Assembly: GCF_000803645.1 (NCBI RefSeq) | Contig: NZ_CP009122.1 | Coordinates: forward strand, 3,882,501 to 3,946,500 | DNA length: 64,000 bases | Source of the DNA: Sphingopyxis fribergensis | GTDB lineage: Bacteria > Pseudomonadota > Alphaproteobacteria > Sphingomonadales > Sphingomonadaceae | Reading direction: 5' to 3' | Shown: positions 1 through 64,000 of the stretch, one piece after another | Layout of the letters: the number at the start of each line of letters is the position of its first letter | Position numbering within the stretch: the stretch's first letter is position 1 | Notes under the pieces: model-generated | Told to the model about the DNA's origin: nothing | The model's database searches: none | What the model saw: only the letters and a program-made list of their open reading frames with translations | Translations under genes and position numbers: made by a program

Positions 1-173
1 CGTTCCATCGCTTCATCGCTGGTCCTTGGATAGACCGCCTTACCCCAGCTGTTTTCGAGCGGATAACCGTTCTTGACGCGGAGCCATGTGGTAAAGATCC
101 AGCCGCCGATCGCGAGCATCCCCAAAATGGTGGCGATCGGCGCGATGACTTTGATCAGATCCATATTGTCCAT
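1..173 (-). CDS. Small membrane protein, C-terminus beyond the window (partial)
   Basis: Reading leftward from an ATG at 173, 57 codons are visible before the window edge. The protein starts with a short polar stretch (MDNMDLIKV) and then one hydrophobic segment at about residues 8-28, followed by GYPLEN. It is a paralogue of the next gene upstream (185-484): both share the pattern GGW-FTTW-R-K-GYP-EN-WG after the membrane segment. A GAGGAAT ribosome binding site overlaps the stop region of that gene, so the two are probably co-translated as the distal part of the psp operon. No enzymatic function can be assigned. A role in the envelope stress response is inferred only from position. Confidence 0.7.
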   Translation of the reverse strand, partial: MDNMDLIKVIAPIATILGMLAIGGWIFTTWLRVKNGYPLENSWGKAVYPRTSDEAME

Positions 174-184
174 GATGATTCCTC

Positions 185-484
185 TCAGCGCAGGCGGTCG
201 ATTTGGTCGGCGAGCTGCGCGGCCTGACCGTTGGTCTCGGTTGCGATGCGTTCGAGCACCGAAATCCGCTCTTCCAGCCGGCTGACCTGTCCCGCCAGCT
301 TGGCGTTGTCGTCGGTCAGCAGGGCGATTTTTCGATCAGCGTCGGGGTCGGTTCGATGAACCGTGCCGCCCCATTCATTCTCAACGGGATAGCCGTGCTT
401 GGCGCGGATCCAGGTGGTGAACATCCAGCCGCCGATCGACAGTGCGATGATGGCGAGGACAAAAGTGGTGCCACCGAAATTCAT
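185..484 (-). CDS. Small membrane protein with coiled coil, distal psp operon gene
   Basis: A 99-residue protein with one N-terminal hydrophobic segment at about residues 7-25. A hydrophilic region from about residue 50 follows, with leucine-rich heptads (LAGQVSRLEERISVLERI) that should form a coiled coil. It lies 43 nt downstream of pspC on the same strand and is paralogous to the partial gene at 1-173. Such small envelope-stress membrane proteins are often found beside pspABC in alphaproteobacteria. I do not recognise a named family with certainty. By context it probably acts at the inner membrane with the Psp proteins. Confidence 0.7.
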   Translation of the reverse strand: MNFGGTTFVLAIIALSIGGWMFTTWIRAKHGYPVENEWGGTVHRTDPDADRKIALLTDDNAKLAGQVSRLEERISVLERIATETNGQAAQLADQIDRLR

Positions 485-527
485 GTATCTTCCTCCCTGT
501 TAGCCCCCAAAATCGTTGGGTGCCCGC

Positions 528-908
528 TCAGCGCAGTGCGTCGATCTCGTCGGCAAGGCGGCGGTTGTGGCTGGTGTAATATTGCTCGATGTCGGCAAGC
601 CGGCGGTCGATGTCGCGGAAGCGCGACTTGATATCGCGGGTCGAAGCGGTCGGGTTGCTGCGCACGCCCTGCCAGAATTTCGCTTCCTCATTCGAACCAT
701 AGAGCGCGAACGGCTTCGGCGTACCCATCCAGGCGACCATCCAATATGCGATTAACGTCCAGGGGAAGCCGCCCATCAGGGTCAGCAGCACCGCGCCGAC
801 GCGAACCCAGAGGACGTCAATCCCACTATAATCCGCGATTCCCGAACAGACACCGCTCCATTTGGCGTTCTGCTTGTCGAGGTAGAATTTTGTGCGGCTG
901 GCAGACAT
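528..908 (-). CDS. pspC: Phage shock protein C (PspC-domain membrane protein)
   Basis: A 126-residue protein with the PspC domain at about residues 5-62. The conserved pattern GVCSGIADY is followed by a double hydrophobic hairpin containing WVRVGAVLL and LIAYWMVAW. The C-terminal half is charged and alpha-helical and ends in a likely coiled coil. In the Psp system PspC sits in the inner membrane with PspB and, under stress, draws PspA away from PspF. The start codon is one base after the pspB stop, so pspB and pspC are translationally linked. The order pspA-pspB-pspC supports the call. Confidence 0.93.
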   Translation of the reverse strand: MSASRTKFYLDKQNAKWSGVCSGIADYSGIDVLWVRVGAVLLTLMGGFPWTLIAYWMVAWMGTPKPFALYGSNEEAKFWQGVRSNPTASTRDIKSRFRDIDRRLADIEQYYTSHNRRLADEIDALR

Positions 909-909
909 C

Positions 910-1188
910 TCAGTTCCTCCGGTTTGTCATATTTTCGAGCTGCGCCAGTTCTTCATCGCTGCGTACCGCGGGGCGGAAGTCGGGATGGTCGGCGCTGATG
1001 ATGCGTTCGACGGTGTGCAGGCGGTTTTCCAGGCGCCGTGCGGTATCGTAAAGCTCGTCGAGCAGCTGTTCGTCTTCTCCGGTCAGCGTCTTGGCCTGTT
1101 TCCACTTGGTAATATAGTGGAGGATCAGCCAGGGCAGACCGAGGAAGAGCGTTCCGATGACGATCGGGACAATGATGACTTCTTCCAT
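910..1188 (-). CDS. pspB: Phage shock protein B
   Basis: A 92-residue protein, slightly longer than the roughly 75 residues usual for PspB. An N-terminal transmembrane segment (IVPIVIGTLFLGLPWLILHY) runs from about residue 6 to 25. A basic KWKQAK stretch follows, then a helical region with LLDELYDTARRLENRLHTVER typical of the PspB leucine-zipper-like part. PspB works with PspC at the inner membrane to signal membrane damage to PspA. The gene lies 12 nt downstream of pspA and directly upstream of pspC on the same strand. Confidence 0.92.
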   Translation of the reverse strand: MEEVIIVPIVIGTLFLGLPWLILHYITKWKQAKTLTGEDEQLLDELYDTARRLENRLHTVERIISADHPDFRPAVRSDEELAQLENMTNRRN

Positions 1189-1200
1189 CGGTCCGGCTCC

Positions 1201-1863
1201 TTATTTGTTGGCCTGAGCGGCTTTCAACGCGGCGAGCTCGTCGGCGACCTTGTCGGCGGCCTGCAGCTCGGCGATCTCTTCGTCGAGCGACTTTTTATAG
1301 CCGAGGCTTAGCGCATCGGCGCGGCCTTCGGCTTCGTCGACGCGGCGTTCGAGGATTTCGAAGCGCGAGAAGGCGTCTTCGACGCGGTCGCCATTGGTCA
1401 TTTCGCGCAGTCGATACTTGTTCTCGGCGCTTTCGAGGCGGGTCGAGACGTTCGACTGGCGCGCACGCGCTTCGCTGAGCTTCTTCTGCAGCTTGGCGAT
1501 GTCGTCCTCATAACCCTTCAGCGCGTCGTCGAGCACCGCAATTTCGGCTTTCAGGCGCTCGGCCATGTCGCCGGCCTTCTGCTTTTCGACGAGCGCGGCG
1601 GTGGCAAGGTCTTCGCGGTCCTTCGACAGCGCGAGTTCGGCCTTTTCCTTCCAGCTGTCCTGCAGGCTTTCGAGCTTGGCGATGTGGCGGCGCATTTCCT
1701 TCTGGTCCGCGATCGTGCGGGCGGCGGAGGCGCGGACTTCGACGAGCGTTTCGTTCATCTCGAAGATGATCTGGCGGATCATCTTTTCCGGGTCTTCGGC
1801 CCGGTCGAGCAGGTCGGTGACATTGGCGGCGATGATGTCGCGGGTTCGTGAAAAAATACCCAT
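1201..1863 (-). CDS. pspA: Phage shock protein A (PspA/IM30 family)
   Basis: A 220-residue protein, matching the usual 220-225 residues of PspA. It begins MGIFSRTRDIIAANVTDLLD, a typical PspA amphipathic N-terminus, and is almost entirely charged coiled-coil helix. The frame is open further upstream, but the ATG at 1863 follows an AGGAG-like site and gives the conserved N-terminus, so longer starts are rejected. PspA coats damaged inner membrane and inhibits the activator PspF. It is the second gene of a leftward operon behind a sigma-54 promoter. The gap to the preceding small gene holds a strong hairpin (1931-1970). Confidence 0.95.
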   Translation of the reverse strand: MGIFSRTRDIIAANVTDLLDRAEDPEKMIRQIIFEMNETLVEVRASAARTIADQKEMRRHIAKLESLQDSWKEKAELALSKDREDLATAALVEKQKAGDMAERLKAEIAVLDDALKGYEDDIAKLQKKLSEARARQSNVSTRLESAENKYRLREMTNGDRVEDAFSRFEILERRVDEAEGRADALSLGYKKSLDEEIAELQAADKVADELAALKAAQANK

Positions 1864-1930
1864 TTTGAAACTCCTGTCGAAAATCTTGAGACACAATGTC
1901 TTTTTTGGGGGGTGTCTTTTATAAAAAGCT

Positions 1931-1970
1931 GGTGCCGGGGCGGGGCAAGGGGGGAGAGTGCCCCGGCACC
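1931..1970 (-). terminator. Hairpin with downstream T-run between the 56-aa gene and pspA
   Basis: Read on the minus strand, GGTGCCGGGGC pairs perfectly over 11 bp with GCCCCGGCACC, and the stem is followed by AGCTTTTTAT. This has the form of an intrinsic terminator or attenuator inside the psp operon, or of an RNA stability element. It would allow the short first gene to be expressed more than pspABC. A weaker dyad (GACAC and GTGTC) lies further downstream, nearer pspA. Confidence 0.6.
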
Positions 1971-1978
1971 AGTGCCGG

Positions 1979-2149
1979 TCAGGCCAAAGCGCTGACCGCC
2001 GGGGACATGACAGCGGCAACCAGCGGGCCGGCGGGGGTGCCGGTGACACTGGCGGCAACCTGGGGTTGGTCGATCACGCCGACGAGGATGGCCAGCGCTC
2101 CGACCGCGCTGAGCGCGAAAGTGGCGGCCTGGGCAAACTTCGTTTTCAT
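1979..2149 (-). CDS. 56-residue hydrophobic protein, first gene after the psp sigma-54 promoter
   Basis: The reading frame starts at ATG 2149 with the ribosome binding site AAGGGAAGG nine bases upstream and ends at TGA 1979. The product starts MKTKFAQAATFALSAVGA, so it has a basic N-terminus and a hydrophobic segment over about residues 5-25. A second Ala/Val/Pro-rich stretch runs to the C-terminus. It could be a small inner-membrane protein or a cleaved exported peptide. It lies about 53 nt downstream of the predicted transcription start and just ahead of pspA. No homologous family is recognised. The good ribosome binding site and operon position are the main support. Confidence 0.65.
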   Translation of the reverse strand: MKTKFAQAATFALSAVGALAILVGVIDQPQVAASVTGTPAGPLVAAVMSPAVSALA

Positions 2150-2212
2150 GGATCAACCTTCCCTTTGGTTTTCGCTGCGCCGGCACATTTTGCACCGGTT
2201 CGTCTGAAACAA

Positions 2213-2229
2213 TGCATGGGGCGTGCCAA
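2213..2229 (-). promoter_or_regulatory. Sigma-54 promoter of the psp operon
   Basis: On the minus strand the sequence TTGGCACGCCCCATGCA contains the invariant GG and GC of -24/-12 promoters separated by exactly ten bases. The -24 part (TTGGCACG) matches the consensus fully. Transcription should begin near 2202. PspF, encoded divergently, is the expected activator, because sigma-54 promoters require an AAA+ enhancer-binding protein. Confidence 0.85.
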
Positions 2230-2286
2230 TTGTCCGAAGGCGCAGAAAAGCGCCCAACTTCACACTGGAAGAGACCCCCCGCCCGA

Positions 2287-2326
2287 ATTGGCTTGCCAAT
2301 CAGCGGGAAAATTTGCCAATGATTGG
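2287..2326. promoter_or_regulatory. Candidate PspF enhancer sites (two palindromes)
   Basis: Two dyads with the same core lie upstream of the sigma-54 promoter. The first is ATTGGC-TT-GCCAAT at 2287-2300, a perfect inverted repeat. The second is CCAAT-G-ATTGG at 2316-2326. Their centres are about 27 bp apart and lie about 70-100 bp upstream of the -12 element, a normal place for an enhancer-binding protein. The second dyad ends three bases before the pspF start codon, so binding there could also repress pspF. The assignment to PspF is an inference from position. Confidence 0.55.
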
Positions 2327-2328
2327 GA

Positions 2329-3363
2329 ATGGAACGCGAGACCCAATTTATAGGCCAATCGGCGGCGTTTCAGGACGCGGTGGAGCGCGCGAGCCTGGCG
2401 GCGTCGCTCGACCGCCCGGTGCTGGTGATCGGCGAGCGCGGGACGGGCAAGGAATTGATCGCCGAACGCCTCCACCGCCTGTCGACGCGCTGGGACCGCC
2501 CCTATGTGATCATGAACTGCGCCGCGATGCCCGAGACGCTGATCGAGAGCGAGCTATTCGGGCACGAGGCGGGCGCCTTCACCGGCGCGACGCGCACGCG
2601 CGCGGGGCGGTTCGAGGAGGCCGACGGCGGCACCTTGTTCCTCGACGAACTGGCGACGATGTCGATGGGCGCGCAGGAACGCCTGCTACGCGCGGTCGAA
2701 TATGGCGAGGTGACGCGCGTCGGCTCGTCGCGCCCGATCCGAGTCGACGTGCGCATTGTCGCAGCGACGAACGAACATCTGCCCGCGCTGGTCGAGGAGA
2801 ACCGCTTTCGCGCCGACTTGCTCGACCGCCTGTCGTTCGAGGTCATCACCCTGCCCCCGCTGCGCGCGCGCGAAGGCGACATCGAGGTGCTGGCCGAATA
2901 TTTCGGACAGCGCATGGCGGCGGTGCTCGGCTGGGACGAATGGCCGGGCTTCGGCCCGCGCGCGCTTGCGGCGATGGAGGGACATGACTGGCCGGGCAAT
3001 GTCCGCGAGCTGCGCAATGTGATCGAGCGCGCCATCTATCGATGGGCCGACCCCGAAAAACCGGTCGATGCCGTGAGTTTCGATCCGTTCGCGAGCCCGT
3101 GGCAGCCGGTGTCGCGCAAAGCGCCGCCCAAGCCCGACACATCCACGCCGGCTCCCGCGAACGACGCAGCACAAGTCGCGCCCGCCGCGCCTCCCTCAGG
3201 CCCGGTCAGCGATATGCGCGCCGCGGTCGACGCCTATGAACGGCAGATATTGTCCGACACGATGGCGCGCTGCCGCTTCAACCAGAAGGTCGCGGCCGAG
3301 GCGTTAGGGCTGAGCTATGACCAGATTCGCCACGCGCTGAAGAAGCACGGGCTGAATCAGTAA
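2329..3363 (+). CDS. pspF: PspF, sigma-54-dependent activator of the psp operon
   Basis: A 344-residue enhancer-binding protein. It starts directly with the AAA+ domain and has no receiver domain, as is typical for PspF. Walker A (GERGTGKE) is at residues 35-42, the sigma-54 contact motif GAFTGA at about 82-87 and Walker B (TLFLDE) near 105. A Pro/Ala-rich linker (about 240-295) leads to a C-terminal Fis-type helix-turn-helix at about 310-344. The ATG at 2329 is preferred over a TTG two codons upstream. It is divergent from the psp operon, the standard arrangement. PspA is expected to bind and inhibit it. Confidence 0.93.
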   Translation: MERETQFIGQSAAFQDAVERASLAASLDRPVLVIGERGTGKELIAERLHRLSTRWDRPYVIMNCAAMPETLIESELFGHEAGAFTGATRTRAGRFEEADGGTLFLDELATMSMGAQERLLRAVEYGEVTRVGSSRPIRVDVRIVAATNEHLPALVEENRFRADLLDRLSFEVITLPPLRAREGDIEVLAEYFGQRMAAVLGWDEWPGFGPRALAAMEGHDWPGNVRELRNVIERAIYRWADPEKPVDAVSFDPFASPWQPVSRKAPPKPDTSTPAPANDAAQVAPAAPPSGPVSDMRAAVDAYERQILSDTMARCRFNQKVAAEALGLSYDQIRHALKKHGLNQ

Positions 3364-3379
3364 GGGCGATCGAGCCTTA

Positions 3380-3886
3380 CTACCCCGGCAACTGGGCGCT
3401 CAACGCCTCGATCACCGCATCCTGCGTCGACACCAAGTCGGCGAGGCGGTCGCGCAGCGCATAGATGTCGGGCAGGCCGTCGACCTGCTCGTCGACGCTG
3501 CGTTCGATATAGAGCCGGTCGATATCGGCGAGCGCCCCGGTTACGGGCGCGCGCGCCGCGGTCAGCCGCGAGATCGCCTGCTGCGCCACGACCCAGCGCT
3601 CGCTGGCGACGGGCGCGCCCGCCGCAGCCGAGACGAGCGACGCGGTGACACTGCGTTCGGCGGCAAAGGCTTGCTGGCCCGCAGCGCCATCCGATTCCCA
3701 GCGCGCGAGCCGGCCGGCAAGGTCGGTCGGCAGCGGCCCCGGCGGCGCGACGACCGGCGCGGGCGGCGCAACATCGAATCGCCCCTCGACCGGGCGTTTC
3801 GCCAGCGAGGGTCCGTCATTGGCCTGCGTCCCGGCGCAGGCCGGCAGCGGCAGGAGCAGCGGGGCAAAAAGAAGGGCGCGCTTCAT
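3380..3886 (-). CDS. Putative lipoprotein of unknown function
   Basis: A 168-residue protein with a type II signal peptide: basic start (MKRALLFAP), a hydrophobic core and the lipobox LPAC, with Cys at residue 17. After a Pro-rich linker (about residues 35-55) the rest is Ala-rich and helical, without a recognised domain. The mature protein has no aspartate right after the cysteine, so outer-membrane sorting is likely. It converges with pspF and is divergent from rplU, so it is probably monocistronic. No function can be inferred. Confidence 0.75.
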   Translation of the reverse strand: MKRALLFAPLLLPLPACAGTQANDGPSLAKRPVEGRFDVAPPAPVVAPPGPLPTDLAGRLARWESDGAAGQQAFAAERSVTASLVSAAAGAPVASERWVVAQQAISRLTAARAPVTGALADIDRLYIERSVDEQVDGLPDIYALRDRLADLVSTQDAVIEALSAQLPG

Positions 3887-3996
3887 CGCTGCCCCTGATA
3901 TGGGCGCACCGACGGCGCAGCAAGCACCGAATCGGCGGCGCGGGCGATAATCGACCCCGCCCCGTGCTTTTGGACAAAAAGCGCGGGATTTGGCGG

Positions 3997-4025
3997 TTGA
4001 CAGCGACGACTTGGCTCGCTAGTGG
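3997..4025 (+). promoter_or_regulatory. Predicted rplU-rpmA promoter
   Basis: A perfect -35 TTGACA (3997-4002) is followed by a 17-base spacer and TAGTGG (4020-4025) as the -10. The same arrangement, TTG...N16-17...TAG, recurs before five other genes in this window. Transcription would begin near 4032 and give an 80-nt leader before rplU. The leader holds two small GC hairpins. Confidence 0.55.
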
Positions 4026-4113
4026 CGCTGACTTTCCCGCATGCCGGAAAATCGCCTGCTTTGGCGGGTGACTGGCAGCGTGGGTGTTTTAGTTTCTGAT
4101 TGGATGGAAGACC

Positions 4114-4614
4114 ATGTTCGCAATCGTGCGCACGGGCGGCAAGCAGTATCGCGTCGCCGCTGGAGACAAGATCGCCGTTGAAAAGATCGACGGCGAAGCT
4201 GGCGACACCGTGTCGCTGGGCGACATCCTGCTGGCCGGTGACGGCGGCGAAGTGAAGAGCGCCGACGGCCTCGTCGTTTCGGCCGAGATCATCGCCCAGA
4301 CGCGCGGCGAAAAGGTCATCGTCTTCAAGAAGCGCCGCCGGCATAACTATCGCCGTCGCAACGGCCACCGCCAGTCGCTGACGCTGCTGCGTATCCTCGC
4401 GGTCGGCGATGCCAAGAAGGCCGCGCCGAAGAAGGAAGCTGCTCCGAAGGCAGAGGCTGCTCCGGCTGCCGAAGCCAAGGCCGCTGCACCCGCCAAGGAA
4501 GCCGCCCCCAAGAAGGCTGCTGCTCCGAAGGCCGAAGCCCCCAAGGCCGAAACCGCCGAAGCGCCCGCAAAGAAGCCCGCTGCAAAGAAGGCAGCCCCCA
4601 AGAAGGAAGCCTGA
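4114..4614 (+). CDS. rplU: 50S ribosomal protein L21 with an Ala/Lys/Pro tail
   Basis: Residues 1 to about 100 are a complete L21 protein ([20 protein letters not shown] at the start, [11 protein letters not shown] near residue 78). L21 binds 23S rRNA in the large subunit. The protein is 166 residues instead of the usual 100-105. From about residue 103 it continues as a low-complexity tail of [11 protein letters not shown] units, which is probably disordered and basic. Tails of this kind are known on L21 of some alphaproteobacteria. The next gene, rpmA, lies 52 nt downstream in the usual rplU-rpmA operon. Confidence 0.96.
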
Positions 4615-4666
4615 GCGCGGCAACGCGGCTCGGCCTCTCGAACGAACGAATTAAGGAGCATCAGTC

Positions 4667-4936
4667 ATGGCACATAAGAAAGCAGGCGGTTCTTCGCGCA
4701 ACGGTCGCGACTCAGCCGGCCGCCGCCTTGGCGTGAAGAAGTTCGGCGGTCAGGAAGTGATCGGCGGCAACATTATCGTGCGTCAGCGCGGCACCAAGGT
4801 TTACCCGGGTGTCAACGTTGGCATGGGCAAGGACCACACGCTGTTCGCAACCGCCGAAGGCCATGTCCGATTCCACGATGGCAAGCTTGGCCGCAAATAT
4901 GTGTCGGTCGACGCCATGGCGGAAGCCGCAGAATAA
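4667..4936 (+). CDS. rpmA: 50S ribosomal protein L27
   Basis: An 89-residue L27 protein beginning [16 protein letters not shown], the conserved N-terminus that reaches towards the peptidyl-transferase centre. There is no N-terminal leader of the Firmicutes kind that would need cleavage. An AAGGAG ribosome binding site (4651-4656) precedes the ATG. It is co-transcribed with rplU. An intrinsic terminator lies 80 nt downstream, so the obg gene that often follows is not in this transcript. Confidence 0.97.
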
Positions 4937-5015
4937 GGACGATCTTCCAGGGTCGTCCACAGGGATGACCCGGAACGGTCCTTTCCGCTAGCCAAGCGGA
5001 AACAAAGTTCGAAAA

Positions 5016-5052
5016 GAGGGAGACGGGTCACCCCCGATCTCCCTTTTTTCTT
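5016..5052 (+). terminator. Intrinsic terminator of rplU-rpmA
   Basis: GGGAGA (5018-5023) pairs with TCTCCC (5038-5043), with an inner GGG/CCC stem, followed by TTTTTTCTT. This is a typical rho-independent terminator, 80 nt after the rpmA stop. Confidence 0.85.
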
Positions 5053-5176
5053 GTCCAAAATCCGTCACTTGTGACGAACGGGCGCGAAAACGGGGCCGTC
5101 CATCTCCCTCCATATCGAATGTCGTCAAAGCGTCACCATCTGGCGCCAAGGCGACAGGCACTGGGAGTTAGAAGAC

Positions 5177-5770
5177 ATGTTCGCGCGTACCGAAAGACTG
5201 TTGCTGCGGCCCGGCTGGCAGGAAGACGCCCCGGCGCTAGCCCGGGCGATCGGCGAGGAGGCGGTTGTCCGCAATCTCGCGACTGCGCCCTGGCCCTATG
5301 GCGAAGAGGAAGCGCAGAAGTTCCTGAGCCTGCCGGTCAATCCCGACCAGCCCCGGTTCCTGATCTTCGCCCGCACCGGCGGCGCGCCGCGCCTTGTCGG
5401 CGGCTGCGGCATTTCGCCGAGCCCCGAAGACGGTCTGGAAATGGGTTACTGGATCGCGCGGCCCTATTGGGGCCTCGGCTTCGCTACCGAAGCCGGGCGG
5501 CAGCTCCTTCATATCGCGCGCGCGATGAACCTGCCGAAGCTGTCGGCGGGCCACTTCCTCGACAATCCGGCGTCGGGCGCGGTGCTGCGCAAGCTCGGGT
5601 TCAAGCCGACCGGCAAGATCGCGCAGCGTTACAGCCTCGCGCGTGGCGGCGAAGCGGCGTGCGCGCTGTTCGAAGAAGGCGACGCCACGGACAGCACCGT
5701 CACCCCGATGCGAAGCCGCATCGGGGTGGACGAGGATTTCCGCGAGGAATTGCGCCTGATCGCGGCTTGA
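5177..5770 (+). CDS. GNAT family N-acetyltransferase (RimJ/RimL-like)
   Basis: A 197-residue protein with the GNAT fold. It begins with the RimJ/RimL-type ERLLLRPGWQEDAPAL. The acetyl-CoA-binding region is MGYWIARPYWGLGFATEA (about residues 90-108), and NPASGAVLRKLGF (about 134-146) is the conserved motif B. It should transfer an acetyl group from acetyl-CoA to an N-terminal or side-chain amine; the substrate is unknown. A GGGAG site precedes the ATG at 5177. Its position after rplU-rpmA is common in sphingomonads, but the terminator between them suggests separate transcription. Confidence 0.88.
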   Translation: MFARTERLLLRPGWQEDAPALARAIGEEAVVRNLATAPWPYGEEEAQKFLSLPVNPDQPRFLIFARTGGAPRLVGGCGISPSPEDGLEMGYWIARPYWGLGFATEAGRQLLHIARAMNLPKLSAGHFLDNPASGAVLRKLGFKPTGKIAQRYSLARGGEAACALFEEGDATDSTVTPMRSRIGVDEDFREELRLIAA

Positions 5771-5772
5771 CC

Positions 5773-5798
5773 TTCCCCTCCCGCTTTCGGGAGGGGAA
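5773..5798. terminator. Bidirectional hairpin between convergent genes
   Basis: CCCCTCCCG (5775-5783) and CGGGAGGGG (5788-5796) form a perfect 9-bp stem with a CTTT loop, flanked by TT and AA. It lies between the stops of the GNAT gene and the DUF937 gene and could terminate both. It has no long T-run, so efficiency is uncertain. A related hairpin occurs between atpD and atpC. Confidence 0.5.
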
Positions 5799-5803
5799 TT
5801 AGG

Positions 5804-6394
5804 TCACCCCCGCATCTTGTTCACCATGCCCATGATGTCGTCGAGCGGATTACCGTCGCCGTCCATGTCGAGCATCTTGCCGAGGCCGCCCAAACCGCCG
5901 ACCCCGCCAGCCGAAGGCGCCGCGCCGCCGCCCATCGCGCCGCCGAGCACATTGCCGAGCATGCCGCCCAAACCGCCGCTCTCGCCCGGCTGCCCACCCT
6001 GTTTTGCCATATAGCCCGCGACCATCATCGCGAGGATCGGCAGCATCTGTTTGAGGATGCCCGAATCGAGTCCGGTCTGCGCCGCGGCCTGCCCCGCGAC
6101 GGTGCGGCTGACATCCTTTGACCCGAAAATCTGGCCGAGCACGTCATTACCCTGGCTCACTGGCGTGGGCTGCGATCCGAGCACCGAGTCGAGCAGGCCG
6201 CCGCCGCCCAGTTGGCCGAGCAGCCCACCCAACCCCTCGACTCCGCCGCCCGATTGGGCCTGTTTCTTGAACCCGCCGAGGATCGCGGGAAGCAGCGCGT
6301 CGGCGCCTTGCTTGGCCATAGCGGGCGGGATGCCCAGCTCTTTGGCCATCGATTCGATGCCGCCGGCCTGCGCCAATATGTCGGTGAGATTCAT
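5804..6394 (-). CDS. DUF937 domain-containing protein
   Basis: A 196-residue protein rich in Gly, Leu and Gln. The DUF937 pattern is visible from MNLTDILAQAGG through GADALLPAILGGF (about residues 30-42) and LKQMLPILAMMVAGYM (about 115-130). The C-terminal third consists of GGLGG-type repeats and ends with DGDGNPLDDI, which resembles a calcium-binding acidic turn. There is no signal peptide. The function of DUF937 proteins is unknown. A GGGAG site precedes the ATG. It stands alone, convergent with the GNAT gene. Confidence 0.8.
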   Translation of the reverse strand: MNLTDILAQAGGIESMAKELGIPPAMAKQGADALLPAILGGFKKQAQSGGGVEGLGGLLGQLGGGGLLDSVLGSQPTPVSQGNDVLGQIFGSKDVSRTVAGQAAAQTGLDSGILKQMLPILAMMVAGYMAKQGGQPGESGGLGGMLGNVLGGAMGGGAAPSAGGVGGLGGLGKMLDMDGDGNPLDDIMGMVNKMRG

Positions 6395-6480
6395 GTCGTC
6401 ATACTCCCGCTCGGGCGCGGATCGAACCGCGCCGACGCGAATGAGTATAGCAGCGCGAAGGTGGAGGACGAGTCGTTCAT

Positions 6481-6508
6481 TTGGCTGTCATTCTCAAATG
6501 CATAGTCC
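6481..6508 (+). promoter_or_regulatory. Predicted promoter of the DUF3597 gene
   Basis: TTGGCT (-35, 6481-6486), a 16-base spacer and TAGTCC (-10, 6503-6508) precede the DUF3597 start by about 60 nt. It follows the TTG-N16/17-TAG pattern seen at several other genes here. A second TAG at 6509 is an alternative -10. Confidence 0.4.
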
Positions 6509-6572
6509 TAGCCTGCGGTTATACGACTCGCCCTTTTCGGGATGGGCCGCGTTTTGAAGTGGGAGCTAAACA

Positions 6573-6971
6573 ATGAGCATTTTCGGCAAGATCAAGGACG
6601 CCATCTTCGGCAAGAAAGCCGTCGCCGCAGAGCCGGCCGCCCCGGCCGCGCCCAGCCCCGTCGGCACCGCGCTCGACGCTGCGACACAAGCCATGGCCGC
6701 AGCAGCTGCCGCTCCTGTCGATGTCGACGCCATCCTCACCGCCGAGGCCGCCAACGCGGGCCAGGATCTCAACTGGCGCACATCGATCGTCGACCTGATG
6801 AAGCTGCTCGGCATCGATTCGAGCCTCGCCAACCGCAAGGAACTGGCACAGGAACTCGGCTATACCGGCGAACTCGACGGCAGCGCCGAAATGAACATCT
6901 GGCTGCACAAGGCGGTAATGCGCGAACTGGCGGCAAATGGCGGCAAGGTGCCCGCCGACCTTACCGACTGA
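6573..6971 (+). CDS. DUF3597 domain-containing protein
   Basis: A 132-residue protein. MSIFGKIKDAIFGKKA at the start could be an amphipathic helix. An Ala/Pro-rich linker (about residues 18-50) leads to the DUF3597 domain (about 50-130). That domain contains NWRTSIVDLMKLLGIDSSLA, a LysM-like or DNA-binding-like helical motif, and ELAQELGYTGELDGSAEMN. The family has been described in proteobacteria without an assigned function. No signal peptide is seen. It stands alone between its own promoter and the DUF885 gene. Confidence 0.85.
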   Translation: MSIFGKIKDAIFGKKAVAAEPAAPAAPSPVGTALDAATQAMAAAAAAPVDVDAILTAEAANAGQDLNWRTSIVDLMKLLGIDSSLANRKELAQELGYTGELDGSAEMNIWLHKAVMRELAANGGKVPADLTD

Positions 6972-7031
6972 CGAACGCCCGATAAAATTCGACCGGGGCG
7001 GGTAAGCATCGGCTTTCCCGCTCCCTTTTCG

Positions 7032-7059
7032 TTGACCGCCGCGCGCGCGTGCCTAGACA
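7032..7059 (+). promoter_or_regulatory. Predicted promoter of the DUF885 gene
   Basis: TTGACC (7032-7037), a 16-base GC-rich spacer and TAGACA (7054-7059) lie about 37 nt before the GTG start. It is one of the better matches to the TTG-N16/17-TAG pattern of this window. Confidence 0.45.
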
Positions 7060-7095
7060 GGTTTCACAAGAAACAAGTCGCCGAGGGAGCCGCCC

Positions 7096-8940
7096 GTGTC
7101 CAATCCGCTTTCCATGCCTCTAAGCCGCCGCCAGACGCTCGCCACGCTCGGCGCGGGCACCGCTGGGCTTGCTCTCGCGGGTCCGGCCGCAGCCTTGCAG
7201 GCCGCGCCCAAGAGCGATGCGCAGAAACTGCTCGACTCGATCGCCGACAATCTGATCGCGCTGTCGCCCGAGGGCGCAACCTCGCTGGGTATCGACACCG
7301 GGGCGCGGGCTGCCGAGCGCGGCAAGCTCGGCGATCGGTCGGCGGCCGGGCAAAAGGCCGTCGCCGATACGCTGCGGGCCGATCTCGCGACTGTCCGCGC
7401 CTTCGACAAGACAGGGCTCGATCACAAGACCCGCACCAGTCTCGCCGTCGTCGAGAGCGCCTATGGCGTTGCGCTCGACGGCTTCGCCCTCCCCTATGGC
7501 GACGTCGCGGTCGGCGGCTGGCGCAACACGCCCTATGTCGTGATCCAGAATGTCGGCGCCTATCTCGACGTGCCCAAATTCCTCGACAGCGACCATCCGG
7601 TGAAGAATGCCGCCGATGCCGAGGCCTATCTCTCGCGTCTCAACGCCTTTCCCGGCGCGCTCGACGGCGAGACCGAACGGCTGAAAGCCGCTGCCGGTCA
7701 AGGGCTGATCGCCCCCGCTTTCCTGATCGACAAGGCGGTGAAGCAAATGGAGGCGAGCCTCGCCGACGCGCGCGAAGGCGGCGGGCTGGTCGAGAGCCTC
7801 GCCAAGCGCACGCGCGAGGGCAATATCGCCGGCAATTGGGGGCCGCGCGCCGAGACGATCACGCGCGGCGCGGTCGTTCCCGCGCTCGAACGCCAGCTTG
7901 CCGAGATGAAGGCGCAGCGCGCGAAGGCGACGATGGACGCGGGCCTGTGGGCGCGCCCGGGCGGCGACGAATGGTATGCGTGGGGCCTCCGCGCCTCGAC
8001 CACGACGCGCATGACCCCCGAAGAAGTTCATCAGATGGGCCGCCATGAACTCGCCGAACTCCATGGCCGGATGGACCCGATCCTGAAAAAGCTTGGGCTT
8101 ACCCAGGGTTCGGTCGGCGACCGCATGAACGCGCTCGCCAAGGATCCCAAGTATAAATTCCCCGACAACGATGCCGGCCGCGCCGAGATCGTCGCTTACA
8201 TCCAGACTTGGCTCGGCAAGATCCGCGCGCAATTGCCGCGCGCCTTCCGCACTTTGGTGAAGGGCAATGTCGAGGTGAAACGCCTGCCGCTCGCCGAAGA
8301 ACCCGGCGCGCCCGCGGCTTATGGCGGCGCCGGGTCGATCGACGGCAGCGTTCCGGGCAAGTTCTGGATCAACCTGCGCACGACCGAACTCCACAGCAAA
8401 TATTCGCTTCCCGACCTCGCGATGCACGAGGCGATCCCAGGCCATGTCTGGCAGGGCGAATATGCCAACCAGATGCCGCTGATCCGCACGATGCTGGCGT
8501 TCAATGCCTATTCGGAAGGGTGGGCGCTCTATGCCGAACAGCTTGCCGACGAACTCGGCCTCTATGATGATTTCGAGGTCGGTCGGCTCGGCTATCTCCA
8601 GTCGCTCGCCTTCCGCGCTTGCCGCCTTGTCGTCGACACCGGCATCCACGCGAAGCGCTGGACGCGCGAGCAGGGCGTCGAATTTTTCGTCAAGGAAAAT
8701 GGCTCAAACCCGCTCGAGGTCGCGAGTGAGGTCGACCGTTATTGCAGCTGGGCCGGCCAGGCTTGCGGATACAAGGTCGGGCACAGCGAGATCGTGCGGC
8801 AGCGCGGGCTGGCGCAGGCGGCGCTGGGGTCGAAATACGACCTGCGCGATTTCAACAATGTCGTGGTCGAGGGCGGCAATGTGCCGCTCGACGTGCTGGC
8901 GCAGAATGTTGCGGAGTATGTGGCCGGGGCGAAGGGGTAG
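7096..8940 (+). CDS. Tat-exported DUF885 family protein (putative metallohydrolase)
   Basis: A 614-residue protein. The N-terminus carries a twin-arginine signal (LSRRQTLATLGAGTAGLAL), so it should be exported folded to the periplasm. DUF885 proteins resemble zinc carboxypeptidases; the conserved motif here is LAMHEAIPGHVWQGEY (about residues 440-455), in which HE and H probably bind metal. The family is often linked to peptide or amino-acid hydrolysis, but the substrate here is unknown. GTG 7096 is chosen because GAGGGAG lies seven bases upstream; an ATG six codons later is the alternative. It is monocistronic, followed by an inverted-repeat element. Confidence 0.85.
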   Translation: MSNPLSMPLSRRQTLATLGAGTAGLALAGPAAALQAAPKSDAQKLLDSIADNLIALSPEGATSLGIDTGARAAERGKLGDRSAAGQKAVADTLRADLATVRAFDKTGLDHKTRTSLAVVESAYGVALDGFALPYGDVAVGGWRNTPYVVIQNVGAYLDVPKFLDSDHPVKNAADAEAYLSRLNAFPGALDGETERLKAAAGQGLIAPAFLIDKAVKQMEASLADAREGGGLVESLAKRTREGNIAGNWGPRAETITRGAVVPALERQLAEMKAQRAKATMDAGLWARPGGDEWYAWGLRASTTTRMTPEEVHQMGRHELAELHGRMDPILKKLGLTQGSVGDRMNALAKDPKYKFPDNDAGRAEIVAYIQTWLGKIRAQLPRAFRTLVKGNVEVKRLPLAEEPGAPAAYGGAGSIDGSVPGKFWINLRTTELHSKYSLPDLAMHEAIPGHVWQGEYANQMPLIRTMLAFNAYSEGWALYAEQLADELGLYDDFEVGRLGYLQSLAFRACRLVVDTGIHAKRWTREQGVEFFVKENGSNPLEVASEVDRYCSWAGQACGYKVGHSEIVRQRGLAQAALGSKYDLRDFNNVVVEGGNVPLDVLAQNVAEYVAGAKG

Positions 8941-8950
8941 TTCCTTCCTG

Positions 8951-9058
8951 CGTCATTGCGAGGAGCCGAAGGCGACGCGGCAATCCAGAGCGGGCCTAAA
9001 CTCGCTCTGGATTGGTTGGCCTATGGCCGCCTTCCGCCCCGCTTCGCTCGCAATGACA
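8951..9058. repeat. Extragenic nested inverted repeat (CGTCATTGCGAG type)
   Basis: Outer arms GTCATTGCGAG (8952-8962) and CTCGCAATGAC (9047-9057) enclose inner 12-bp arms CAATCCAGAGCG (8981-8992) and CGCTCTGGATTG (9003-9014). The element fills the gap between two convergent genes. Elements of this kind are common in sphingomonad genomes; no coding potential is seen. Confidence 0.85.
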
Positions 9059-9060
9059 AG

Positions 9061-9507
9061 CTAAGGAAATGGCGCCAAATCCGGCTCAACAAACGCCCGC
9101 CGCGCCGCGACTGAAAACAGCAGATCGCGGCTGTAGAAGCGCAGCGGCCAGTCACGGCGCCCGACGTCCGATAGCAGCATCGCGTTGACGCGTGCCGCCA
9201 GCCCCGTCTCGTTTGTCCCCGACAGGAACGATCGTACCGCCGCGACAAAGGCGCGGGTGATGCTGTCGTGATAACCCTGCGTATCGTCGTTCACCCCGCC
9301 AACACTTTCGTTGAAGCGGCGGATGATGGGGGCGATCTCGGCATCGACGTCGATGTCGGGGCGCTCGGTCAGCAGCCAGAGACAAGCGCCGAGATGCGCT
9401 TCATGCGTCCAGGCCTCGCGCGGCAGCGTGCACGCGAGCAGCCCTTCGCCGAGCGCGCGGATGTCGGCGTCGCGTTCGAACAGGCGCGGTTTATATTCGG
9501 TAGTCAT
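9061..9507 (-). CDS. Conserved hypothetical protein, 148 aa
   Basis: A soluble helical protein without signal peptide or membrane segment. It contains LPREAWTHEAHLGACLWLL (about residues 33-51) and GYHDSITRAFVAA (about 88-100). The spaced histidines (H40, H43, H90) could bind a metal, but no known motif is complete. A GGAAGG ribosome binding site precedes the ATG. It lies 48 nt downstream of the pckA stop on the other side of convergent DNA, so it is not obviously in an operon with pckA. The function is unknown. Confidence 0.7.
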   Translation of the reverse strand: MTTEYKPRLFERDADIRALGEGLLACTLPREAWTHEAHLGACLWLLTERPDIDVDAEIAPIIRRFNESVGGVNDDTQGYHDSITRAFVAAVRSFLSGTNETGLAARVNAMLLSDVGRRDWPLRFYSRDLLFSVAARRAFVEPDLAPFP

Positions 9508-9555
9508 TGTCCGGTCCTTCCGGGTGATTTGCCACCCGGAAGTTATCCGGGCAAA

Positions 9556-11157
9556 TTATGCTGCGACGGCCGCCTGCGGCGCGGCTTGGCGGACGCCTTC
9601 GTCGACATGGTCCGCAAATTGCGCGAAATTGTCGATGAACTGGCCGACGAGCGTTTGCGCGGTGCGGTCATAGGCAGCCCTGTCGGCCCAGGCTTCGCGC
9701 GGATCGAGCAAGGCGCTGTCGACACCCGGCACTGCGACAGGGACCATGAAGCCAAAATTGGGATCCTTGCGGAATTCGGCGTTGTTGAGGCTGCCGTCGA
9801 GCGCGGCATTGAGCAGCGCGCGCGTCGCCTTGATCGGCATCCGCTTGATGCCGTCCATCGTCGCCATGCCGCCGGTCCAGCCGGTGTTGACGAGCCAGCA
9901 CTGGACGCCGCCCTTGGCGATGCGCTCTTTCAGCAAATTGCCATAGACCGACGGATGGCGCGGCATGAAGGGTGCGCCGAAACAGGTCGAAAAGGTCGCC
10001 TCGGGCTCGGTCACGCCGATTTCGGTGCCCGCGACGCGCGCAGTGTAGCCCGAGAGGAAGTGATACATCGCCTGATCGGGGGTCAGCTTCGCGATCGGAG
10101 GCAGCACGCCATAGGCATCGGCGGTGAGCATGATGATGTTGGTCGGCACCGGACCCATATTCGCTTCCGACGTGTTCGGAATGAAATCGATCGGGTACGA
10201 ACCGCGGCTGTTTTCGGCGAGGCTCGCGTCGTCGAAATCGAGTTCGCGCGTTTCGGGATCCATCACGACATTTTCGAGCACCGTGCCGAAGCGTTTCGTC
10301 GTCGCGAAAATCTCGGGCTCGGCCTCGGGCGACAGGCGGATCATCTTGGCGTAGCAGCCGCCCTCGAAATTGAAGACCGCGGTGTCCGACCAGCCATGTT
10401 CGTCGTCGCCGATCAGCGTACGCGAGGCGTCGGCCGACAGCGTCGTCTTGCCCGTGCCGCTGAGGCCGAAGAAGACCGCGGTGTCGCCCGCCGGTCCCAT
10501 GTTCGCCGAACAGTGCATCGGCATCACGCCCTTCACCGGGAGCAGATAGTTCAGGATACCGAAAACCGACTTCTTCATCTCGCCGGCATAAGCGGTGCCG
10601 CCGATCAGCACGAGCTTTTCGGTAAAGTTCACCGCGACGACGGTCTCGGTCCGCGTGCCATGTTTTGCGGGATCGGCGCGAAAGCTCGGCAGGTCGATAA
10701 TCGTATATTCGGCCGCGAACGCCGCCAGTTCCTCGGCCGTCGGGCGAACGAGCAACGTGCGGATGAACTGGCTGTGCCAGGCGAATTCGGTGACGACCTG
10801 CACCGCGACGCGGTGCTCCGCCTGCGAGCCGCCGAACAGCTGCTGGCGATAGAGGCGCGGACGTTCGGCGAGGTGCGCGAAGAAGTCGGCCTTGAGCGCG
10901 GCGAAATGATCGGGCGTCATCGGCACATTGGTCTTGCCCCACCAGATCGTGTTGGCGGTCTCGTCGTCCTGGACGATGAATTTGTCCTTGGCGCTGCGGC
11001 CGGTGTGCTTGCCCGTCGCGACGACGAGCGGGCCGTCCTTTGCGAGCAGGCCCTCGCCGTGGCGAACCGCATCCTCGATCAGCGCCGACGTGCCCCAGTT
11101 TTCCGCAACATTCGCCTGCGTTTCCACGCTGCTGTTGCCGATCACGATATTCGTCAT
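9556..11157 (-). CDS. pckA: Phosphoenolpyruvate carboxykinase (ATP)
   Basis: A 533-residue ATP-type PEP carboxykinase, the normal length. It converts oxaloacetate and ATP to PEP and CO2 in the first committed step of gluconeogenesis, in the cytoplasm. The P-loop [13 protein letters not shown], the metal-binding [10 protein letters not shown] and NFEGGCYAK are all present in the middle of the protein. The ATG at 11157 follows AAGGCAAGG; an open frame continuing upstream lacks such a site. It is divergent from chvI, as in other alphaproteobacteria, where ChvG/ChvI has been linked to pckA expression. A perfect palindrome overlaps its predicted -10. Confidence 0.97.
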
Positions 11158-11190
11158 TGCCTTGCCTTTCACGCTTGGCGACGCCGCCCA

Positions 11191-11220
11191 TTGCATAGGT
11201 ATGCAAAACCTGCCGAACAA
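11191..11220 (-). promoter_or_regulatory. pckA promoter with palindromic operator over the -10
   Basis: On the minus strand TTGTTC (11215-11220) and TATGCA (11192-11197) are separated by exactly 17 bases. The palindrome TTGCATA-CC-TATGCAA (11191-11206, 7-bp perfect arms) covers the -10 element and ends 33 nt before the start codon. This placement suggests a repressor site. The regulator is unknown. Confidence 0.6.
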
Positions 11221-11345
11221 AAGGGCAGGCCCGCATTCGCATGGGTGCCGACGTGACGCCGATTCCGTTGATTGAGGCCCGCGTTAGCGAGGATGCGGGA
11301 TGAGGTCAAAAGATTCCAGCGGGACGGCGCGGCCATCCGTGGCGG

Positions 11346-11374
11346 TTGTCGGTCGGGATCGGATCGGCTAGCTC
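11346..11374 (+). promoter_or_regulatory. Predicted chvI-chvG promoter
   Basis: TTGTCG (11346-11351), a 17-base spacer and TAGCTC (11369-11374) lie about 28 nt before the chvI ATG. It matches the TTG-N16/17-TAG pattern of other genes in the window. Confidence 0.45.
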
Positions 11375-11402
11375 TGCGTCAAGCCTCGCCAACGGAAAGA
11401 GC

Positions 11403-12113
11403 ATGACGGCAACCATCGCGCTGGTCGACGACGACCGCAACATCCTGCAATCCCTGTCCATCGCGCTGCAGGCCGAGGGCTTCGTGACGCGCGTCTATTC
11501 GGACGGCGAAGCGGCGCTGAAGCCGCTCATCGACAATCCGCCCGACCTGGCGGTGTTCGACATCAAGATGCCGCGCATGGATGGGCTCGAGCTGCTGCGT
11601 CGGCTGCGCGAAAAGAGCCAGCTTCCGGTCATCTTCCTGACCAGCAAGGACGACGAGATCGACGAGGCGCTGGGGCTTGCAATGGGCGCCGACGATTATA
11701 TCGCCAAGCCCTTCTCGCAGCGCCTGGTGATCGCGCGCATCCGTGCGATACTGCGCCGCGTCGAGCTCAACAAAAATGCCGCCGAAGAGGGCGACGAACC
11801 CGTCGCCGATCCGATCACCCGCGGACGACTGAGCATGGATCCCGCGCGCCATAAGGTCGAATGGGACGGCAAGGACGTCACGCTGACCGTCACCGAATTC
11901 CTGATCCTCGAAACGCTCGCCAGCCGCCCCGGCATCGTGCGCAGCCGCAACCAGTTGATGGACGCCGCCTATCAGGACGACGTCTATATCGACGACCGCA
12001 CGATCGACAGCCACATCAAGCGGCTGCGCCGCAAGTTCCGCGAGGTCGATCCGGAATTCGACGCGATCGCGACCCTCTATGGTGCGGGGTATCGCTTTGC
12101 CGATGACAGCTGA
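11403..12113 (+). CDS. chvI: Response regulator ChvI (OmpR family)
   Basis: A 236-residue response regulator. The receiver domain (about residues 1-120) has the acidic pair in LVDDDRN, the phospho-acceptor Asp in [11 protein letters not shown] and the conserved Lys in IAKPFS. A C-terminal OmpR/PhoB winged helix (about 140-235) includes [12 protein letters not shown] and [14 protein letters not shown]. ChvI and ChvG respond to envelope and acid stress in alphaproteobacteria and control surface and metabolic genes. The ATG at 11403 has a GGAAAGA site; the open frame upstream is not used. It overlaps the start of chvG by 11 nt. Confidence 0.93.
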
Positions 12114-13707
12114 CCTGAAACCCGACGCCAGCATCGCCGAGCAGGAGGAATCGCCGCTCGTCTGGTCGGCGCGCTGGTCGCTGACAACGCGCATCTTGGC
12201 GGTCAACATTCTCGCCGTCGCGCTGCTCGCGGGCGGTTTCTATTATCTCGACACCTATCGCAGCCGCCTGGTCGATACGCGCATCGAGGTGATGAAGGAT
12301 CAGCTCGCGATGCTCGACAGCGCGCTCGAGGCGGCGCGCCCCGAAGAGCGGACGCGGCTGATCGAAGAATTCGCTGCCGCGACCGAATCGCGCCTGCGTT
12401 TCTATGCCGCCGACGGCCATCGCATTTCCGACAGTTTCGAGACCGGTCCCCCGACCTATACGCTGCGCGACCCCGACCTGCAGCCGTGGAAACGCGACGC
12501 CGCGCGCGCGATGGACCGCGGCATCGACTGGGTCGTCGGCGCCCCGGCCTATCCCGAGTTCGAAGAGCCGCCCGTCGACAATGCGAAGGCGTGGCCCGAA
12601 GTCGTCGAGGCGCAAACCCGCGACGTCGCGGCAAGCCGTTTCCGCTACGCCCCCGAACGCACCCCGCTGCTGAGCGCCGCGCGCGTCGTCGACCTCGAAA
12701 CCCCGCAGACGGTGCTGATGACGCTCAACGCGCGCGACATCACGCGCACCGTGCGCGCCGAACGGCTACGCATCGCGATCGTCGTTGCGATGGTGCTGCT
12801 CGCCTCGACCCTCTTGTCGCTCTTTCTCGCGCGCACGATCGTCCGCCCCTTGCGGCGACTCGCGCGCGCCGCGGTCCGCGTCCGGCTCGGCCGCGCGCGC
12901 GAAGTCGTCGTACCGCGGCTGCCGAGCCGCCGCGACGAGATCGGAACGCTCGCGCGCGCATTGAGCGACATGACGCAAGCGCTTCGCGAGCGCATCGACG
13001 CGGGTGAGCATTTCGCCGCCGATGTGACGCACGAACTCAAGAACCCGATCGCCTCGGTGCGCTCGGCGATCGAGGGGCTGGGGCACGTCAAAAGCGACGA
13101 GCAGCGGGCGCAGCTGCTCGCCATCGCCGACGAGGATGTGCGGCGGCTCGACCGGCTGGTGAACGACATCAGCGAAGCGAGCCGCGTCGACGCCCAGCTG
13201 TCGCGCACCTTGTTCGAACCGATCGACGTCGGAATCATGATCGAATCGATGCTCGCATCGCGCGCGGCGCGCGTCGATGCGGGCGCGCCGCATCCGCGCG
13301 TCGCCTTCGCCCGCCCGCGCAAGGGCACGACCGTCGTGATGGGCGACGGCCACCGGCTCGAACGCGCGATCGACAATGTGATCGACAACGCGATCAGCTT
13401 TTCGCCCGCGACCGGCCTTGTCTGCATTTCGGCAACGCGGCTCGGCGATGAGGTTCATGTGAAGGTGGACGACGACGGCCCCGGGATCGAGCCGGCCCAG
13501 CGCGACGCCATTTTCCGCCGCTTTCACAGCGAACGCCCCGCCGGCGAAGCCTTTGGCCGCCACAGCGGGCTCGGCCTCGCGATCGCGCGGACGATCGTCG
13601 AGGGGCACAGCGGGACGATCAACGCCAAGGATCGCGACGACGGCAAGCCCGGCGCCAGCATGTTGATTACCCTGCCCGCGCGCGAAGGCGCGACCGAAAC
13701 CGGCTGA
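12103..13707 (+). CDS. chvG: Sensor histidine kinase ChvG
   Basis: A 534-residue inner-membrane histidine kinase. The first transmembrane segment is at about residues 28-46 ([20 protein letters not shown]) and a periplasmic sensing region of about 170 residues follows. The second segment is near 222-244, then a HAMP linker. The H-box is [12 protein letters not shown], the N-box [11 protein letters not shown], and the G-boxes DDGPGIEP and [11 protein letters not shown]. The ATG at 12103 lies within the end of chvI, indicating translational coupling. hprK and other PTS genes follow on the same strand after a repeat element. Confidence 0.93.
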
Positions 13708-13710
13708 GTA

Positions 13711-13846
13711 ATCCTCCGTGTCGCGCAGCGATGGGGAGGGGTACCGCGCGCGAAGCGCGTGGCGGCGGGGCAGCGACGTTGCACTGTTAGCCCCTCCGTC
13801 AGCGCTTCGCGCTGCCACCTCCCCATGCCTGCGGCACAGGGAGGAT
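13711..13846. repeat. Extragenic inverted repeat between chvG and hprK
   Basis: ATCCTCC (13711-13717) pairs with GGAGGAT (13840-13846), and ATGGGGAGG (13731-13739) with CCTCCCCAT (13818-13826). Inner small palindromes (GCGCGAAGCGCG; AGCGCTTCGCGCT) are visible. It separates the two-component genes from the PTS genes and may terminate or stabilise the transcript. Confidence 0.75.
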
Positions 13847-13894
13847 CGGTTTGCCGCCTTGCGGCCCCGCATCGTGGCCGGTAAGCCATGCGCC

Positions 13895-14341
13895 ATGCTT
13901 CCGAGCCGGACCAGAACCGATATCGTCAATATCCACGCCAGCTGCGTCGCGGCGGGCAATGGCGGGGTGCTGATCCTCGGTAATTCGGGACAGGGCAAAT
14001 CGGACCTCGCACTGCGGCTGATCGATCGCGGCGCCAAGCTGGTCGCCGACGATCGCTGCGACATCTGGTATGACCGCGGCCGCCTGTGGTGCCGCCCGCC
14101 CGAAAATCTGGCAGGCAAGCTGGAGGTGCGCGGAATCGGAATCATCGAGCGCCCGTGGACGGCGCCCGTGCCGCTGGCGCTCGCGGTGCGTTTGACCGAC
14201 CGCTACGACCGCATGCCGGCGGTCAACCAGTTCGAGACCGTCGCGGGCCACCCGCTGCCCGCGCTGCTGTTGCCGGCGTTCGAGGCGTCGGCACCGATCA
14301 AGATCATGCTCGCGCTCGAACGGCTGGCGCCCGCCGCATGA
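13895..14341 (+). CDS. hprK: HPr kinase/phosphorylase, short alphaproteobacterial form
   Basis: A 148-residue protein, half the length of the Firmicutes enzyme, consisting of the kinase domain only. The P-loop is GNSGQGKSD (about residues 28-36), followed by [13 protein letters not shown], the conserved catalytic region. It should phosphorylate the regulatory serine of HPr, encoded three genes downstream. In alphaproteobacteria this connects the incomplete PTS to two-component signalling and carbon and nitrogen control. The start is placed at ATG 13895; the frame is open upstream and a GTG at about 13874 is possible. The start is the uncertain part, not the function. Confidence 0.9.
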
Positions 14342-14351
14342 CGCACCATCG

Positions 14352-15290
14352 ATGAGTTCGGCCGCCGAATCGCGCCTGTTGCTGGTCTCCGGCCTGTCGG
14401 GCGCAGGCAAGTCGACCGTGCTCAAGGTACTCGAGGACCTGGGCTGGGAGGTCGTCGACAATCTGCCGCTCGCGCTGCTCGAAACATTGATCGACGCGCC
14501 GGTGAAGCGCGGCGAGGCCGGGCGTCCGCTCGCGATCGGGATCGACAGCCGCAGCCGGGGATTCCGCCCCGCCTTGCTCGTGCGGCGGATCAAGGAGCTG
14601 CGCGAAGGCGGCGGGCGCGACATCCAGACCTTATTCCTCGATTGCGCCGGCGCCGAGCTTGAGCGCCGATTTTCCGAAACGCGGCGGCGCCATCCGATGG
14701 CCGAGGATCGCCCCGCCGCCGACGGGATCGCGCGCGAGCGCGAGATGATGGAACCGCTCCGCCGCTGGGCCGAACATGTCGTCGATACGACCAATTACAG
14801 CAGCAACGACCTGCAGCAGGAAATCCGCCAGCGCTTCGGCGAAGCGGGCGACGGCGAGCCGGTGCTCAACGTCCTGAGCTTCGGCTTCGCGCGCGGCCTG
14901 CCGCGCAACGCCGACCTGGTGTTCGACATGCGCTATCTGCGCAATCCGCATTGGGACCCGAAGCTGAAGCCCGGAACCGGGCTCGACACAGACGTCGCCG
15001 CCTATGTGATGGCCGATCCGGCCTATGAAAACAGCGTCGCGCAGATCGAGCGACTGATACTGACGTTGCTGCCGCGCTATCGCGCCGAGGGCAAAAGCTA
15101 TGTCACCGTCGCGTTCGGTTGCACCGGCGGGCGGCACCGGTCGGTCCATGTCGCGGCGCGTGTTGCCCAAACGCTACGCGAATCCGGATATGAGCCAGTG
15201 CTGACCCACCGCAATCTTGACTCTGCCCCGCAAGATGGGCTTGAGGGCAGGCCCCCGCCCGCGGCTTCCGCGCCCGGCGGCAAAAGATAA
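14352..15290 (+). CDS. rapZ: RNase adapter protein RapZ (P-loop nucleotide-binding)
   Basis: A 312-residue RapZ/YvcJ family protein. Walker A is GLSGAGKST (about residues 14-22), and the family signatures LFLDC, SFGFARGLPRNADLVFDMR and GCTGGRHRSV are all present. RapZ in enterobacteria binds small RNAs and guides RNase E; the alphaproteobacterial target is not known. It lies ten bases after hprK and 14 bases before the EIIA gene, so it is in the PTS operon. A Pro/Ala-rich tail of about 25 residues ends the protein. Confidence 0.93.
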   Translation: MSSAAESRLLLVSGLSGAGKSTVLKVLEDLGWEVVDNLPLALLETLIDAPVKRGEAGRPLAIGIDSRSRGFRPALLVRRIKELREGGGRDIQTLFLDCAGAELERRFSETRRRHPMAEDRPAADGIAREREMMEPLRRWAEHVVDTTNYSSNDLQQEIRQRFGEAGDGEPVLNVLSFGFARGLPRNADLVFDMRYLRNPHWDPKLKPGTGLDTDVAAYVMADPAYENSVAQIERLILTLLPRYRAEGKSYVTVAFGCTGGRHRSVHVAARVAQTLRESGYEPVLTHRNLDSAPQDGLEGRPPPAASAPGGKR

Positions 15291-15304
15291 GGGTCGACGA
15301 ACGC

Positions 15305-15733
15305 ATGCCGAACGATAAGGCTCTGCCGCTTCTGGGAATGGTGCTCGTCACGCACGGCCGCCTTGCCGAGGAAATGGTGCGTGCGATGGAGCATGTCGTC
15401 GGCCCTCAAAGGGCGATCGCGACCGTGTGCATCGGACCCAATGACAATATGGAGATGCGCCGCAAGGAAATCGCCGACGCGATTCGCAACGTCGACGAAG
15501 GCCGCGGCGTCGTCATGCTCACCGACCTGTTTGGCGGCACGCCGTCGAACCTCGCGATCAGCCTGCTCGAATCGGGGCGCACCGAGGTGATCGCGGGCGT
15601 CAACCTGCCGATGCTGATCCGCCTTGAAAGCGCGCGCAAGACGATGGAACTCCGCGCCGCGGTGATCGCCGCCAAGGAAGCCGGCCAGAAATATATTTCG
15701 GTCGCGTCGGAAATGCTGGGAGTGGGCCCTTGA
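15305..15733 (+). CDS. PTS EIIA component, mannose family
   Basis: A 142-residue EIIA-Man/ManX-type protein. MVLVTHGRLAEEM (about residues 12-24) contains the phosphoryl-accepting His, and LTDLFGGTPSNLAI (about 73-86) is the family signature. No EIIB/EIIC permease is encoded nearby, so a regulatory role (accepting phosphate from HPr, then influencing ChvG or other targets) is more likely than sugar transport. The stop TGA at 15731-15733 overlaps the TTG start of the HPr gene. Confidence 0.9.
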   Translation: MPNDKALPLLGMVLVTHGRLAEEMVRAMEHVVGPQRAIATVCIGPNDNMEMRRKEIADAIRNVDEGRGVVMLTDLFGGTPSNLAISLLESGRTEVIAGVNLPMLIRLESARKTMELRAAVIAAKEAGQKYISVASEMLGVGP

Positions 15734-16008
15734 ACGAAAATAGCGAGACGGTCGAAATCACCAACCAGCGCGGGCTGCACGCACGCGCGAGCGCCAAATT
15801 CGTCACCTTCGTCAGCCGCCTGCCCGAAAGTGTGTCGGTCGAGGTCGAAAAGGGCGGATCGCGCGTCAACGGCACGTCGATCATGGGATTGATGATGCTC
15901 GGCGCCGCAAAGGGCGATTCGATCACGATCCATACCAAGGGCGACGGCGCCGACGCGGCGCTCCTCAAGCTCGTCGGGCTGGTCAAGGACAGCTTCGGCG
16001 AGGATTGA
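15730..16008 (+). CDS. ptsH: Phosphocarrier protein HPr
   Basis: A 92-residue HPr. The phosphorylated His is in NQRGLHARASAKF (His at about residue 16) and the regulatory Ser is in GTSIMGLMML. The start is TTG at 15730, four bases inside the end of the EIIA gene, with GGGAG upstream; no ATG would keep the conserved N-terminus. With HprK, RapZ and EIIA it forms a regulatory PTS. EI (ptsP or ptsI) is not in this window. Confidence 0.92.
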   Translation: MNENSETVEITNQRGLHARASAKFVTFVSRLPESVSVEVEKGGSRVNGTSIMGLMMLGAAKGDSITIHTKGDGADAALLKLVGLVKDSFGED

Positions 16009-16013
16009 CGGCC

Positions 16014-16838
16014 ATGACCGAGCCGGGCCGCCGTTCCACCATCGAGAGCCTGTCGAACCCGCTGGTGAAGCGGATGCGGTTGCTGCGGGAAAAGCGCCAT
16101 CGCCGCACCGAAGGGCTGTTTCTCGCCGAAGGGCTGCGCATCGCGACCGAAGCACGCGAGGCGGGCGTTCTCCCGCAATGGCTGTTCCTCGGGCCTGAGG
16201 GCGATACGCACCCGCTCGCGGCGGCGCTGGTCGCCGACACGCTCGCGGCGGGCGGCGAGGTGATCGACACGACAGGCGCGATCCTCTCCAAACTGTCGGG
16301 CAAGGACAATCCGCAGACCGTCGTCGGCATCTATGCCGAACCGCAAACGACGCTCGCCGACCTCGACCGCGATACCGCGCCGATCTGGCTCGTCGCCGAG
16401 CGGCTGCGCGATCCGGGCAATCTCGGCACGATGCTGCGCACCGGCGATGCGGTCGGCGCGGGCGGGCTGATCCTGCTCGACGAGAGTACCGACCCCTATG
16501 CGGTCGAGGCGGTGCGCGCGAGCATGGGCGCGATCTTCACGCAGAAGCTGGTGGTCGCGCGGTGGGACGAATTCCTCGCCTGGCTCCGCCAAGGCCCGGG
16601 CCAGCTCGTCGCGACCTGGCTTGGCGACGACACGCAGGATTATCAGGCGGTGCGCTACACCGCGCCGACCTTCATCCTCACCGGCAATGAATCGCAGGGC
16701 ATGCCCGGTGAATATGCCGCCGCCGCCGATGTGCGCGTGAAGATGCCGATGATGGGCAAGGCCGACAGCCTCAACGCCGCGATCGCGACCGCGGTGATGG
16801 CGTATGAGGTGCTGAACCAGCGGCGGCGTCATCGGTAG
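16014..16838 (+). CDS. TrmH/SpoU family RNA 2'-O-methyltransferase
   Basis: A 274-residue SPOUT methyltransferase. An N-terminal RNA-binding region starts with the typical SLSNPLVKRMRLLREKRHRR. The C-terminal knot has motif 1 RLRDPGNLGTMLRT, motif 2 FILTGNESQGMP and motif 3 ADSLNAAIATAVMAYEVL. It should methylate a ribose 2'-OH in rRNA or tRNA with S-adenosylmethionine; the target site is unknown. The ATG at 16014 has GAGGA nine bases upstream; an overlapping TTG at 16005 is the alternative. It is closely spaced after HPr and may share its transcript. Confidence 0.9.
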   Translation: MTEPGRRSTIESLSNPLVKRMRLLREKRHRRTEGLFLAEGLRIATEAREAGVLPQWLFLGPEGDTHPLAAALVADTLAAGGEVIDTTGAILSKLSGKDNPQTVVGIYAEPQTTLADLDRDTAPIWLVAERLRDPGNLGTMLRTGDAVGAGGLILLDESTDPYAVEAVRASMGAIFTQKLVVARWDEFLAWLRQGPGQLVATWLGDDTQDYQAVRYTAPTFILTGNESQGMPGEYAAAADVRVKMPMMGKADSLNAAIATAVMAYEVLNQRRRHR

Positions 16839-16890
16839 CGCTTCACCGGAACGACATAGGGCGGCGGCCACAATCTATCTGCCAAACACC

Positions 16891-16992
16891 GTCACCCGGA
16901 ACTTGTTTCAGGGTCCATGGCCGGACCTTTCCCTAGGCGCCGCGCTGGAAGATAAGGTGGGCCATGGATGCTGAAACAAGTTCAACATCACG
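16891..16992. repeat. Extragenic inverted repeat (GTCACCCGGAACTTGTTTCAG type)
   Basis: The arms contain a perfect 12-bp match: AACTTGTTTCAG (16900-16911) and CTGAAACAAGTT (16971-16982), plus CCATGG in each arm. An open frame reads through it into the lipoprotein gene at 17010, but that frame belongs to the repeat and is not coding. Confidence 0.85.
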
Positions 16993-17009
16993 AATGGAGG
17001 AAATCGCTG

Positions 17010-17726
17010 ATGCTTCGCCATATGCTCCTGACCACCCTGCCGCTTTGCTGCTTGCTCGCCGCCTGCGCGCCCCCAACTGAAACGCCGCCGCAGGGCCCCG
17101 GCGAGCAGCCCGCCGCCTATATGGCACTCGGCACCGAACCCGGCTGGACGCTCGAGATCACGCCGTCGCGGCTCAACTATGATGGCGACTATGGCGAGAC
17201 GAAGATCATGGTCCCGAACCCCGGCGCGAAGCCATCGACGAACGGGCGAACCTATGCCACCGACCGCCTGTCGGCCGTGGTCGAGCAAAAGCCGTGCAGC
17301 GACGGGATGAGCGACCGCCGCTATTCCGATACCGTCCGCGTCGTCGCCGACGGCAAGGCCGTACAAGGCTGCGGCGGCAAGATATTGCCGCCCGACACGC
17401 TCGCGGGATCGAACTGGACCTTCGTGTCGATCGGCGGGGTCGCGGTCGCGGCGGACCGGCCGACGTCGCTGCAATTCGACGGCAACCGGCTAAGCGGGAA
17501 CGCGGGCTGCAACCGCTTTTCGGGCGGCTATTCGGTCGATGGCGTGACACTCAAGGCCGGACCGCTGATGGCGACCGAAATGGCATGTCCGGGCGCAGGC
17601 ATGACGCAGGAGGCGGCCTTCTTCAAACTGATGGCTTCGCCGGTCAGCCTGACCTTTGCCGACGACGGGACGCTGATTCTGACGGGCGAAGGCGGCAAGA
17701 CGGCGGTGCTGCGGCGGGTGATTTGA
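17010..17726 (+). CDS. META-domain lipoprotein (HslJ-like)
   Basis: A 238-residue protein with a lipoprotein signal (MLRHMLLTTLPLCCLLAAC, Cys at about residue 19). The first part (about 40-130) is a COG3650-type domain, including GTEPGWTLEI and KPCSDGMSDRRYS, found before META domains. The second part (about 130-238) is a META/HslJ domain with GSNWTFVSIGG, FDGNRLSGNAGCNRFSGGY and TEMACPG. Family members are linked to heat-shock and heterogeneous stress phenotypes, and their biochemical role is unclear. The start is fixed by GGAGGAAA at 16996-17003; the longer frame upstream is repeat-derived. Confidence 0.87.
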   Translation: MLRHMLLTTLPLCCLLAACAPPTETPPQGPGEQPAAYMALGTEPGWTLEITPSRLNYDGDYGETKIMVPNPGAKPSTNGRTYATDRLSAVVEQKPCSDGMSDRRYSDTVRVVADGKAVQGCGGKILPPDTLAGSNWTFVSIGGVAVAADRPTSLQFDGNRLSGNAGCNRFSGGYSVDGVTLKAGPLMATEMACPGAGMTQEAAFFKLMASPVSLTFADDGTLILTGEGGKTAVLRRVI

Positions 17727-17740
17727 GCCAGCCCATTCCT

Positions 17741-17820
17741 CCGTTCGTGTCGAGCGAAGTCGAGACACCCACCGGCTCCGCTTGACATCGCGGTATCTCG
17801 ACTTCGCTCGATGCGAACGG
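17741..17820. repeat. Extragenic inverted repeat (CGAGCGAAGTCGAGA type)
   Basis: Perfect 15-bp arms CGAGCGAAGTCGAGA (17751-17765) and TCTCGACTTCGCTCG (17796-17810) lie inside outer CCGTTCG and CGAACGG. It sits between two convergent genes and could act as a terminator. Confidence 0.9.
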
Positions 17821-17833
17821 ATTTGAAGATATG

Positions 17834-19189
17834 CTATTCGCCCGCGTCGTTGACCGCCGCAGGCGCCGCCGCCAGCTTTGCGAGCGGGCGCGACGCCTGT
17901 TCGACCACCGGCAAGGACGCGATTTCCTTGTCCCCGGTTTCGATATCGAGCGCCTCGAAGCGCTTCGCCTGCGTCAGCACCTGCGATTCGAAACTGCCAA
18001 CGAAGGCGTTGTACGCGCCCGTCGCCTGATCGAGATTGCGCCCGACCTTCGCGATATGCGAGCCCATCACCGACATGCGCGCGTACAGCTCCTTGCCGAG
18101 CGCCGCGATCTCGCGCGCCTGATTGGCGAGCTTTTCCTGCCGCCACACCGCCGCGACGGTGCGCGCGATCGCGATCAGGTTGGTCGGGGTCGCGAGCAGT
18201 ACCTTGCGCTCGAACGCATAATCCCAGAGCCCCGGATCCTGATCGAGCGCGGCGGCAAGGAAATGCTCGCCCGGCACGAACATCACCACGAAATCGGGGG
18301 TATCGTCGAACTGGTTCCAATAGGCCTTGGCGCCGAGCGTGTTCACATGCGCCTTCATCGCCGCGGCATGCGCGACCAGATGCGCCGCCTTTTCGCGCTC
18401 CTCGACCGCGCCGAACGCATCCTGATAGGCGTTCAAGGACACCTTGGCATCAATCACGAGATTCTGCCCGCCGGGAACGCGCACCACGACGTCGGGGCGC
18501 AGCCGCCCGCCGTCGCCGTCGTTGACGCTCACCTCGGTCTGGAAATCGGCATGTTCGGAGAGGCCGCAGCTTTCGAGCACGTTGCGCAATTGCTGCTCGC
18601 CCCAGCGCCCGCGCGCCTTCGGCGCATTGCGCAGCGCGTTGACGAGCTTCGCGGCCTCGCTCGACACGCGCTCGGTGCCCTCGCGCATCGCGGCGATCTG
18701 GCCGTGGAGCAGGCCGAAGGCGTCGCGCCGCTCGGCCTCGACCTTGCCGACGGCTTCCTCATATTTTTGCAAACGTTCGTGGACCGGATTGAGCAGCGCA
18801 GAAAGCTTTTGCCCCGCTGTCTCTTCGCTCTGCTTGAAGCGCTGGTCCGCGCGTTCGAGAAACGCCTTTTGCGCGCCATCGAGCATCACCTGCCCGACCT
18901 CGCGGAACTGCGCGGTGAGCGCCGCCTGCGCATCCCTGAGCTGTGCGATCTGGGCATCATGCGCCTCATCGCGCGCACGATGTTCGCTGAGCAAAGCCGC
19001 AAGCTGGATATCCGCCGATTTTCGGGCCTCGGCCTCGGTCGCCAGGTCGGTGACCGCAGCCTTGAACCGTTCCGACAATCCGTCGCGCTCGGCCTTGAGT
19101 GCCCCCGACTGCCGACCGGCGAAAAGCCAGCCGATCAGGCCACCGGCGGCGAGGGCGATAAGGGCGACAATGAGCGAGCTTCCATCCAT
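17834..19189 (-). CDS. rmuC: DNA recombination protein RmuC
   Basis: A 451-residue RmuC family protein. An N-terminal membrane anchor (LIVALIALAAGGLIGWLF, about residues 6-23) is followed by a long coiled coil (about 30-150). The C-terminal RmuC nuclease-like domain (about 190-410) includes ARGRWGEQQLRNVLE, VVVRVPGGQNLVIDAKVSL and MFVPGEHFLAAAL. RmuC limits inversions and short-range rearrangements and has a restriction-endonuclease-like fold. The ATG at 19189 gives the complete anchor. It is monocistronic in appearance. Confidence 0.93.
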   Translation of the reverse strand: MDGSSLIVALIALAAGGLIGWLFAGRQSGALKAERDGLSERFKAAVTDLATEAEARKSADIQLAALLSEHRARDEAHDAQIAQLRDAQAALTAQFREVGQVMLDGAQKAFLERADQRFKQSEETAGQKLSALLNPVHERLQKYEEAVGKVEAERRDAFGLLHGQIAAMREGTERVSSEAAKLVNALRNAPKARGRWGEQQLRNVLESCGLSEHADFQTEVSVNDGDGGRLRPDVVVRVPGGQNLVIDAKVSLNAYQDAFGAVEEREKAAHLVAHAAAMKAHVNTLGAKAYWNQFDDTPDFVVMFVPGEHFLAAALDQDPGLWDYAFERKVLLATPTNLIAIARTVAAVWRQEKLANQAREIAALGKELYARMSVMGSHIAKVGRNLDQATGAYNAFVGSFESQVLTQAKRFEALDIETGDKEIASLPVVEQASRPLAKLAAAPAAVNDAGE

Positions 19190-19239
19190 GGCGGGAACAT
19201 AGGACGAACAACGCCCGTCTGGCTAGCCGCTAATTCGGA

Positions 19240-19812
19240 TCAGAGCAGATAGATGACGACGTAGCGCACAATCAGCGCGGCGAGGATCGCGATGCTCCAG
19301 CGGCGATCCTTGACCCACATCGCCGCGGCCATCAGCGCGACGAGCACGATCGTCATGACCCACGCGACCGGATGCGCGAGCGCCGCCGCCAGATTGGGCT
19401 GCGACGCGTAATAGCCAAGCTGCGCCGCCAGCAGCACGAGCAAAAGCCCCAGCACGATCCGGCGGACACGAAAATAATGGACGTCGAGGTTCGCAAAACC
19501 CTCGGGATGCGACGGGAAGACCAGCCGCGCCGCGAGGAAATAGACGCTGGCGAACGCCGCGACGCCGAGCAAGGCGGTGCTCGACACCGCAATATCGCCG
19601 CGCGCGAGCCACGCTGCGCTCCAGAAAGAGAGCAGGTCGAGCATCACGAAGATCGCTAGCAAGGGCGTCAGCCAGCCGATCGCGAACGCCTCGCGCTCGG
19701 CTTCGGCCGCAAAGCGCGTCTCGATCGCGCGGCCGAGCCCGCCGAGCAGCTCGACCATCGAAAGGCCCAGTAGCAGGCTGTAGAGCGCGAAGACGAACTC
19801 GAAATCATCCAT
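19240..19812 (-). CDS. Integral membrane protein of unknown function
   Basis: A 190-residue protein with five or six hydrophobic segments (about residues 6-26, 47-67, 78-98, 115-134, 145-163 and 170-188). It lacks a cleavable signal. No domain or catalytic motif is recognised. The gene follows immediately (no gap) the HEMTH protein gene at 19813 on the same strand, so the two are probably translated from one transcript. A function cannot be inferred. Confidence 0.7.
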   Translation of the reverse strand: MDDFEFVFALYSLLLGLSMVELLGGLGRAIETRFAAEAEREAFAIGWLTPLLAIFVMLDLLSFWSAAWLARGDIAVSSTALLGVAAFASVYFLAARLVFPSHPEGFANLDVHYFRVRRIVLGLLLVLLAAQLGYYASQPNLAAALAHPVAWVMTIVLVALMAAAMWVKDRRWSIAILAALIVRYVVIYLL

Positions 19813-20289
19813 CTATGCCATGTCCCATGACGATGGCAGGATCGCGCGATAAGCCTCGATCCCTGGCGCGCCGCCGACGATCATGCCTTGGGTGAGCAGC
19901 CAGTAGTGGCGCACGATCTCGGCCTGTTGTTCGAGGCCGTAGCGTTCGAGCAGCCAGCCGGGTTTGAGGCTGTAGCTATAGGTCGCCAACGGATGGCGCA
20001 TCAGGACGAGATACCAGCGCCCGCGCGTTTGCGACTGCCACACATGCGTCATCTCGTGGATGAACAGCCCCTGCAATCGCTGCGACGCCGCGCTGAAATC
20101 GTCGCAATAGAGTTCGCCATGCGGGTTGAAATGCAGGCTGCCCATCGGCGCCATGACGATGTGGCGCGGCTGGAAGAAAATCCACTTATGGTGGTTCACC
20201 CGCACGCGGTCATAAGCGATCGCGCCCCCGAACACCGTCCGGGCAAGCGCAATTTCGCCAGTCGTTAAAGGTCGCGACGGACGCGGCAC
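19813..20289 (-). CDS. Hypothetical protein with HEMTH zinc-binding-like motif
   Basis: A 158-residue soluble protein. LFIHEMTHVWQSQTRG (about residues 74-89) carries an HExxH motif of the zincin type. A conserved aromatic/basic segment before it (HHKWIFFQPRHIVMAPMGSL) and GLEQQAEIVRHYWLL after it could supply a third ligand (glutamate). I infer a metal-dependent hydrolase fold, but activity is not shown. Sphingomonad homologues are often named 'vgr related protein' without experimental support. It is followed directly by the membrane protein gene at 19240. Confidence 0.7.
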   Translation of the reverse strand: MPRPSRPLTTGEIALARTVFGGAIAYDRVRVNHHKWIFFQPRHIVMAPMGSLHFNPHGELYCDDFSAASQRLQGLFIHEMTHVWQSQTRGRWYLVLMRHPLATYSYSLKPGWLLERYGLEQQAEIVRHYWLLTQGMIVGGAPGIEAYRAILPSSWDMA

Positions 20290-20295
20290 CCGTCT

Positions 20296-20817
20296 TTACT
20301 TCTTGGCCGCGTCCGGGGCTGCTTTCTCCATCGATCCATGATCCATCGCGCCATGATCGGCCGCGGCACCACCTTCGGCGGGCTTGATCACCATGTCGAA
20401 CAGGATGCGTTCATTATTGTTGTTGGTAAAGACGAACGCCATCGGCAGCTTGCCCGCGCGCACCGCGGCGCCGTTGATGCCCCAGATCATCAGATGCTTG
20501 CCGCCCTGCTTGAATACCAGTTCGCCCTTGGCGGGGACATCGGCGCGAAGCAGCGGCTTCATCGTCACGACGCCATTTTCCTTGACGCTTTCGTGCATCT
20601 CGACGCGCTGCGCGAGGTCGGCGGTCACCGCGACGAGCTGGACCGGCTGCGGCCCGCCCTGAACGCGGAAATAGCCGACCGCGGGCCGGTCGGGGGTCGC
20701 GCCCATCACGATATGGCCGCTGACGACGTTGAGCGGCTTGGCGGCGACCAGATTATCGCCGCAGGCCGTCAGGGTCAGCGCGGGGACGGCGAGGGCAAGG
20801 ATCGCAAAAGGTTTCAT
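20296..20817 (-). CDS. Periplasmic copper chaperone PCu(A)C
   Basis: A 173-residue protein of the PCu(A)C family. The N-terminus resembles a lipoprotein signal (ALAVPALTLTAC, Cys at about residue 19). The copper site pattern H-M...M...H-M is met by VEMHES, VVTMKPL and KHLMIWG. The C-terminal tail HGAMDHGSMEK adds further His/Met ligands. Such proteins deliver copper to cytochrome oxidase in the periplasm. No Sco or oxidase gene is adjacent. It is divergent from dnaK. Confidence 0.9.
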   Translation of the reverse strand: MKPFAILALAVPALTLTACGDNLVAAKPLNVVSGHIVMGATPDRPAVGYFRVQGGPQPVQLVAVTADLAQRVEMHESVKENGVVTMKPLLRADVPAKGELVFKQGGKHLMIWGINGAAVRAGKLPMAFVFTNNNNERILFDMVIKPAEGGAAADHGAMDHGSMEKAAPDAAKK

Positions 20818-20874
20818 TTTGGGAGGACTCCGTAAAAGCGCAGCATTTCACCTCCCCGATAAGCCCTGAAAGCC

Positions 20875-20902
20875 CTTGTGCCAAGGATTAGCGCACCTAT
20901 AT
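20875..20902 (+). promoter_or_regulatory. Heat-shock (sigma-32) promoter of dnaK
   Basis: CTTG (20875-20878) and CCTATAT (20896-20902) are separated by 17 bases, matching the alphaproteobacterial sigma-32 pattern CTTG-N17/18-CYTATNT. The leader to the dnaK ATG would be about 75 nt. Confidence 0.75.
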
Positions 20903-20982
20903 CGCCCCCATAAACCCCCAAGGGACTCAACGGACGGCGTGCCTTTTCAGGGCGCCACAGAAGCAACAAGGACTGAATACCA

Positions 20983-22893
<1,911 letters not shown>

Positions 22894-22913
22894 GATGCGA
22901 ACGCGCCGTCGTT

Positions 22914-23002
22914 CCATAAATAGGGACTGTCCCTATTTATCGGATCGACGGCTGCGTCGCCTGTGGAACTAGGGGATAAATAGGGACAGTCCCTATTTAT
23001 GG
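22914..23002. repeat. REPIN-like double palindrome between dnaK and dnaJ
   Basis: Two 25-bp palindromes, each ATAAATAGGGAC + one base + GTCCCTATTTAT, lie at 22916-22940 (centre T) and 22976-23000 (centre A). With two flanking bases each they are exact reverse complements over 27 bp, so the 89-bp unit is itself one large inverted repeat. The 35-base middle holds a further hairpin, CGACG-GCTG-CGTCG. The form is that of paired REP sequences mobilised by RAYT (IS200-like) transposases. It ends only ten bases before the dnaJ ATG. Confidence 0.9.
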
Positions 23003-23012
23003 GTTGAACGCT

Positions 23013-24143
23013 ATGTCACTCGACATCGATTATTACGAACTCTTGGAAGTCGAGCGCACGGCCGACGATGCCGCGCTGAAAGCGAGCTACCGCAAGCTTG
23101 CGATGAAATATCACCCCGACAAGAATCCGGGGTGCGACGACAGCGAAGCGCGCTTCAAGGCGATCAGCGAAGCCTATGACTGCCTGAAGGACCCGCAGAA
23201 GCGCGCGGCCTATGATCGTTTCGGCAAGGCGGGCGTCAATGGCGGCGCTGGCGGTTTCGGCGGCGGCAATGGCGCCGATTTCGGCGACATCGGCGATATT
23301 TTCGAATCGATCTTCGGCTCGGCATTCGGCGGGGGACGCCAGCAGCGCGGCCCCGCGCGCGGCGCGGACCTGCGCTACGACATGGAAATCCGGCTCGAGG
23401 ACGCCTTCACCGGCATCACGCGCGAGATCCAGGTCGACGTCGCGGCGCGCTGCGACACGTGCGACGGATCGGGCGCGAAGCCCGGCACACAGACCAACCG
23501 CTGCTCGACCTGCGCCGGCCACGGCAAGGTGCGCGCGCAGCAGGGCTTCTTCATGGTCGAGCGCACCTGCCCGACCTGTCAGGGCGCGGGCGAGGTTATC
23601 GCCGACCCGTGCAACACGTGCCACGGCGAAGGCCGCGTCGACCGGCGCAAGACGCTGACCGTCAACATCCCCGCAGGGGTCGACGAAGGCACGCGCATCC
23701 GCCTGTCGGGCGAAGGCGAAAGCGGCGCGCGCGGCGCGGCGCCGGGCGACCTCTACATTTTCTTGCACATGGCGCGGCACAAGGTCTTCGAGCGCGAGGG
23801 CACGACATTGTTCACGCGCGCGCCGATCAGCTTCACCACCGCGGCGCTCGGCGGCGAGATCGGTATCCCCGGTCTCGACGGCCGGATGCACGACATCGCC
23901 ATCCCCGCGGGCATCCAGTCGGGCAAGCAACTCCGTCAGCGCGGCGCGGGCATGCCGGTGCTGAACGGCCGCGGCCACGGCGACCTGGTCGTCCAGATCG
24001 ACGTCGAAACGCCGACCCGGCTGTCGGCGCGGCAGAAGGAATTGCTCTGCGAGTTCCGCGAGACCGAAACCGGCGAAGAATGTCCTGCGAGCCAGGGCTT
24101 TTTCGGCCGGATCAAGGAAATGTGGGACGATTTGACGGATTGA
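23013..24143 (+). CDS. dnaJ: Molecular chaperone DnaJ (Hsp40)
   Basis: A 376-residue type I DnaJ. The J domain (about residues 1-70) contains the HPD motif in KYHPDKNPG. A Gly/Phe-rich region (about 75-115) and a zinc-finger domain with four CxxCxGxG modules (CDTCDGSG, CSTCAGHG, CPTCQGAG, CNTCHGEG) follow, then the C-terminal substrate-binding domains. It delivers substrates to DnaK and stimulates its ATPase. ATG 23013 is chosen over TTG 23004; no clear Shine-Dalgarno sequence is visible, because the repeat element abuts the start. Confidence 0.97.
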   Translation: MSLDIDYYELLEVERTADDAALKASYRKLAMKYHPDKNPGCDDSEARFKAISEAYDCLKDPQKRAAYDRFGKAGVNGGAGGFGGGNGADFGDIGDIFESIFGSAFGGGRQQRGPARGADLRYDMEIRLEDAFTGITREIQVDVAARCDTCDGSGAKPGTQTNRCSTCAGHGKVRAQQGFFMVERTCPTCQGAGEVIADPCNTCHGEGRVDRRKTLTVNIPAGVDEGTRIRLSGEGESGARGAAPGDLYIFLHMARHKVFEREGTTLFTRAPISFTTAALGGEIGIPGLDGRMHDIAIPAGIQSGKQLRQRGAGMPVLNGRGHGDLVVQIDVETPTRLSARQKELLCEFRETETGEECPASQGFFGRIKEMWDDLTD

Positions 24144-24316
24144 TCCCTCTGCCCTTGGGGGGAGAGGTTTGCGAAGGCTCGGCGGCTCTGCCGCCTGGCC
24201 GAAGCGGGGTGAGGGTATGAAACGCAACGACCGTTTGCTGCCGCTTCCCTCATCCAACTGCGCCTAGCGCCTTCGGCGCTAGGCTTCATATCCTTCTCCC
24301 CCAAGGGGAGAAGGAG
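24144..24316. repeat. Extragenic long inverted repeat, family shared with 46510-46690
   Basis: The element runs from CTTGGGGGGAGAGG through GCCGAAGCGGGGTGAGGGT to CTTCTCCCCCAAGGGGAGAAGG, with arms folding back on each other. An inner perfect hairpin, GCCTAGCGCC/GGCGCTAGGC, lies near 24267-24290. A second copy with the same blocks in the same order is found after cpaF. It fills the space between dnaJ and the convergent patatin gene; no gene is seen. Confidence 0.8.
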
Positions 24317-26626
24317 CTATGGCCCAATCTCCCCGCGCAATTCGTCGATCAGCGCCTTCACCTTGGGCAACCGACCCTCCTCCTCGTCGAGGATCGCGTG
24401 GAAGGCGCGGCGCTTGAGCGCCTTCAGTTCGTCTGCCGACATCGCGCCCTCACCGCCCACGCTGCTCGCGACGATGTCGATCAGCCGGTCGGCGCCGTGG
24501 AGGCGGCCCCACAAATAGTCATTTTCGCGGTAGGTGCGGCTGAAGAAGGCGCCGAAGCTGTTGAATTCGACCCCCTTCAGCATCGCCGCCGCGCCGCCGG
24601 TGCGAATCGCGGTCGCGTCCGATGGCGAGATGCGGTCGATCTTGATCGGGTCGAATTCGTCGAACCCTTCGCCCTGCAAGAGCGGCAAGGTCGCGATGTC
24701 GTAAAAGGGATAGCCCAGATAGGCGAAGAGCATCGTCCGCCGATCGTCCTTGGGCAGCTTTCCGAGCGCCGCCGCGATCACGACATCGGTTTCGGCATCG
24801 AGCGCGACAAGGTCGCGACGCGCGGCGATCGCGTCGATCCACTGGCCGGGTTCGGTATCCGCCGGCACGTCGAGATCAGCGAGCCAGGCATCGCCCTCGC
24901 GCTCGAGATAGTGGCCGAGCGCGGCAAAGATCGTCTCGCGCATATCCTCGCACACCGGATCGCGCCGCTCGCGCGTCGCCTCGACCGCGGTGTCGAGTTC
25001 GCGCGCGAGGAAGCGCAGCCGCCGGATGCGGAAACCGAGGTCGTGGGTGCGGAAAAAGTCGATCGCTTCGCTGCTCGCGCCGGTGCCGCGCTTGCCCGAA
25101 ATCCGGTCGAGACCCCGCGCGCGCGCCTCGGTCCACATCGCGATGCGGCGGTTGATGACATGCACCGGCCCCTCGGGCGGGACCAGGCGGTCGACGATAT
25201 TCGCAATCTCGTCGATCACCGCCGACAGCTTGAGATGGCCATAGGGCGCATAGGCGAAACCCGCGCGCGCCGCCGCCTGGTCCTGCGCCTTGGCGCGCCA
25301 TTTCGCCAGCCGCGCGGGGGTCGGCGTGTCGAGGAAGAAGGTTGTGCCGAACAGCGCCGCGACCTGTTCCTCGACTTCGACCTTCATCGCGTCGATGATA
25401 TGCTGCATGCGGCGGATACGGCGCGACATGCTCTCGATCATCTCGATATTCTCGCGGATCGGCTGTTCGCGCGGGATCGCCGACAGCGAGCCGAGGATCG
25501 TCGGGAGGAAGCCGGGCAGCTGCCCCTCCTCGCCGGGCTCGCCCGGCTTGCCGATGCTGATCGCCTTATAGTCGGGCTTGGGATCGATATAGATGAAGCG
25601 GCGGTCGATCTCGCGCCGTGCGGGGCGCTGTTTCAAGGCGGCAATCGCCGGTCGGAAGGGCGCATTCGCGAGCACCGCGCCGTCGATCAGCACGCGGTCG
25701 GCGGGGTCGCTGTCGGGCACCCGCGGCAGCTGGGCGAGAATGAAGGCGTCGCGCCCCGGCCATGCGACGCCGCGCTTTTCGAGCGCGGCGTCGAGCTCGC
25801 GCAAGGTGAAGGGCGGGAAGGCGCCCGGAAAGCTCGCGGTCGCGCGGGCGGCGGCAACCAGCCCCGGCACATCGTCGAGCCGCCTGCCCGCGCGGCCATT
25901 CTGCCGGAAATGCATCATCAACCGATGCTCCTGCTCGGTCACGCGCGACGGGCTGTTGAGCGTCAGCTGCTCCCGGTGCCCCGCGAAATCGGTCACCGAG
26001 ACGATCAGGTCGACCGGCTGCCCGGTCGGAACGAGCGGCGACCCCTGCGGTCCCGCGTCCATCGCGTCGAACGCATCGAGCAACAGGTTCGAAAAGGTCT
26101 CGCCACCGAAGGGCGGCTCGAACCAGCGCGCGCGGACGAAGCGCGACAGCTTGGCGCGCACTTCGTCCTGTGCATCCTCGCCGACGGTGCGGTCGATGGC
26201 GTTGCCGCGCCGCTTCATCGCCCAGCCCGCAATCGGCACCGCCCAGAATTTGGTCATGGCGGAGAGTGGCCGCGCATCGGGGTCGATCAGGCTGTCGACA
26301 TCGGCATCCTCCAGCCACAGCTCGGTCAGCGGATCGAGCGACTTGCCCGTGGCGAGCGCGCGCGCGAGGAAGATGCCGTTGATCCCGCCCGCACTCGCTC
26401 CCGCGATGATATCGGGAAGGACACGCAACTTGACGCCGCCATGCTCGGCGATCGCGGCGAGCAGGTCGCGGTATACTCCGCCCGATCCCGCAACCGCCTC
26501 GCCGTCGTGAAAGGCGCGCGATGCCGCGGCGAGCCGCCAGATTTCCTTGGTGATGCCGTGCATATAGACGGCGAGGCTGATGCCGCCGTAGCAAATCAGG
26601 GCGAAGCGTAGTTCCTTTTCCCGCAT
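24317..26626 (-). CDS. Patatin-related protein (putative phospholipase, DUF3376 type)
   Basis: A 769-residue cytoplasmic or membrane-associated protein starting MREKELRFALICYGGISLAV. The patatin domain has the oxyanion region CYGGISLAVYMHG near residue 12, the nucleophile elbow GASAGG (about residue 73) and the catalytic Asp in DGAVLANAPF (about 310). This gives a Ser-Asp dyad lipid acyl hydrolase. The long C-terminal half corresponds to the DUF3376 region of patatin-related proteins. ATG 26626 is chosen. A longer open frame reads into a palindromic repeat, which yields the spurious sequence VIPAKAGT...VPAFAGMT. It appears to be a single-gene unit. Confidence 0.85.
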   Translation of the reverse strand: MREKELRFALICYGGISLAVYMHGITKEIWRLAAASRAFHDGEAVAGSGGVYRDLLAAIAEHGGVKLRVLPDIIAGASAGGINGIFLARALATGKSLDPLTELWLEDADVDSLIDPDARPLSAMTKFWAVPIAGWAMKRRGNAIDRTVGEDAQDEVRAKLSRFVRARWFEPPFGGETFSNLLLDAFDAMDAGPQGSPLVPTGQPVDLIVSVTDFAGHREQLTLNSPSRVTEQEHRLMMHFRQNGRAGRRLDDVPGLVAAARATASFPGAFPPFTLRELDAALEKRGVAWPGRDAFILAQLPRVPDSDPADRVLIDGAVLANAPFRPAIAALKQRPARREIDRRFIYIDPKPDYKAISIGKPGEPGEEGQLPGFLPTILGSLSAIPREQPIRENIEMIESMSRRIRRMQHIIDAMKVEVEEQVAALFGTTFFLDTPTPARLAKWRAKAQDQAAARAGFAYAPYGHLKLSAVIDEIANIVDRLVPPEGPVHVINRRIAMWTEARARGLDRISGKRGTGASSEAIDFFRTHDLGFRIRRLRFLARELDTAVEATRERRDPVCEDMRETIFAALGHYLEREGDAWLADLDVPADTEPGQWIDAIAARRDLVALDAETDVVIAAALGKLPKDDRRTMLFAYLGYPFYDIATLPLLQGEGFDEFDPIKIDRISPSDATAIRTGGAAAMLKGVEFNSFGAFFSRTYRENDYLWGRLHGADRLIDIVASSVGGEGAMSADELKALKRRAFHAILDEEEGRLPKVKALIDELRGEIGP

Positions 26627-26710
26627 TGCGAAGACGATAGCGTGCTTTACGGGTGCTGTCCCCCTCTCCGATGTGTCGGCATTGAGGTGGAGAGCGGCCA
26701 TACCAATATT

Positions 26711-26789
26711 CGTCATCCCCGCGAAAGCGGGGACCCAGAGCGTGCGTAGGCTGATCCCACCCTGGGTTCCCGCTTTCGCGGGAATGACG
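26711..26789. repeat. Extragenic inverted repeat (CGTCATCCCCGCGAAAGCGGGG type)
   Basis: CGTCATCCCCGCGAAAGCGG followed by GGACCCAG (26711-26738) is answered by CTGGGTTCCCGCTTTCGCGG followed by GAATGACG (26762-26789), with one mismatched position. It lies between divergent genes. Part of it is translated in the false N-terminal extension of the patatin gene. Confidence 0.9.
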
Positions 26790-26860
26790 AAGTAAGGGAA
26801 GCTGCGCGGCAACTATCGATTGCAAGCCGTTGGTCGCCAAGTACACCCGTCGAAAATTCT

Positions 26861-26881
26861 TGCTTTTGAGAATGTGTCGCA
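26861..26881. promoter_or_regulatory. Possible Fur-type iron box upstream of the TonB receptor
   Basis: TGCTTTTGAGAATG followed by TGTCGCA spans 21 bases and keeps the outer TGC/GCA and the central GA..AT of alphaproteobacterial Fur sites. It lies 29 nt before the receptor start. The match is partial. It is supported by the type of gene controlled (siderophore receptor plus PepSY protein). Confidence 0.4.
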
Positions 26882-26909
26882 CTAGCGCCCGCTCCGAACA
26901 GGAGCTATC

Positions 26910-29147
26910 ATGAATCGCAAATTCGCCTTTGCCGCGCTCGTCTGCACGGCGCTTTCCTCGCCCGCCTTCGCGCAGGACTCTGCGCCCGTGACCGCGGCGC
27001 CCGAAGGCGAGGATGCGATCATCGTCACCGCGGCGCGCACGATCCTGCCGCCGAATGCGCTGCCGCTGACGATCGATATCATCGGCAAGGATGCGCTCGA
27101 CCAGCAGCTTGCGATTTCGGGTTCGGTCACCGATGCGGTCGCGAACCTCACCCCCAGCTTCTCGCCGACACGGCAGAAGCTGTCGGGCTCGGGCGAATCT
27201 TTGCGCGGTCGCTCGCCGCTCTATGCGATCAACGGCATCCCGCAATCGACCCCGATGCGCGACGGCAGCCGCGACGGCTTCACCATCGACGGCTTTTTCG
27301 TCGACCGGGTCGAGCTGATCTTCGGATCGAATGCCTTGCAGGGGATCGGCGGCACCGGCGGCATCGTCAACCAGGTCACCGTCGGCGCGCCGACCCAAGA
27401 GGGGCTTTCGGGCCGCTTCCTGCTACAGGGCACCGCCGACAATGATTTTTCGAAGGCGGGCATGGGCGGCAAGGCCGGCGGCCTCGTCCAATATAAAGCG
27501 GGCCGGTTCGACGCGACCGTCGGCGCGACCTATGACATTCGCGGCGTCTTTTCGGACGCCAAGGGCCGCCCGCTCGGGCTCAACCTGACGCAGGGCGAAA
27601 CGCAGGACAGCAAGGCGACCAACTTCTTTGCGCGCCTTGGCTATGAGCTGTCGCCCAGTGCGCGGCTCGACCTGATCGCGAGCCGCTTCGAGCTGAAGGG
27701 CGACGGCGATTATGTCGCGATTGCCGGCAACCGCGCGACCGGCCTGCCGACCAGTGCCGTCCGGGGCACCCCGCCGGGAGCGCCGGCCGCCAACCGCACC
27801 GAAAGCGTGGCCCTGTCGCTGACCGACACCGACCTGTGGGGCGGCAATTTCGTCAGCCAGATCTTCTTCAACCGCAGCCGCGACACCTTCGGCGGCGAAA
27901 TCAATCCGATCGCGACCTTCCAAGACCCGGCAATCGCGCCGGTTGGCACATTGTTCGACCAATCGCAGAACCGCAGCCGCAAATTGGGTGCCAAGTTCAG
28001 CTACGAACGCGCGGTGCCGGGCTTCGACGACCTGACGCTGACGATCGGGTTCGACGCGCTCGTCGACAAGACCGAACAGGCGCTGATCGCCACGAATCGC
28101 GTGTGGGTGCCGCCGAGCGATTTCCAGAGCCTCGCGCCCTTCGGGCAGGCGAATTTGAAATTGTTCGATGGCATCGTCCGCCTCGCCGGCGGGGTGCGCT
28201 GGGAAAATGTGACGATCAAGATCGACGATTTCCGCACGCTTGCCTCGACCACCTTCGTCGCCTGCTCGGCGACCGTCACGACCAATTGCGGCCCGTCCAC
28301 CTATGCCGGCGTCGACGTCGCGGGCGGCAAGCCGAAGTTCGACGACCTTTTGATCAACGGCGGCGTGATCGTCGAACCCTGGGCGGGCATCCGCGCCTAT
28401 GCGAGCTATGCCGAGGGCTTCACCGTTCCCGACATCGGACGCATCACGCGTTCGGTGAAGGCCACCGGGGTCGATATCGACAATTTCCTCGATATTTCGC
28501 CCGTCGTGTCGAACAATCGCGAGATCGGTTTCGAAGTGAAGCGCGGGCCGCTCGACGCCAGCGCCGCCTATTTCTGGTCATCGAGCGACAAGGGCCAGCT
28601 GCTCGTCACCGGGGCCGACCGCATGTTCGACGTCCAGCGGCTGCGCGTCGAGATCGAGGGGCTCGAGGTCAACCTCGGCGTCCAGACGCCGATCGACGGG
28701 CTCAAGCTCAACGTCGGCTACGCCCACCTGGTCGGCCGCTTCGACAGCGACGCGGTGCCCGACGGCAAGGTCGACAGCGACCTCGACGGCGTCAACATCT
28801 CGCCCGACCGCATCAACCTCGCGGCGAGTTATGCCAACGGGCCTTTCTCGGCGCGCGTCCAGACGCAGGTCTATCTGAAGCGTCGCTTCGACGGCAAGGC
28901 GCGCGCCGCCGACGATGCCAACGGGGGTCCGCTCCAGCTCGACGACAATGATTTCGGCGGCTATACGCTGACCGACGCCACGGCCCGTTACCAGACCGGT
29001 ATCGGCGGCATCAGCCTGTCGGTGCAGAATCTCTTCAACAAACAATATATCGACTATTCGAGCGACACGCGGCTGCCGAGGGACCAGCTATCCTATTTCG
29101 CAGGGCGCGGGCGGACCTTCACGCTTGGGTGGGATTATCGTTTCTAA
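26910..29147 (+). CDS. TonB-dependent receptor, probably for a ferric siderophore
   Basis: A 745-residue outer-membrane receptor. A signal peptide (MNRKFAFAALVCTALSSPAFA) precedes a TonB box region (EDAIIVTAAR) and a plug domain with GSGESLRGRSPLYAING. A 22-stranded barrel ends LGWDYRF, with a terminal aromatic as required for BAM insertion. The companion PepSY membrane protein starts one base after its stop. Such pairs usually import iron-siderophores and reduce them at the inner membrane. The exact ligand is unknown. Confidence 0.9.
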   Translation: MNRKFAFAALVCTALSSPAFAQDSAPVTAAPEGEDAIIVTAARTILPPNALPLTIDIIGKDALDQQLAISGSVTDAVANLTPSFSPTRQKLSGSGESLRGRSPLYAINGIPQSTPMRDGSRDGFTIDGFFVDRVELIFGSNALQGIGGTGGIVNQVTVGAPTQEGLSGRFLLQGTADNDFSKAGMGGKAGGLVQYKAGRFDATVGATYDIRGVFSDAKGRPLGLNLTQGETQDSKATNFFARLGYELSPSARLDLIASRFELKGDGDYVAIAGNRATGLPTSAVRGTPPGAPAANRTESVALSLTDTDLWGGNFVSQIFFNRSRDTFGGEINPIATFQDPAIAPVGTLFDQSQNRSRKLGAKFSYERAVPGFDDLTLTIGFDALVDKTEQALIATNRVWVPPSDFQSLAPFGQANLKLFDGIVRLAGGVRWENVTIKIDDFRTLASTTFVACSATVTTNCGPSTYAGVDVAGGKPKFDDLLINGGVIVEPWAGIRAYASYAEGFTVPDIGRITRSVKATGVDIDNFLDISPVVSNNREIGFEVKRGPLDASAAYFWSSSDKGQLLVTGADRMFDVQRLRVEIEGLEVNLGVQTPIDGLKLNVGYAHLVGRFDSDAVPDGKVDSDLDGVNISPDRINLAASYANGPFSARVQTQVYLKRRFDGKARAADDANGGPLQLDDNDFGGYTLTDATARYQTGIGGISLSVQNLFNKQYIDYSSDTRLPRDQLSYFAGRGRTFTLGWDYRF

Positions 29148-29148
29148 A

Positions 29149-30237
29149 ATGATGAAACTGCTCGACACGCTGCACCGATGGACCGGCGGCCTTATCGGCC
29201 TCGTGCTCGCGCTGCTCGGCCTGTCGGGCACGATCCTGCTCTATGAGCATTTGTGGATCGGCGTGCCGGGCACCGGCGACCCGCTGCGCGGCGACCTTGC
29301 CACCGTCGCTGCGACCACCGAGAAGCTGATGGCGGCGCCCGGCGCGCAGGGCATCATCTATGCCGACGAGCGGTTCGGATTGCACCAGATGCGGTTCGGT
29401 GACGGCGCCGGTGCCTATGCCAGCCAGTCGGGCGAGATCGTCGCGCGCTGGGCGAGCCAGTGGGAACGGCCCGAGCTGTGGATCTTCGATTTCCACCATC
29501 ATCTGTTCGCGGGCGACAGCGGCGAGTGGGTGATCGGCATCGCAGGGCTGTGCGGACTCTTTTTCATCATCAGCGGCGTCATATTGTGGTGGCGAACGCG
29601 GCGGACCTTCCAGCTGCGCCTGTGGCCCAAGCGCCTGTCGCGTCCGTCGATCGTCATGCACCACCGCGATCTCGGCATCATAGTCGCGCCGCTGCTGCTG
29701 ATCTCGGTCGTCACCGGCACGATGATGATCTTTCGCCCGTTCGCGCTCGGCGTCGTCTCCCCCTTCGGCCCGGTCGCCGAGACCGCCAGGGCGCTCGATC
29801 CACCAAAATATAAGGGCGGCCCGCTCGGCGAAAAACCCGACTACGCCGCGATGCTGACCGAAGCGCGCCGCCGCTTCCCCGATGCCGAATTCCGCATTCT
29901 CAGCCTGCCGCGCAAATCGGGTGATCCGATCATGCTGCGAATGCGGCAGCAGGCCGAATGGCTGCCCAATGGCCGCTCGACGCTATGGTTCGACGCCGCC
30001 ACAGGCGAAGTGCTCGGCGCGCGCGATGCGCTGAAGCTCGCACCCGGCGCGCAGGCGTTCAACATGGCCTTCCCGATCCACGCGTCGAAGGTCGGCGGTT
30101 GGGTCTGGCGGACCGTGCTGACGGTCTCGGGCCTGTCGCTGACCCTGCTCGGCAGCCTCACCGTCTGGACCTTCTGGTTCAAGCGCCCGAAGCCGGCGAA
30201 GCGGCGGGTGAAGAAGGCGGCGCTGGCGTCCACCTGA
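29149..30237 (+). CDS. PepSY-associated transmembrane protein (PiuB-like)
   Basis: A 362-residue inner-membrane protein with four main hydrophobic segments: about residues 11-35 (LHRWTGGLIGLVLALLGLSG), 135-160, 185-205 and 315-340. FDFHHHLFAGDSGEW (about 115-130) is the family's histidine-rich motif and precedes the second segment. Such proteins are thought to reduce iron from imported siderophores. The ATG is one base after the TonB receptor stop. A GTG at 29125 inside the receptor gene is less likely. Confidence 0.88.
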   Translation: MMKLLDTLHRWTGGLIGLVLALLGLSGTILLYEHLWIGVPGTGDPLRGDLATVAATTEKLMAAPGAQGIIYADERFGLHQMRFGDGAGAYASQSGEIVARWASQWERPELWIFDFHHHLFAGDSGEWVIGIAGLCGLFFIISGVILWWRTRRTFQLRLWPKRLSRPSIVMHHRDLGIIVAPLLLISVVTGTMMIFRPFALGVVSPFGPVAETARALDPPKYKGGPLGEKPDYAAMLTEARRRFPDAEFRILSLPRKSGDPIMLRMRQQAEWLPNGRSTLWFDAATGEVLGARDALKLAPGAQAFNMAFPIHASKVGGWVWRTVLTVSGLSLTLLGSLTVWTFWFKRPKPAKRRVKKAALAST

Positions 30238-30242
30238 CCGCC

Positions 30243-30319
30243 TTCGTCACCCCGGACTTGATCCGGGGTCCAGGCGGCGAGCGCAGGAATGGATGCCGGA
30301 TCAAGTCCGGCATGACGAA
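30243..30319. repeat. Extragenic inverted repeat (CGTCACCCCGGACTTGATCCGG type)
   Basis: TTCGTCACCCCGGACTTGAT opens the left arm and the right arm ends ATCAAGTCCGGCATGACGAA. Inner GGTCCA pairs with TGGAT in part. It lies between the PepSY gene and priA, both rightward, and may end the iron-uptake transcript. Confidence 0.85.
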
Positions 30320-30384
30320 AGAATGGGAAGCCCCGTTAGCGCCGCTTTCCTATTTTACCCGCCGCCCTATATCCTGCCCCATCC

Positions 30385-32553
30385 ATGACCCGCGCCCGCG
30401 TCCTCCTTCTCACCGCCGCTCTCGGCCCGCTCGACTATCGCGTCCCGCGCGAAAGCGAAGCGCCACTGGGCAGCGTTGTTATCGCGCCGCTCGGCCCCCG
30501 GCGCCTCGGCGGCGTCGTGTGGGAGGACGCGAGCTTCGGCGCGCCCGAGGCGGTCGGCGACAATCGGCTGCGCAATCTTTACGAAGTCGTGCCCGTCCCG
30601 CCGGTGCCCGCCCCGCTCCGCCGTCTCGTCGAATGGACAAGCGACTATTATCTGGCCCCGCCCGGCGCAGTCCTCCGCATGGTGCTGCCGGGGGTCGCCT
30701 TTGCCGACGCGCGCCGTCCGATCGTCGAATATCGCGCCACCGGTGAACTCCCCGCCCGCATGACACCGCAGCGGACGGTCGCGCTCGAGGCGATCGGCGA
30801 CCGGCAGGGCATGGTCCGCGAACTCGCCGCGCTCGCCGACGTCAGCGAGGCGGTGATCCGCGGGCTGATCAATACGGGCGCGCTCGAAGCCGTCAACGTG
30901 TCGGCCGATCAACCCTATCCCGAACCCGACAGCGGCTTTGCCCCACCCGACCTCTCCGACGAACAGACCGCCGCCGCCGCGCAGCTCCGCGACGCGGTGC
31001 ATGCCGAGAAATTCGACACTTTGCTACTCGACGGCGTCACCGGATCGGGCAAGACCGAAGTCTATATGGAGGCGATCGCCGCCGCGATCGATGCGGGCAA
31101 GCAGGCGCTCGTCCTGCTCCCCGAAATCGCGCTGACCGAACCGATGCTGACGCGGTTTACCGCGCGCTTTGGCTGCGAGCCCGTCGCCTGGCACTCGGGG
31201 CTGCGCTCGGCCGAGCGCCGCCGCGCCTGGCACGCGATTGCCTCGGGTGACGCGCGCATCGTCATCGGCGCGCGCTCGGCGCTGTTCCTCCCTTACGCGC
31301 GGCTCGGCGTCATCGTCGTCGACGAGGCGCATGAGACGAGCTTCAAGCAGGAGGATGGCGTCCATTATCACGCGCGCGACGTCGCGGTGATGCGCGGGCA
31401 TTTCGAGGGGCTGCCAGTCATCCTCGCGAGCGCCACCCCCGCGCTCGAAAGCCTCGCGATGGTCGAGGCGGGACGCTACCGCCATATCCAGCTCCCCGCG
31501 CGCTTCGGCGGCGCAACCCTGCCCGACCTTGCCGCGATCGACATGCGGCAGAACCCGCCCGACCGCGGCCGCTGGCTCGCCCCGCCGCTTGTCGATGCAC
31601 TCGCCGACCGCTTGCAAAAGGGCGAGCAGAGCCTGCTCTTCCTCAATCGCCGCGGCTTCGCGCCGCTGACGCTCTGCCGGACCTGCGGCCACCGCATCCA
31701 GTGCCCGAACTGCACCGCATGGATGGTCGAGCACCGCCTCGTCCACCGTCTCGCCTGCCACCATTGCGGGCATGTGATGCCGCCGCCGCGCCTTTGCCCC
31801 GAATGCGAGGATGAGGATAGCCTCGTCGCCTGCGGGCCTGGCGTGGAGCGCGTCGCCGACGAGGTTGCGCTGCGCTTTCCCGAGGCGCGCGTCGCCATCG
31901 TCACCTCGGACACGCTCTGGTCGCCCGCGAAGGCCGCTGAGTTCGTCGACAATGTCGAAGGCGGGCTGGTCGACATCATCATCGGCACCCAGCTCGTCAC
32001 CAAGGGCTATCATTTCCCCAATCTCACCTTGGTGGGCGTCGTCGATGCCGACCTCGGGCTCGACGGCGGCGACCTCCGCGCCTCCGAGCGCACCTTCCAG
32101 CAGATCGCGCAAGTCGCGGGGCGCGCCGGGCGCGGGGTGAAGCCCGGCGAAGTGCTGATCCAGACGCGCGTGCCCGAAGCGCCCGTGATGGCGGCGCTCG
32201 TCGCCAACGATCGCGACGGTTTCTATGCGGCTGAGGCGTCGGCACGGAAATTTGCGGGCGCGCCGCCCTATGGCCGGTTCGCCGCGCTCGTGATCTCGTC
32301 CGAAGATATCGACGTCGCGCGCGGCGTCGCCAAAAGGCTGGGCGACAAGGCCCCGGTCGCCGAAGGCCTCGCCGTCTATGGCCCCGCCCCCGCCCCGCTC
32401 GCGATGCTGCGCGGGCGGCACCGATTCCGCCTGTTGCTCCACGCGCCGCGCAGTTTCGACCTGCAGGGGACGATCCGCGATTGGGTCGGCAGCATCGACT
32501 GGCCAACGAAGGCGCGGCTCGCGATCGATATCGACCCCTATAGCTTTGTGTAA
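30385..32553 (+). CDS. priA: Primosomal protein N' (PriA helicase)
   Basis: A 722-residue superfamily 2 helicase that restarts stalled replication forks. An N-terminal DNA-binding domain (about 1-180) is followed by Walker A (GVTGSGKTEVYMEA, about 215-228) and the DEAH-box motif VVDEAHETSFKQ (about 312-323). The zinc-binding insertion carries CRTCGHRIQCPNC and CHHCGH...LCPEC. Motifs V and VI (TQLVTKGYHFPNLTLVG, QVAGRAGRG) follow. All usual functional residues are present. It is preceded by a repeat and is probably monocistronic. Confidence 0.96.
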   Translation: MTRARVLLLTAALGPLDYRVPRESEAPLGSVVIAPLGPRRLGGVVWEDASFGAPEAVGDNRLRNLYEVVPVPPVPAPLRRLVEWTSDYYLAPPGAVLRMVLPGVAFADARRPIVEYRATGELPARMTPQRTVALEAIGDRQGMVRELAALADVSEAVIRGLINTGALEAVNVSADQPYPEPDSGFAPPDLSDEQTAAAAQLRDAVHAEKFDTLLLDGVTGSGKTEVYMEAIAAAIDAGKQALVLLPEIALTEPMLTRFTARFGCEPVAWHSGLRSAERRRAWHAIASGDARIVIGARSALFLPYARLGVIVVDEAHETSFKQEDGVHYHARDVAVMRGHFEGLPVILASATPALESLAMVEAGRYRHIQLPARFGGATLPDLAAIDMRQNPPDRGRWLAPPLVDALADRLQKGEQSLLFLNRRGFAPLTLCRTCGHRIQCPNCTAWMVEHRLVHRLACHHCGHVMPPPRLCPECEDEDSLVACGPGVERVADEVALRFPEARVAIVTSDTLWSPAKAAEFVDNVEGGLVDIIIGTQLVTKGYHFPNLTLVGVVDADLGLDGGDLRASERTFQQIAQVAGRAGRGVKPGEVLIQTRVPEAPVMAALVANDRDGFYAAEASARKFAGAPPYGRFAALVISSEDIDVARGVAKRLGDKAPVAEGLAVYGPAPAPLAMLRGRHRFRLLLHAPRSFDLQGTIRDWVGSIDWPTKARLAIDIDPYSFV

Positions 32554-32625
32554 GCGTAACAGGGCTTTACAGTTCCGTGACGCGCTGGCAGCAAGTCGCG
32601 GGGTGACGACGGGGGGAGCAGCGGG

Positions 32626-34173
32626 ATGCACGGGGTTCGCACTACGATATTGGCGACGCTTGCCGCGCTGGCGACGCCGGCGCAGGCGCAGGCGAAATGG
32701 CTGCGTGCCGATACCGATAATTTCATCATCTATAGCGAGAGCAGCGAAAGATCGTTGCGCAGCTTCGCAGAAAATCTGCAACGCTTCGACGCCACACTGC
32801 GCCTGCGGCTCAAGGTGCCGGCCGGGAAAGAGCCCAACCGGCTGACGATTTATCTGGTCCCACGCGCCACCGATGCCGGGCGGCTGGCGTCGGGCAAATC
32901 CGGGTCGTCGATTGCCGGCTTCTACAGCGCCGACCTCGATGGCAGCTTCGCCGTCTCGCATCGCGAGGTGGTCGAATTCAAAGGGGCGTCCTCGTCGCAG
33001 CAAACCCTGTTTCATGAATATACGCATCATTTCATGAAGCGCTATTTCGGCGTCGCTTTTCCCGCCTGGTTCATCGAGGGATTCGCTGAATTTTACTCGA
33101 CGACCGATTTTACCGGCAAGGGCCAGTATCAGGTCGGCCGTCCCGCCTACTTCCGGGCGCACGGGCTGGTCAACATGCCCCGCATTCCGGTCGAAAAGCT
33201 GCTCCTTCAGCAGCCGCGCGAAATGCGTTCTTCCGGCCAGATGGACGTTTATTATGGTCGCGCCTGGCTGCTGACCCACATGCTATATTATAACTCCGAT
33301 CGCGCCGGGCAGCTCACCGCCTATATCGACGCGATCAATCGCGGCGAAGAAGGCCAAAAGGCGGCAGTCGCAGCCTTCGGCGACCTTGCCGCACTTGATC
33401 GCGACCTCCAGCGCTATCTCGGGCGGCCGCTCACTTACATGACATCGGCCGCCCCCATCCCGGTTCACGGAACGATCACAGTTGCGCCGCTCCCCTATGC
33501 CGAGGAGGCGTTAGTGCAATGGCGGCTCGAACGGCGGAGTGCCCGCGACGGCGAACAGTTGGCCGAGGTGCGCGACGGCTTGAAGGCGCTCACCGCCGAA
33601 TATGTCGACAGCGCCAACATCTGGTACGAACTGGCGCGCGCCGAATGGGATCTGGGCGACGAAAAGCGCGAGGCCGCAGCGGCCCGGGCCGCCGTCGACA
33701 GGGCCGTAGCGATCGATCCAAAACATGTCCGCGCCAATGTGCTGCTCGGCGAAATGATGATCCACGACTTGGGCAAGAAGAACGATCCCTCGACCGAAGA
33801 TTGGGCCGCGGCGCGAAAGCCGATCATATTGGCGAACCGCACCGACCCCGACGATCCTGTGCCCCTCTACGCCTATTATGACAGCTTCCTGCAGCAAGGC
33901 ATCACACCGCCGAAGATTGCGGTCACCGGGCTCGAACGCGCCTTTGCGCTCGGCCCTGAAAGCATTGGTGCCCGCATCGCCTATGCTTTCGCCCTCGCAC
34001 GCGATGGCGACTTCGATCGCGCAACCCGGTTGGCCAAAGTTGTCGCGTTCGACCCACATAACAGCGGTCAGGGCGAGCAGATTCTGGCGCAGATCGAAAC
34101 GATGCGCGAAAGGAGCAGCGACGCCGGAGAGGACGCCGTCGGTCGGCCTCCGACGTCCGGCGACGTTCAATAA
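32626..34173 (+). CDS. Exported HExxH peptidase-like protein with TPR-like repeats
   Basis: A 515-residue protein. The signal peptide is MHGVRTTILATLAALATPAQAQA. A peptidase-like domain (about 25-260) contains LFHEYTHHFMKRY (about 126-138) and WFIEGFAEFY (about 145-154). This gives HEYTH with a downstream glutamate (EGFAEF), a gluzincin arrangement (DUF1570-like). The C-terminal half is helical with TPR-like units (ANIWYELARAEWDLGDE, AVAIDPKHVRANVLLGEM). I infer a periplasmic metallopeptidase; the substrate is unknown. Its stop overlaps the convergent next gene by seven bases. Confidence 0.78.
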   Translation: MHGVRTTILATLAALATPAQAQAKWLRADTDNFIIYSESSERSLRSFAENLQRFDATLRLRLKVPAGKEPNRLTIYLVPRATDAGRLASGKSGSSIAGFYSADLDGSFAVSHREVVEFKGASSSQQTLFHEYTHHFMKRYFGVAFPAWFIEGFAEFYSTTDFTGKGQYQVGRPAYFRAHGLVNMPRIPVEKLLLQQPREMRSSGQMDVYYGRAWLLTHMLYYNSDRAGQLTAYIDAINRGEEGQKAAVAAFGDLAALDRDLQRYLGRPLTYMTSAAPIPVHGTITVAPLPYAEEALVQWRLERRSARDGEQLAEVRDGLKALTAEYVDSANIWYELARAEWDLGDEKREAAAARAAVDRAVAIDPKHVRANVLLGEMMIHDLGKKNDPSTEDWAAARKPIILANRTDPDDPVPLYAYYDSFLQQGITPPKIAVTGLERAFALGPESIGARIAYAFALARDGDFDRATRLAKVVAFDPHNSGQGEQILAQIETMRERSSDAGEDAVGRPPTSGDVQ

Positions 34174-34925
34174 TCGGGCTCGCCGCCGCCCATCACCTGG
34201 CTCGCCTGCCCCGCGAGCCAGGCCATCGCCGCGGCCCAGGGCTGGTGCCCGTGGCTGATCCGCGCGACGCCGAGCTCCGCGAGTTCCTTGTGCGTCGGGC
34301 CGCCGTTGCCGCGCAATATGTTCACCGGCAGCGGCGAGGCGTCGCAGATCGCGCCGATACATTTCGGATCGAGCAGGAAGGGCACGAACAGCGACCCAGC
34401 GCCCGCGTCGGCGTAGGCGCGCGCGCGTTCGAGCGTCGCGGCGACGAGGGCATCGCCTTCCTTGGCCGCATCGGCGCCACGGAAAGTGTCGCAGCGCGCG
34501 TTGACGAAGATGCCGGTGTCGGCGGCGGCGCGATAGCGCGCGACCGCTTCCGCGATCGGCAGCAGGTCCGACTGCCCGGGCAGCCGGTCCTCCATGTTGA
34601 TCCCCGCCGCGCCCGCGTCCTTCGCGTGGCCGACCGAGGCCCCGACCGCCGCCGGGTTGGCGCCATAACCCGATTCCATGTCGATCGTGACGGGCAGGTC
34701 GGTGACCGACAGGATGCGGTCGAGATTTTCGAACACCTCCTCGAGCGGGAAGTCCTCGCCATCGGCGCGGCCCTGCGCGCCGGCGACGCCGAAGCTGCCC
34801 GTCGCGATCGCCTTCGCCCCCGCTGCCGCGACGGCCTTCGCGCTCCCAGCGTCCCATATGTTGATCAGGATCAGCGGATCGCCGGGGACGTGCAGCGCGC
34901 GGAACATGGCGACTTTATCGGACAT
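34167..34925 (-). CDS. Isocitrate lyase/PEP mutase family protein
   Basis: A 252-residue (beta/alpha)8-barrel protein. Family motifs seen are NIWDAGSAKAVAAAGAKAIAT (N-terminal), SGYGANPAA, GINMEDRLPGQ (metal-binding Glu-Asp) and NARCDTF. The superfamily cleaves or forms C-C or C-P bonds of 2-oxo acids with Mg2+; the actual substrate here is not known. The ATG overlaps the ada stop as TGATG, so it is translated from the ada transcript. A longer frame upstream lies within ada and is rejected. Confidence 0.87.
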   Translation of the reverse strand: MSDKVAMFRALHVPGDPLILINIWDAGSAKAVAAAGAKAIATGSFGVAGAQGRADGEDFPLEEVFENLDRILSVTDLPVTIDMESGYGANPAAVGASVGHAKDAGAAGINMEDRLPGQSDLLPIAEAVARYRAAADTGIFVNARCDTFRGADAAKEGDALVAATLERARAYADAGAGSLFVPFLLDPKCIGAICDASPLPVNILRGNGGPTHKELAELGVARISHGHQPWAAAMAWLAGQASQVMGGGEPDY

Positions 34926-35959
34926 CAAAAACTCTCCCTCTTGAGCAATTCTTCCTTGATCGGCAGGCCGTAAGCATAGCCGCCGAGCGTGCCATCGCTG
35001 CGTACAACACGGTGGCACGGGATCAGCACTGCCACGTTATTTGCGCCGTTCGCGCTTCCCGCCGCGCGCACCGCCTTGGGCTTGCCGACCGCGGCGGCGA
35101 TATCGGCATAGCTCCGCGTCTCGCCCGCGGGGATCTTGCGCAGCTCCCGCCACACGGCTTCCTGAAAGGCGGTGCCCTTCACGTCGACCGGAATATGGTC
35201 GAAGCCGTTCACCGGCGCTTCGACCGCCTCGACGACCTGTTTGAGCAAAGCCGCAAATTCCTCGCCGCCTTCGACCAGCTCCGCCGCCGGAAAACGCTCT
35301 TCCAATGCCTCGCGCCCTTCATCGAAGCTCAGGCGGCACACGCCCTTTTCGGTCGCCGCGACGAGCATGTCGCCAAGACTGGTCGGCACGACCGCCCAGT
35401 GGATCGTCGTCCCCTTGCCGCCGCTCACCCACGCCGACGCGGTCATGCCCATGCGCCCCTCCATATTCTGATAAAAACGCGACGGTCCCGAAAAGCCCGC
35501 GTCGTAAATCGCATCGGTCACCCGGCTTCCCTCGCTCAGTGCCTGCCGCGCGCGTTCGTCGCGGAGCGCGCGGGCATAGGCGGCGGGCGAAAGCCCGGTA
35601 TGGCGCGTGAAGACGCGCTGGAAATGGGTCGGCGAATAGCCGGTGCGCGCAGCAAGGTCGGCGAGTGCCAGCGGCTCCTCGCTTTGCTTGATCGCCGCAA
35701 TCGCCTTGATCACCGCATTTTCGTCGCGCGCGACATCATCGGGCAGGCAGCGCTTGCAGGGGCGAAGGCCCGTCGCGCGCGCCGCATCCCCGTCGGCGAA
35801 GAAGCGGACATTTTCGCGCAGGGGATGGCGCGCGGCGCAGCTGGGCCGGCAGTAGATGCCCGTGGTCAGCACCCCGGTGACGAAGCGGCCGTCCTGCGCC
35901 TTGTCGCGCGCCTGCACCGCTTCCCAACGCGCGTCGTCGGTCATGGCCCCGAAGTCCAT
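34925..35959 (-). CDS. ada: Ada: methylphosphotriester sensor and O6-methylguanine-DNA methyltransferase
   Basis: A 344-residue three-part protein. The N-terminal Ada zinc domain has Cys37, Cys41, Cys68 and Cys71 (GIYCRPSC, LRPCKRC), with the first as methyl acceptor. An AraC-type helix-turn-helix (about 85-185) includes TGYSPTHFQRVFTRHTGLSP. The C-terminal MGMT domain has the active site PCHRVV (about residue 312). It repairs alkylated DNA and, once methylated, activates its own operon. The ATG at 35959 follows AGGA; a TTG two codons earlier is less likely. It is coupled to the PEP-mutase-family gene downstream. Confidence 0.94.
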   Translation of the reverse strand: MDFGAMTDDARWEAVQARDKAQDGRFVTGVLTTGIYCRPSCAARHPLRENVRFFADGDAARATGLRPCKRCLPDDVARDENAVIKAIAAIKQSEEPLALADLAARTGYSPTHFQRVFTRHTGLSPAAYARALRDERARQALSEGSRVTDAIYDAGFSGPSRFYQNMEGRMGMTASAWVSGGKGTTIHWAVVPTSLGDMLVAATEKGVCRLSFDEGREALEERFPAAELVEGGEEFAALLKQVVEAVEAPVNGFDHIPVDVKGTAFQEAVWRELRKIPAGETRSYADIAAAVGKPKAVRAAGSANGANNVAVLIPCHRVVRSDGTLGGYAYGLPIKEELLKRESF

Positions 35960-35961
35960 GG

Positions 35962-36426
35962 TCAATTCCTCTCGATCCGCGCGGCGAAGCAGCCATGCGC
36001 GGCGTTATGCGCATCGATATAGGATATGGTCTCGTCGGCGAACAGGTCGCGGATCGCGCCATCGGCCTCGCCCGGTCCGGCAAGCCGCGCGGTCTGCAAC
36101 ATGCCCTCGGCATCGAAGGCGCGCAGTGCGAGCGGGCGCCCCTCGAACACCGGCGGCAATTCGTCGCGGTACATCGCGGCGGTCACGCCCGCCCGCACAT
36201 AGATCGCATAGGCGTTGCGATACGGCGTTTCGACATCATGGCTGGTGTGATGGAGCAGGATCAGTTCCTCGCCCGCCTTCGCATCGTCGAGACTGACGCG
36301 GCACGGGAAGCCGCGATCGGCGGTGGCAATCACACGGCGCGCGTTGATTCCGGCAAGCGCAGCATCGTCGAGCGCAAAGAGCGGCGCAAAAGTTTCGGGG
36401 CTGAGTCCCCGGATCCAATAGGTCAT
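35962..36426 (-). CDS. DUF1203 domain-containing protein
   Basis: A 154-residue soluble protein matching DUF1203 over its full length: MTYWIRGLSPETFAPLFALD at the start, then FPCRVSLDDAKAGEELILLHH and SPYR-like TPYRNAYAIYVRAG. The function of the family is unknown. The start at ATG 36426 has AAAGGA upstream; a longer open frame is ignored. It ends two bases before ada begins, so it is the first gene of a DUF1203-ada-PEP mutase-like operon. This position suggests, without proof, a link to alkylation response. Confidence 0.85.
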   Translation of the reverse strand: MTYWIRGLSPETFAPLFALDDAALAGINARRVIATADRGFPCRVSLDDAKAGEELILLHHTSHDVETPYRNAYAIYVRAGVTAAMYRDELPPVFEGRPLALRAFDAEGMLQTARLAGPGEADGAIRDLFADETISYIDAHNAAHGCFAARIERN

Positions 36427-36513
36427 CCGAACATCCTTTCTCGACTGTCGGACATCCCCTGCCACGACGCGATTCGTGCCGCATCCCGATGCTTGCGTTC
36501 AAACATTCCGGCT

Positions 36514-36549
36514 TTAGTGTATTACTGTATTATATCATTGACTCACTAA
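36514..36549. promoter_or_regulatory. AT-rich promoter/operator upstream of the DUF2306 gene
   Basis: TTAGTG (36514-36519) and CACTAA (36544-36549) form an inverted repeat around an AT-rich stretch with the direct repeat TGTATTAC-TGTATTAT. The region is unusually AT-rich for this genome and lies 41 nt before the start codon. A transcription factor site is likely; its owner is unknown. Confidence 0.4.
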
Positions 36550-36590
36550 CTCGAAAGGCGCACGTTCCGGTCATAATCGGGGAAACCGCC

Positions 36591-37412
36591 ATGGCCACCA
36601 TCGACGCATCGATCGCACCTGCACGGCCCGCACGCCGCACCGACTGGCTGGGACGGAGCGCGATCTTCTGCTATCTCGCTATCGCCGCGGGACAATTGCT
36701 CTTCGTCGCCTTCATCCTGCTCTATTATTATCCCCCGACGCTGACCGGCAATTTCGCCGCTTGGGACAACAAGCCGATCATCAAGGGCTTTGTGGCGGGC
36801 GACACCGCGGGCAATATATTCTTCGCGGTGCATGTGCTGCTCGCGGCCGTGATCACCTTCGGCGGCCTCGTCCAGCTCGTCCCGGCGATCCGGAACCGCT
36901 GGCCCGCGCTCCATCGCTGGAACGGCCGACTCTATATGCTGTGCGCGCTGGCCCTCGCGCTGGGCGGGCTGTGGATGACATGGGGCCGCGGCACCTGGCT
37001 GAACCATATCGGCGCGATCGGCATCACGCTCGACGCGGTGCTGATCGTTGGTTTCGCCGCGCTGGCTTGGAAAGCCGCACGCCAGCGCCGCTTCGCCGAC
37101 CATCGCCGCTGGGCGATCCGCCTGTTCGCGGTCGCGAGCGCAGTCTGGTTCATGCGCGTCGGCTATATGGCGTGGGGGCTCGCGACCGGCGGCGCCGGGA
37201 TCGGCAAGGCGATGGATGGCCCGTTCGACATCTTCCTCGCCTTCGCCAATTCGCTGCTGCCGCTCGCGATCGCCGAAATCTATCTTCGTGCCGGCGCCCA
37301 CGGCACGCCGCTCGCGCGGCAGGCCACCGCCGCGCTGCTCGGCGTCAGCGGCCTCGTCATCCTCGCGGGCAGTGCTGGCGCATGGATGATGATGTGGGGG
37401 CCGTACATCTAG
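36591..37412 (+). CDS. DUF2306 domain-containing membrane protein
   Basis: A 273-residue inner-membrane protein with about seven hydrophobic segments. The DUF2306 features are the paired histidines FFAVHVLLAAVITFGGLVQL and RWPALHRWNGRLYM, which resemble haem- or quinone-binding membrane proteins, and RFADHRRWAIRLFA. The function is unknown. ATG 36591 with GGGGAAA upstream is chosen over a start 34 codons upstream in the AT-rich control region. It is transcribed alone; the protease gene behind it has its own promoter. Confidence 0.85.
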   Translation: MATIDASIAPARPARRTDWLGRSAIFCYLAIAAGQLLFVAFILLYYYPPTLTGNFAAWDNKPIIKGFVAGDTAGNIFFAVHVLLAAVITFGGLVQLVPAIRNRWPALHRWNGRLYMLCALALALGGLWMTWGRGTWLNHIGAIGITLDAVLIVGFAALAWKAARQRRFADHRRWAIRLFAVASAVWFMRVGYMAWGLATGGAGIGKAMDGPFDIFLAFANSLLPLAIAEIYLRAGAHGTPLARQATAALLGVSGLVILAGSAGAWMMMWGPYI

Positions 37413-37417
37413 GTCGC

Positions 37418-37445
37418 TTGCCTTCGCTTCACGGCTGGCTAGTGT
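37418..37445 (+). promoter_or_regulatory. Predicted promoter of the serine protease gene
   Basis: TTGCCT (37418-37423), a 16-base spacer and TAGTGT (37440-37445) end only seven bases before the ATG at 37453. If used, the mRNA would be leaderless or nearly so, which agrees with the absence of a ribosome binding site. Confidence 0.45.
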
Positions 37446-37452
37446 GCGCGCC

Positions 37453-38994
37453 ATGACCCGCCTCATTGCGCTGCTGCTCGCCCTTCTTACCCTCTCGCTT
37501 CCGGCACATGCCGCCGATGACATCAGCGCCGCGTCGCGCAGCGTCGTGCGCGTCGTCACCGTCGCGATGGTCGATGGCGAGGTCGTCGGTTTCGGCCATG
37601 GCAGCGGCATCGCGATCTCGCCGACGCGCATCGTCACCAACGCGCATGTCGTCGAATCGGCCGCCAAATATCCCGACAATGTCGCGCTCGGCGTCGTCCC
37701 GTCCGAAGGGCAGAAGAGCTTTGCGGGCAAGCTGATCGCGATCGACACCGCGCGCGACCTCGCGCTGATCGAGATTACCGAGGGCCGCCTGCCCGCCGCC
37801 GCCATCTACACCGGCCCGCTCGAATCGGGCGCCGATGTCGTCGCATTGGGCTATCCGGGCAATGTCGACCTCGCGACCGCGCGCAGCGCCAACGACTATA
37901 TCACCCCGCGCACCCCGACGCGCAGCGAGGGTAATTTGTCGAACACGCAGGCGGTCGACGGCGTCGCGATGCTGATCCACACCGCGAAGATTTCGCGCGG
38001 CAATTCGGGCGGGCCGCTCGTCGACCAGTGCGGGCGCATCACCGGCATCAACACCGCGATCACGCGCGCCGACGATGGCGATTCGCCCTTCGCTTTTGCG
38101 ATTTCCGGGCGCGAGCTCATGCGCTTCCTCGCCGATGCGGGCCAGCAATATACCAGCGTCGGCACCCCCTGCCTGTCGCTCGCCGAGGCCGACGCGCGGG
38201 ACCGCGCCGCAATCGACGCCGAATCGCGCGCAAGCGCCGAGGCAAATGCCGCGAAGGATGCCGCCGCGCGGCTCGACCGCGACCTCAGGCAGGCGCGCGC
38301 CGAGGAAGATGCGCTCGCCTCGCGCGAGAACCGCATCGCGCTCGCGGGTGTGTTTTTCGTGATCGGCGCGCTCGCCGCGGGCGCGGGTCTGCTGTTCTAC
38401 AACCAAAAGAATATCCGGAATGCCAAGATCGCGGGCGGCGCGGGCGTGGTGCTGATGTTCGGCGCCGCCATCCTGTTCGCAACGCGCCCCGACGCGCACG
38501 CCGAGATTGCCCAAGAGGCCGCCGCTGTCGCCACCACCGCCACGCCCAAACTCGCGCAGGGCAATTTGCTCTGCACGATCCGCACCGACCGCAGCCGCAT
38601 CACCGTGTCGGCGACGACCGACGTCCCGATCACCATCGGCAAGGACGGCTGCGTCAACGGCCGCACCCAATATACGAGGGGGCCCGACGACCGCTGGCAG
38701 CGCATTCTCGTGCCAAACGAGGAGGCGACGGTCACCGTCGCGTCGATCGATTCGACCGGGCGCGAGTATCGCGTCGAGCGGTATCTGCTCGATGCCGAGA
38801 CGATGACGAAGGCGCGCGAGACGCGCGCGGCGGATACGTTGAAAAGCTGCACCGCCAACCCCGACGAACTCGCCGGGCTTGCGGCGCAGCAGGACGCGAT
38901 CCGCAGCGCGCTTCCCGCCACCCCCAACGAGCGGCTCGTCTATCGCTGCCAGCCCGCTTCGGGGTCGGCGGTCAAACCGGCCGCCGCGCCTTGA
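37453..38994 (+). CDS. Trypsin-like serine protease with internal membrane anchor
   Basis: A 513-residue protein. The signal peptide is MTRLIALLLALLTLSLPAHA. The protease domain (about 25-240) has a complete triad: His in TNAHVV, Asp in DTARDLALIE and Ser in SRGNSGGPLVD. A charged coiled coil (about 250-295) follows, then two hydrophobic segments (LAGVFFVIGALAAGAGLLFY and IAGGAGVVLMFGAAILFAT). A C-terminal region of about 170 residues holds three or four cysteines. The arrangement puts the protease outside the inner membrane. The substrate is unknown. There are no PDZ domains, unlike DegP. Confidence 0.85.
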   Translation: MTRLIALLLALLTLSLPAHAADDISAASRSVVRVVTVAMVDGEVVGFGHGSGIAISPTRIVTNAHVVESAAKYPDNVALGVVPSEGQKSFAGKLIAIDTARDLALIEITEGRLPAAAIYTGPLESGADVVALGYPGNVDLATARSANDYITPRTPTRSEGNLSNTQAVDGVAMLIHTAKISRGNSGGPLVDQCGRITGINTAITRADDGDSPFAFAISGRELMRFLADAGQQYTSVGTPCLSLAEADARDRAAIDAESRASAEANAAKDAAARLDRDLRQARAEEDALASRENRIALAGVFFVIGALAAGAGLLFYNQKNIRNAKIAGGAGVVLMFGAAILFATRPDAHAEIAQEAAAVATTATPKLAQGNLLCTIRTDRSRITVSATTDVPITIGKDGCVNGRTQYTRGPDDRWQRILVPNEEATVTVASIDSTGREYRVERYLLDAETMTKARETRAADTLKSCTANPDELAGLAAQQDAIRSALPATPNERLVYRCQPASGSAVKPAAAP

Positions 38995-39024
38995 GGCGAT
39001 AACGCGCAGGAAACCGAAGCCGGA

Positions 39025-39702
39025 TCAGCCCCCGCACGCCTTGAACAGCATCAGTGTCCGTTCTTTCGCCAGATCGGCGCTCGCCTCGTGATAATCCTTG
39101 CGCCGGTCGCTGTTGAACCCATGCCCCGCCTCATAAACGAAAATCTGTGCGGTCGGGTGATCCTTCGCGATCAGCGCCTCGACGCCCGCCATGGGGATCC
39201 CGTCGTCGAAGCGGCCGAAATGGGCGATTGTCGCGCAGGCGGGCGCCTCATCCTTGAACATTGTCGGGACGAGGCTGCCGTAAAAGGCCGAGGAGGCGGC
39301 AAGATCGGGGCTGATCTGCCCCATCCGCCACGCGACTGAGCCGCCGTAACAATAGCCGGCGATGAAGACCGGGCCTTTCCCTTTGAGCGCGTCGATGCAC
39401 GTCTGCGCATCCTTCAGGCTCTGCTCGAACGGGTGGAGCTCGCGCGCCAGCTGCACCGCGCGCTGGAATTGCGGCCCCGAATAGTCGCTCTCGAAACCCG
39501 GATGCTCGCGGTCGAACAGCGCGGGGCTGAGCACCTCATAGCCTTCGGCGGCATATTCGTCGCACATCTCGCGGATATGATCGGTGACCCCGAAGATTTC
39601 CTGGATCAGCACCAACCCACCGCGGCGGTCGCCTTCGAGCCGGGCGTGATAGACCGCGATCTCGGCGCCATCGTCCATCGTCATCCGGATCATCTCGCCC
39701 AT
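39025..39702 (-). CDS. Dienelactone hydrolase family protein
   Basis: A 225-residue alpha/beta hydrolase. The nucleophile is Cys in GYCYGGSVAW (about residue 119), with Asp in FGRFDDGIP (about 169) and His in EAGHGFNSD (about 200). This is the Cys-Asp-His triad of carboxymethylenebutenolidase-type enzymes. No aromatic ring-cleavage genes are nearby, so the natural substrate is uncertain. The ATG at 39702 has GGAAGG upstream. It is divergent from the ATP synthase operon. Confidence 0.9.
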   Translation of the reverse strand: MGEMIRMTMDDGAEIAVYHARLEGDRRGGLVLIQEIFGVTDHIREMCDEYAAEGYEVLSPALFDREHPGFESDYSGPQFQRAVQLARELHPFEQSLKDAQTCIDALKGKGPVFIAGYCYGGSVAWRMGQISPDLAASSAFYGSLVPTMFKDEAPACATIAHFGRFDDGIPMAGVEALIAKDHPTAQIFVYEAGHGFNSDRRKDYHEASADLAKERTLMLFKACGG

Positions 39703-39784
39703 CTTGCACCTTCCCTTCGAGGTCATATTTTTTGGTTAGCCCGTCCCTATCGCACGAAGGGGCAAAAGCAATCACCCGCCCGCC

Positions 39785-39813
39785 TTGCATTGCAGCAAAA
39801 TCGTTGCTAGGCG
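39785..39813 (+). promoter_or_regulatory. Predicted promoter of the atpHAGDC operon
   Basis: TTGCAT (39785-39790), a 17-base spacer and TAGGCG (39808-39813) precede atpH by about 92 nt. It fits the TTG-N17-TAG pattern also found before rplU. Confidence 0.45.
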
Positions 39814-39905
39814 CGCCGCGACTTCGCGTGGGGGGGCATTCGTCGAATATCCCCGAAAAGCGCGCGACCCATCCCCCACGGGATAGCAACAAAGGACTTT
39901 CACGC

Positions 39906-40472
39906 GTGGAGAATTCCGGCGGCATTCAGGGCAACATCACGGCGGGCCTCGCGGGCCGTTATGCAGTGGCTTTGTTCGATCTGGCCCGCGAATCGAACGC
40001 GATCGACGCGGTCGCCAAGAGCCTCAGCGACCTGCGCGCCGGCCTCGCCGAATCGGCCGACCTGACGGCGCTGGTCTCCAGCCCGGTCGTCGGCCGCACC
40101 GATGCCGCGAACGCCATCGCAGCGGTCGGCAAGGCGATGAAGCTTGATTCGCTGACCGCAAAGTTCCTTGGCGTCCTCGCCGAGAACCGCCGCCTCGCCG
40201 ATCTGCCGAAGATGATCGACGCCTTCGACGCGATCGTCGCCGATCATCGCGGCGAAGTGACCGCCAAGGTCACCAGCGCGCATCCGCTTTCCGCCGCACA
40301 GCTGAAAGAGCTGACCGCGAACCTCAAATCCCGTGTCGGGCGCGACGTCAGCGTCGCCGCGACCGTCGACCCCGCCATCCTTGGCGGTCTCGTCGTCCAG
40401 CTGGGCAGCCAGCTGATCGACGGCAGCATCCGTACCCGTCTCAACAGTTTCGCCCAGGCGATGAAGGGCTGA
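39906..40472 (+). CDS. atpH: ATP synthase F1 subunit delta
   Basis: A 188-residue delta subunit that links the F1 head to the peripheral stalk. ITAGLAGRYAVALFDLARES is the conserved N-terminal region and GGLVVQLGSQLIDGSIRTRL the conserved C-terminal one. GTG 39906 is the start, with AAAGGA nine bases upstream; the open frame before it contains promoter DNA. It is the first gene of an F1-only operon, as is usual in alphaproteobacteria, where Fo genes lie elsewhere. Confidence 0.95.
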   Translation: MENSGGIQGNITAGLAGRYAVALFDLARESNAIDAVAKSLSDLRAGLAESADLTALVSSPVVGRTDAANAIAAVGKAMKLDSLTAKFLGVLAENRRLADLPKMIDAFDAIVADHRGEVTAKVTSAHPLSAAQLKELTANLKSRVGRDVSVAATVDPAILGGLVVQLGSQLIDGSIRTRLNSFAQAMKG

Positions 40473-40512
40473 AAAGCCCGTACGCCCAATTTGCCCGATG
40501 AAAGGCTAAACC

Positions 40513-42042
<1,530 letters not shown>

Positions 42043-42093
42043 AGGTTTACGTCGTCGCGGCTTCGGCCGGGACGACGAAATATAGGGGCCTTC

Positions 42094-42969
42094 ATGGCAA
42101 ACCTGAAAGAACTCAAAGGGCGGATCAACTCGGTCAAATCGACCCAGAAGATCACCAAGGCCAAGAAAATGGTCGCAGCCGCGAAGCTGCGCAAGGCGCA
42201 GGCGGCTGCCGAAGCCGCGCGTCCTTATGCCGAACGCCTCGAAGGCGTCGTCGCCAGCCTCGCATCGAAGGTCGGCGGGTCGGACAGCGCGCCGAAGCTG
42301 CTCGCGGGCACCGGCAAGAGCGACACGCACCTGCTCGTCGTGCTCAACAGCGACCGCGGCCTCGCCGGCGCGTTCAACTCGAACATCGTCAAGGCAGCGC
42401 GCGACAAGGCGCTCGAGCTGCAGGCCGAGGGCAAGAAGGTTCTCTTCTACCTGATCGGCCGCAAGGGCCGTCCGGTCATCGCACGCCTGTTCGCGGGTCA
42501 GATCACCGAACTTTACGAGACAACCGGCATCCGCGACATCGGCTTCGACCAGGCGCACGAGGTTTCGGCCAAGGTCATGGAGATGTACGAAGCCGGCGTG
42601 TTCGACGTCGCGCATCTCTTCTATTCGAAGTTCCGCTCGGCGCTCCTCCAGGTCGCGACCGGCCAGCAGCTGATCCCCGTTCCCGCGCCTGTAGACGTTC
42701 CGGCATCCGGCGGCGCCGCGGTCGAATATGAACCCGACGAAGAAGCGATCCTCGCCGATCTGCTCCCGCGCAACATCACCATCCAGATCTTCAAGGGCAT
42801 CCTTGAAAACGCCGCGTCCGAACAGGGCGCGTCGATGACCGCGATGGACAACGCAACGCGCAACGCGGGCGACCTGATCAACAAGCTGACCATCATCTAC
42901 AACCGCACGCGTCAGGCGGCGATCACGACCGAACTCATCGAAATCATCGCTGGCGCCGAAGCGCTGTAA
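42094..42969 (+). CDS. atpG: ATP synthase F1 subunit gamma
   Basis: A 291-residue gamma subunit, the rotating central shaft of F1. The N-terminal helix has [20 protein letters not shown] and the C-terminal helix [20 protein letters not shown], which ends with the conserved [28 protein letters not shown] is the typical central motif. It lies between atpA and atpD. Confidence 0.98.
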
Positions 42970-44532
<1,563 letters not shown>

Positions 44533-44542
44533 GTGATTAAGT

Positions 44543-44562
44543 CCCTCCCCTTCTGGGGAGGG
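44543..44562 (+). terminator. Hairpin between atpD and atpC
   Basis: CCCTCCCC (44543-44550) pairs perfectly with GGGGAGGG (44555-44562) around a TTCT loop. It lacks a T-run, so it may be an mRNA stability or attenuating element inside the operon rather than a full terminator. The same GGGGAGGG stem occurs at 5773-5798. Confidence 0.45.
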
Positions 44563-44578
44563 GTTTGAGGAATAGAAG

Positions 44579-44836
44579 ATGGCCCTGAAGTTCGAACTCG
44601 TCACCCCCGCCCGCCTCGAGCGGTCGATCGACGTCCATATGGTCACCGTACCTGGCAGCGAAGGTGATTTTTCGGTGCTCGAAGGCCATGCGCCGTTCAT
44701 GGCGACGCTGCGCAACGGGCCGCTGACCATCTATGCGACCGCGGGCGCCGCGCCCGAGGTGATCGAGGTCGAGGGCGGCTTTGCCGAGGTGAACGAGGCC
44801 GGCCTGACCGTTCTGGCCGAGCATATCGCAAGCTGA
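44579..44836 (+). CDS. atpC: ATP synthase F1 subunit epsilon
   Basis: An 85-residue epsilon subunit consisting of the N-terminal beta-sandwich only. It has [20 protein letters not shown] and [20 protein letters not shown]. The two C-terminal inhibitory helices of the E. coli protein are absent, as in many alphaproteobacteria. Without them, ATP hydrolysis must be limited in another way, for example by the alphaproteobacterial zeta inhibitor (not in this window). It is the last gene before a strong terminator. Confidence 0.96.
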
Positions 44837-44860
44837 TTGCTTCCGCCGTCCACGGCGATC

Positions 44861-44895
44861 AAAGCCCGCATCCCTCTGGATGCGGGCTTTTTTTT
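44861..44895 (+). terminator. Intrinsic terminator of the atp operon
   Basis: AAAGCCCGCATCC and GGATGCGGGCTTT form a perfect 13-bp stem with a CTCT loop, followed by a run of nine T that includes the last T of the stem. This is one of the strongest terminators in the window. Confidence 0.93.
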
Positions 44896-45018
44896 ATGCC
44901 CGGCGCGCATTGGCCCGGCGCATTAGGACAATGTCAAAGTTTCCGGTTTATTCACCGTATCGGATGGGGGCTCGCCAGAAAGCGGCGAGGCTCCGAGATA
45001 TGGAAGCAGGATAAACCG

Positions 45019-46509
45019 ATGAGTGCATTCGGACGCCGACCCGGAACCGCTGGCCGCCCCGCCTTTGGCGTGGCCAAGCCGATGCAGGGTGGATCGGGCG
45101 TGCCCGGCGGCAACCAGTTCCCCGCGATCGAGACGCCCGTCGAAATCCCGCAGATGCCGTCGAACATGACGCCCGAAGAAGAGGCGATGGAGCGACTGAA
45201 CCAGCGTTCGACCGCCGAGGCGATGGAGCCCGAAAAAGCGCAAGGGTTCGAAGCCAGCGTCCACAAGATCAAGGAACAGGTGCTGCCGCGCCTGCTCGAA
45301 CGCGTCGACCCCGAAGCCGCGGCGACGCTCAACAAGGACGAGCTGACCGAGGAATTCCGTCCGATCATTCTCGAAGTGCTCGCTGAGCTGCGAATCACTC
45401 TAAACCGCCGCGAACAATTCGCGCTTGAAAAGGTGCTCGTCGACGAACTGCTCGGTTTCGGGCCGCTCGAGGAATTGCTCGCCGACCCCGATATCAGCGA
45501 CATCATGGTGAACGGACCGTATCAGACCTATATCGAACGCAAGGGCCAGCTGGTCATCGCGCCGATCCAGTTCCGCGACGAGCAGCACCTGTTCCAGATC
45601 GCACAGCGCATCTGCAACCTCGTCGGTCGCCGCGTCGACCAGACCACGCCGCTCGCCGACGCCCGTCTCAAGGACGGCAGCCGCGTCAACGTCATCGTCC
45701 CGCCGCTCAGCTTGCGCGGTACCGCGATCTCGATTCGTAAATTCTCGGCCAAGCCGATCACGCTCGACATGCTCTGCCAATGGGGCGCGATGAGCCAGAA
45801 GATGTGCACCGCGCTGAAAATCGCGGGCGCCAGCCGTTTCAACATCGTCATCTCGGGCGGCACGGGTTCGGGTAAGACGACGATGCTCAACGCGCTGTCG
45901 AAGATGATCGACCCCGGCGAACGCGTGCTGACGATCGAGGACGCCGCCGAACTTCGCCTGCAACAGCCGCACTGGCTGCCGCTCGAAACGCGCCCCGCGA
46001 ACCTTGAGGGCAATGGCGCGATCCACATGGGCGACCTTGTGAAGAACGCGCTGCGTATGCGCCCCGACCGCATCATCATGGGCGAGGTTCGCGGCGCGGA
46101 GTGTTTCGACCTTCTCGCCGCGATGAACACGGGTCACGACGGCTCGATGTGTACGCTCCACAGCAACTCGCCCCGCGAATGCCTCGGCCGTATGGAGAAT
46201 ATGGTGCTGATGGGCGACATCAAGATTCCGAAGGAAGCGATCTCGAAACAGATCGCCGATTCGGTCGACCTGATCGTCCAGATCAAGCGCCTGCGCGACG
46301 GGTCGCGCCGTGTCACCAACGTCACCGAGGTGATCGGTATGGAAGGCGACGTCATCGTCACGCAGGAACTCTTCAAGTTTGAATATCTCGACGAGGACAA
46401 GGACGGCAAGATCGTCGGCGAATATCGCGCGATGGGCCTGCGTCCCTATACGCTGGAAAAAGCGCGCCAATATGGCTTCGATCAGCCCTATCTCGAGGCG
46501 TGCCTGTAA
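45019..46509 (+). CDS. cpaF: CpaF-type secretion ATPase (Tad/type IV pilus family)
   Basis: A 496-residue hexameric ATPase. A disordered N-terminus (about 1-70) is followed by an N-domain with TLNKDELTEEFRPIILEVL. The catalytic domain has Walker A SGGTGSGKTTML (about 277-288), an Asp box (TIEDAAELRL), Walker B (IIMGEVRGAE) and the His box (MNTGHDGSMCTLH). CpaF powers assembly of Tad (Flp) pili. No other tad/cpa genes adjoin it, and the two flanks hold a terminator and a repeat, so it is an orphan here. The ATG at 45019 has AGCAGGA upstream. Confidence 0.93.
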   Translation: MSAFGRRPGTAGRPAFGVAKPMQGGSGVPGGNQFPAIETPVEIPQMPSNMTPEEEAMERLNQRSTAEAMEPEKAQGFEASVHKIKEQVLPRLLERVDPEAAATLNKDELTEEFRPIILEVLAELRITLNRREQFALEKVLVDELLGFGPLEELLADPDISDIMVNGPYQTYIERKGQLVIAPIQFRDEQHLFQIAQRICNLVGRRVDQTTPLADARLKDGSRVNVIVPPLSLRGTAISIRKFSAKPITLDMLCQWGAMSQKMCTALKIAGASRFNIVISGGTGSGKTTMLNALSKMIDPGERVLTIEDAAELRLQQPHWLPLETRPANLEGNGAIHMGDLVKNALRMRPDRIIMGEVRGAECFDLLAAMNTGHDGSMCTLHSNSPRECLGRMENMVLMGDIKIPKEAISKQIADSVDLIVQIKRLRDGSRRVTNVTEVIGMEGDVIVTQELFKFEYLDEDKDGKIVGEYRAMGLRPYTLEKARQYGFDQPYLEACL

Positions 46510-46690
46510 GCTCGAACCCTCTCCCCTTGGGGGAGAGGGATGCGCAGACTTGGCAGCTTTGCTGCCTAGTCGAAGCTGGGTGAGGGTTCGGGGCGTAGCG
46601 CGCGAAAGCTGCGGCAGAGACCATCATCCCACTCCGCCTGATCGCTTCGCGACAAGGCTCCATGTCTTTCTCCCTCAAGGGGAGAAGGTT
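46510..46690. repeat. Extragenic long inverted repeat, same family as 24144-24316
   Basis: It has the same order of blocks as the copy after dnaJ: CTCTCCCCTTGGGGGAGAGG, GTCGAAGCTGGGTGAGGGTT and CTCAAGGGGAGAAGG. The middle differs more than the ends. Neither copy encodes a protein. It lies between cpaF and a convergent small gene. Confidence 0.8.
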
Positions 46691-46691
46691 T

Positions 46692-46877
46692 TTATTTCCC
46701 CGCCAGCCAGAACGCCGTCGCGAACAGCGCGACGGCGGCCGACGCGAGCGCGATCCCGCGCCACGGCATGAATCCGACATTGTCGACGTCGCGGCGGTTG
46801 TTGCGGCGCCAGCTGGCAACCTCGGCAATGCCGAACAGCACTGCGGCTCCGATACCAACCAGCATGGACACTTGCAT
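46692..46877 (-). CDS. Small membrane protein, 61 aa
   Basis: The protein has two hydrophobic segments, at about residues 4-20 (SMLVGIGAAVLFGIAEV) and 40-58 (GIALASAAVALFATAFWLA), joined by a basic loop (SWRRNNRRDVDN). The start is placed at ATG 46877, with GAAGGGA about ten bases upstream; the longer frame (78 codons) would remove that site. No family is recognised. It is divergent from the methyltransferase gene at 46929. Confidence 0.55.
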   Translation of the reverse strand: MQVSMLVGIGAAVLFGIAEVASWRRNNRRDVDNVGFMPWRGIALASAAVALFATAFWLAGK

Positions 46878-46928
46878 TACCGCGCATCCCTTCGCAAACA
46901 GGGCTTTCCCCTGGAGAGAGGTGCCCAT

Positions 46929-47750
46929 ATGCGTTCCCTGTTATTGCTTGCAAGTGCCGCCGCCCTGATCGCCGTCCCCGCTGCCGCGATGCAGCATGAC
47001 GCGCACGCGAACCACAAGGCGCACGATGCCATCACCGCCGCCGTCGCCGCCCCCACCCGCACGGCAACAAACACGCCGCGCGACACATATCGCCACCCCG
47101 CCGAAACGCTCGCTTTTTTCGGTGTGGAGCCCAGCGACACGGTGGTCGAACTGTGGCCCGGCGGCGGCTGGTACACCGAAATCCTCGCCCCGCTCGCCAA
47201 GTCCGGCGGCGGCACGCTCTATGTCGCGGCACCGTGGGAACGCGGCCTCAATCGGATCAAGGAAAAGCAGACCGCCGACGCGGCCACCTATGGCGCGGTC
47301 AAGCTCGCCGAGTTTCCGGGCACGGGTGCGGGGTCAAAGGTTCCCGACGGCAGCGCCGATGTCGTGCTGACCTTCCGCAACGTCCACAACTGGCGCTTCG
47401 GTGGCACCGACAAGGCGGCCGACGCGTTCAAGCAAATCTTCGCGATGCTGAAGCCAGGCGGCACGCTCGGCGTTGTCGAGCACCGGCTGAACGAAAGCGA
47501 CGATAGCGCGAAGGAAGAAAAGTCGGGCTATATGAAGAAAAGCTCGATCGTCGCTTTCGCCGAAGCCGCGGGCTTCAAGCTGGCGGGCGAGAGCGAGATC
47601 AACGCCAATCCCAAGGACACCAAGGATTATCCCAAGGGCGTCTGGACGCTGCCGCCGAACCTGACCGAAGGCGACACCGACCGCGCAAAATACGTCGCGA
47701 TCGGCGAATCGGACCGTATGACGCTGAAATTCGTGAAGCCCGCGAGCTGA
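46929..47750 (+). CDS. Predicted methyltransferase with signal peptide (COG4798 type)
   Basis: A 273-residue protein. A clear Sec signal peptide (MRSLLLLASAAALIAVPAAA) is followed by a His-rich segment (MQHDAHANHKAHD). The class I methyltransferase fold has motif I VVELWPGGGWYTEILAP (about residues 74-90) and LKPGGTLGVVEHRL (about 176-189). Export is odd for an SAM-dependent enzyme, since SAM is cytoplasmic. This family may therefore bind another ligand or have lost the activity. The ATG at 46929 is preferred over the open frame upstream. Its stop overlaps the putative aat start as CTGA. Confidence 0.8.
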   Translation: MRSLLLLASAAALIAVPAAAMQHDAHANHKAHDAITAAVAAPTRTATNTPRDTYRHPAETLAFFGVEPSDTVVELWPGGGWYTEILAPLAKSGGGTLYVAAPWERGLNRIKEKQTADAATYGAVKLAEFPGTGAGSKVPDGSADVVLTFRNVHNWRFGGTDKAADAFKQIFAMLKPGGTLGVVEHRLNESDDSAKEEKSGYMKKSSIVAFAEAAGFKLAGESEINANPKDTKDYPKGVWTLPPNLTEGDTDRAKYVAIGESDRMTLKFVKPAS

Positions 47751-48529
47751 AACACTTCGATTCCATCGATCCGGCGCTGCTGCTCAGCGCCTATGCGCAG
47801 GGCATTTTTCCGATGGCCGACGGGGCGGATGACCCGTCGGTCCATTGGGTTGAACCGCGGCTGCGCGCCATCCTGCCCTTGGATGGCTTTCACCTTTCGC
47901 ACAGCCTGAAAAAGGTGATCGTGTCTGACCGTTTTCGCGTGACCACCGACACCGCATTCGCCGAGATGGTCGCGCTCTGCGCCGCGCCCGCCAACGACCG
48001 GCCGACGACGTGGATCAACCCGGTGATTCGCGCGAGCTACGACCGATTGTTCCAGCTTGGCCACGCGCACAGCGTCGAATGCTGGCAGGGCGACGAGCTT
48101 GTCGGCGGGCTTTACGGCGTCACACTCGGCCGCGCCTTTTTCGGCGAATCGATGGTCAGCCGCGCGCGCGACGCATCGAAGGTCGCGCTCGCGCACCTCG
48201 TCGCGCGGCTGATCGCCGGCGACTGGAAATTGCTTGATTGCCAGTTCATCACCGCGCACCTCGCCAGCCTCGGCGCGATCGAAATCCGCCAGGCCGATTA
48301 TCTTGCGCGACTCTATTCGGTGTTGGCGGGAGGCGATGGCGCAGCCGCGGGCGCCGGAACGACCGGCGGGGCGACGGGCGTTGCCGCGCCCTCGCCGCCA
48401 TTCGTCGCGGGCGACTGGGGTGCACTCGACGCCTTGGGCGCCGCCGCCGCACCCGCCTTCGGCGCCGAACGCGCGACGGGTTCGCCGCCCGGATATGTCA
48501 TCGCACAGCTTTTGACGAAGACGTCATAA
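47747..48529 (+). CDS. aat: Leucyl/phenylalanyl-tRNA-protein transferase
   Basis: About 260 residues if the start is at CTG 47747; the first ATG in frame is at 47813. The conserved N-terminal part LLLSAYAQGIFPMADG spans that ATG, so the true start must be upstream. CTG at 47747 overlaps the preceding stop (CTGA) and has GAAG eight bases before it. HWVEPRLRAILPLDGFHLS, GGLYGVTLGRAFFGESMVS and DCQFITAHLASLGAIEI are Aat signatures. Aat adds Leu or Phe to N-terminal Lys/Arg, creating N-degrons for ClpAP. The last 70 codons are Ala/Gly-rich and overlap the opposite gene. Confidence 0.88.
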   Translation: MKHFDSIDPALLLSAYAQGIFPMADGADDPSVHWVEPRLRAILPLDGFHLSHSLKKVIVSDRFRVTTDTAFAEMVALCAAPANDRPTTWINPVIRASYDRLFQLGHAHSVECWQGDELVGGLYGVTLGRAFFGESMVSRARDASKVALAHLVARLIAGDWKLLDCQFITAHLASLGAIEIRQADYLARLYSVLAGGDGAAAGAGTTGGATGVAAPSPPFVAGDWGALDALGAAAAPAFGAERATGSPPGYVIAQLLTKTS

Positions 48530-48981
48530 ATCGGGTGCTGGATGACATTGCGGTCGGGCCGTTCGCGGAAAATCCAGCCCGAAAAGACGCGGCGCCATTT
48601 GTCGTCGCGCTGATCCTGCACCGTCAACTGCACGAACGCGCCCGTCTCGGGCGGATCTTCCCATGGCGCGGTTTGTTCGCACGCGCGCAGCCGCACGATC
48701 GCACGGCCGACCCGCGCGACATCGCCCGGCTTCATTTCGATGTCACGGACCAGCCCGTTGCGCTTGTTGAGCAGGCCGACGACGGCGACGCGATCGGCCA
48801 TCGGGGTCGCCCCCTCGATGCCGCCGACTTCCTGCGGCACCCGTTCGGATTTGGCGATCTGCGGCGCCTTCGCGCTACCGCCGACGTTGTTGGATGGCGT
48901 CCGGTCGCAGGCAGCGAGCGTGGCGGCGGCCATCGCCGCCAGCCCCAGCGTCGCGGTCAGCCTGGGCACCGCAGCGCTCAC
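48313..48981 (-). CDS. DUF2155 domain-containing lipoprotein
   Basis: A 222-residue protein. The N-terminus is a lipoprotein-like signal (LGLAAMAAATLAAC, Cys at about residue 25). The DUF2155 domain (about 60-155) has ADRVAVVGLLNKRNGLVRDI, FSGWIFRERPDRNVIQHP and YDVFVKSC. A Pro/Ala tail of about 60 residues follows and is encoded antisense to the aat 3' end over 217 nt. GTG 48981 overlaps the NDUFA12 stop (GTGA), so the two are coupled. The function is unknown; the order NDUFA12-DUF2155-aat is common in alphaproteobacteria. Confidence 0.82.
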   Translation of the reverse strand: MSAAVPRLTATLGLAAMAAATLAACDRTPSNNVGGSAKAPQIAKSERVPQEVGGIEGATPMADRVAVVGLLNKRNGLVRDIEMKPGDVARVGRAIVRLRACEQTAPWEDPPETGAFVQLTVQDQRDDKWRRVFSGWIFRERPDRNVIQHPIYDVFVKSCAMTYPGGEPVARSAPKAGAAAAPKASSAPQSPATNGGEGAATPVAPPVVPAPAAAPSPPANTE

Positions 48982-49364
48982 TCGGCGCCGGGCCGCCAGG
49001 CCTCATAATCGCCGGTCGCGGCGGCGCGCTGGCCACCCCGCTCGAGCGCGCCGGCGGGGCGATAGGCGCCCGTGCTGCCGGTCATATTCGCGGTGGGTTC
49101 CTTCTCCCACGCGCGCGGTGCGGGAAGCATATCGGTCGGTAGTTCGTCGAAGGTGCCGTGCAGCCAGCCATGCCATTCGGGGGGCACGCGGCTCGCGTCG
49201 TTCGATCCGTTATAGAGCACCCAGCGACGGCCGCCCTTTTTCGCACGGAAGTAACGGTTGCCGAGGCTGTCCTCGCCCACCTTCGTGCCGGTGCTCCAGC
49301 TGTTCAGCAGGGTGCCGACGGTCGCACCGTCCCACCAGGTAAAAATCTTGCCCAAGATGCTCAT
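48978..49364 (-). CDS. NADH:ubiquinone oxidoreductase subunit NDUFA12-like
   Basis: A 128-residue homologue of the mitochondrial complex I accessory subunit NDUFA12 (B17.2). Family motifs are MSILGKIFTWWDGATVGT, DSLGNRYFRAK, RRWVLYNG and PPEWHGWLHGTFDELPT. In alphaproteobacteria the protein binds the matrix-arm side of complex I; the nuo operon itself is elsewhere. ATG 49364 is used; the upstream frame is not conserved-looking. It is translationally coupled to DUF2155. Confidence 0.93.
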   Translation of the reverse strand: MSILGKIFTWWDGATVGTLLNSWSTGTKVGEDSLGNRYFRAKKGGRRWVLYNGSNDASRVPPEWHGWLHGTFDELPTDMLPAPRAWEKEPTANMTGSTGAYRPAGALERGGQRAAATGDYEAWRPGAE

Positions 49365-49425
49365 GGCCGTGGCGTTTACAGGCAAGGGCGCGCGGTCCGC
49401 AAGCCGCAAACCGCGCGGCGCACCG

Positions 49426-49875
49426 CTATTTCGTATCTTTCCAGGTGATCTTTGACGTCTCGTCGATCCCGAGCCGCGCCGCGGTGCCCCCGGGCAGTTC
49501 GAGCACCGCCGATACCTCGCCGCCGCTCGCCACGGGCTCGATCGATTCGGGGATGGTGTTTTCGGCGATACGGTCGATGCTACCGTCGGCTCGGATGAAG
49601 ATCATATCGAGCGGAATCAGCGTGTTCTTCATCCAGAAGGTCGCAATCCGAGGCTTCTTTAACGGAAAGATCATCCCGCCGTCGGCGGGCAGGCTGGTGC
49701 GGAACATCAGCCCGCGATCCTGTTCTTCTTCGGTGCGCGCGACCTCGACGTTGAACTTGTGCGTTGTGCCCGCCGCCGCGATCGTCGCGACAGCCGCCTC
49801 CTCGCTCACATCCCTGCTGCACGCCGCCATCGGCAGCGCGAGCGACACAGCAAGGGCGATTAAGAGGGCACGCAT
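49426..49875 (-). CDS. DUF192 family lipoprotein
   Basis: A 149-residue protein with a lipobox (LALPMAAC, Cys at about residue 19). The DUF192 domain (about 40-148) shows ARTEEEQDRGLMFRTSLP, GGMIFPLKK, FWMKNTLIPLDMIFI and AVLELPGGTAARLGI. These are full-length family signatures. The function of DUF192 is not established. TTG two codons upstream is rejected in favour of ATG 49875 with AAGGA upstream. It lies between recX and the complex I gene on the same strand with modest gaps. Confidence 0.9.
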   Translation of the reverse strand: MRALLIALAVSLALPMAACSRDVSEEAAVATIAAAGTTHKFNVEVARTEEEQDRGLMFRTSLPADGGMIFPLKKPRIATFWMKNTLIPLDMIFIRADGSIDRIAENTIPESIEPVASGGEVSAVLELPGGTAARLGIDETSKITWKDTK

Positions 49876-49907
49876 CGTCAAATCCTTGTCCGGTGAATTT
49901 GCCGGAC

Positions 49908-50480
49908 CTAATCGAGCATTGCTTCATCGTCCAGCATCGCCAGAACCGCCTCGTCCCCGGGCGGGACGGCGAGGATGCGCCGCGCGATCGTCATGCTGTG
50001 CCCCGCGCGCAAAAAGGCGGCGATTTGCCGTTCGCGCAGCTTCGGATCGTCGGTCGCGTTGACGGCAAAGGGACCGAACCGTCGGCGCCGGGCGAATCCG
50101 ATCGCGGCCGTCATCGCGGCCCCCTTCGCCGTCTCGATCGCCTCGCCGCTGTCTTTCGCGGCAATTCCGTCGACATACAGCTGCGCCTTGACGCGCCGCA
50201 CGCCCAGGCCGCGCCGCGTCATCGCGCCCGCGCGCATCGCGGCATATTGGCGGTCGTCGAGATAACGCAATTGTTCCATCCGGTCGGCCACCGCTTCGCA
50301 CGCCGCCATGGCGTCAATTTCGTCTATCCATTCGGATTCACGCACTTTTCTGGAAAGATAGCGCGTCAGTTTCGCCCGACTCGTCGCGAATCGCGCGACA
50401 TAGGCGAGCGCCAATTCGTCGAGCCGCGCGGCGCCGAGAGGCCTTTTCGATCGGTCGGATGGGGCGCGGCGGTTGGCCAT
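49908..50480 (-). CDS. recX: RecX-like regulatory protein
   Basis: A 190-residue helical protein rich in Arg. The RecX repeats are seen as LALAYVARFATSRAKLTRYL, RLGVRRVKAQL-like GLGVRRVKAQLYVDGIA and RQIAAFLRAGHSMTIARRIL. RecX inhibits RecA filaments and thus tempers recombination and SOS induction. recA is not adjacent. The ATG at 50480 is used; the longer frame contains non-conserved residues. The C-terminal half is a divergent RecX, so confidence is moderate. Confidence 0.8.
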   Translation of the reverse strand: MANRRAPSDRSKRPLGAARLDELALAYVARFATSRAKLTRYLSRKVRESEWIDEIDAMAACEAVADRMEQLRYLDDRQYAAMRAGAMTRRGLGVRRVKAQLYVDGIAAKDSGEAIETAKGAAMTAAIGFARRRRFGPFAVNATDDPKLRERQIAAFLRAGHSMTIARRILAVPPGDEAVLAMLDDEAMLD

Positions 50481-50595
50481 ATGCCATGTTTGTGCCACAG
50501 TCGGGCCCGATTGAGAACGATCAACACCGCCATATCGGGCCATAAGGCCCGGAAATGGGCGATTGTTCTAACAACTCAGGGCTCGCGCACATCCT

Positions 50596-52410
50596 ATGGC
50601 TTCAAAAGATGACATGCTTGTTGCCGCGCGGCCCGTTTCAAGGGATGTCGCACCCCCTATGACCCAGATCATCGAAACACCGGCCGACGAACTGACGTCG
50701 ACGCCGACCTTCTGCGCCCAGCCGCGCCGCTTTTCGGACTTCGCCACCGTGGGCGAAGCGCTCGACTATGCCGCGGAGGGCACGCGCGGGCTGAATTTCC
50801 ACGATCCGCGCGGCAAACTCGTGCGCCCCTATCCGTACAGCGAACTCAAGGCCGATTCGCTCAGCGCCGCCTATCGCCTGATCGCCGCGGGCGTGAAGCC
50901 CGGCGACCGCATCGCGCTGATCGCCGAAACCGGCGCAGAGTTCGCCGCGCTCTTCTTTGGCACCATCTACGCCGGCGCATGGCCGGTGCCGCTGCCGCTG
51001 CCGACCAGCTTCGGCGGCCGCGATAGCTATGTCGGCCAGCTCGTCGTCCAGCTTTCGAGCTGCGACCCCACGATGCTCTTCTTCCCGCCCGAAATCGCCG
51101 CGATGGCGGTCGAGGCGGCCGAGAAGGAAGGCGTCGCGCCGATGGATTGGAGCGAGTTCGCCGCGCGTCCGGCGCCCGTCGCCGACTTGCCCGAGCAGAA
51201 ATCCGATGAGACATGCTATCTCCAGTACAGCAGCGGCTCGACGCGCTTCCCCCACGGCGTCGCGGTCACCCACGCCGCGCTGCTCAACAATCTCGCCGCG
51301 CACAGCCATGGCATGGAGCTTCAGGACAGCGACCGCTGCATTTCGTGGCTGCCCTGGTACCACGACATGGGCCTTGTCGGCTGCCTGCTCTCGCCCGTCG
51401 CGAACCAGGTGTCGGTCGATTACCTCAAGACCGAGGATTTCGCCCGCCGTCCGCTCGCCTGGCTCGACCTGATCAGCCGGAACGAAGGCACGACGCTCAG
51501 CTATTCGCCGACCTTCGGCTACGACATCTGTTCGCGCCGCGTGTCGAGCCAGACGCATGTCGCCGACCGTTTCGACCTGTCGCGCTGGCGCGTCGCGGGC
51601 AATGGCGCCGATATGATTCGCCCCGACGTGATGCAAAGCTTCGTCGACGCCTTTGCCGACGCGGGCTTCAAGGCCAGCGCCTTTCTGCCAAGCTACGGCC
51701 TCGCCGAAGCGACGCTTGCGGTCAGCATCATGCCGCCGGGCGAAGGCATCGTCGTCGAACTGGTCGAGGAAACCGAGCTGTCGGGCGCCGCGAATGATTC
51801 GGGCCGCCCGACGCGTTATCGCGCGATCGTCAACTGCGGCCGCGCCGCGCGCGACATGGTGATCGAGGTCCGCGACGAAAATGGCAAGCCGCTGCCCGAC
51901 CAGACCGTCGGCAAAGTGTGGTGCACCGGCCCGTCGCTGATGACCGGCTATTTTCGCGACCCCGAATCGACCGCCGCCTGCATGAAGGACGGCTGGCTCG
52001 ACACCGGCGATATGGGCTATTTATCAGATGGTTACATCTATATCGTTGGCCGCGCCAAGGACATGATCATCATCAACGGCAAGAATCACTGGCCGCAGGA
52101 TATCGAGTGGGCCGTCGAGCAGCTTCCGGGCTTCAAATCGGGCGATATCGCGGCCTTCGCGATCACCGCGCCTGGCGGCGAAGAAACCCCCGCGGTGCTC
52201 GTCCAGTGCCGCACCAGCGACGACGCCGAACGCCTCGCGCTGCGCGAAACGATTCGCGACCGCGTTCGCGCGATCACCGGCATGAACTGCCTCATCGAAC
52301 TGATCCCGCCGCGCACGCTGCCGCGGACCAGTTCGGGCAAACTCAGCCGATCAAAGGCGCGCGCGCAGTATCTGGCCGGGGAAATTCAGCCTTTCGCGAT
52401 AGCGGCCTGA
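50596..52410 (+). CDS. Fatty acyl-AMP ligase (FAAL family)
   Basis: A protein of up to 604 residues in the ANL adenylating superfamily. It has YLQYSSGSTRFPHGVAVTH (ATP-binding A3), ISWLPWYHDMGLVG (A4-like), SYGLAEATLAV, LDTGDMGY and RAKDMIIINGKNHWPQDIE. The last two, and the SRVSDGLRY-like WRVAGNGADMIRPD region, fit FAALs rather than CoA ligases. FAALs activate fatty acids as acyl-AMPs for transfer to an acyl carrier protein. No PKS, NRPS or ACP gene is adjacent. The start could be ATG 50596 or ATG 50659; the second begins MTQIIETPADE and looks more conserved. Confidence 0.88.
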   Translation: MASKDDMLVAARPVSRDVAPPMTQIIETPADELTSTPTFCAQPRRFSDFATVGEALDYAAEGTRGLNFHDPRGKLVRPYPYSELKADSLSAAYRLIAAGVKPGDRIALIAETGAEFAALFFGTIYAGAWPVPLPLPTSFGGRDSYVGQLVVQLSSCDPTMLFFPPEIAAMAVEAAEKEGVAPMDWSEFAARPAPVADLPEQKSDETCYLQYSSGSTRFPHGVAVTHAALLNNLAAHSHGMELQDSDRCISWLPWYHDMGLVGCLLSPVANQVSVDYLKTEDFARRPLAWLDLISRNEGTTLSYSPTFGYDICSRRVSSQTHVADRFDLSRWRVAGNGADMIRPDVMQSFVDAFADAGFKASAFLPSYGLAEATLAVSIMPPGEGIVVELVEETELSGAANDSGRPTRYRAIVNCGRAARDMVIEVRDENGKPLPDQTVGKVWCTGPSLMTGYFRDPESTAACMKDGWLDTGDMGYLSDGYIYIVGRAKDMIIINGKNHWPQDIEWAVEQLPGFKSGDIAAFAITAPGGEETPAVLVQCRTSDDAERLALRETIRDRVRAITGMNCLIELIPPRTLPRTSSGKLSRSKARAQYLAGEIQPFAIAA

Positions 52411-52519
52411 TCAACACGCTGAACGGCAGCGATTTTCCCGTCCGGCCGCGCGACAGAAACGCCTTTGGAAAAGGGCCGATAGTTACCTTCGGGTAATACC
52501 CGCGCGCTAAACAGGGCGC

Positions 52520-54874
52520 GTGAAAAGCCTGTTGACCGATCCTGTCGATGCCGAAGTCATTCCTGCGCGGACCCTGTTGGGGCTGGGACCGCGCAATCAG
52601 GACATCGGCAACCTCCGCCAGCTCCAGCTCGCGCCGCTTCGCGGCCGCGGGTCGCTGCGCCTGGTCATGGGCATGGGGATGGCGCTGGTCGCGGCCTTTA
52701 CGATGATCCTCAGCGTGCCGTTGCCCGTCGCGGCCGGCTGGCTCGGCGCCGCGTTGCTCTTTGGCCTGTGGTCGTTCAACCAGTTTCGCAATATGCCATT
52801 CGGCGACCCGAAGCTTTCGGGGGTCGCCGAACACCGGCTGTGTACGCGTCACGCGCTCTATTCGGCGGTGCTCTGGGGCTCGCCCTTCTGGCTGCAGGGG
52901 TTGTCGCCGACGCTCGACCATGTGCTGTCGATGTGGACGATCGCGGTGCTGATGATGGTGACGCTGTCGATCGTCGCGCACAGCGTCCCGCTAGCCTGCG
53001 TATTGTTCATCGCCCCCGTCACCCTGTCGGCGGCGGTCGCGCTCGTGCGCGCCGGGGCGCCGCAGCTCGCGGGCGTGGCGCTGGTCGCCGGGCTTTTGCT
53101 CTGCGCCTTCTGCGTCCGCTTTGCGCAGAGCCATATCCGCTTCCGCCGGGCAGAGGAGACGCTGCACGAAAAGACCGAAACGGTGAGCCTGCTGCTGCGC
53201 GAATTCGAGGAAACCTCGGCCGACTGGCTGTGGCAGACCGACAACAGCCGCCGCCTCGTCCATGTTTCGCCGCGCCTCGCCTTTGCACTCGGCGGCACTG
53301 CCGAACGGCTCGAGGGCGTCCCGCTGTTGCAGGCACTGTCGGGCGATGCCTGGGAAACTGGCCTCTTCCCCAAAAGCCTGCACGACATGGCCGAACGGAT
53401 GAAGCGTCGCGAAAGCTTTTCGAACCTGATCGTGCCGGTGACGATCGGCGGCATGCCGCGCTGGTGGGAACTCTCCGCCTCGCCGCGCCTCGACGAGACG
53501 GGCAAGTTCCTCGGCTTCCGCGGCGTCGGTTCGGACGTCACCGAAAAGCGTGCGACCGCCGAACAGATCGCGAAGATGGCGCGCTTCGACAATCTGACCG
53601 GCCTGCCCAATCGCCTCAGCCTCAACGAAGACCTTGCCCGCGCGCTGAACCACGCGCTCGACGCCAAGTCGCGCTGCGCGTTGCTGATGATCGACCTCGA
53701 CCGGTTCAAGGCGGTCAACGATACGCTGGGCCACCCCGTCGGCGACAAATTGCTCGCGCAGGTCGCGGCGCGGCTCAAGGGCCTGATGGAACGCGGCATG
53801 ACATGCGGGCGCCTCGGCGGCGACGAATTCGCCGTGGTGCTCCACAATGTCGCGTCGGCGGATGCCGCCGAAGAGCTCGCGCAGCGGCTGATCACGACGA
53901 TCAGCCGGCCCTATGTGGTCGACAATCACCAGCTCTTCGTCGGTGCCAGCATCGGCTTCGCGATGGGGCCGCAGGACGGCGCGACGGTCGAAACGCTCAC
54001 CCGCAACGCCGACCTTGCGCTCTATAAATCCAAGGACAAGGGCGGCAACGTCGTCGCCGGCTATGTCGCATCCTTGCACGCGCAGGCCGAGGAACGGCGC
54101 GTGATGGAGCAGGAATTGCGCGGCGCGCTCGAACGCGGCGAATTCGAACTTTATTACCAGCCGGTGGTGACCGCGGCCGACGGCACGCTCAATGGTTTCG
54201 AGGCGCTGATCCGCTGGCAGAATAAGAAGCTCGGCAATGTCTCGCCCGGCCGCTTCATCCCGCTCGCCGAAGATGCGCGCCTGATCTCGCCGATCGGCGA
54301 ATGGGTACTCCGCACCGCGTGCCACGAAGCGATGAAATGGCCGTCGAACCTGAAGGTCGCGATCAACGTCTCGGCCGACCAGCTCACCGACCCCAGCTTC
54401 GCCTCGGTCGTCGTCTCGGCGCTCGCGCAGAGCGGGCTTTCGCCGCAGCGACTGGAAATCGAAGTCACCGAAAGCGTCTTCCTGCGCGACGGCGGCGGCG
54501 CGGCGCAGCTGCTCGACCAGCTGATCGGGCTCGGCATCCGTCTCAGCCTCGACGATTTCGGCACCGGCTATTCGTCGCTCGGCTATCTGCGAAAGACGCA
54601 ATTCTCCACGATCAAGGTCGACCGCAGCTTCGTCGTCGGCGCGGCGAAGGGCAGCATCGAATCGATCGCGATCATCCGCGCCGTCGTCGCGCTCGCCGAC
54701 AGCCTCGGCATGTCGACCACCGCCGAGGGCGCCGAAACCGAGCTCGAAGTCGATACGATCCGTGCGATGGGGTGCAGCAACATCCAGGGCTATTATTACG
54801 GGCGCCCAATGCCCGCGAGCGACGTCCTCACCCTGTTCCGTGCGCCCGAAGCCGCGGACAGTGCCGCTGCCTGA
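52520..54874 (+). CDS. Membrane GGDEF/EAL protein (cyclic di-GMP turnover)
   Basis: A 784-residue protein. The N-terminal 200 residues hold five or six hydrophobic segments. A PAS-like domain (about 225-345), a GGDEF domain (about 355-515) and an EAL domain (about 535-775) follow. GGDEF is intact (GRLGGDEFAVVL) but the inhibitory RxxD site is absent. The EAL domain keeps FEALIRW, INVSADQL, EVTES, LDDFGTGYSS, KVDRSF and NIQGYYYGRP, so phosphodiesterase activity is likely. It could make or degrade c-di-GMP. GTG 52520 is the start, with CAGGG upstream. Confidence 0.93.
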   Translation: MKSLLTDPVDAEVIPARTLLGLGPRNQDIGNLRQLQLAPLRGRGSLRLVMGMGMALVAAFTMILSVPLPVAAGWLGAALLFGLWSFNQFRNMPFGDPKLSGVAEHRLCTRHALYSAVLWGSPFWLQGLSPTLDHVLSMWTIAVLMMVTLSIVAHSVPLACVLFIAPVTLSAAVALVRAGAPQLAGVALVAGLLLCAFCVRFAQSHIRFRRAEETLHEKTETVSLLLREFEETSADWLWQTDNSRRLVHVSPRLAFALGGTAERLEGVPLLQALSGDAWETGLFPKSLHDMAERMKRRESFSNLIVPVTIGGMPRWWELSASPRLDETGKFLGFRGVGSDVTEKRATAEQIAKMARFDNLTGLPNRLSLNEDLARALNHALDAKSRCALLMIDLDRFKAVNDTLGHPVGDKLLAQVAARLKGLMERGMTCGRLGGDEFAVVLHNVASADAAEELAQRLITTISRPYVVDNHQLFVGASIGFAMGPQDGATVETLTRNADLALYKSKDKGGNVVAGYVASLHAQAEERRVMEQELRGALERGEFELYYQPVVTAADGTLNGFEALIRWQNKKLGNVSPGRFIPLAEDARLISPIGEWVLRTACHEAMKWPSNLKVAINVSADQLTDPSFASVVVSALAQSGLSPQRLEIEVTESVFLRDGGGAAQLLDQLIGLGIRLSLDDFGTGYSSLGYLRKTQFSTIKVDRSFVVGAAKGSIESIAIIRAVVALADSLGMSTTAEGAETELEVDTIRAMGCSNIQGYYYGRPMPASDVLTLFRAPEAADSAAA

Positions 54875-55067
54875 CGGCGGGTTGAATGAGGGTTCGCCTG
54901 TCGGCGACGGAGCGAACCGCCCGCACGACGAATTGAACGTCTTAACAAATGGTTCCCCCATCCATCGCATGACAGACGCGACTCGTCGCGAGACGGGTGG
55001 TGGACGGCGCAGGACATGGCAAAGACCCTCCAACGCTTGAAGACAAGCCTCGGGGGTCGCATTTTTC

Positions 55068-55652
55068 ATGATCTATCGTCGTTACCTGGCTGCCGCCATC
55101 GCGTCTGTGATGATGGTCACTGGCATGCTCGCCAGCGTCCCCGCCGCGGCAAAGGGCTATCTGCAATGCGTCCCCTTCGCCCGCGCCGAATCGGGCGTCG
55201 AAATCCGCGGCAATGCCAAAACCTGGTGGTCGCAGGCGGCCGGCACATATGAACGCGGCGGAGAACCTCGTCAGGGTGCCGTGATGGCGTTCGCGGGCAC
55301 CGGCGGCATGCCGATGGGCCATGTTGCCGTCGTCAAGAAAATCGTCAGCGACCGCGAAATCCTGATCGACCATGCCAATTGGTCGCCGATAGGCGGCCGC
55401 CGCGGCCAAATCGAGCGTAACGTCCGCGTCGTCGACGTTAGCGATGCCGGCGACTGGAGCATGGTCCGCGTCTGGTACGCTCCGATCGGCGACCTTGGCC
55501 TGCGCGCCAACCCGGTGCAGGGCTTCATCTATGCCGATGGCGAAGCCGGCGCACCGAACAAGGCGCCCAGCTTCAAGGCGCCCGTCTGGGCGCAGAACGA
55601 CTGGAAACCCGGCAACGACCTCGAATTCGTCGCCGCCTCGCTCGGCCAGTAA
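55068..55652 (+). CDS. Exported CHAP-domain protein
   Basis: A 194-residue protein with a signal peptide ending near ASVPAAA (about residue 26). The CHAP domain (about 30-140) has Cys in YLQCVPFARAESG, His in MGHVAVVKK and Asp/His in ILIDHANWS. These make up a Cys-His-acid triad of amidase/endopeptidase type that cleaves peptidoglycan peptides. The remaining 50 residues are Pro/Ala-rich. The AGCCTCGGGGGTC leader has no strong Shine-Dalgarno sequence. A terminator follows 37 nt after the stop, so it is monocistronic. Confidence 0.88.
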   Translation: MIYRRYLAAAIASVMMVTGMLASVPAAAKGYLQCVPFARAESGVEIRGNAKTWWSQAAGTYERGGEPRQGAVMAFAGTGGMPMGHVAVVKKIVSDREILIDHANWSPIGGRRGQIERNVRVVDVSDAGDWSMVRVWYAPIGDLGLRANPVQGFIYADGEAGAPNKAPSFKAPVWAQNDWKPGNDLEFVAASLGQ

Positions 55653-55689
55653 GCCGCACCAACATTTGGCAATCGCCAACGCGCACAAA

Positions 55690-55722
55690 GAAAGCCCCGG
55701 ATCGCCTCCGGGGCTTCTTTTA
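55690..55722 (+). terminator. Intrinsic terminator after the CHAP gene
   Basis: AAAGCCCCGGA and TCCGGGGCTTCTTTT form a 10-bp stem with a short loop and a T-rich end. It also lies just beyond the DUF3297 stop on the opposite strand and can serve both. Confidence 0.85.
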
Positions 55723-55742
55723 TGCGCCGTGAAGCAGTGTGT

Positions 55743-56009
55743 TTAGGCGTCGTCGCCTTCGCCGGCGGCAGCGGTGTCTTCGAACCAGGCCTCGACCTCG
55801 CCCGACAGCTTGATCGTCATCGCCTGACCGAAACGGTCCTTCGACTTGCCCGCGGCGACGCGGATCCAGCCTTCGGAGATCGAATATTCCTCGACGTCGG
55901 TGCGCTCCTTGCCCTTGAAGCGGATTCCGATGCCGCGCTGCAGCACTTCCATATCGAAATGGGGCGAGCGCGGATTGGTCGACATGCGGTCGGGGGGCGT
56001 ATCGGTCAT
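55743..56009 (-). CDS. DUF3297 family protein
   Basis: An 88-residue protein. It matches DUF3297 over its full length: TDTPPDRMSTNPRSPHFD, RGIGIRFKGKERTDVEEY, SEGWIRVAAGKSKDRFG and TIKLSGEVEAWFED. The family is widespread in proteobacteria and its function is unknown; the short beta-rich, glutamic-acid-containing sequence suggests a small globular protein. ATG 56009 is used. It converges with the CHAP gene. Confidence 0.9.
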   Translation of the reverse strand: MTDTPPDRMSTNPRSPHFDMEVLQRGIGIRFKGKERTDVEEYSISEGWIRVAAGKSKDRFGQAMTIKLSGEVEAWFEDTAAAGEGDDA

Positions 56010-56112
56010 GACTATAATTCCCAAAAAATGATGGCGCGGCCCTAGCTGGACCGCGCCATCATCGTCAATCGTTGAGACGCGGCACCGAGGGACCGGTGCC
56101 GCGACCTCAAGC

Positions 56113-58437
56113 CTAGAACCCGGCCTTCAACGTGACGAAAAACTGCTGCGGCGCACCTGCCAACAGCGTCTGGGCATCGCCGCTGTTCGCAAAGCCGTTC
56201 GTCCCCATCGTCGATACATATTCCTTGTCGAACAGGTTCGTCGCATTCGCCTGGATCGAGATGCGGTCGTTCAGGCGATAGCCGATGCTGGCATCGACGA
56301 TCACGAAGCCGCCGACCTCGGCGTCATTCTCATAGGAATAATAGCGTTTCGACGTGTAGTTGGCTCCGGCGCGCACAAAGAAATCGCCATTGTCCCACGT
56401 GATCTCGCCCTTCGCGAGATGCTTGGGCGAATTGACCACCGTCTTGCCCGCGGTCGCCGCGACGACTGCGCCCGCGGCGGTCACGACGTCGTCCTGATAT
56501 TCGGAGTCGTTATACGCATAGGAGGCGAAGAGCGAGAGTTCGGGGGTGACGCGGAACGTCCCCGCCGCCTCAACGCCCCACGAACGGACGTCGCCGACGT
56601 TGCTGAGGATCGCGGGGTTGCCCTGAATGCCCGACCCGTTGGCGAAAGCGATAATGCGGTCCTTGAAGTCGACATAATAGCCCGCGATCACGCCCTGGAA
56701 ACGCGACGCTTTGGTGCGGAAACCAAGCTCGTAAGTGGTCGAAGTTTCGGGTTTCAGGTCGAGCGCGTCGAAGCCCGCCTGCGTCGTCGCAAAGGGTCCG
56801 CCCGTCGCCGACGATTCGAAGGCGCGGATATTTTCGGTATAGCTCGCGAACAGCTCATTATCGTCGTTCAGGCGATAGAGCAGGCCCGCCTGCGGCAGGA
56901 ACCAGTCCTTCGCCTCGGTCGTCCCCGACGCCAGCCCGCCGCTGACGACCGGGGTCGCGCGATTGGTGACGCGCAGCCCCTTCCAGCCCGCATTGATCTG
57001 GAAGCTGCCGAGGTCGAGTGTGTCCTGCACATGATATTGCAGCGTCTGGGTGTTGAAATCGAACTCCCACTGCGTCGCCAGCGGATCCTTCGGGAATTTC
57101 AGGCTGCCGCGGCTCGGCGCGCCCGTCGTGTCGGCCAGCCCATAGAAGCGCCGCGCCTGGTTGAAGGCGTTGTCCTCGTACCACATGCCGATTTCGAACT
57201 TGTTGTCGCCGACCTCGAACAGGCTGGAGGTGACGATGCCATAACGTTCGATATCATATTCGGTGGTGCGGATCGTCATCGGCGCGCCGCCCGGCGTAGT
57301 CACATAGGGCGTGAACCACAGGCCGCGGCCCTTGTTGCCATGATAATAGCCCATCGCCTTCAGCGTCCAATATTCGCCAAGCGGTGCCTCGACGCCGACC
57401 CCGGCCAGCCAGTCCTTGCGCAGACCCGCCGCGTCATAATAGGCATCGTCGACCGTCGCGACGGGCGCCGGGAAGGCCAGACCGACCCCGGCATAGGGCG
57501 CGGTGAAGGGCGTGCCGAGCGGCAGGCTGCCATTCGCGACACCCGCGTCATAAGCCGCGCGGGCGACCTGATTCTGATAGACTTTGGCGACCTGGACCGC
57601 GAGGTCCCAGTTCTTCGCATAATTGTCCCACTGATAGCCAAGGCGGCCGATCATGTCGGCGCTCAGGTCCTGATAGTCATTCTCGCGGCGGTTCGAATAG
57701 TTGACGAAGCCGAAGAACTGCCCGTCGCCGACGGGCTGGACGATCCGCGCATTGACCTGATCCTGGCGCTGGACGCCATTGCCCTTCCACTTGTCGGCAT
57801 CGGCCCAGGCATAGCTCAGCGACAGGCGCGGACCGCCGGGCGCGATCTCGCCGCTGTCGATTCGCGCGAAGATACGCTTGGTCTCATCGCTGCCATAGGT
57901 GCCCGACACTTCGACGCCGAGTTCTTCGGCCGGCTGGCGCGAGAAGAATTCGATCGTGCCGCCGAGATTGCTCGTCGACGCCGCGCCCAGCGAGCCCGCG
58001 CCCTGCGCGACTTCGACGCGGCCGACATTTTCGCTGATGATCGCGCGGCTGATGTGCAGGCCGTTATGGTTGCCGTAATTCATGTCGCCGAGCGGCACGC
58101 CGTCGAGCGTGAACCCCAGCTGGTTCTGGCTGAAACCGCGGATCGAGATGCGCGCCGACCATTCATAGGCGCCGAACGGGTCGGCGGCCTGGAAATTCAC
58201 CCCCGGCAGCTTGTCGATGGCCTTGAGCGGGCTGATCCCCGACACTTCGAGCGCGATATCGGCGGCGCCCAGTTCCTGTACCTGGCGTGCCTGGCCCTGA
58301 CCGAGCACGACGATTTCTTCGACATCGCCGCTATCGGTCGCATCGACCGCGGCTTCCTCGGCAAAGGCAGGCGTCGCGGCAAGCACGGCGATGAAGGCAG
58401 CCCCGGCCCGCAGGCGGTTCCTCAACTGAATGGTCAT
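56113..58437 (-). CDS. TonB-dependent receptor, ligand unknown
   Basis: A 774-residue outer-membrane receptor. The signal peptide ends near AATPAFA (residue 26). The TonB box (EEIVVLGQGQ) is at about residue 41, the plug domain with RISIRGFSQNQLGFTLDGVP at about 94-113, and the barrel ends QFFVTLKAGF. No transport partner, siderophore gene or regulator lies next to it and no Fur-like site was seen upstream. The ligand may be an iron chelate, vitamin B12 or an oligosaccharide. It is divergent from the collagen-like gene across an AT-rich gap. Confidence 0.9.
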   Translation of the reverse strand: MTIQLRNRLRAGAAFIAVLAATPAFAEEAAVDATDSGDVEEIVVLGQGQARQVQELGAADIALEVSGISPLKAIDKLPGVNFQAADPFGAYEWSARISIRGFSQNQLGFTLDGVPLGDMNYGNHNGLHISRAIISENVGRVEVAQGAGSLGAASTSNLGGTIEFFSRQPAEELGVEVSGTYGSDETKRIFARIDSGEIAPGGPRLSLSYAWADADKWKGNGVQRQDQVNARIVQPVGDGQFFGFVNYSNRRENDYQDLSADMIGRLGYQWDNYAKNWDLAVQVAKVYQNQVARAAYDAGVANGSLPLGTPFTAPYAGVGLAFPAPVATVDDAYYDAAGLRKDWLAGVGVEAPLGEYWTLKAMGYYHGNKGRGLWFTPYVTTPGGAPMTIRTTEYDIERYGIVTSSLFEVGDNKFEIGMWYEDNAFNQARRFYGLADTTGAPSRGSLKFPKDPLATQWEFDFNTQTLQYHVQDTLDLGSFQINAGWKGLRVTNRATPVVSGGLASGTTEAKDWFLPQAGLLYRLNDDNELFASYTENIRAFESSATGGPFATTQAGFDALDLKPETSTTYELGFRTKASRFQGVIAGYYVDFKDRIIAFANGSGIQGNPAILSNVGDVRSWGVEAAGTFRVTPELSLFASYAYNDSEYQDDVVTAAGAVVAATAGKTVVNSPKHLAKGEITWDNGDFFVRAGANYTSKRYYSYENDAEVGGFVIVDASIGYRLNDRISIQANATNLFDKEYVSTMGTNGFANSGDAQTLLAGAPQQFFVTLKAGF

Positions 58438-58843
58438 GGATGAATCCCCTTTCCCCGACAGCGAAATGGCGCCGGGATCGCGGGGGCATTAGGCGGGCGA
58501 TATTGCTGCGCTGCGGCGAAGGCGTGACGCCGCGATGACGGAAAAATGAAGAATCGGCGGCAATACCGACGCGCGGTCGCGGGAACCTTTAATTCAAATC
58601 AATTTAAGAAAGATTTGCCCCATTTCTGATCGAAATTCAAATGGACCAAGATGACAATCCAATAAGCGTAGAAATAATATAGTTAATCATTTTATACTGG
58701 ATTAGACGAAATCCGTACATTTCGCCTAAGTTACTAATTTACAACTGAGGTTAATATCAATTAATTTCAACATAAGGGGGAACTTGTCGGTCGTTCGTGA
58801 ATCTCACGCTTAGGGACCAGATCATGTACCAAGGGGACGTCTC
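58438..58843. other. AT-rich intergenic region upstream of the collagen-like gene
   Basis: 406 bases without a convincing gene. From about 58590 to 58790 the sequence is strikingly AT-rich compared with the rest of the window. It contains a perfect dyad, CGAAAT-N6-ATTTCG (58707-58724), and a possible -10 TATACT near 58692. The motif AAGGGG occurs near 58774 and again (58832) just before the start codon of the collagen-like gene. A long 5' leader is likely. A short open frame from GTG 58797 overlaps the next gene in another frame and is not accepted. Confidence 0.6.
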
Positions 58844-59797
58844 ATGTCTTTCCTCCGTCTTGAAATTAGCCCAACTCATCTCCTTCTCATTCCCGCGTGC
58901 CTCGCGCTTGCGGCCTGCGAATCCTCAGGCAGCTACCGCGTCGGCAGCGTCGGCGCGACCGGAGCAACCGGTGCCACGGGCCCGGCCGGCGCCACCGGCG
59001 CCACCGGCGCGGCAGGTCCAGCAGGTCCGGCCGGCGCGCCGGGCGGTACGCTGGGCCTGGGCGATGCCGGCGCGCTCGCGGTCGGCGGCCTTGTCGGTCC
59101 CGGCGGCGTCGCCGGCACCGGCCTGCTTGCCAACACCGGCGATCCCGCCAACGTCAATCCGGTGATCGGCGGCGTGCTCGTCAAGACGGGCGGCCTCGTC
59201 AATGTCATCGCCGACAAGGGTCTGCTCCTCGCCAGCGCGGTCGACGGCAAGGTGCCCGGCAACACCAACCTCGTCGGCACGGTCGTCGGTGTCGTCAAAA
59301 GCACCGGCGTCGCGCTTGTCCAGACGGGCAACGGCCAGCAATATCTGGTCGACGGCCTGACCGCCGCGCCCGGCCAGCTGATCACCGCGACGATCGGCAA
59401 GGCGACCGCAATCGGCAGTCCCGCCGCCTCGCCACTGATCGGGGCAAGCATCCTCTCGCCCGGCCAGAAAAACGGCAGTCTGCTGACGGTCGGCGTCGGG
59501 TCGGGCGGACAGCTTGTTACGCTCCAGCCCGGCACCGGCGGCAACCTGCTCGGCGGCGTCACGGGCGGACTGACAGGCGGCGGCACGACGGGCGGTAGCC
59601 CCGCCGGATCGCCCGTCGCGCTGGTCAGCAACGTCGTCACGACGACAACCGGCGCGCTCGCGCAAGTCGGCGGCGGCGTCACCGGAGGCACAACGGGCGG
59701 CGGCACGGCAACCGATCCCGTGACCGGCCTTGTCACCGGGGTCACCGGCACCGTCGGGGGCGTCCTTGGCGGCCTGAAACCGAAGCGCGGCAACTGA
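58844..59797 (+). CDS. Collagen-like Gly-rich lipoprotein, probable cargo of the adjacent TpsB
   Basis: A 317-residue protein. The signal peptide ends in a lipobox (LALAAC, Cys at about residue 25). At about residues 35-70 there are eleven uninterrupted Gly-X-Y triplets (GAT, GPA, GAA, GAP). The rest is Gly/Val/Thr-rich, with quasi-repeats such as GGLVNVIADKG, VVGVVKSTG, GGVTGGLTGGGTTGG and DPVTGLVTGVTG. No TPS domain, enzyme motif or cysteine besides the lipobox is seen. It lies 11 bases before a TpsB gene, with AAGGGG before the ATG. The idea of secretion to the cell surface is an inference. Confidence 0.8.
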   Translation: MSFLRLEISPTHLLLIPACLALAACESSGSYRVGSVGATGATGATGPAGATGATGAAGPAGPAGAPGGTLGLGDAGALAVGGLVGPGGVAGTGLLANTGDPANVNPVIGGVLVKTGGLVNVIADKGLLLASAVDGKVPGNTNLVGTVVGVVKSTGVALVQTGNGQQYLVDGLTAAPGQLITATIGKATAIGSPAASPLIGASILSPGQKNGSLLTVGVGSGGQLVTLQPGTGGNLLGGVTGGLTGGGTTGGSPAGSPVALVSNVVTTTTGALAQVGGGVTGGTTGGGTATDPVTGLVTGVTGTVGGVLGGLKPKRGN

Positions 59798-59808
59798 GGC
59801 CGCACCCG

Positions 59809-61443
59809 ATGCGCAATCTGCGCTACGCCTGTGCCGCGGCGGTGGCGGGAGCCTTGCTCCTTCCCGCCGCGGCGCTCGCGGCCCAGCCCGCGGCGACGCC
59901 GCTCGACGGCCGCCCGCCCCTCGCCCCCGACCGCAGCCGCGACCCGCTTCCCGACCCCGAGGCGAAACCGCTTTCGCTCGGCAAGGTCGAACTCGGCGCA
60001 CGGCCCGATGTCACCATCCGCGAAATTCGCTTCGTCGGCGCGGGCGTGCCCGCCAATGTCGGCCGCGCGGCGCAACGTTTCGTCGGCAAGCCCGCATCGG
60101 CGAACAATCTGGCGAAACTCGCCGCCGCGATGACGCGCGCCTATAACCGGTCGAGCGTCGCGCTTTTCACGCTCGTCATTCCCGAACAGGATCTGGCGGA
60201 CGGCATCGTCACCGTCGCCTCGGCCGAGGGATATATCGGATCGGTCACGCTGAGCGGCGAGAGCGAGAGCGGACCCGTGCCGCTCGTGGGGAAGATGGCC
60301 GCGCCCCTCGCAGGCCAACGGCCGCTGCCCCGCGCACGTTTCGAACGCGCGCTCGGCAATATCGCCGATATTCCCGGAGTCACCGTCACCCCCTCGCTCG
60401 CGCTCGGCGGCGAACAAGGCGCGGTCGCGCTCGACCTCGCGCTCGACGCAAAGAAGCCGACCGTCGGGCTCGGCTTCACGACGCGCACGAGCCAGTTCGT
60501 CAATGACGGCATCGTCGAAGCGAACGCGCGCGGCGCCAGCCTGCTGCGCAGCGGCGACGAAACGCGGCTCACCGGCGCCGCGGCGTTGAACCTCAAATCC
60601 CTGCTCTACCTCGCCGCGAGCCATTCGACGCCGATCGGTGCGGGCGGTACGCGCGCCGAAATCTCGGGCGCGGCCTTGCGCACGAAACCCAGCGGACTCG
60701 CGCTCGACGGCGAGGCGTGGAGCGCGGGCTTCGGCGTCACGCACCCGCTGATCCGCGCGACGCGGCGGAACCTGATTGCTGCGGCGCGGATCGATTATCT
60801 CGATTCCAAAAATGCGCTCTTCGGCTCGACGATCGCCGCCGAAAGGACCTGGACCGCGAACGGCAGCCTCGCGTTCCGTCTCAGCGAAGACCGCACCGTC
60901 GTGGGCGCGCGGATCGCCGGCGCCAAGGGCCTCGATTTCGCTGGCGCGCGCGTCGACCCCGGTGTCGGCGAGGTCGGCTTTCTCTATGCCGACGCCAGCA
61001 TCGAGGCAAATCAGGCGATCGGCAGGGCACTCGTCGTTCGCGCCGCCGCGACGGGGCGCTGGACGCGCGACCGCCTGCCCGCGGCGCAACGCTTCAGCGT
61101 CGGCGGCGCCACTTTTGGCCGCGCCTTCGACGACGGACTCGTCAATGGCGACCGCGGCTATGCGACCTTCGGCGAAGTCGCGCTCCGTCCGCTGCGCAGC
61201 GGCAAATTGGCGAAGAGCGAGATCTACAGCTTTGTCGATTATGCCGACGTCACTTTATTCGCGCGCACCGCGATCCCGGAAACCAACTTCCGGCTCGGCA
61301 GCTGGGGCGGCGGGGTGCGCCTATCCTATTCCGAAAATGCGACGATCGGCCTCGAACTCGCCGACGCATGGAACCAGCCGGTGCCGGGTTACGATCAGGA
61401 CTGGCGCGTCGCGCTCAGCTGGAAATTGTCGCTGCGTCCGTAA
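59809..61443 (+). CDS. ShlB/FhaC/HecB-type outer-membrane transporter (TpsB)
   Basis: A 544-residue protein with a signal peptide (ends near AALAA, residue 24). A Pro-rich linker is followed by POTRA domains: VTIREIRFVGAGVPANVGR (about 66-84) and DGIVTVASAEGYIGSVTLSGE (about 130-150). The rest is a 16-stranded barrel that ends WRVALSWKLSLRP. The conserved loop-6 area reads FSVGGATFGRAFDDG...GDRGYA, so the usual VRGY/F is changed. TpsB proteins translocate one partner exoprotein. The neighbouring collagen-like lipoprotein is the obvious partner. The 3' end overlaps the hemerythrin gene by 29 nt. Confidence 0.88.
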   Translation: MRNLRYACAAAVAGALLLPAAALAAQPAATPLDGRPPLAPDRSRDPLPDPEAKPLSLGKVELGARPDVTIREIRFVGAGVPANVGRAAQRFVGKPASANNLAKLAAAMTRAYNRSSVALFTLVIPEQDLADGIVTVASAEGYIGSVTLSGESESGPVPLVGKMAAPLAGQRPLPRARFERALGNIADIPGVTVTPSLALGGEQGAVALDLALDAKKPTVGLGFTTRTSQFVNDGIVEANARGASLLRSGDETRLTGAAALNLKSLLYLAASHSTPIGAGGTRAEISGAALRTKPSGLALDGEAWSAGFGVTHPLIRATRRNLIAAARIDYLDSKNALFGSTIAAERTWTANGSLAFRLSEDRTVVGARIAGAKGLDFAGARVDPGVGEVGFLYADASIEANQAIGRALVVRAAATGRWTRDRLPAAQRFSVGGATFGRAFDDGLVNGDRGYATFGEVALRPLRSGKLAKSEIYSFVDYADVTLFARTAIPETNFRLGSWGGGVRLSYSENATIGLELADAWNQPVPGYDQDWRVALSWKLSLRP

Positions 61444-61891
61444 TGGGTGGGCCAAGCGCCGATGCCGCCGCATAGAGCTTGTCGGCGAGCGGATAGAGTT
61501 CGCGCTCCTCGCGTTCGACCCGCGTCGCCAGCAAGCCGAAGACCTCTATCGTCTCGCGGCAGAATTCGGTCCATTTGGCAGCGACGCGCCCAGCGGTCCA
61601 TTTATCGTCATAGGCGACATATTCCGCCGCCAGGTCGCCCATCTCCAGTTCGAATTCGCACGTGATGTGCATCAGGTCGGCGTCGCCCGTCGCGCGCAGG
61701 CGCGGATAGAGGATCCAGTCCTCGCATTTCAGATGGCGGACCAATGTCTCGCGAAGCCGCGCGCGCGCCGACGCCAGTTCGGCCAGCCGCGCCGGCCCCG
61801 GCGCCTGGAGCAATTCGGTCACGATCCGCGCCAGCGCGATCAACGCCGCATGTTCGGCGCGCAGTCGCTCCATTTCGCGGCTCAGCGGCAT
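61415..61891 (-). CDS. Hemerythrin-like (HHE domain) protein
   Basis: A 158-residue four-helix protein with the hemerythrin ligand pattern: LRAEHAALIAL (His about 15), LVRHLKCEDWILYP (His about 53, Glu about 57), LMHITCEFELEMG (His about 74) and REERELYPLAD. One His of the typical set seems replaced by Glu, which suggests a non-oxygen-carrying di-iron site. Such proteins often sense or detoxify oxygen, nitric oxide or peroxide. A dyad (61959-61974) lies 68 nt upstream of the start. It converges with and overlaps the TpsB gene. Confidence 0.85.
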   Translation of the reverse strand: MPLSREMERLRAEHAALIALARIVTELLQAPGPARLAELASARARLRETLVRHLKCEDWILYPRLRATGDADLMHITCEFELEMGDLAAEYVAYDDKWTAGRVAAKWTEFCRETIEVFGLLATRVEREERELYPLADKLYAAASALGPPITDAATISS

Positions 61892-61958
61892 GACACCTCC
61901 AGCGATATGAGCGGTCCCTCACGGCCATTTTTAAGGCACCGCAATCGGAAAGCAAATT

Positions 61959-61974
61959 GATATTGGATAATATC
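61959..61974. promoter_or_regulatory. Dyad GATATT-GGAT-AATATC upstream of the hemerythrin gene
   Basis: A perfect 6-bp inverted repeat with a four-base centre, extendable with mismatch to TTGATATT/AATATCGAA. The form recalls NsrR/Rrf2-type or FNR-type operators, which would suit a hemerythrin gene. It lies between the divergent hemerythrin and ku genes and could act on either. Confidence 0.4.
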
Positions 61975-61997
61975 GAAACGCACGACGGGCTCATACC

Positions 61998-62023
61998 GGG
62001 AACCGCCCGCCGCCTTGTCCATT
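61998..62023 (+). promoter_or_regulatory. Possible general-stress (EcfG-type) promoter of ku
   Basis: GGGAAC (61998-62003) followed after 16 bases by CATT (62020-62023) differs in one base from the alphaproteobacterial EcfG consensus GGAAC-N16/17-CGTT. It lies 29 nt before the ku ATG. Confidence 0.35.
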
Positions 62024-62052
62024 GTGTCTCGGGATAGCGAAAGGGAAAACCG

Positions 62053-62919
62053 ATGGCCGCACGTGCATATTGGAAGGGTCAGATCCGGCTCGCTTTGGTG
62101 TCGATTCCGGTCGAAATCTATTCGGCGACCAAATCGGGCGCCGCGGTCACCTTTCGCCAGATCCACGAACCGAGCGGCAAGCCGATCAAATACGAAAAAA
62201 TCGTGCCCGGCATCGGCGCGGTCGACCATGACGAGATCGTCAAGGGGTTCGAACTGTCGAAAGGCAATTATGTGCTGCTCGATGAGGAGGAGATCGAGGC
62301 GGTCAAGCTCGAGAGCAAGCGCACATTGGAGCTTGTCCAGTTCGTCGATACCGACGCGATCGACGTCCTCTATTATACCAAGCCCTATTATGTCGTTCCC
62401 GCCGACGAGCTCGCCGAAGAGGCCTATATCGTCCTTCGCGAAGCGCTGAAGCGCACCAAGAAGGTCGGGCTCGGCCAGCTATCGCTCCGCGGACAGGAAC
62501 AGCTTGTCGCGCTGCGCCCGTGCGGGCGCGGCCTCGTGCTCGAAGTGCTGCGCTACGCCGACGAGGTGAACAAGGCGGCAAATTATTTCCGCGACGTCGG
62601 CAATGACAAGCCCGATGCCGACCTGCTCGACCTTGCCGAAACATTGATCGCCAAGAAGAGCGGCGAATTCGACGCCAGCGACTATCACAACCATTATATC
62701 GACGCGCTCAAACGCGTGATTGCCAAGAAAGCGAAGGCCAAGGGCAAGCGCGTCCTCGAAGATGTCGAGGAACCCGCTGATACCGGCCGCGGTTCGAACG
62801 TCATCGACCTGATGGCGGCGCTCAAGGCGTCGGTCGACGGCAAGAAGACCGCGCCCGCGAAGGCGGCGCCGGCCAAGAAGGCCCCGGCGAAGAAGCAGCC
62901 GGCGCGCAAGCGGGCTTAG
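62053..62919 (+). CDS. ku: Non-homologous end-joining protein Ku
   Basis: A 288-residue bacterial Ku. The core (about 1-260) starts with AARAYWKGQIRLALVSIPVE and has YEKIVPGIGAVDHDEIVKGF, KPYYVVPADELAEEAY and GLGQLSLRGQEQLVALRPCG. It forms a ring dimer on DNA ends and recruits LigD, encoded directly downstream. Residues from about 260 form a basic, low-complexity tail (KAAPAKKAPAKKQPARKRA) that should help DNA retention. A GAAAGGGA site precedes the ATG. ku and ligD are separated by a hairpin repeat. Confidence 0.95.
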   Translation: MAARAYWKGQIRLALVSIPVEIYSATKSGAAVTFRQIHEPSGKPIKYEKIVPGIGAVDHDEIVKGFELSKGNYVLLDEEEIEAVKLESKRTLELVQFVDTDAIDVLYYTKPYYVVPADELAEEAYIVLREALKRTKKVGLGQLSLRGQEQLVALRPCGRGLVLEVLRYADEVNKAANYFRDVGNDKPDADLLDLAETLIAKKSGEFDASDYHNHYIDALKRVIAKKAKAKGKRVLEDVEEPADTGRGSNVIDLMAALKASVDGKKTAPAKAAPAKKAPAKKQPARKRA

Positions 62920-62955
62920 CGCTATGGCGTTTGCGCCTTGCCTCTCTCCCTCGTT

Positions 62956-63055
62956 CCCCTGCGAAGGCAGGGGCCCATCACCGGGACCATCGTCGCTCCC
63001 GATCCGTTCGGTCGATTTCGACAAATCAGGTGATGGGCCCCTGCCTTCGCAGGGG
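62956..63055. repeat. Perfect 27-bp inverted repeat between ku and ligD
   Basis: The left arm at 62956-62982 starts CCCCTGCGAAGGCAGGGG and ends CCCATCACC; the right arm at 63029-63055 is its exact reverse complement. The arms themselves contain a palindromic CCCCTGC..GCAGGGG. The 46-base loop has no gene. It resembles other repeat elements here but has the longest perfect arms. Confidence 0.93.
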
Positions 63056-63075
63056 CACAGAATGGTCCGGTTCTG

Positions 63076-64000
63076 ATGCCCCGCGCCGCCGACCCGCTCG
63101 CGCAATATAACGCCAAGCGCGATTTCGCGCTGACCCCCGAACCCGCCGGCAAGGTTGAGAAAGGCGCCGGCAACCGCTTCATCGTCCAGAAGCATGACGC
63201 GACGCGGCTCCACTACGACTTGCGCCTCGAAGTCGATGGCGTGCTCAAAAGCTGGGCGGTGACCAAGGGGCCGAGCCCCGACCCCGCCGACAAGCGCCTC
63301 GCGGTGCGCACTGAAGACCATCCGATGAGCTACGCCGATTTCGAGGGCGGCATCCCCAAGGGCGAATATGGCGGCGGCACCGTGATGCTATGGGATCGCG
63401 GCACCTGGGCGCCGATTGCAGGCAAGAGCGCCAAGGATATCGACCAAGGCCATCTCCATTTCACCCTCGACGGGACACGCATGAAGGGCGAATGGCTGCT
63501 CGTCCGCATGAAACCGCGCCCCGGCGAGAAGCGCGAGAACTGGCTGCTGCGCAAAGTCGACGATGCTTTCGCCGGCGGCACCGACGATCTTGTCGGCCGC
63601 GAGCTGACGAGCATACTTACCGGCCGCACGATGGCCGAAATCGCGGGCGACGAAGGCGGCGAGCAATCGTTGAAGGGCGCCAAGGGCGCGACCTTCGCAA
63701 AGAAGATGGCCGACGCCGCCGCGCACAACAAGAAAATCGCCAAGCCTGCCGCCAAGGGCAAGCTCCCCAAATTCCGTCCGCTCCAACTCGCGACGCTCGT
63801 CGACGCCGTGCCCGGCGGCAACGGCTGGTTCCACGAGATCAAGTACGACGGATACCGCGCCGAAATCGCCGCCGCGGGATCGGACGTCCGCATCTATACC
63901 CGCAACGGTCTCGACTGGACCGACAAGTTTGCGCCCCTCGTCCGCCACATCGCCGCGCTCGACCTGCCGCCCTGCCTGATCGACGGCGAAATCGTCGCCT
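63076..64000 (+). CDS. ligD: DNA ligase D, N-terminal part (cut by window end)
   Basis: 308 codons are visible. Residues 1 to about 170 form the 3'-phosphoesterase domain, with RFIVQKHDATRLHYDLRLEV, LKSWAVTKGPS and GGIPKGEYGGGTVMLWDRG. A linker (about 190-235) leads to the ATP-dependent ligase domain, which begins FRPLQLATLVD and has the adenylated lysine in WFHEIKYDGYRAE (Lys about 258). The polymerase domain should follow beyond the window. With Ku it joins double-strand breaks. The order PE-ligase-(polymerase) matches alphaproteobacterial LigD. Confidence 0.95.
   Translation, partial: MPRAADPLAQYNAKRDFALTPEPAGKVEKGAGNRFIVQKHDATRLHYDLRLEVDGVLKSWAVTKGPSPDPADKRLAVRTEDHPMSYADFEGGIPKGEYGGGTVMLWDRGTWAPIAGKSAKDIDQGHLHFTLDGTRMKGEWLLVRMKPRPGEKRENWLLRKVDDAFAGGTDDLVGRELTSILTGRTMAEIAGDEGGEQSLKGAKGATFAKKMADAAAHNKKIAKPAAKGKLPKFRPLQLATLVDAVPGGNGWFHEIKYDGYRAEIAAAGSDVRIYTRNGLDWTDKFAPLVRHIAALDLPPCLIDGEIVA

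Follow-up and report, generated by a model that had tools for sequence, protein, structure and literature searches.

Two-partner secretion systems of type Vb, such as FhaC/FHA, CdiB/CdiA and ShlB/ShlA, combine a TpsB transporter, which has a PF03865 domain, two POTRA units and a 16-strand barrel, with a partner whose gene is adjacent and co-oriented and encodes a signal peptide. TpsA, the usual cargo of TpsB, is a large protein that starts with a TPS domain and carries no lipid. An outer-membrane barrel gene adjoining a lipobox gene is also characteristic of Slam (PF04575) and its surface lipoproteins: in one survey, 185 of 353 Slam homologues were adjacent to a lipobox gene (PMC5449769). The lipidated autotransporters NalP and SphB1 are type V substrates with a lipobox, and a review gives the final leaflet of their lipid as undetermined (PMC8151025). 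BcpO of Burkholderia CDI, a predicted outer-membrane lipoprotein of 73–74 aa, is encoded 5′ of a TpsB gene and accompanies a TpsA; deletion of bcpO reportedly abolished autoaggregation and reduced CDI activity (PMC3415462). Burkholderia collagen-like proteins such as Bucl8 are linked to the outer membrane of a Gram-negative bacterium and contain a Gly-X-Y stretch; Bucl8 also has outer-membrane efflux domains (PMC7682875).

Here we describe a gene pair of Sphingopyxis fribergensis, located in the window (the whole stretch of 64,000 nucleotides that was analyzed; contig NZ_CP009122.1, positions 3,882,501 to 3,946,500), that resembles each of these systems in part. Judged from sequence, the tie between a small, often collagen-like lipoprotein and a TpsB across genera suggests an undescribed route of surface display. 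As in type Vb systems, the transporter is a TpsB with an adjacent, co-oriented partner gene; unlike in those systems, the partner has no TPS domain, is, among the loci read, about 200–775 aa long rather than large and beta-helical, bears a lipobox and, in the lineage of the window, lies upstream. Since the lipoprotein lacks the TpsA features tested, namely the TPS domain and the size, we do not file it as a TpsA, although we claim that it is treated in the manner of one. In contrast to Slam, the barrel is a TpsB, and no Pfam match marks the lipoprotein as TbpB-like; a search of the S. fribergensis genome with PF04575 gave no match, and the 14 control genomes gave none either. NalP and SphB1 carry their own barrel, whereas here the barrel is a separate protein. 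A description of collagen-like or lipidated TpsB cargo was not found among open-access titles and the beginnings of abstracts, a scope outside which most subscription journals fall. The features of the locus are listed in Table 1.

Table 1. Positions of the lipoprotein gene, the transporter gene and their parts in the window
Feature	Position	Strand	Basis or remark
Collagen-like lipoprotein gene, proposed TpsB cargo	58844..59797	+	ORF, 317 aa
Lipoprotein signal peptide, ending in lipobox LAAC (Cys25)	58844..58918	+	
Conserved mature N-terminal motif CESSGSYRVGSVG, residues 25-37, candidate recognition element	58916..58954	+	alignments
Collagen-like stretch, 12 Gly-X-Y triplets, residues 34-69, variable linker	58943..59050	+	
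Conserved segment GLGDAGALAVGGLVGPGGVAGTGLLANTGDP, residues 71-101	59054..59146	+	alignments; absent from some distant partners
OB-like core, residues about 132-190	59237..59413	+	
Segment PLIGASILSPGQKNGSLLTVGVGSGGQLVTL, residues 197-227	59432..59524	+	conserved in alignment
Gly/Thr/Val-rich C-terminal tail	59525..59794	+	composition; low pLDDT
Lipoprotein stop codon overlapping GAGG, GAGG 9 nt 5′ of tpsB ATG	59795..59808	+	sequence
TpsB transporter gene, 544 aa	59809..61443	+	PF03865
Two POTRA units, residues 65-140 and 142-214	60001..60450	+	AlphaFold2 secondary structure
16-strand beta-barrel, residues 218-542	60460..61434	+	AlphaFold2; two short loop strands left out
L6-type loop motif FGRAF, residues 436-440	61114..61128	+	

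The transporter matched PF03865 (ShlB) with 46.5 bits (cut-off 22.7) and POTRA_2 with 23.6 bits, slightly below the cut-off of 24. The best Foldseek matches of its AlphaFold2 model (mean pLDDT 81.5) were CdiB (6wim, E 1.6e-25) and FhaC (4ql0, E 7e-23). With its predicted barrel and two POTRA units, the protein is thus, by its model, a TpsB of the ShlB/FhaC/HecB type. Residues 1–61 had a pLDDT below 50, and a clear plug helix before POTRA1 was not visible in them. The L6-type motif of the FGRAF kind was common to lipoprotein-paired and TpsA-paired TpsBs. The initial annotation had placed an ShlB/FhaC-type transporter with POTRA and barrel 11 bp downstream of the lipoprotein gene, and the coordinates, the PF03865 match and the model agree with it. 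It had also considered co-transcription to be seen directly; we infer it rather from the 11-bp gap and the GAGG that overlaps the lipoprotein stop.

Outside Sphingopyxis, 15 of 23 pairs had a stem-loop after the stop codon of the lipoprotein gene (z ≤ −2; the other eight did not reach that level), and it may be an attenuator that would provide more cargo than transporter. The GC-rich stem-loops were located in L031, L032, L035, L036, L037, L039, L040, L092, L094–L097 and L244–L246, directly 3′ of the lipoprotein stop where tpsB is farther off, and some were followed by T-runs.

The lipoprotein of the window is encoded by a single-copy gene, and a Pfam search of the protein, including the TPS domain and PF01391, gave no match up to E 10. 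At E ≤ 0.001, 222 homologues were found among 7999 scored candidates, and the best 120 of these 222 were analyzed. The Cys residue with the motif C-x(2,4)-G-x(0,3)-R was kept in 109 of the 120 homologues listed, the remaining 11 being mostly truncated at the N-terminus. Among the homologues listed, the residue following the lipid Cys was E in 104, S in 4 and Q in 1, and never D. The window lipobox reads LAAC-E, with the Cys present and a residue other than Asp at +2, as predicted for an outer-membrane lipoprotein.

Gly occupies each third residue over the 12 triplets, or 11 if the count begins at GAT37; when the mature protein was shuffled 20,000 times, a run this long arose once. The mature protein contains 27% Gly, 13% Thr and 12% Val. 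The lipobox, the eleven triplets and the Gly/Val-rich body described in the initial annotation were borne out. Across the 109 homologues among the matches listed, the Gly-X-Y run ranged from 5 to 24 triplets, and several partners of the same lineage lack it and have a Gly/Ser-rich linker instead; a collagen-like character was accordingly rejected as the trait that defines the family. A motif resembling CESSGSYRVGSVG was also present in partners without collagen triplets. By alignment, the constants of the family are the lipobox, the CESxGxxRVxSVG-like motif and the core domain, whereas the linker formed by the collagen stretch varies. For the lipoprotein, AlphaFold2 gave a poor model (mean pLDDT 52) that does not show the fold of most of the protein. 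A second tandem match of the PLIGASILSPGQKNGSLLTVGVGSGGQLVTL segment was observed in L038.

The two genes were tightly linked. A search of a collection with one genome per species, using lipoprotein profile A1 (25 rows), yielded 32 loci, the two peptide patterns behind this search favoring the window's own lineage. A frame matching the TpsB profile lay directly downstream on the same strand in 31 of them, including L009, where TpsB is cut by the contig end, and L015, where it is split into two frames; the remaining locus (L034) ends at the contig edge. The carriers include Sphingopyxis, Sphingobium, Sphingosinicella, Altericroceibacterium, Henriciella and Marinicaulis. Among 80 genomes of Sphingopyxis, both genes were present in 35 and neither in 45 (TpsB lineage E ≤ 1e-60, lipoprotein E ≤ 1e-6), and the carrier lists were identical row by row. 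Lipoprotein and TpsB also diverged together (Mantel r 0.89, 26 pairs, 0 of 5000 permutations as high), species relatedness being uncontrolled in this comparison.

The 35 carriers are not independent of each other, and inheritance within the genus is largely vertical. Comparison of the flanks of 42 loci showed at least one flanking gene of the window in 23 of 23 loci from Sphingopyxis and close kin; since these genes are conserved in the genus as well, the co-occurrence there partly reflects vertical inheritance. That the genes are neighbors by chance or through shared regional ancestry alone is nevertheless very improbable. None of the 19 loci outside the close kin, some of them on short contigs, shared the window's flanking genes, and the pair was intact in all 19, so that it persists in other families while its surroundings change. 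The identity of the carriers, the single clade formed by the TpsBs and the recurrence of the association in another gene order in a sister lineage, both described below, argue against this explanation, which also requires many unpaired members of the clade, where one (L247) was found. Co-occurrence, TpsB tree and sister lineage together led us to reject chance neighbors.

The initial annotation had proposed a different, collagen-like cargo class and had taken rare co-occurrence of the two genes in other genomes as speaking against it; our counts point strongly the other way. Together with the persistence of the pair outside the close kin, this gives the different cargo class good genetic support, while "collagen-like" does not stand as its definition.

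The TpsB lineage was rare farther out: the best TpsB outside the own genome scored 234 bits in a class-wide search of 387 genomes, and an order-wide search of 297 genomes found TpsBs of at least 446 bits in 13. In the order search, the whole-length lipoprotein profile was used to score seven candidates per genome; it missed the partners in G290, G247, G226 and G191, which were recovered by reading upstream of TpsB, and in G201 the partner position would fall past the contig end. Counts based on the profile only are therefore lower bounds. The core profile matched 27 of the 28 partners of the window's lineage tested and missed that of L092, the genome of which (G268) was matched by the whole-length profile with E 3.9e-9.

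In a tree of 84 TpsBs, the lipoprotein-paired transporters formed one clade with support of 100/100; all outgroup rows were alphaproteobacterial and chosen with a profile from the window's lineage. The clade contains 49 rows: in 48 of them a lipoprotein gene was visible, and in the remaining one, L093, the contig end cuts off the upstream side. The sole further row inside it is L247 (G814), an orphan TpsB without an adjoining lipoprotein or TPS-domain gene, and no TpsA-paired TpsB fell inside. The rows outside the clade had TPS-domain partners, whose frames exceed the fetched stretch, FecR-domain neighbors or no recognized partner. The FecR-domain (PF04773) genes lie in the opposite orientation beside TpsBs of the same order in L112, L116 and L119, with no recognized TpsA adjoining.

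ORFs on the TpsB strand were scored with an iterated TPS-domain profile seeded by ten TpsA neighbors of non-clade TpsBs. A TPS-domain ORF lay beside none of 40 clade pairs and beside 24 of 49 other TpsB loci, the ten profile seeds included; the same profile found none beside 25 further loci. The two other TpsBs of the own genome each have a large TpsA-like neighbor: a 2106-aa protein for the second and, about 6 kb downstream of the third, a 4254-aa frame that is the genome's one match to PF05860. The region after the third TpsB (L006:7452-17001) encodes a protein with an ExbB/TolQ-like C-terminal half, as judged by eye, a possible TonB-like protein and a porin-like protein, followed by the 4254-aa TPS-domain frame.

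These data bear on the main alternative, in which the lipoprotein is a periplasmic accessory that helps TpsB to secrete another, unlinked substrate, as BcpO does in Burkholderia CDI or Bam lipoproteins do for BamA. With BcpO there is a known case of a TpsB gene preceded by one for a predicted lipoprotein (PMC3415462), and the absence of a TPS domain from the lipoprotein fits an accessory. However, BcpO loci hold their own TpsA (BcpA), and a TPS-domain gene was found beside none of the 40 pairs tested here; the window lipoprotein is moreover far larger than BcpO, and its stalk-like linker differs among homologues both in length and in type. A PF05860 scan of 25 genomes that bear the pair gave a single match above the cut-off, that of the own genome, which has its own TpsB, with a model that is insensitive here: because PF05860 misses the 2106-aa TpsA-like protein, the argument that no spare TpsA exists is weak. 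The sequence data do not separate an accessory from a cargo role; on balance we regard the accessory role as rather unlikely.

The sister branch in the TpsB tree consists of TpsBs scoring 302–360 bits, from a genus inferred to be Sphingobium. The first three sister loci were identified by reading, and 94 genomes were then searched, from which 14 more loci in 12 genomes were fetched (a broken copy in G801 is outside the count). All 17 loci read (L099–L101 and L224–L237; example, L100:3007-7074), from 15 genomes, have the order TpsB, 2OG-Fe(II) oxygenase, longer collagen-like lipoprotein; an oxygenase profile built from the first three loci matched in 14 of the further 14, and one oxygenase scanned against PF13640 scored 53.8 bits. 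In all 14 further loci, the mature lipoproteins begin with CADGVGFD or CSDGVGFS and contain 10–49 Gly-X-Y triplets, in which proline was seen by eye in the X position (G-P-x). The sister operons may hydroxylate a bacterial collagen, and any hydroxylation would precede export, since the oxygenase has no evident signal peptide. A Bacillus anthracis prolyl-4-hydroxylase reportedly modifies both positions of synthetic peptides and favors Y (PMC8968730). The window's lineage also occurs in Sphingobium (inferred genus), with an upstream lipoprotein in 10 of 11 loci fetched, the eleventh being L247; in this count, the partner in L239 was found on reading only, and L238 and L239 duplicate L035 and L032. 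Homology of the two lipoprotein lineages is not claimed: the core profile matched 0 of 7 sister-lineage loci, and hhalign gave a weak profile match (probability 30%) between the PLIGASILSPGQKNGSLLTVGVGSGGQLVTL segment and the sister-lineage lipoproteins.

We consider it fairly probable that the adjoining lipoprotein is the dedicated cargo of its TpsB, forming a lipidated two-partner secretion system without a TPS domain. We infer export from the exclusive pairing, the finding of no TPS-domain partner beside the pairs tested and the co-divergence of the two proteins. The stem-loop, which could favor cargo over transporter, the fully supported TpsB clade, the constant sister operons and the large TpsA-like neighbors of the own genome's other TpsBs are also in line with this role. 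Precedents are provided by Slam with its surface lipoproteins and by BamA holding the lipoprotein RcsF (PDB 6t1w, among the Foldseek matches).

In such a system, the lipoprotein would be exported by Sec, lipidated at Cys25 and, with no Asp at +2, carried to the outer membrane. The POTRA units may recognize the mature N-terminal motif and/or the core while the chain is still unfolded, and single chains would thread the TpsB barrel as monomers, folding outside the cell and trimerizing where the linker is collagen-like. The lipid would anchor the protein at the outer membrane; it would either flip to the outer leaflet or remain inside while the chain runs through the barrel and plugs it. The collagen stretch could serve as an exchangeable stalk, and the OB-like core and the Gly/Thr/Val tail could form the displayed head, whose probable function is adhesion or surface coating. 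Several points count against the cargo role: recognition is unexplained for a cargo without a TPS domain, the passage of a lipid-anchored protein through a TpsB channel is an unsolved topology problem, L247 lies inside the clade without an adjoining lipoprotein, and the lipoprotein model is poor.

In another reading, TpsB exports the protein, which is then plugged into the transporter or released from it and acts as a lid, a tether or a secreted filament instead of being held at the surface by its lipid. The chain could occupy the barrel while the N-terminal lipid stays in the inner leaflet, and some TpsA proteins are reported to be tethered to their transporter through a small disulfide domain (PMC5422565); a C-terminal Cys pair occurs in 4 of the 109 homologues among the matches listed (P0081, P0098, P0103 and P0117). 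This pair is absent from the other homologues counted: 104 of the 109 contain just the lipid Cys, and one contains one Cys more. We think a plug, tether or filament improbable.

Returning to the lipid-anchored cargo, we tentatively propose, short of holding it likely, that a TpsB lineage has been adapted to the display of small lipid-anchored proteins on exchangeable stalks, many of them collagen-like, instead of giant beta-helical TpsA proteins, and that Sphingobium adds an oxygenase that would hydroxylate the prolines of the collagen-like cargo before export. The result would be a bacterial surface collagen equipped with dedicated machinery for its modification and its secretion. If true, this would break the picture of TpsB cargo as large, non-lipidated and headed by a TPS domain, and the TpsB family would gain a lipoprotein-surfacing role beside Slam. 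The small cargo would be suited to probing POTRA recognition and the lipid position of type V lipoproteins. In the Sphingobium operons there would be a natural candidate for the study of exported, possibly hydroxylated, bacterial collagen.

Two minor observations concern individual loci. TpsB is in two overlapping frames in L015:3646-5381 and in G714:C32, both from genomes of the window's genus, through either assembly error or decay. In L098:4700-7288 (G267), two further same-strand frames of 497 and 332 aa, the second with nine Gly-X-Y triplets, lie downstream of TpsB, and both may be extra members of the locus.
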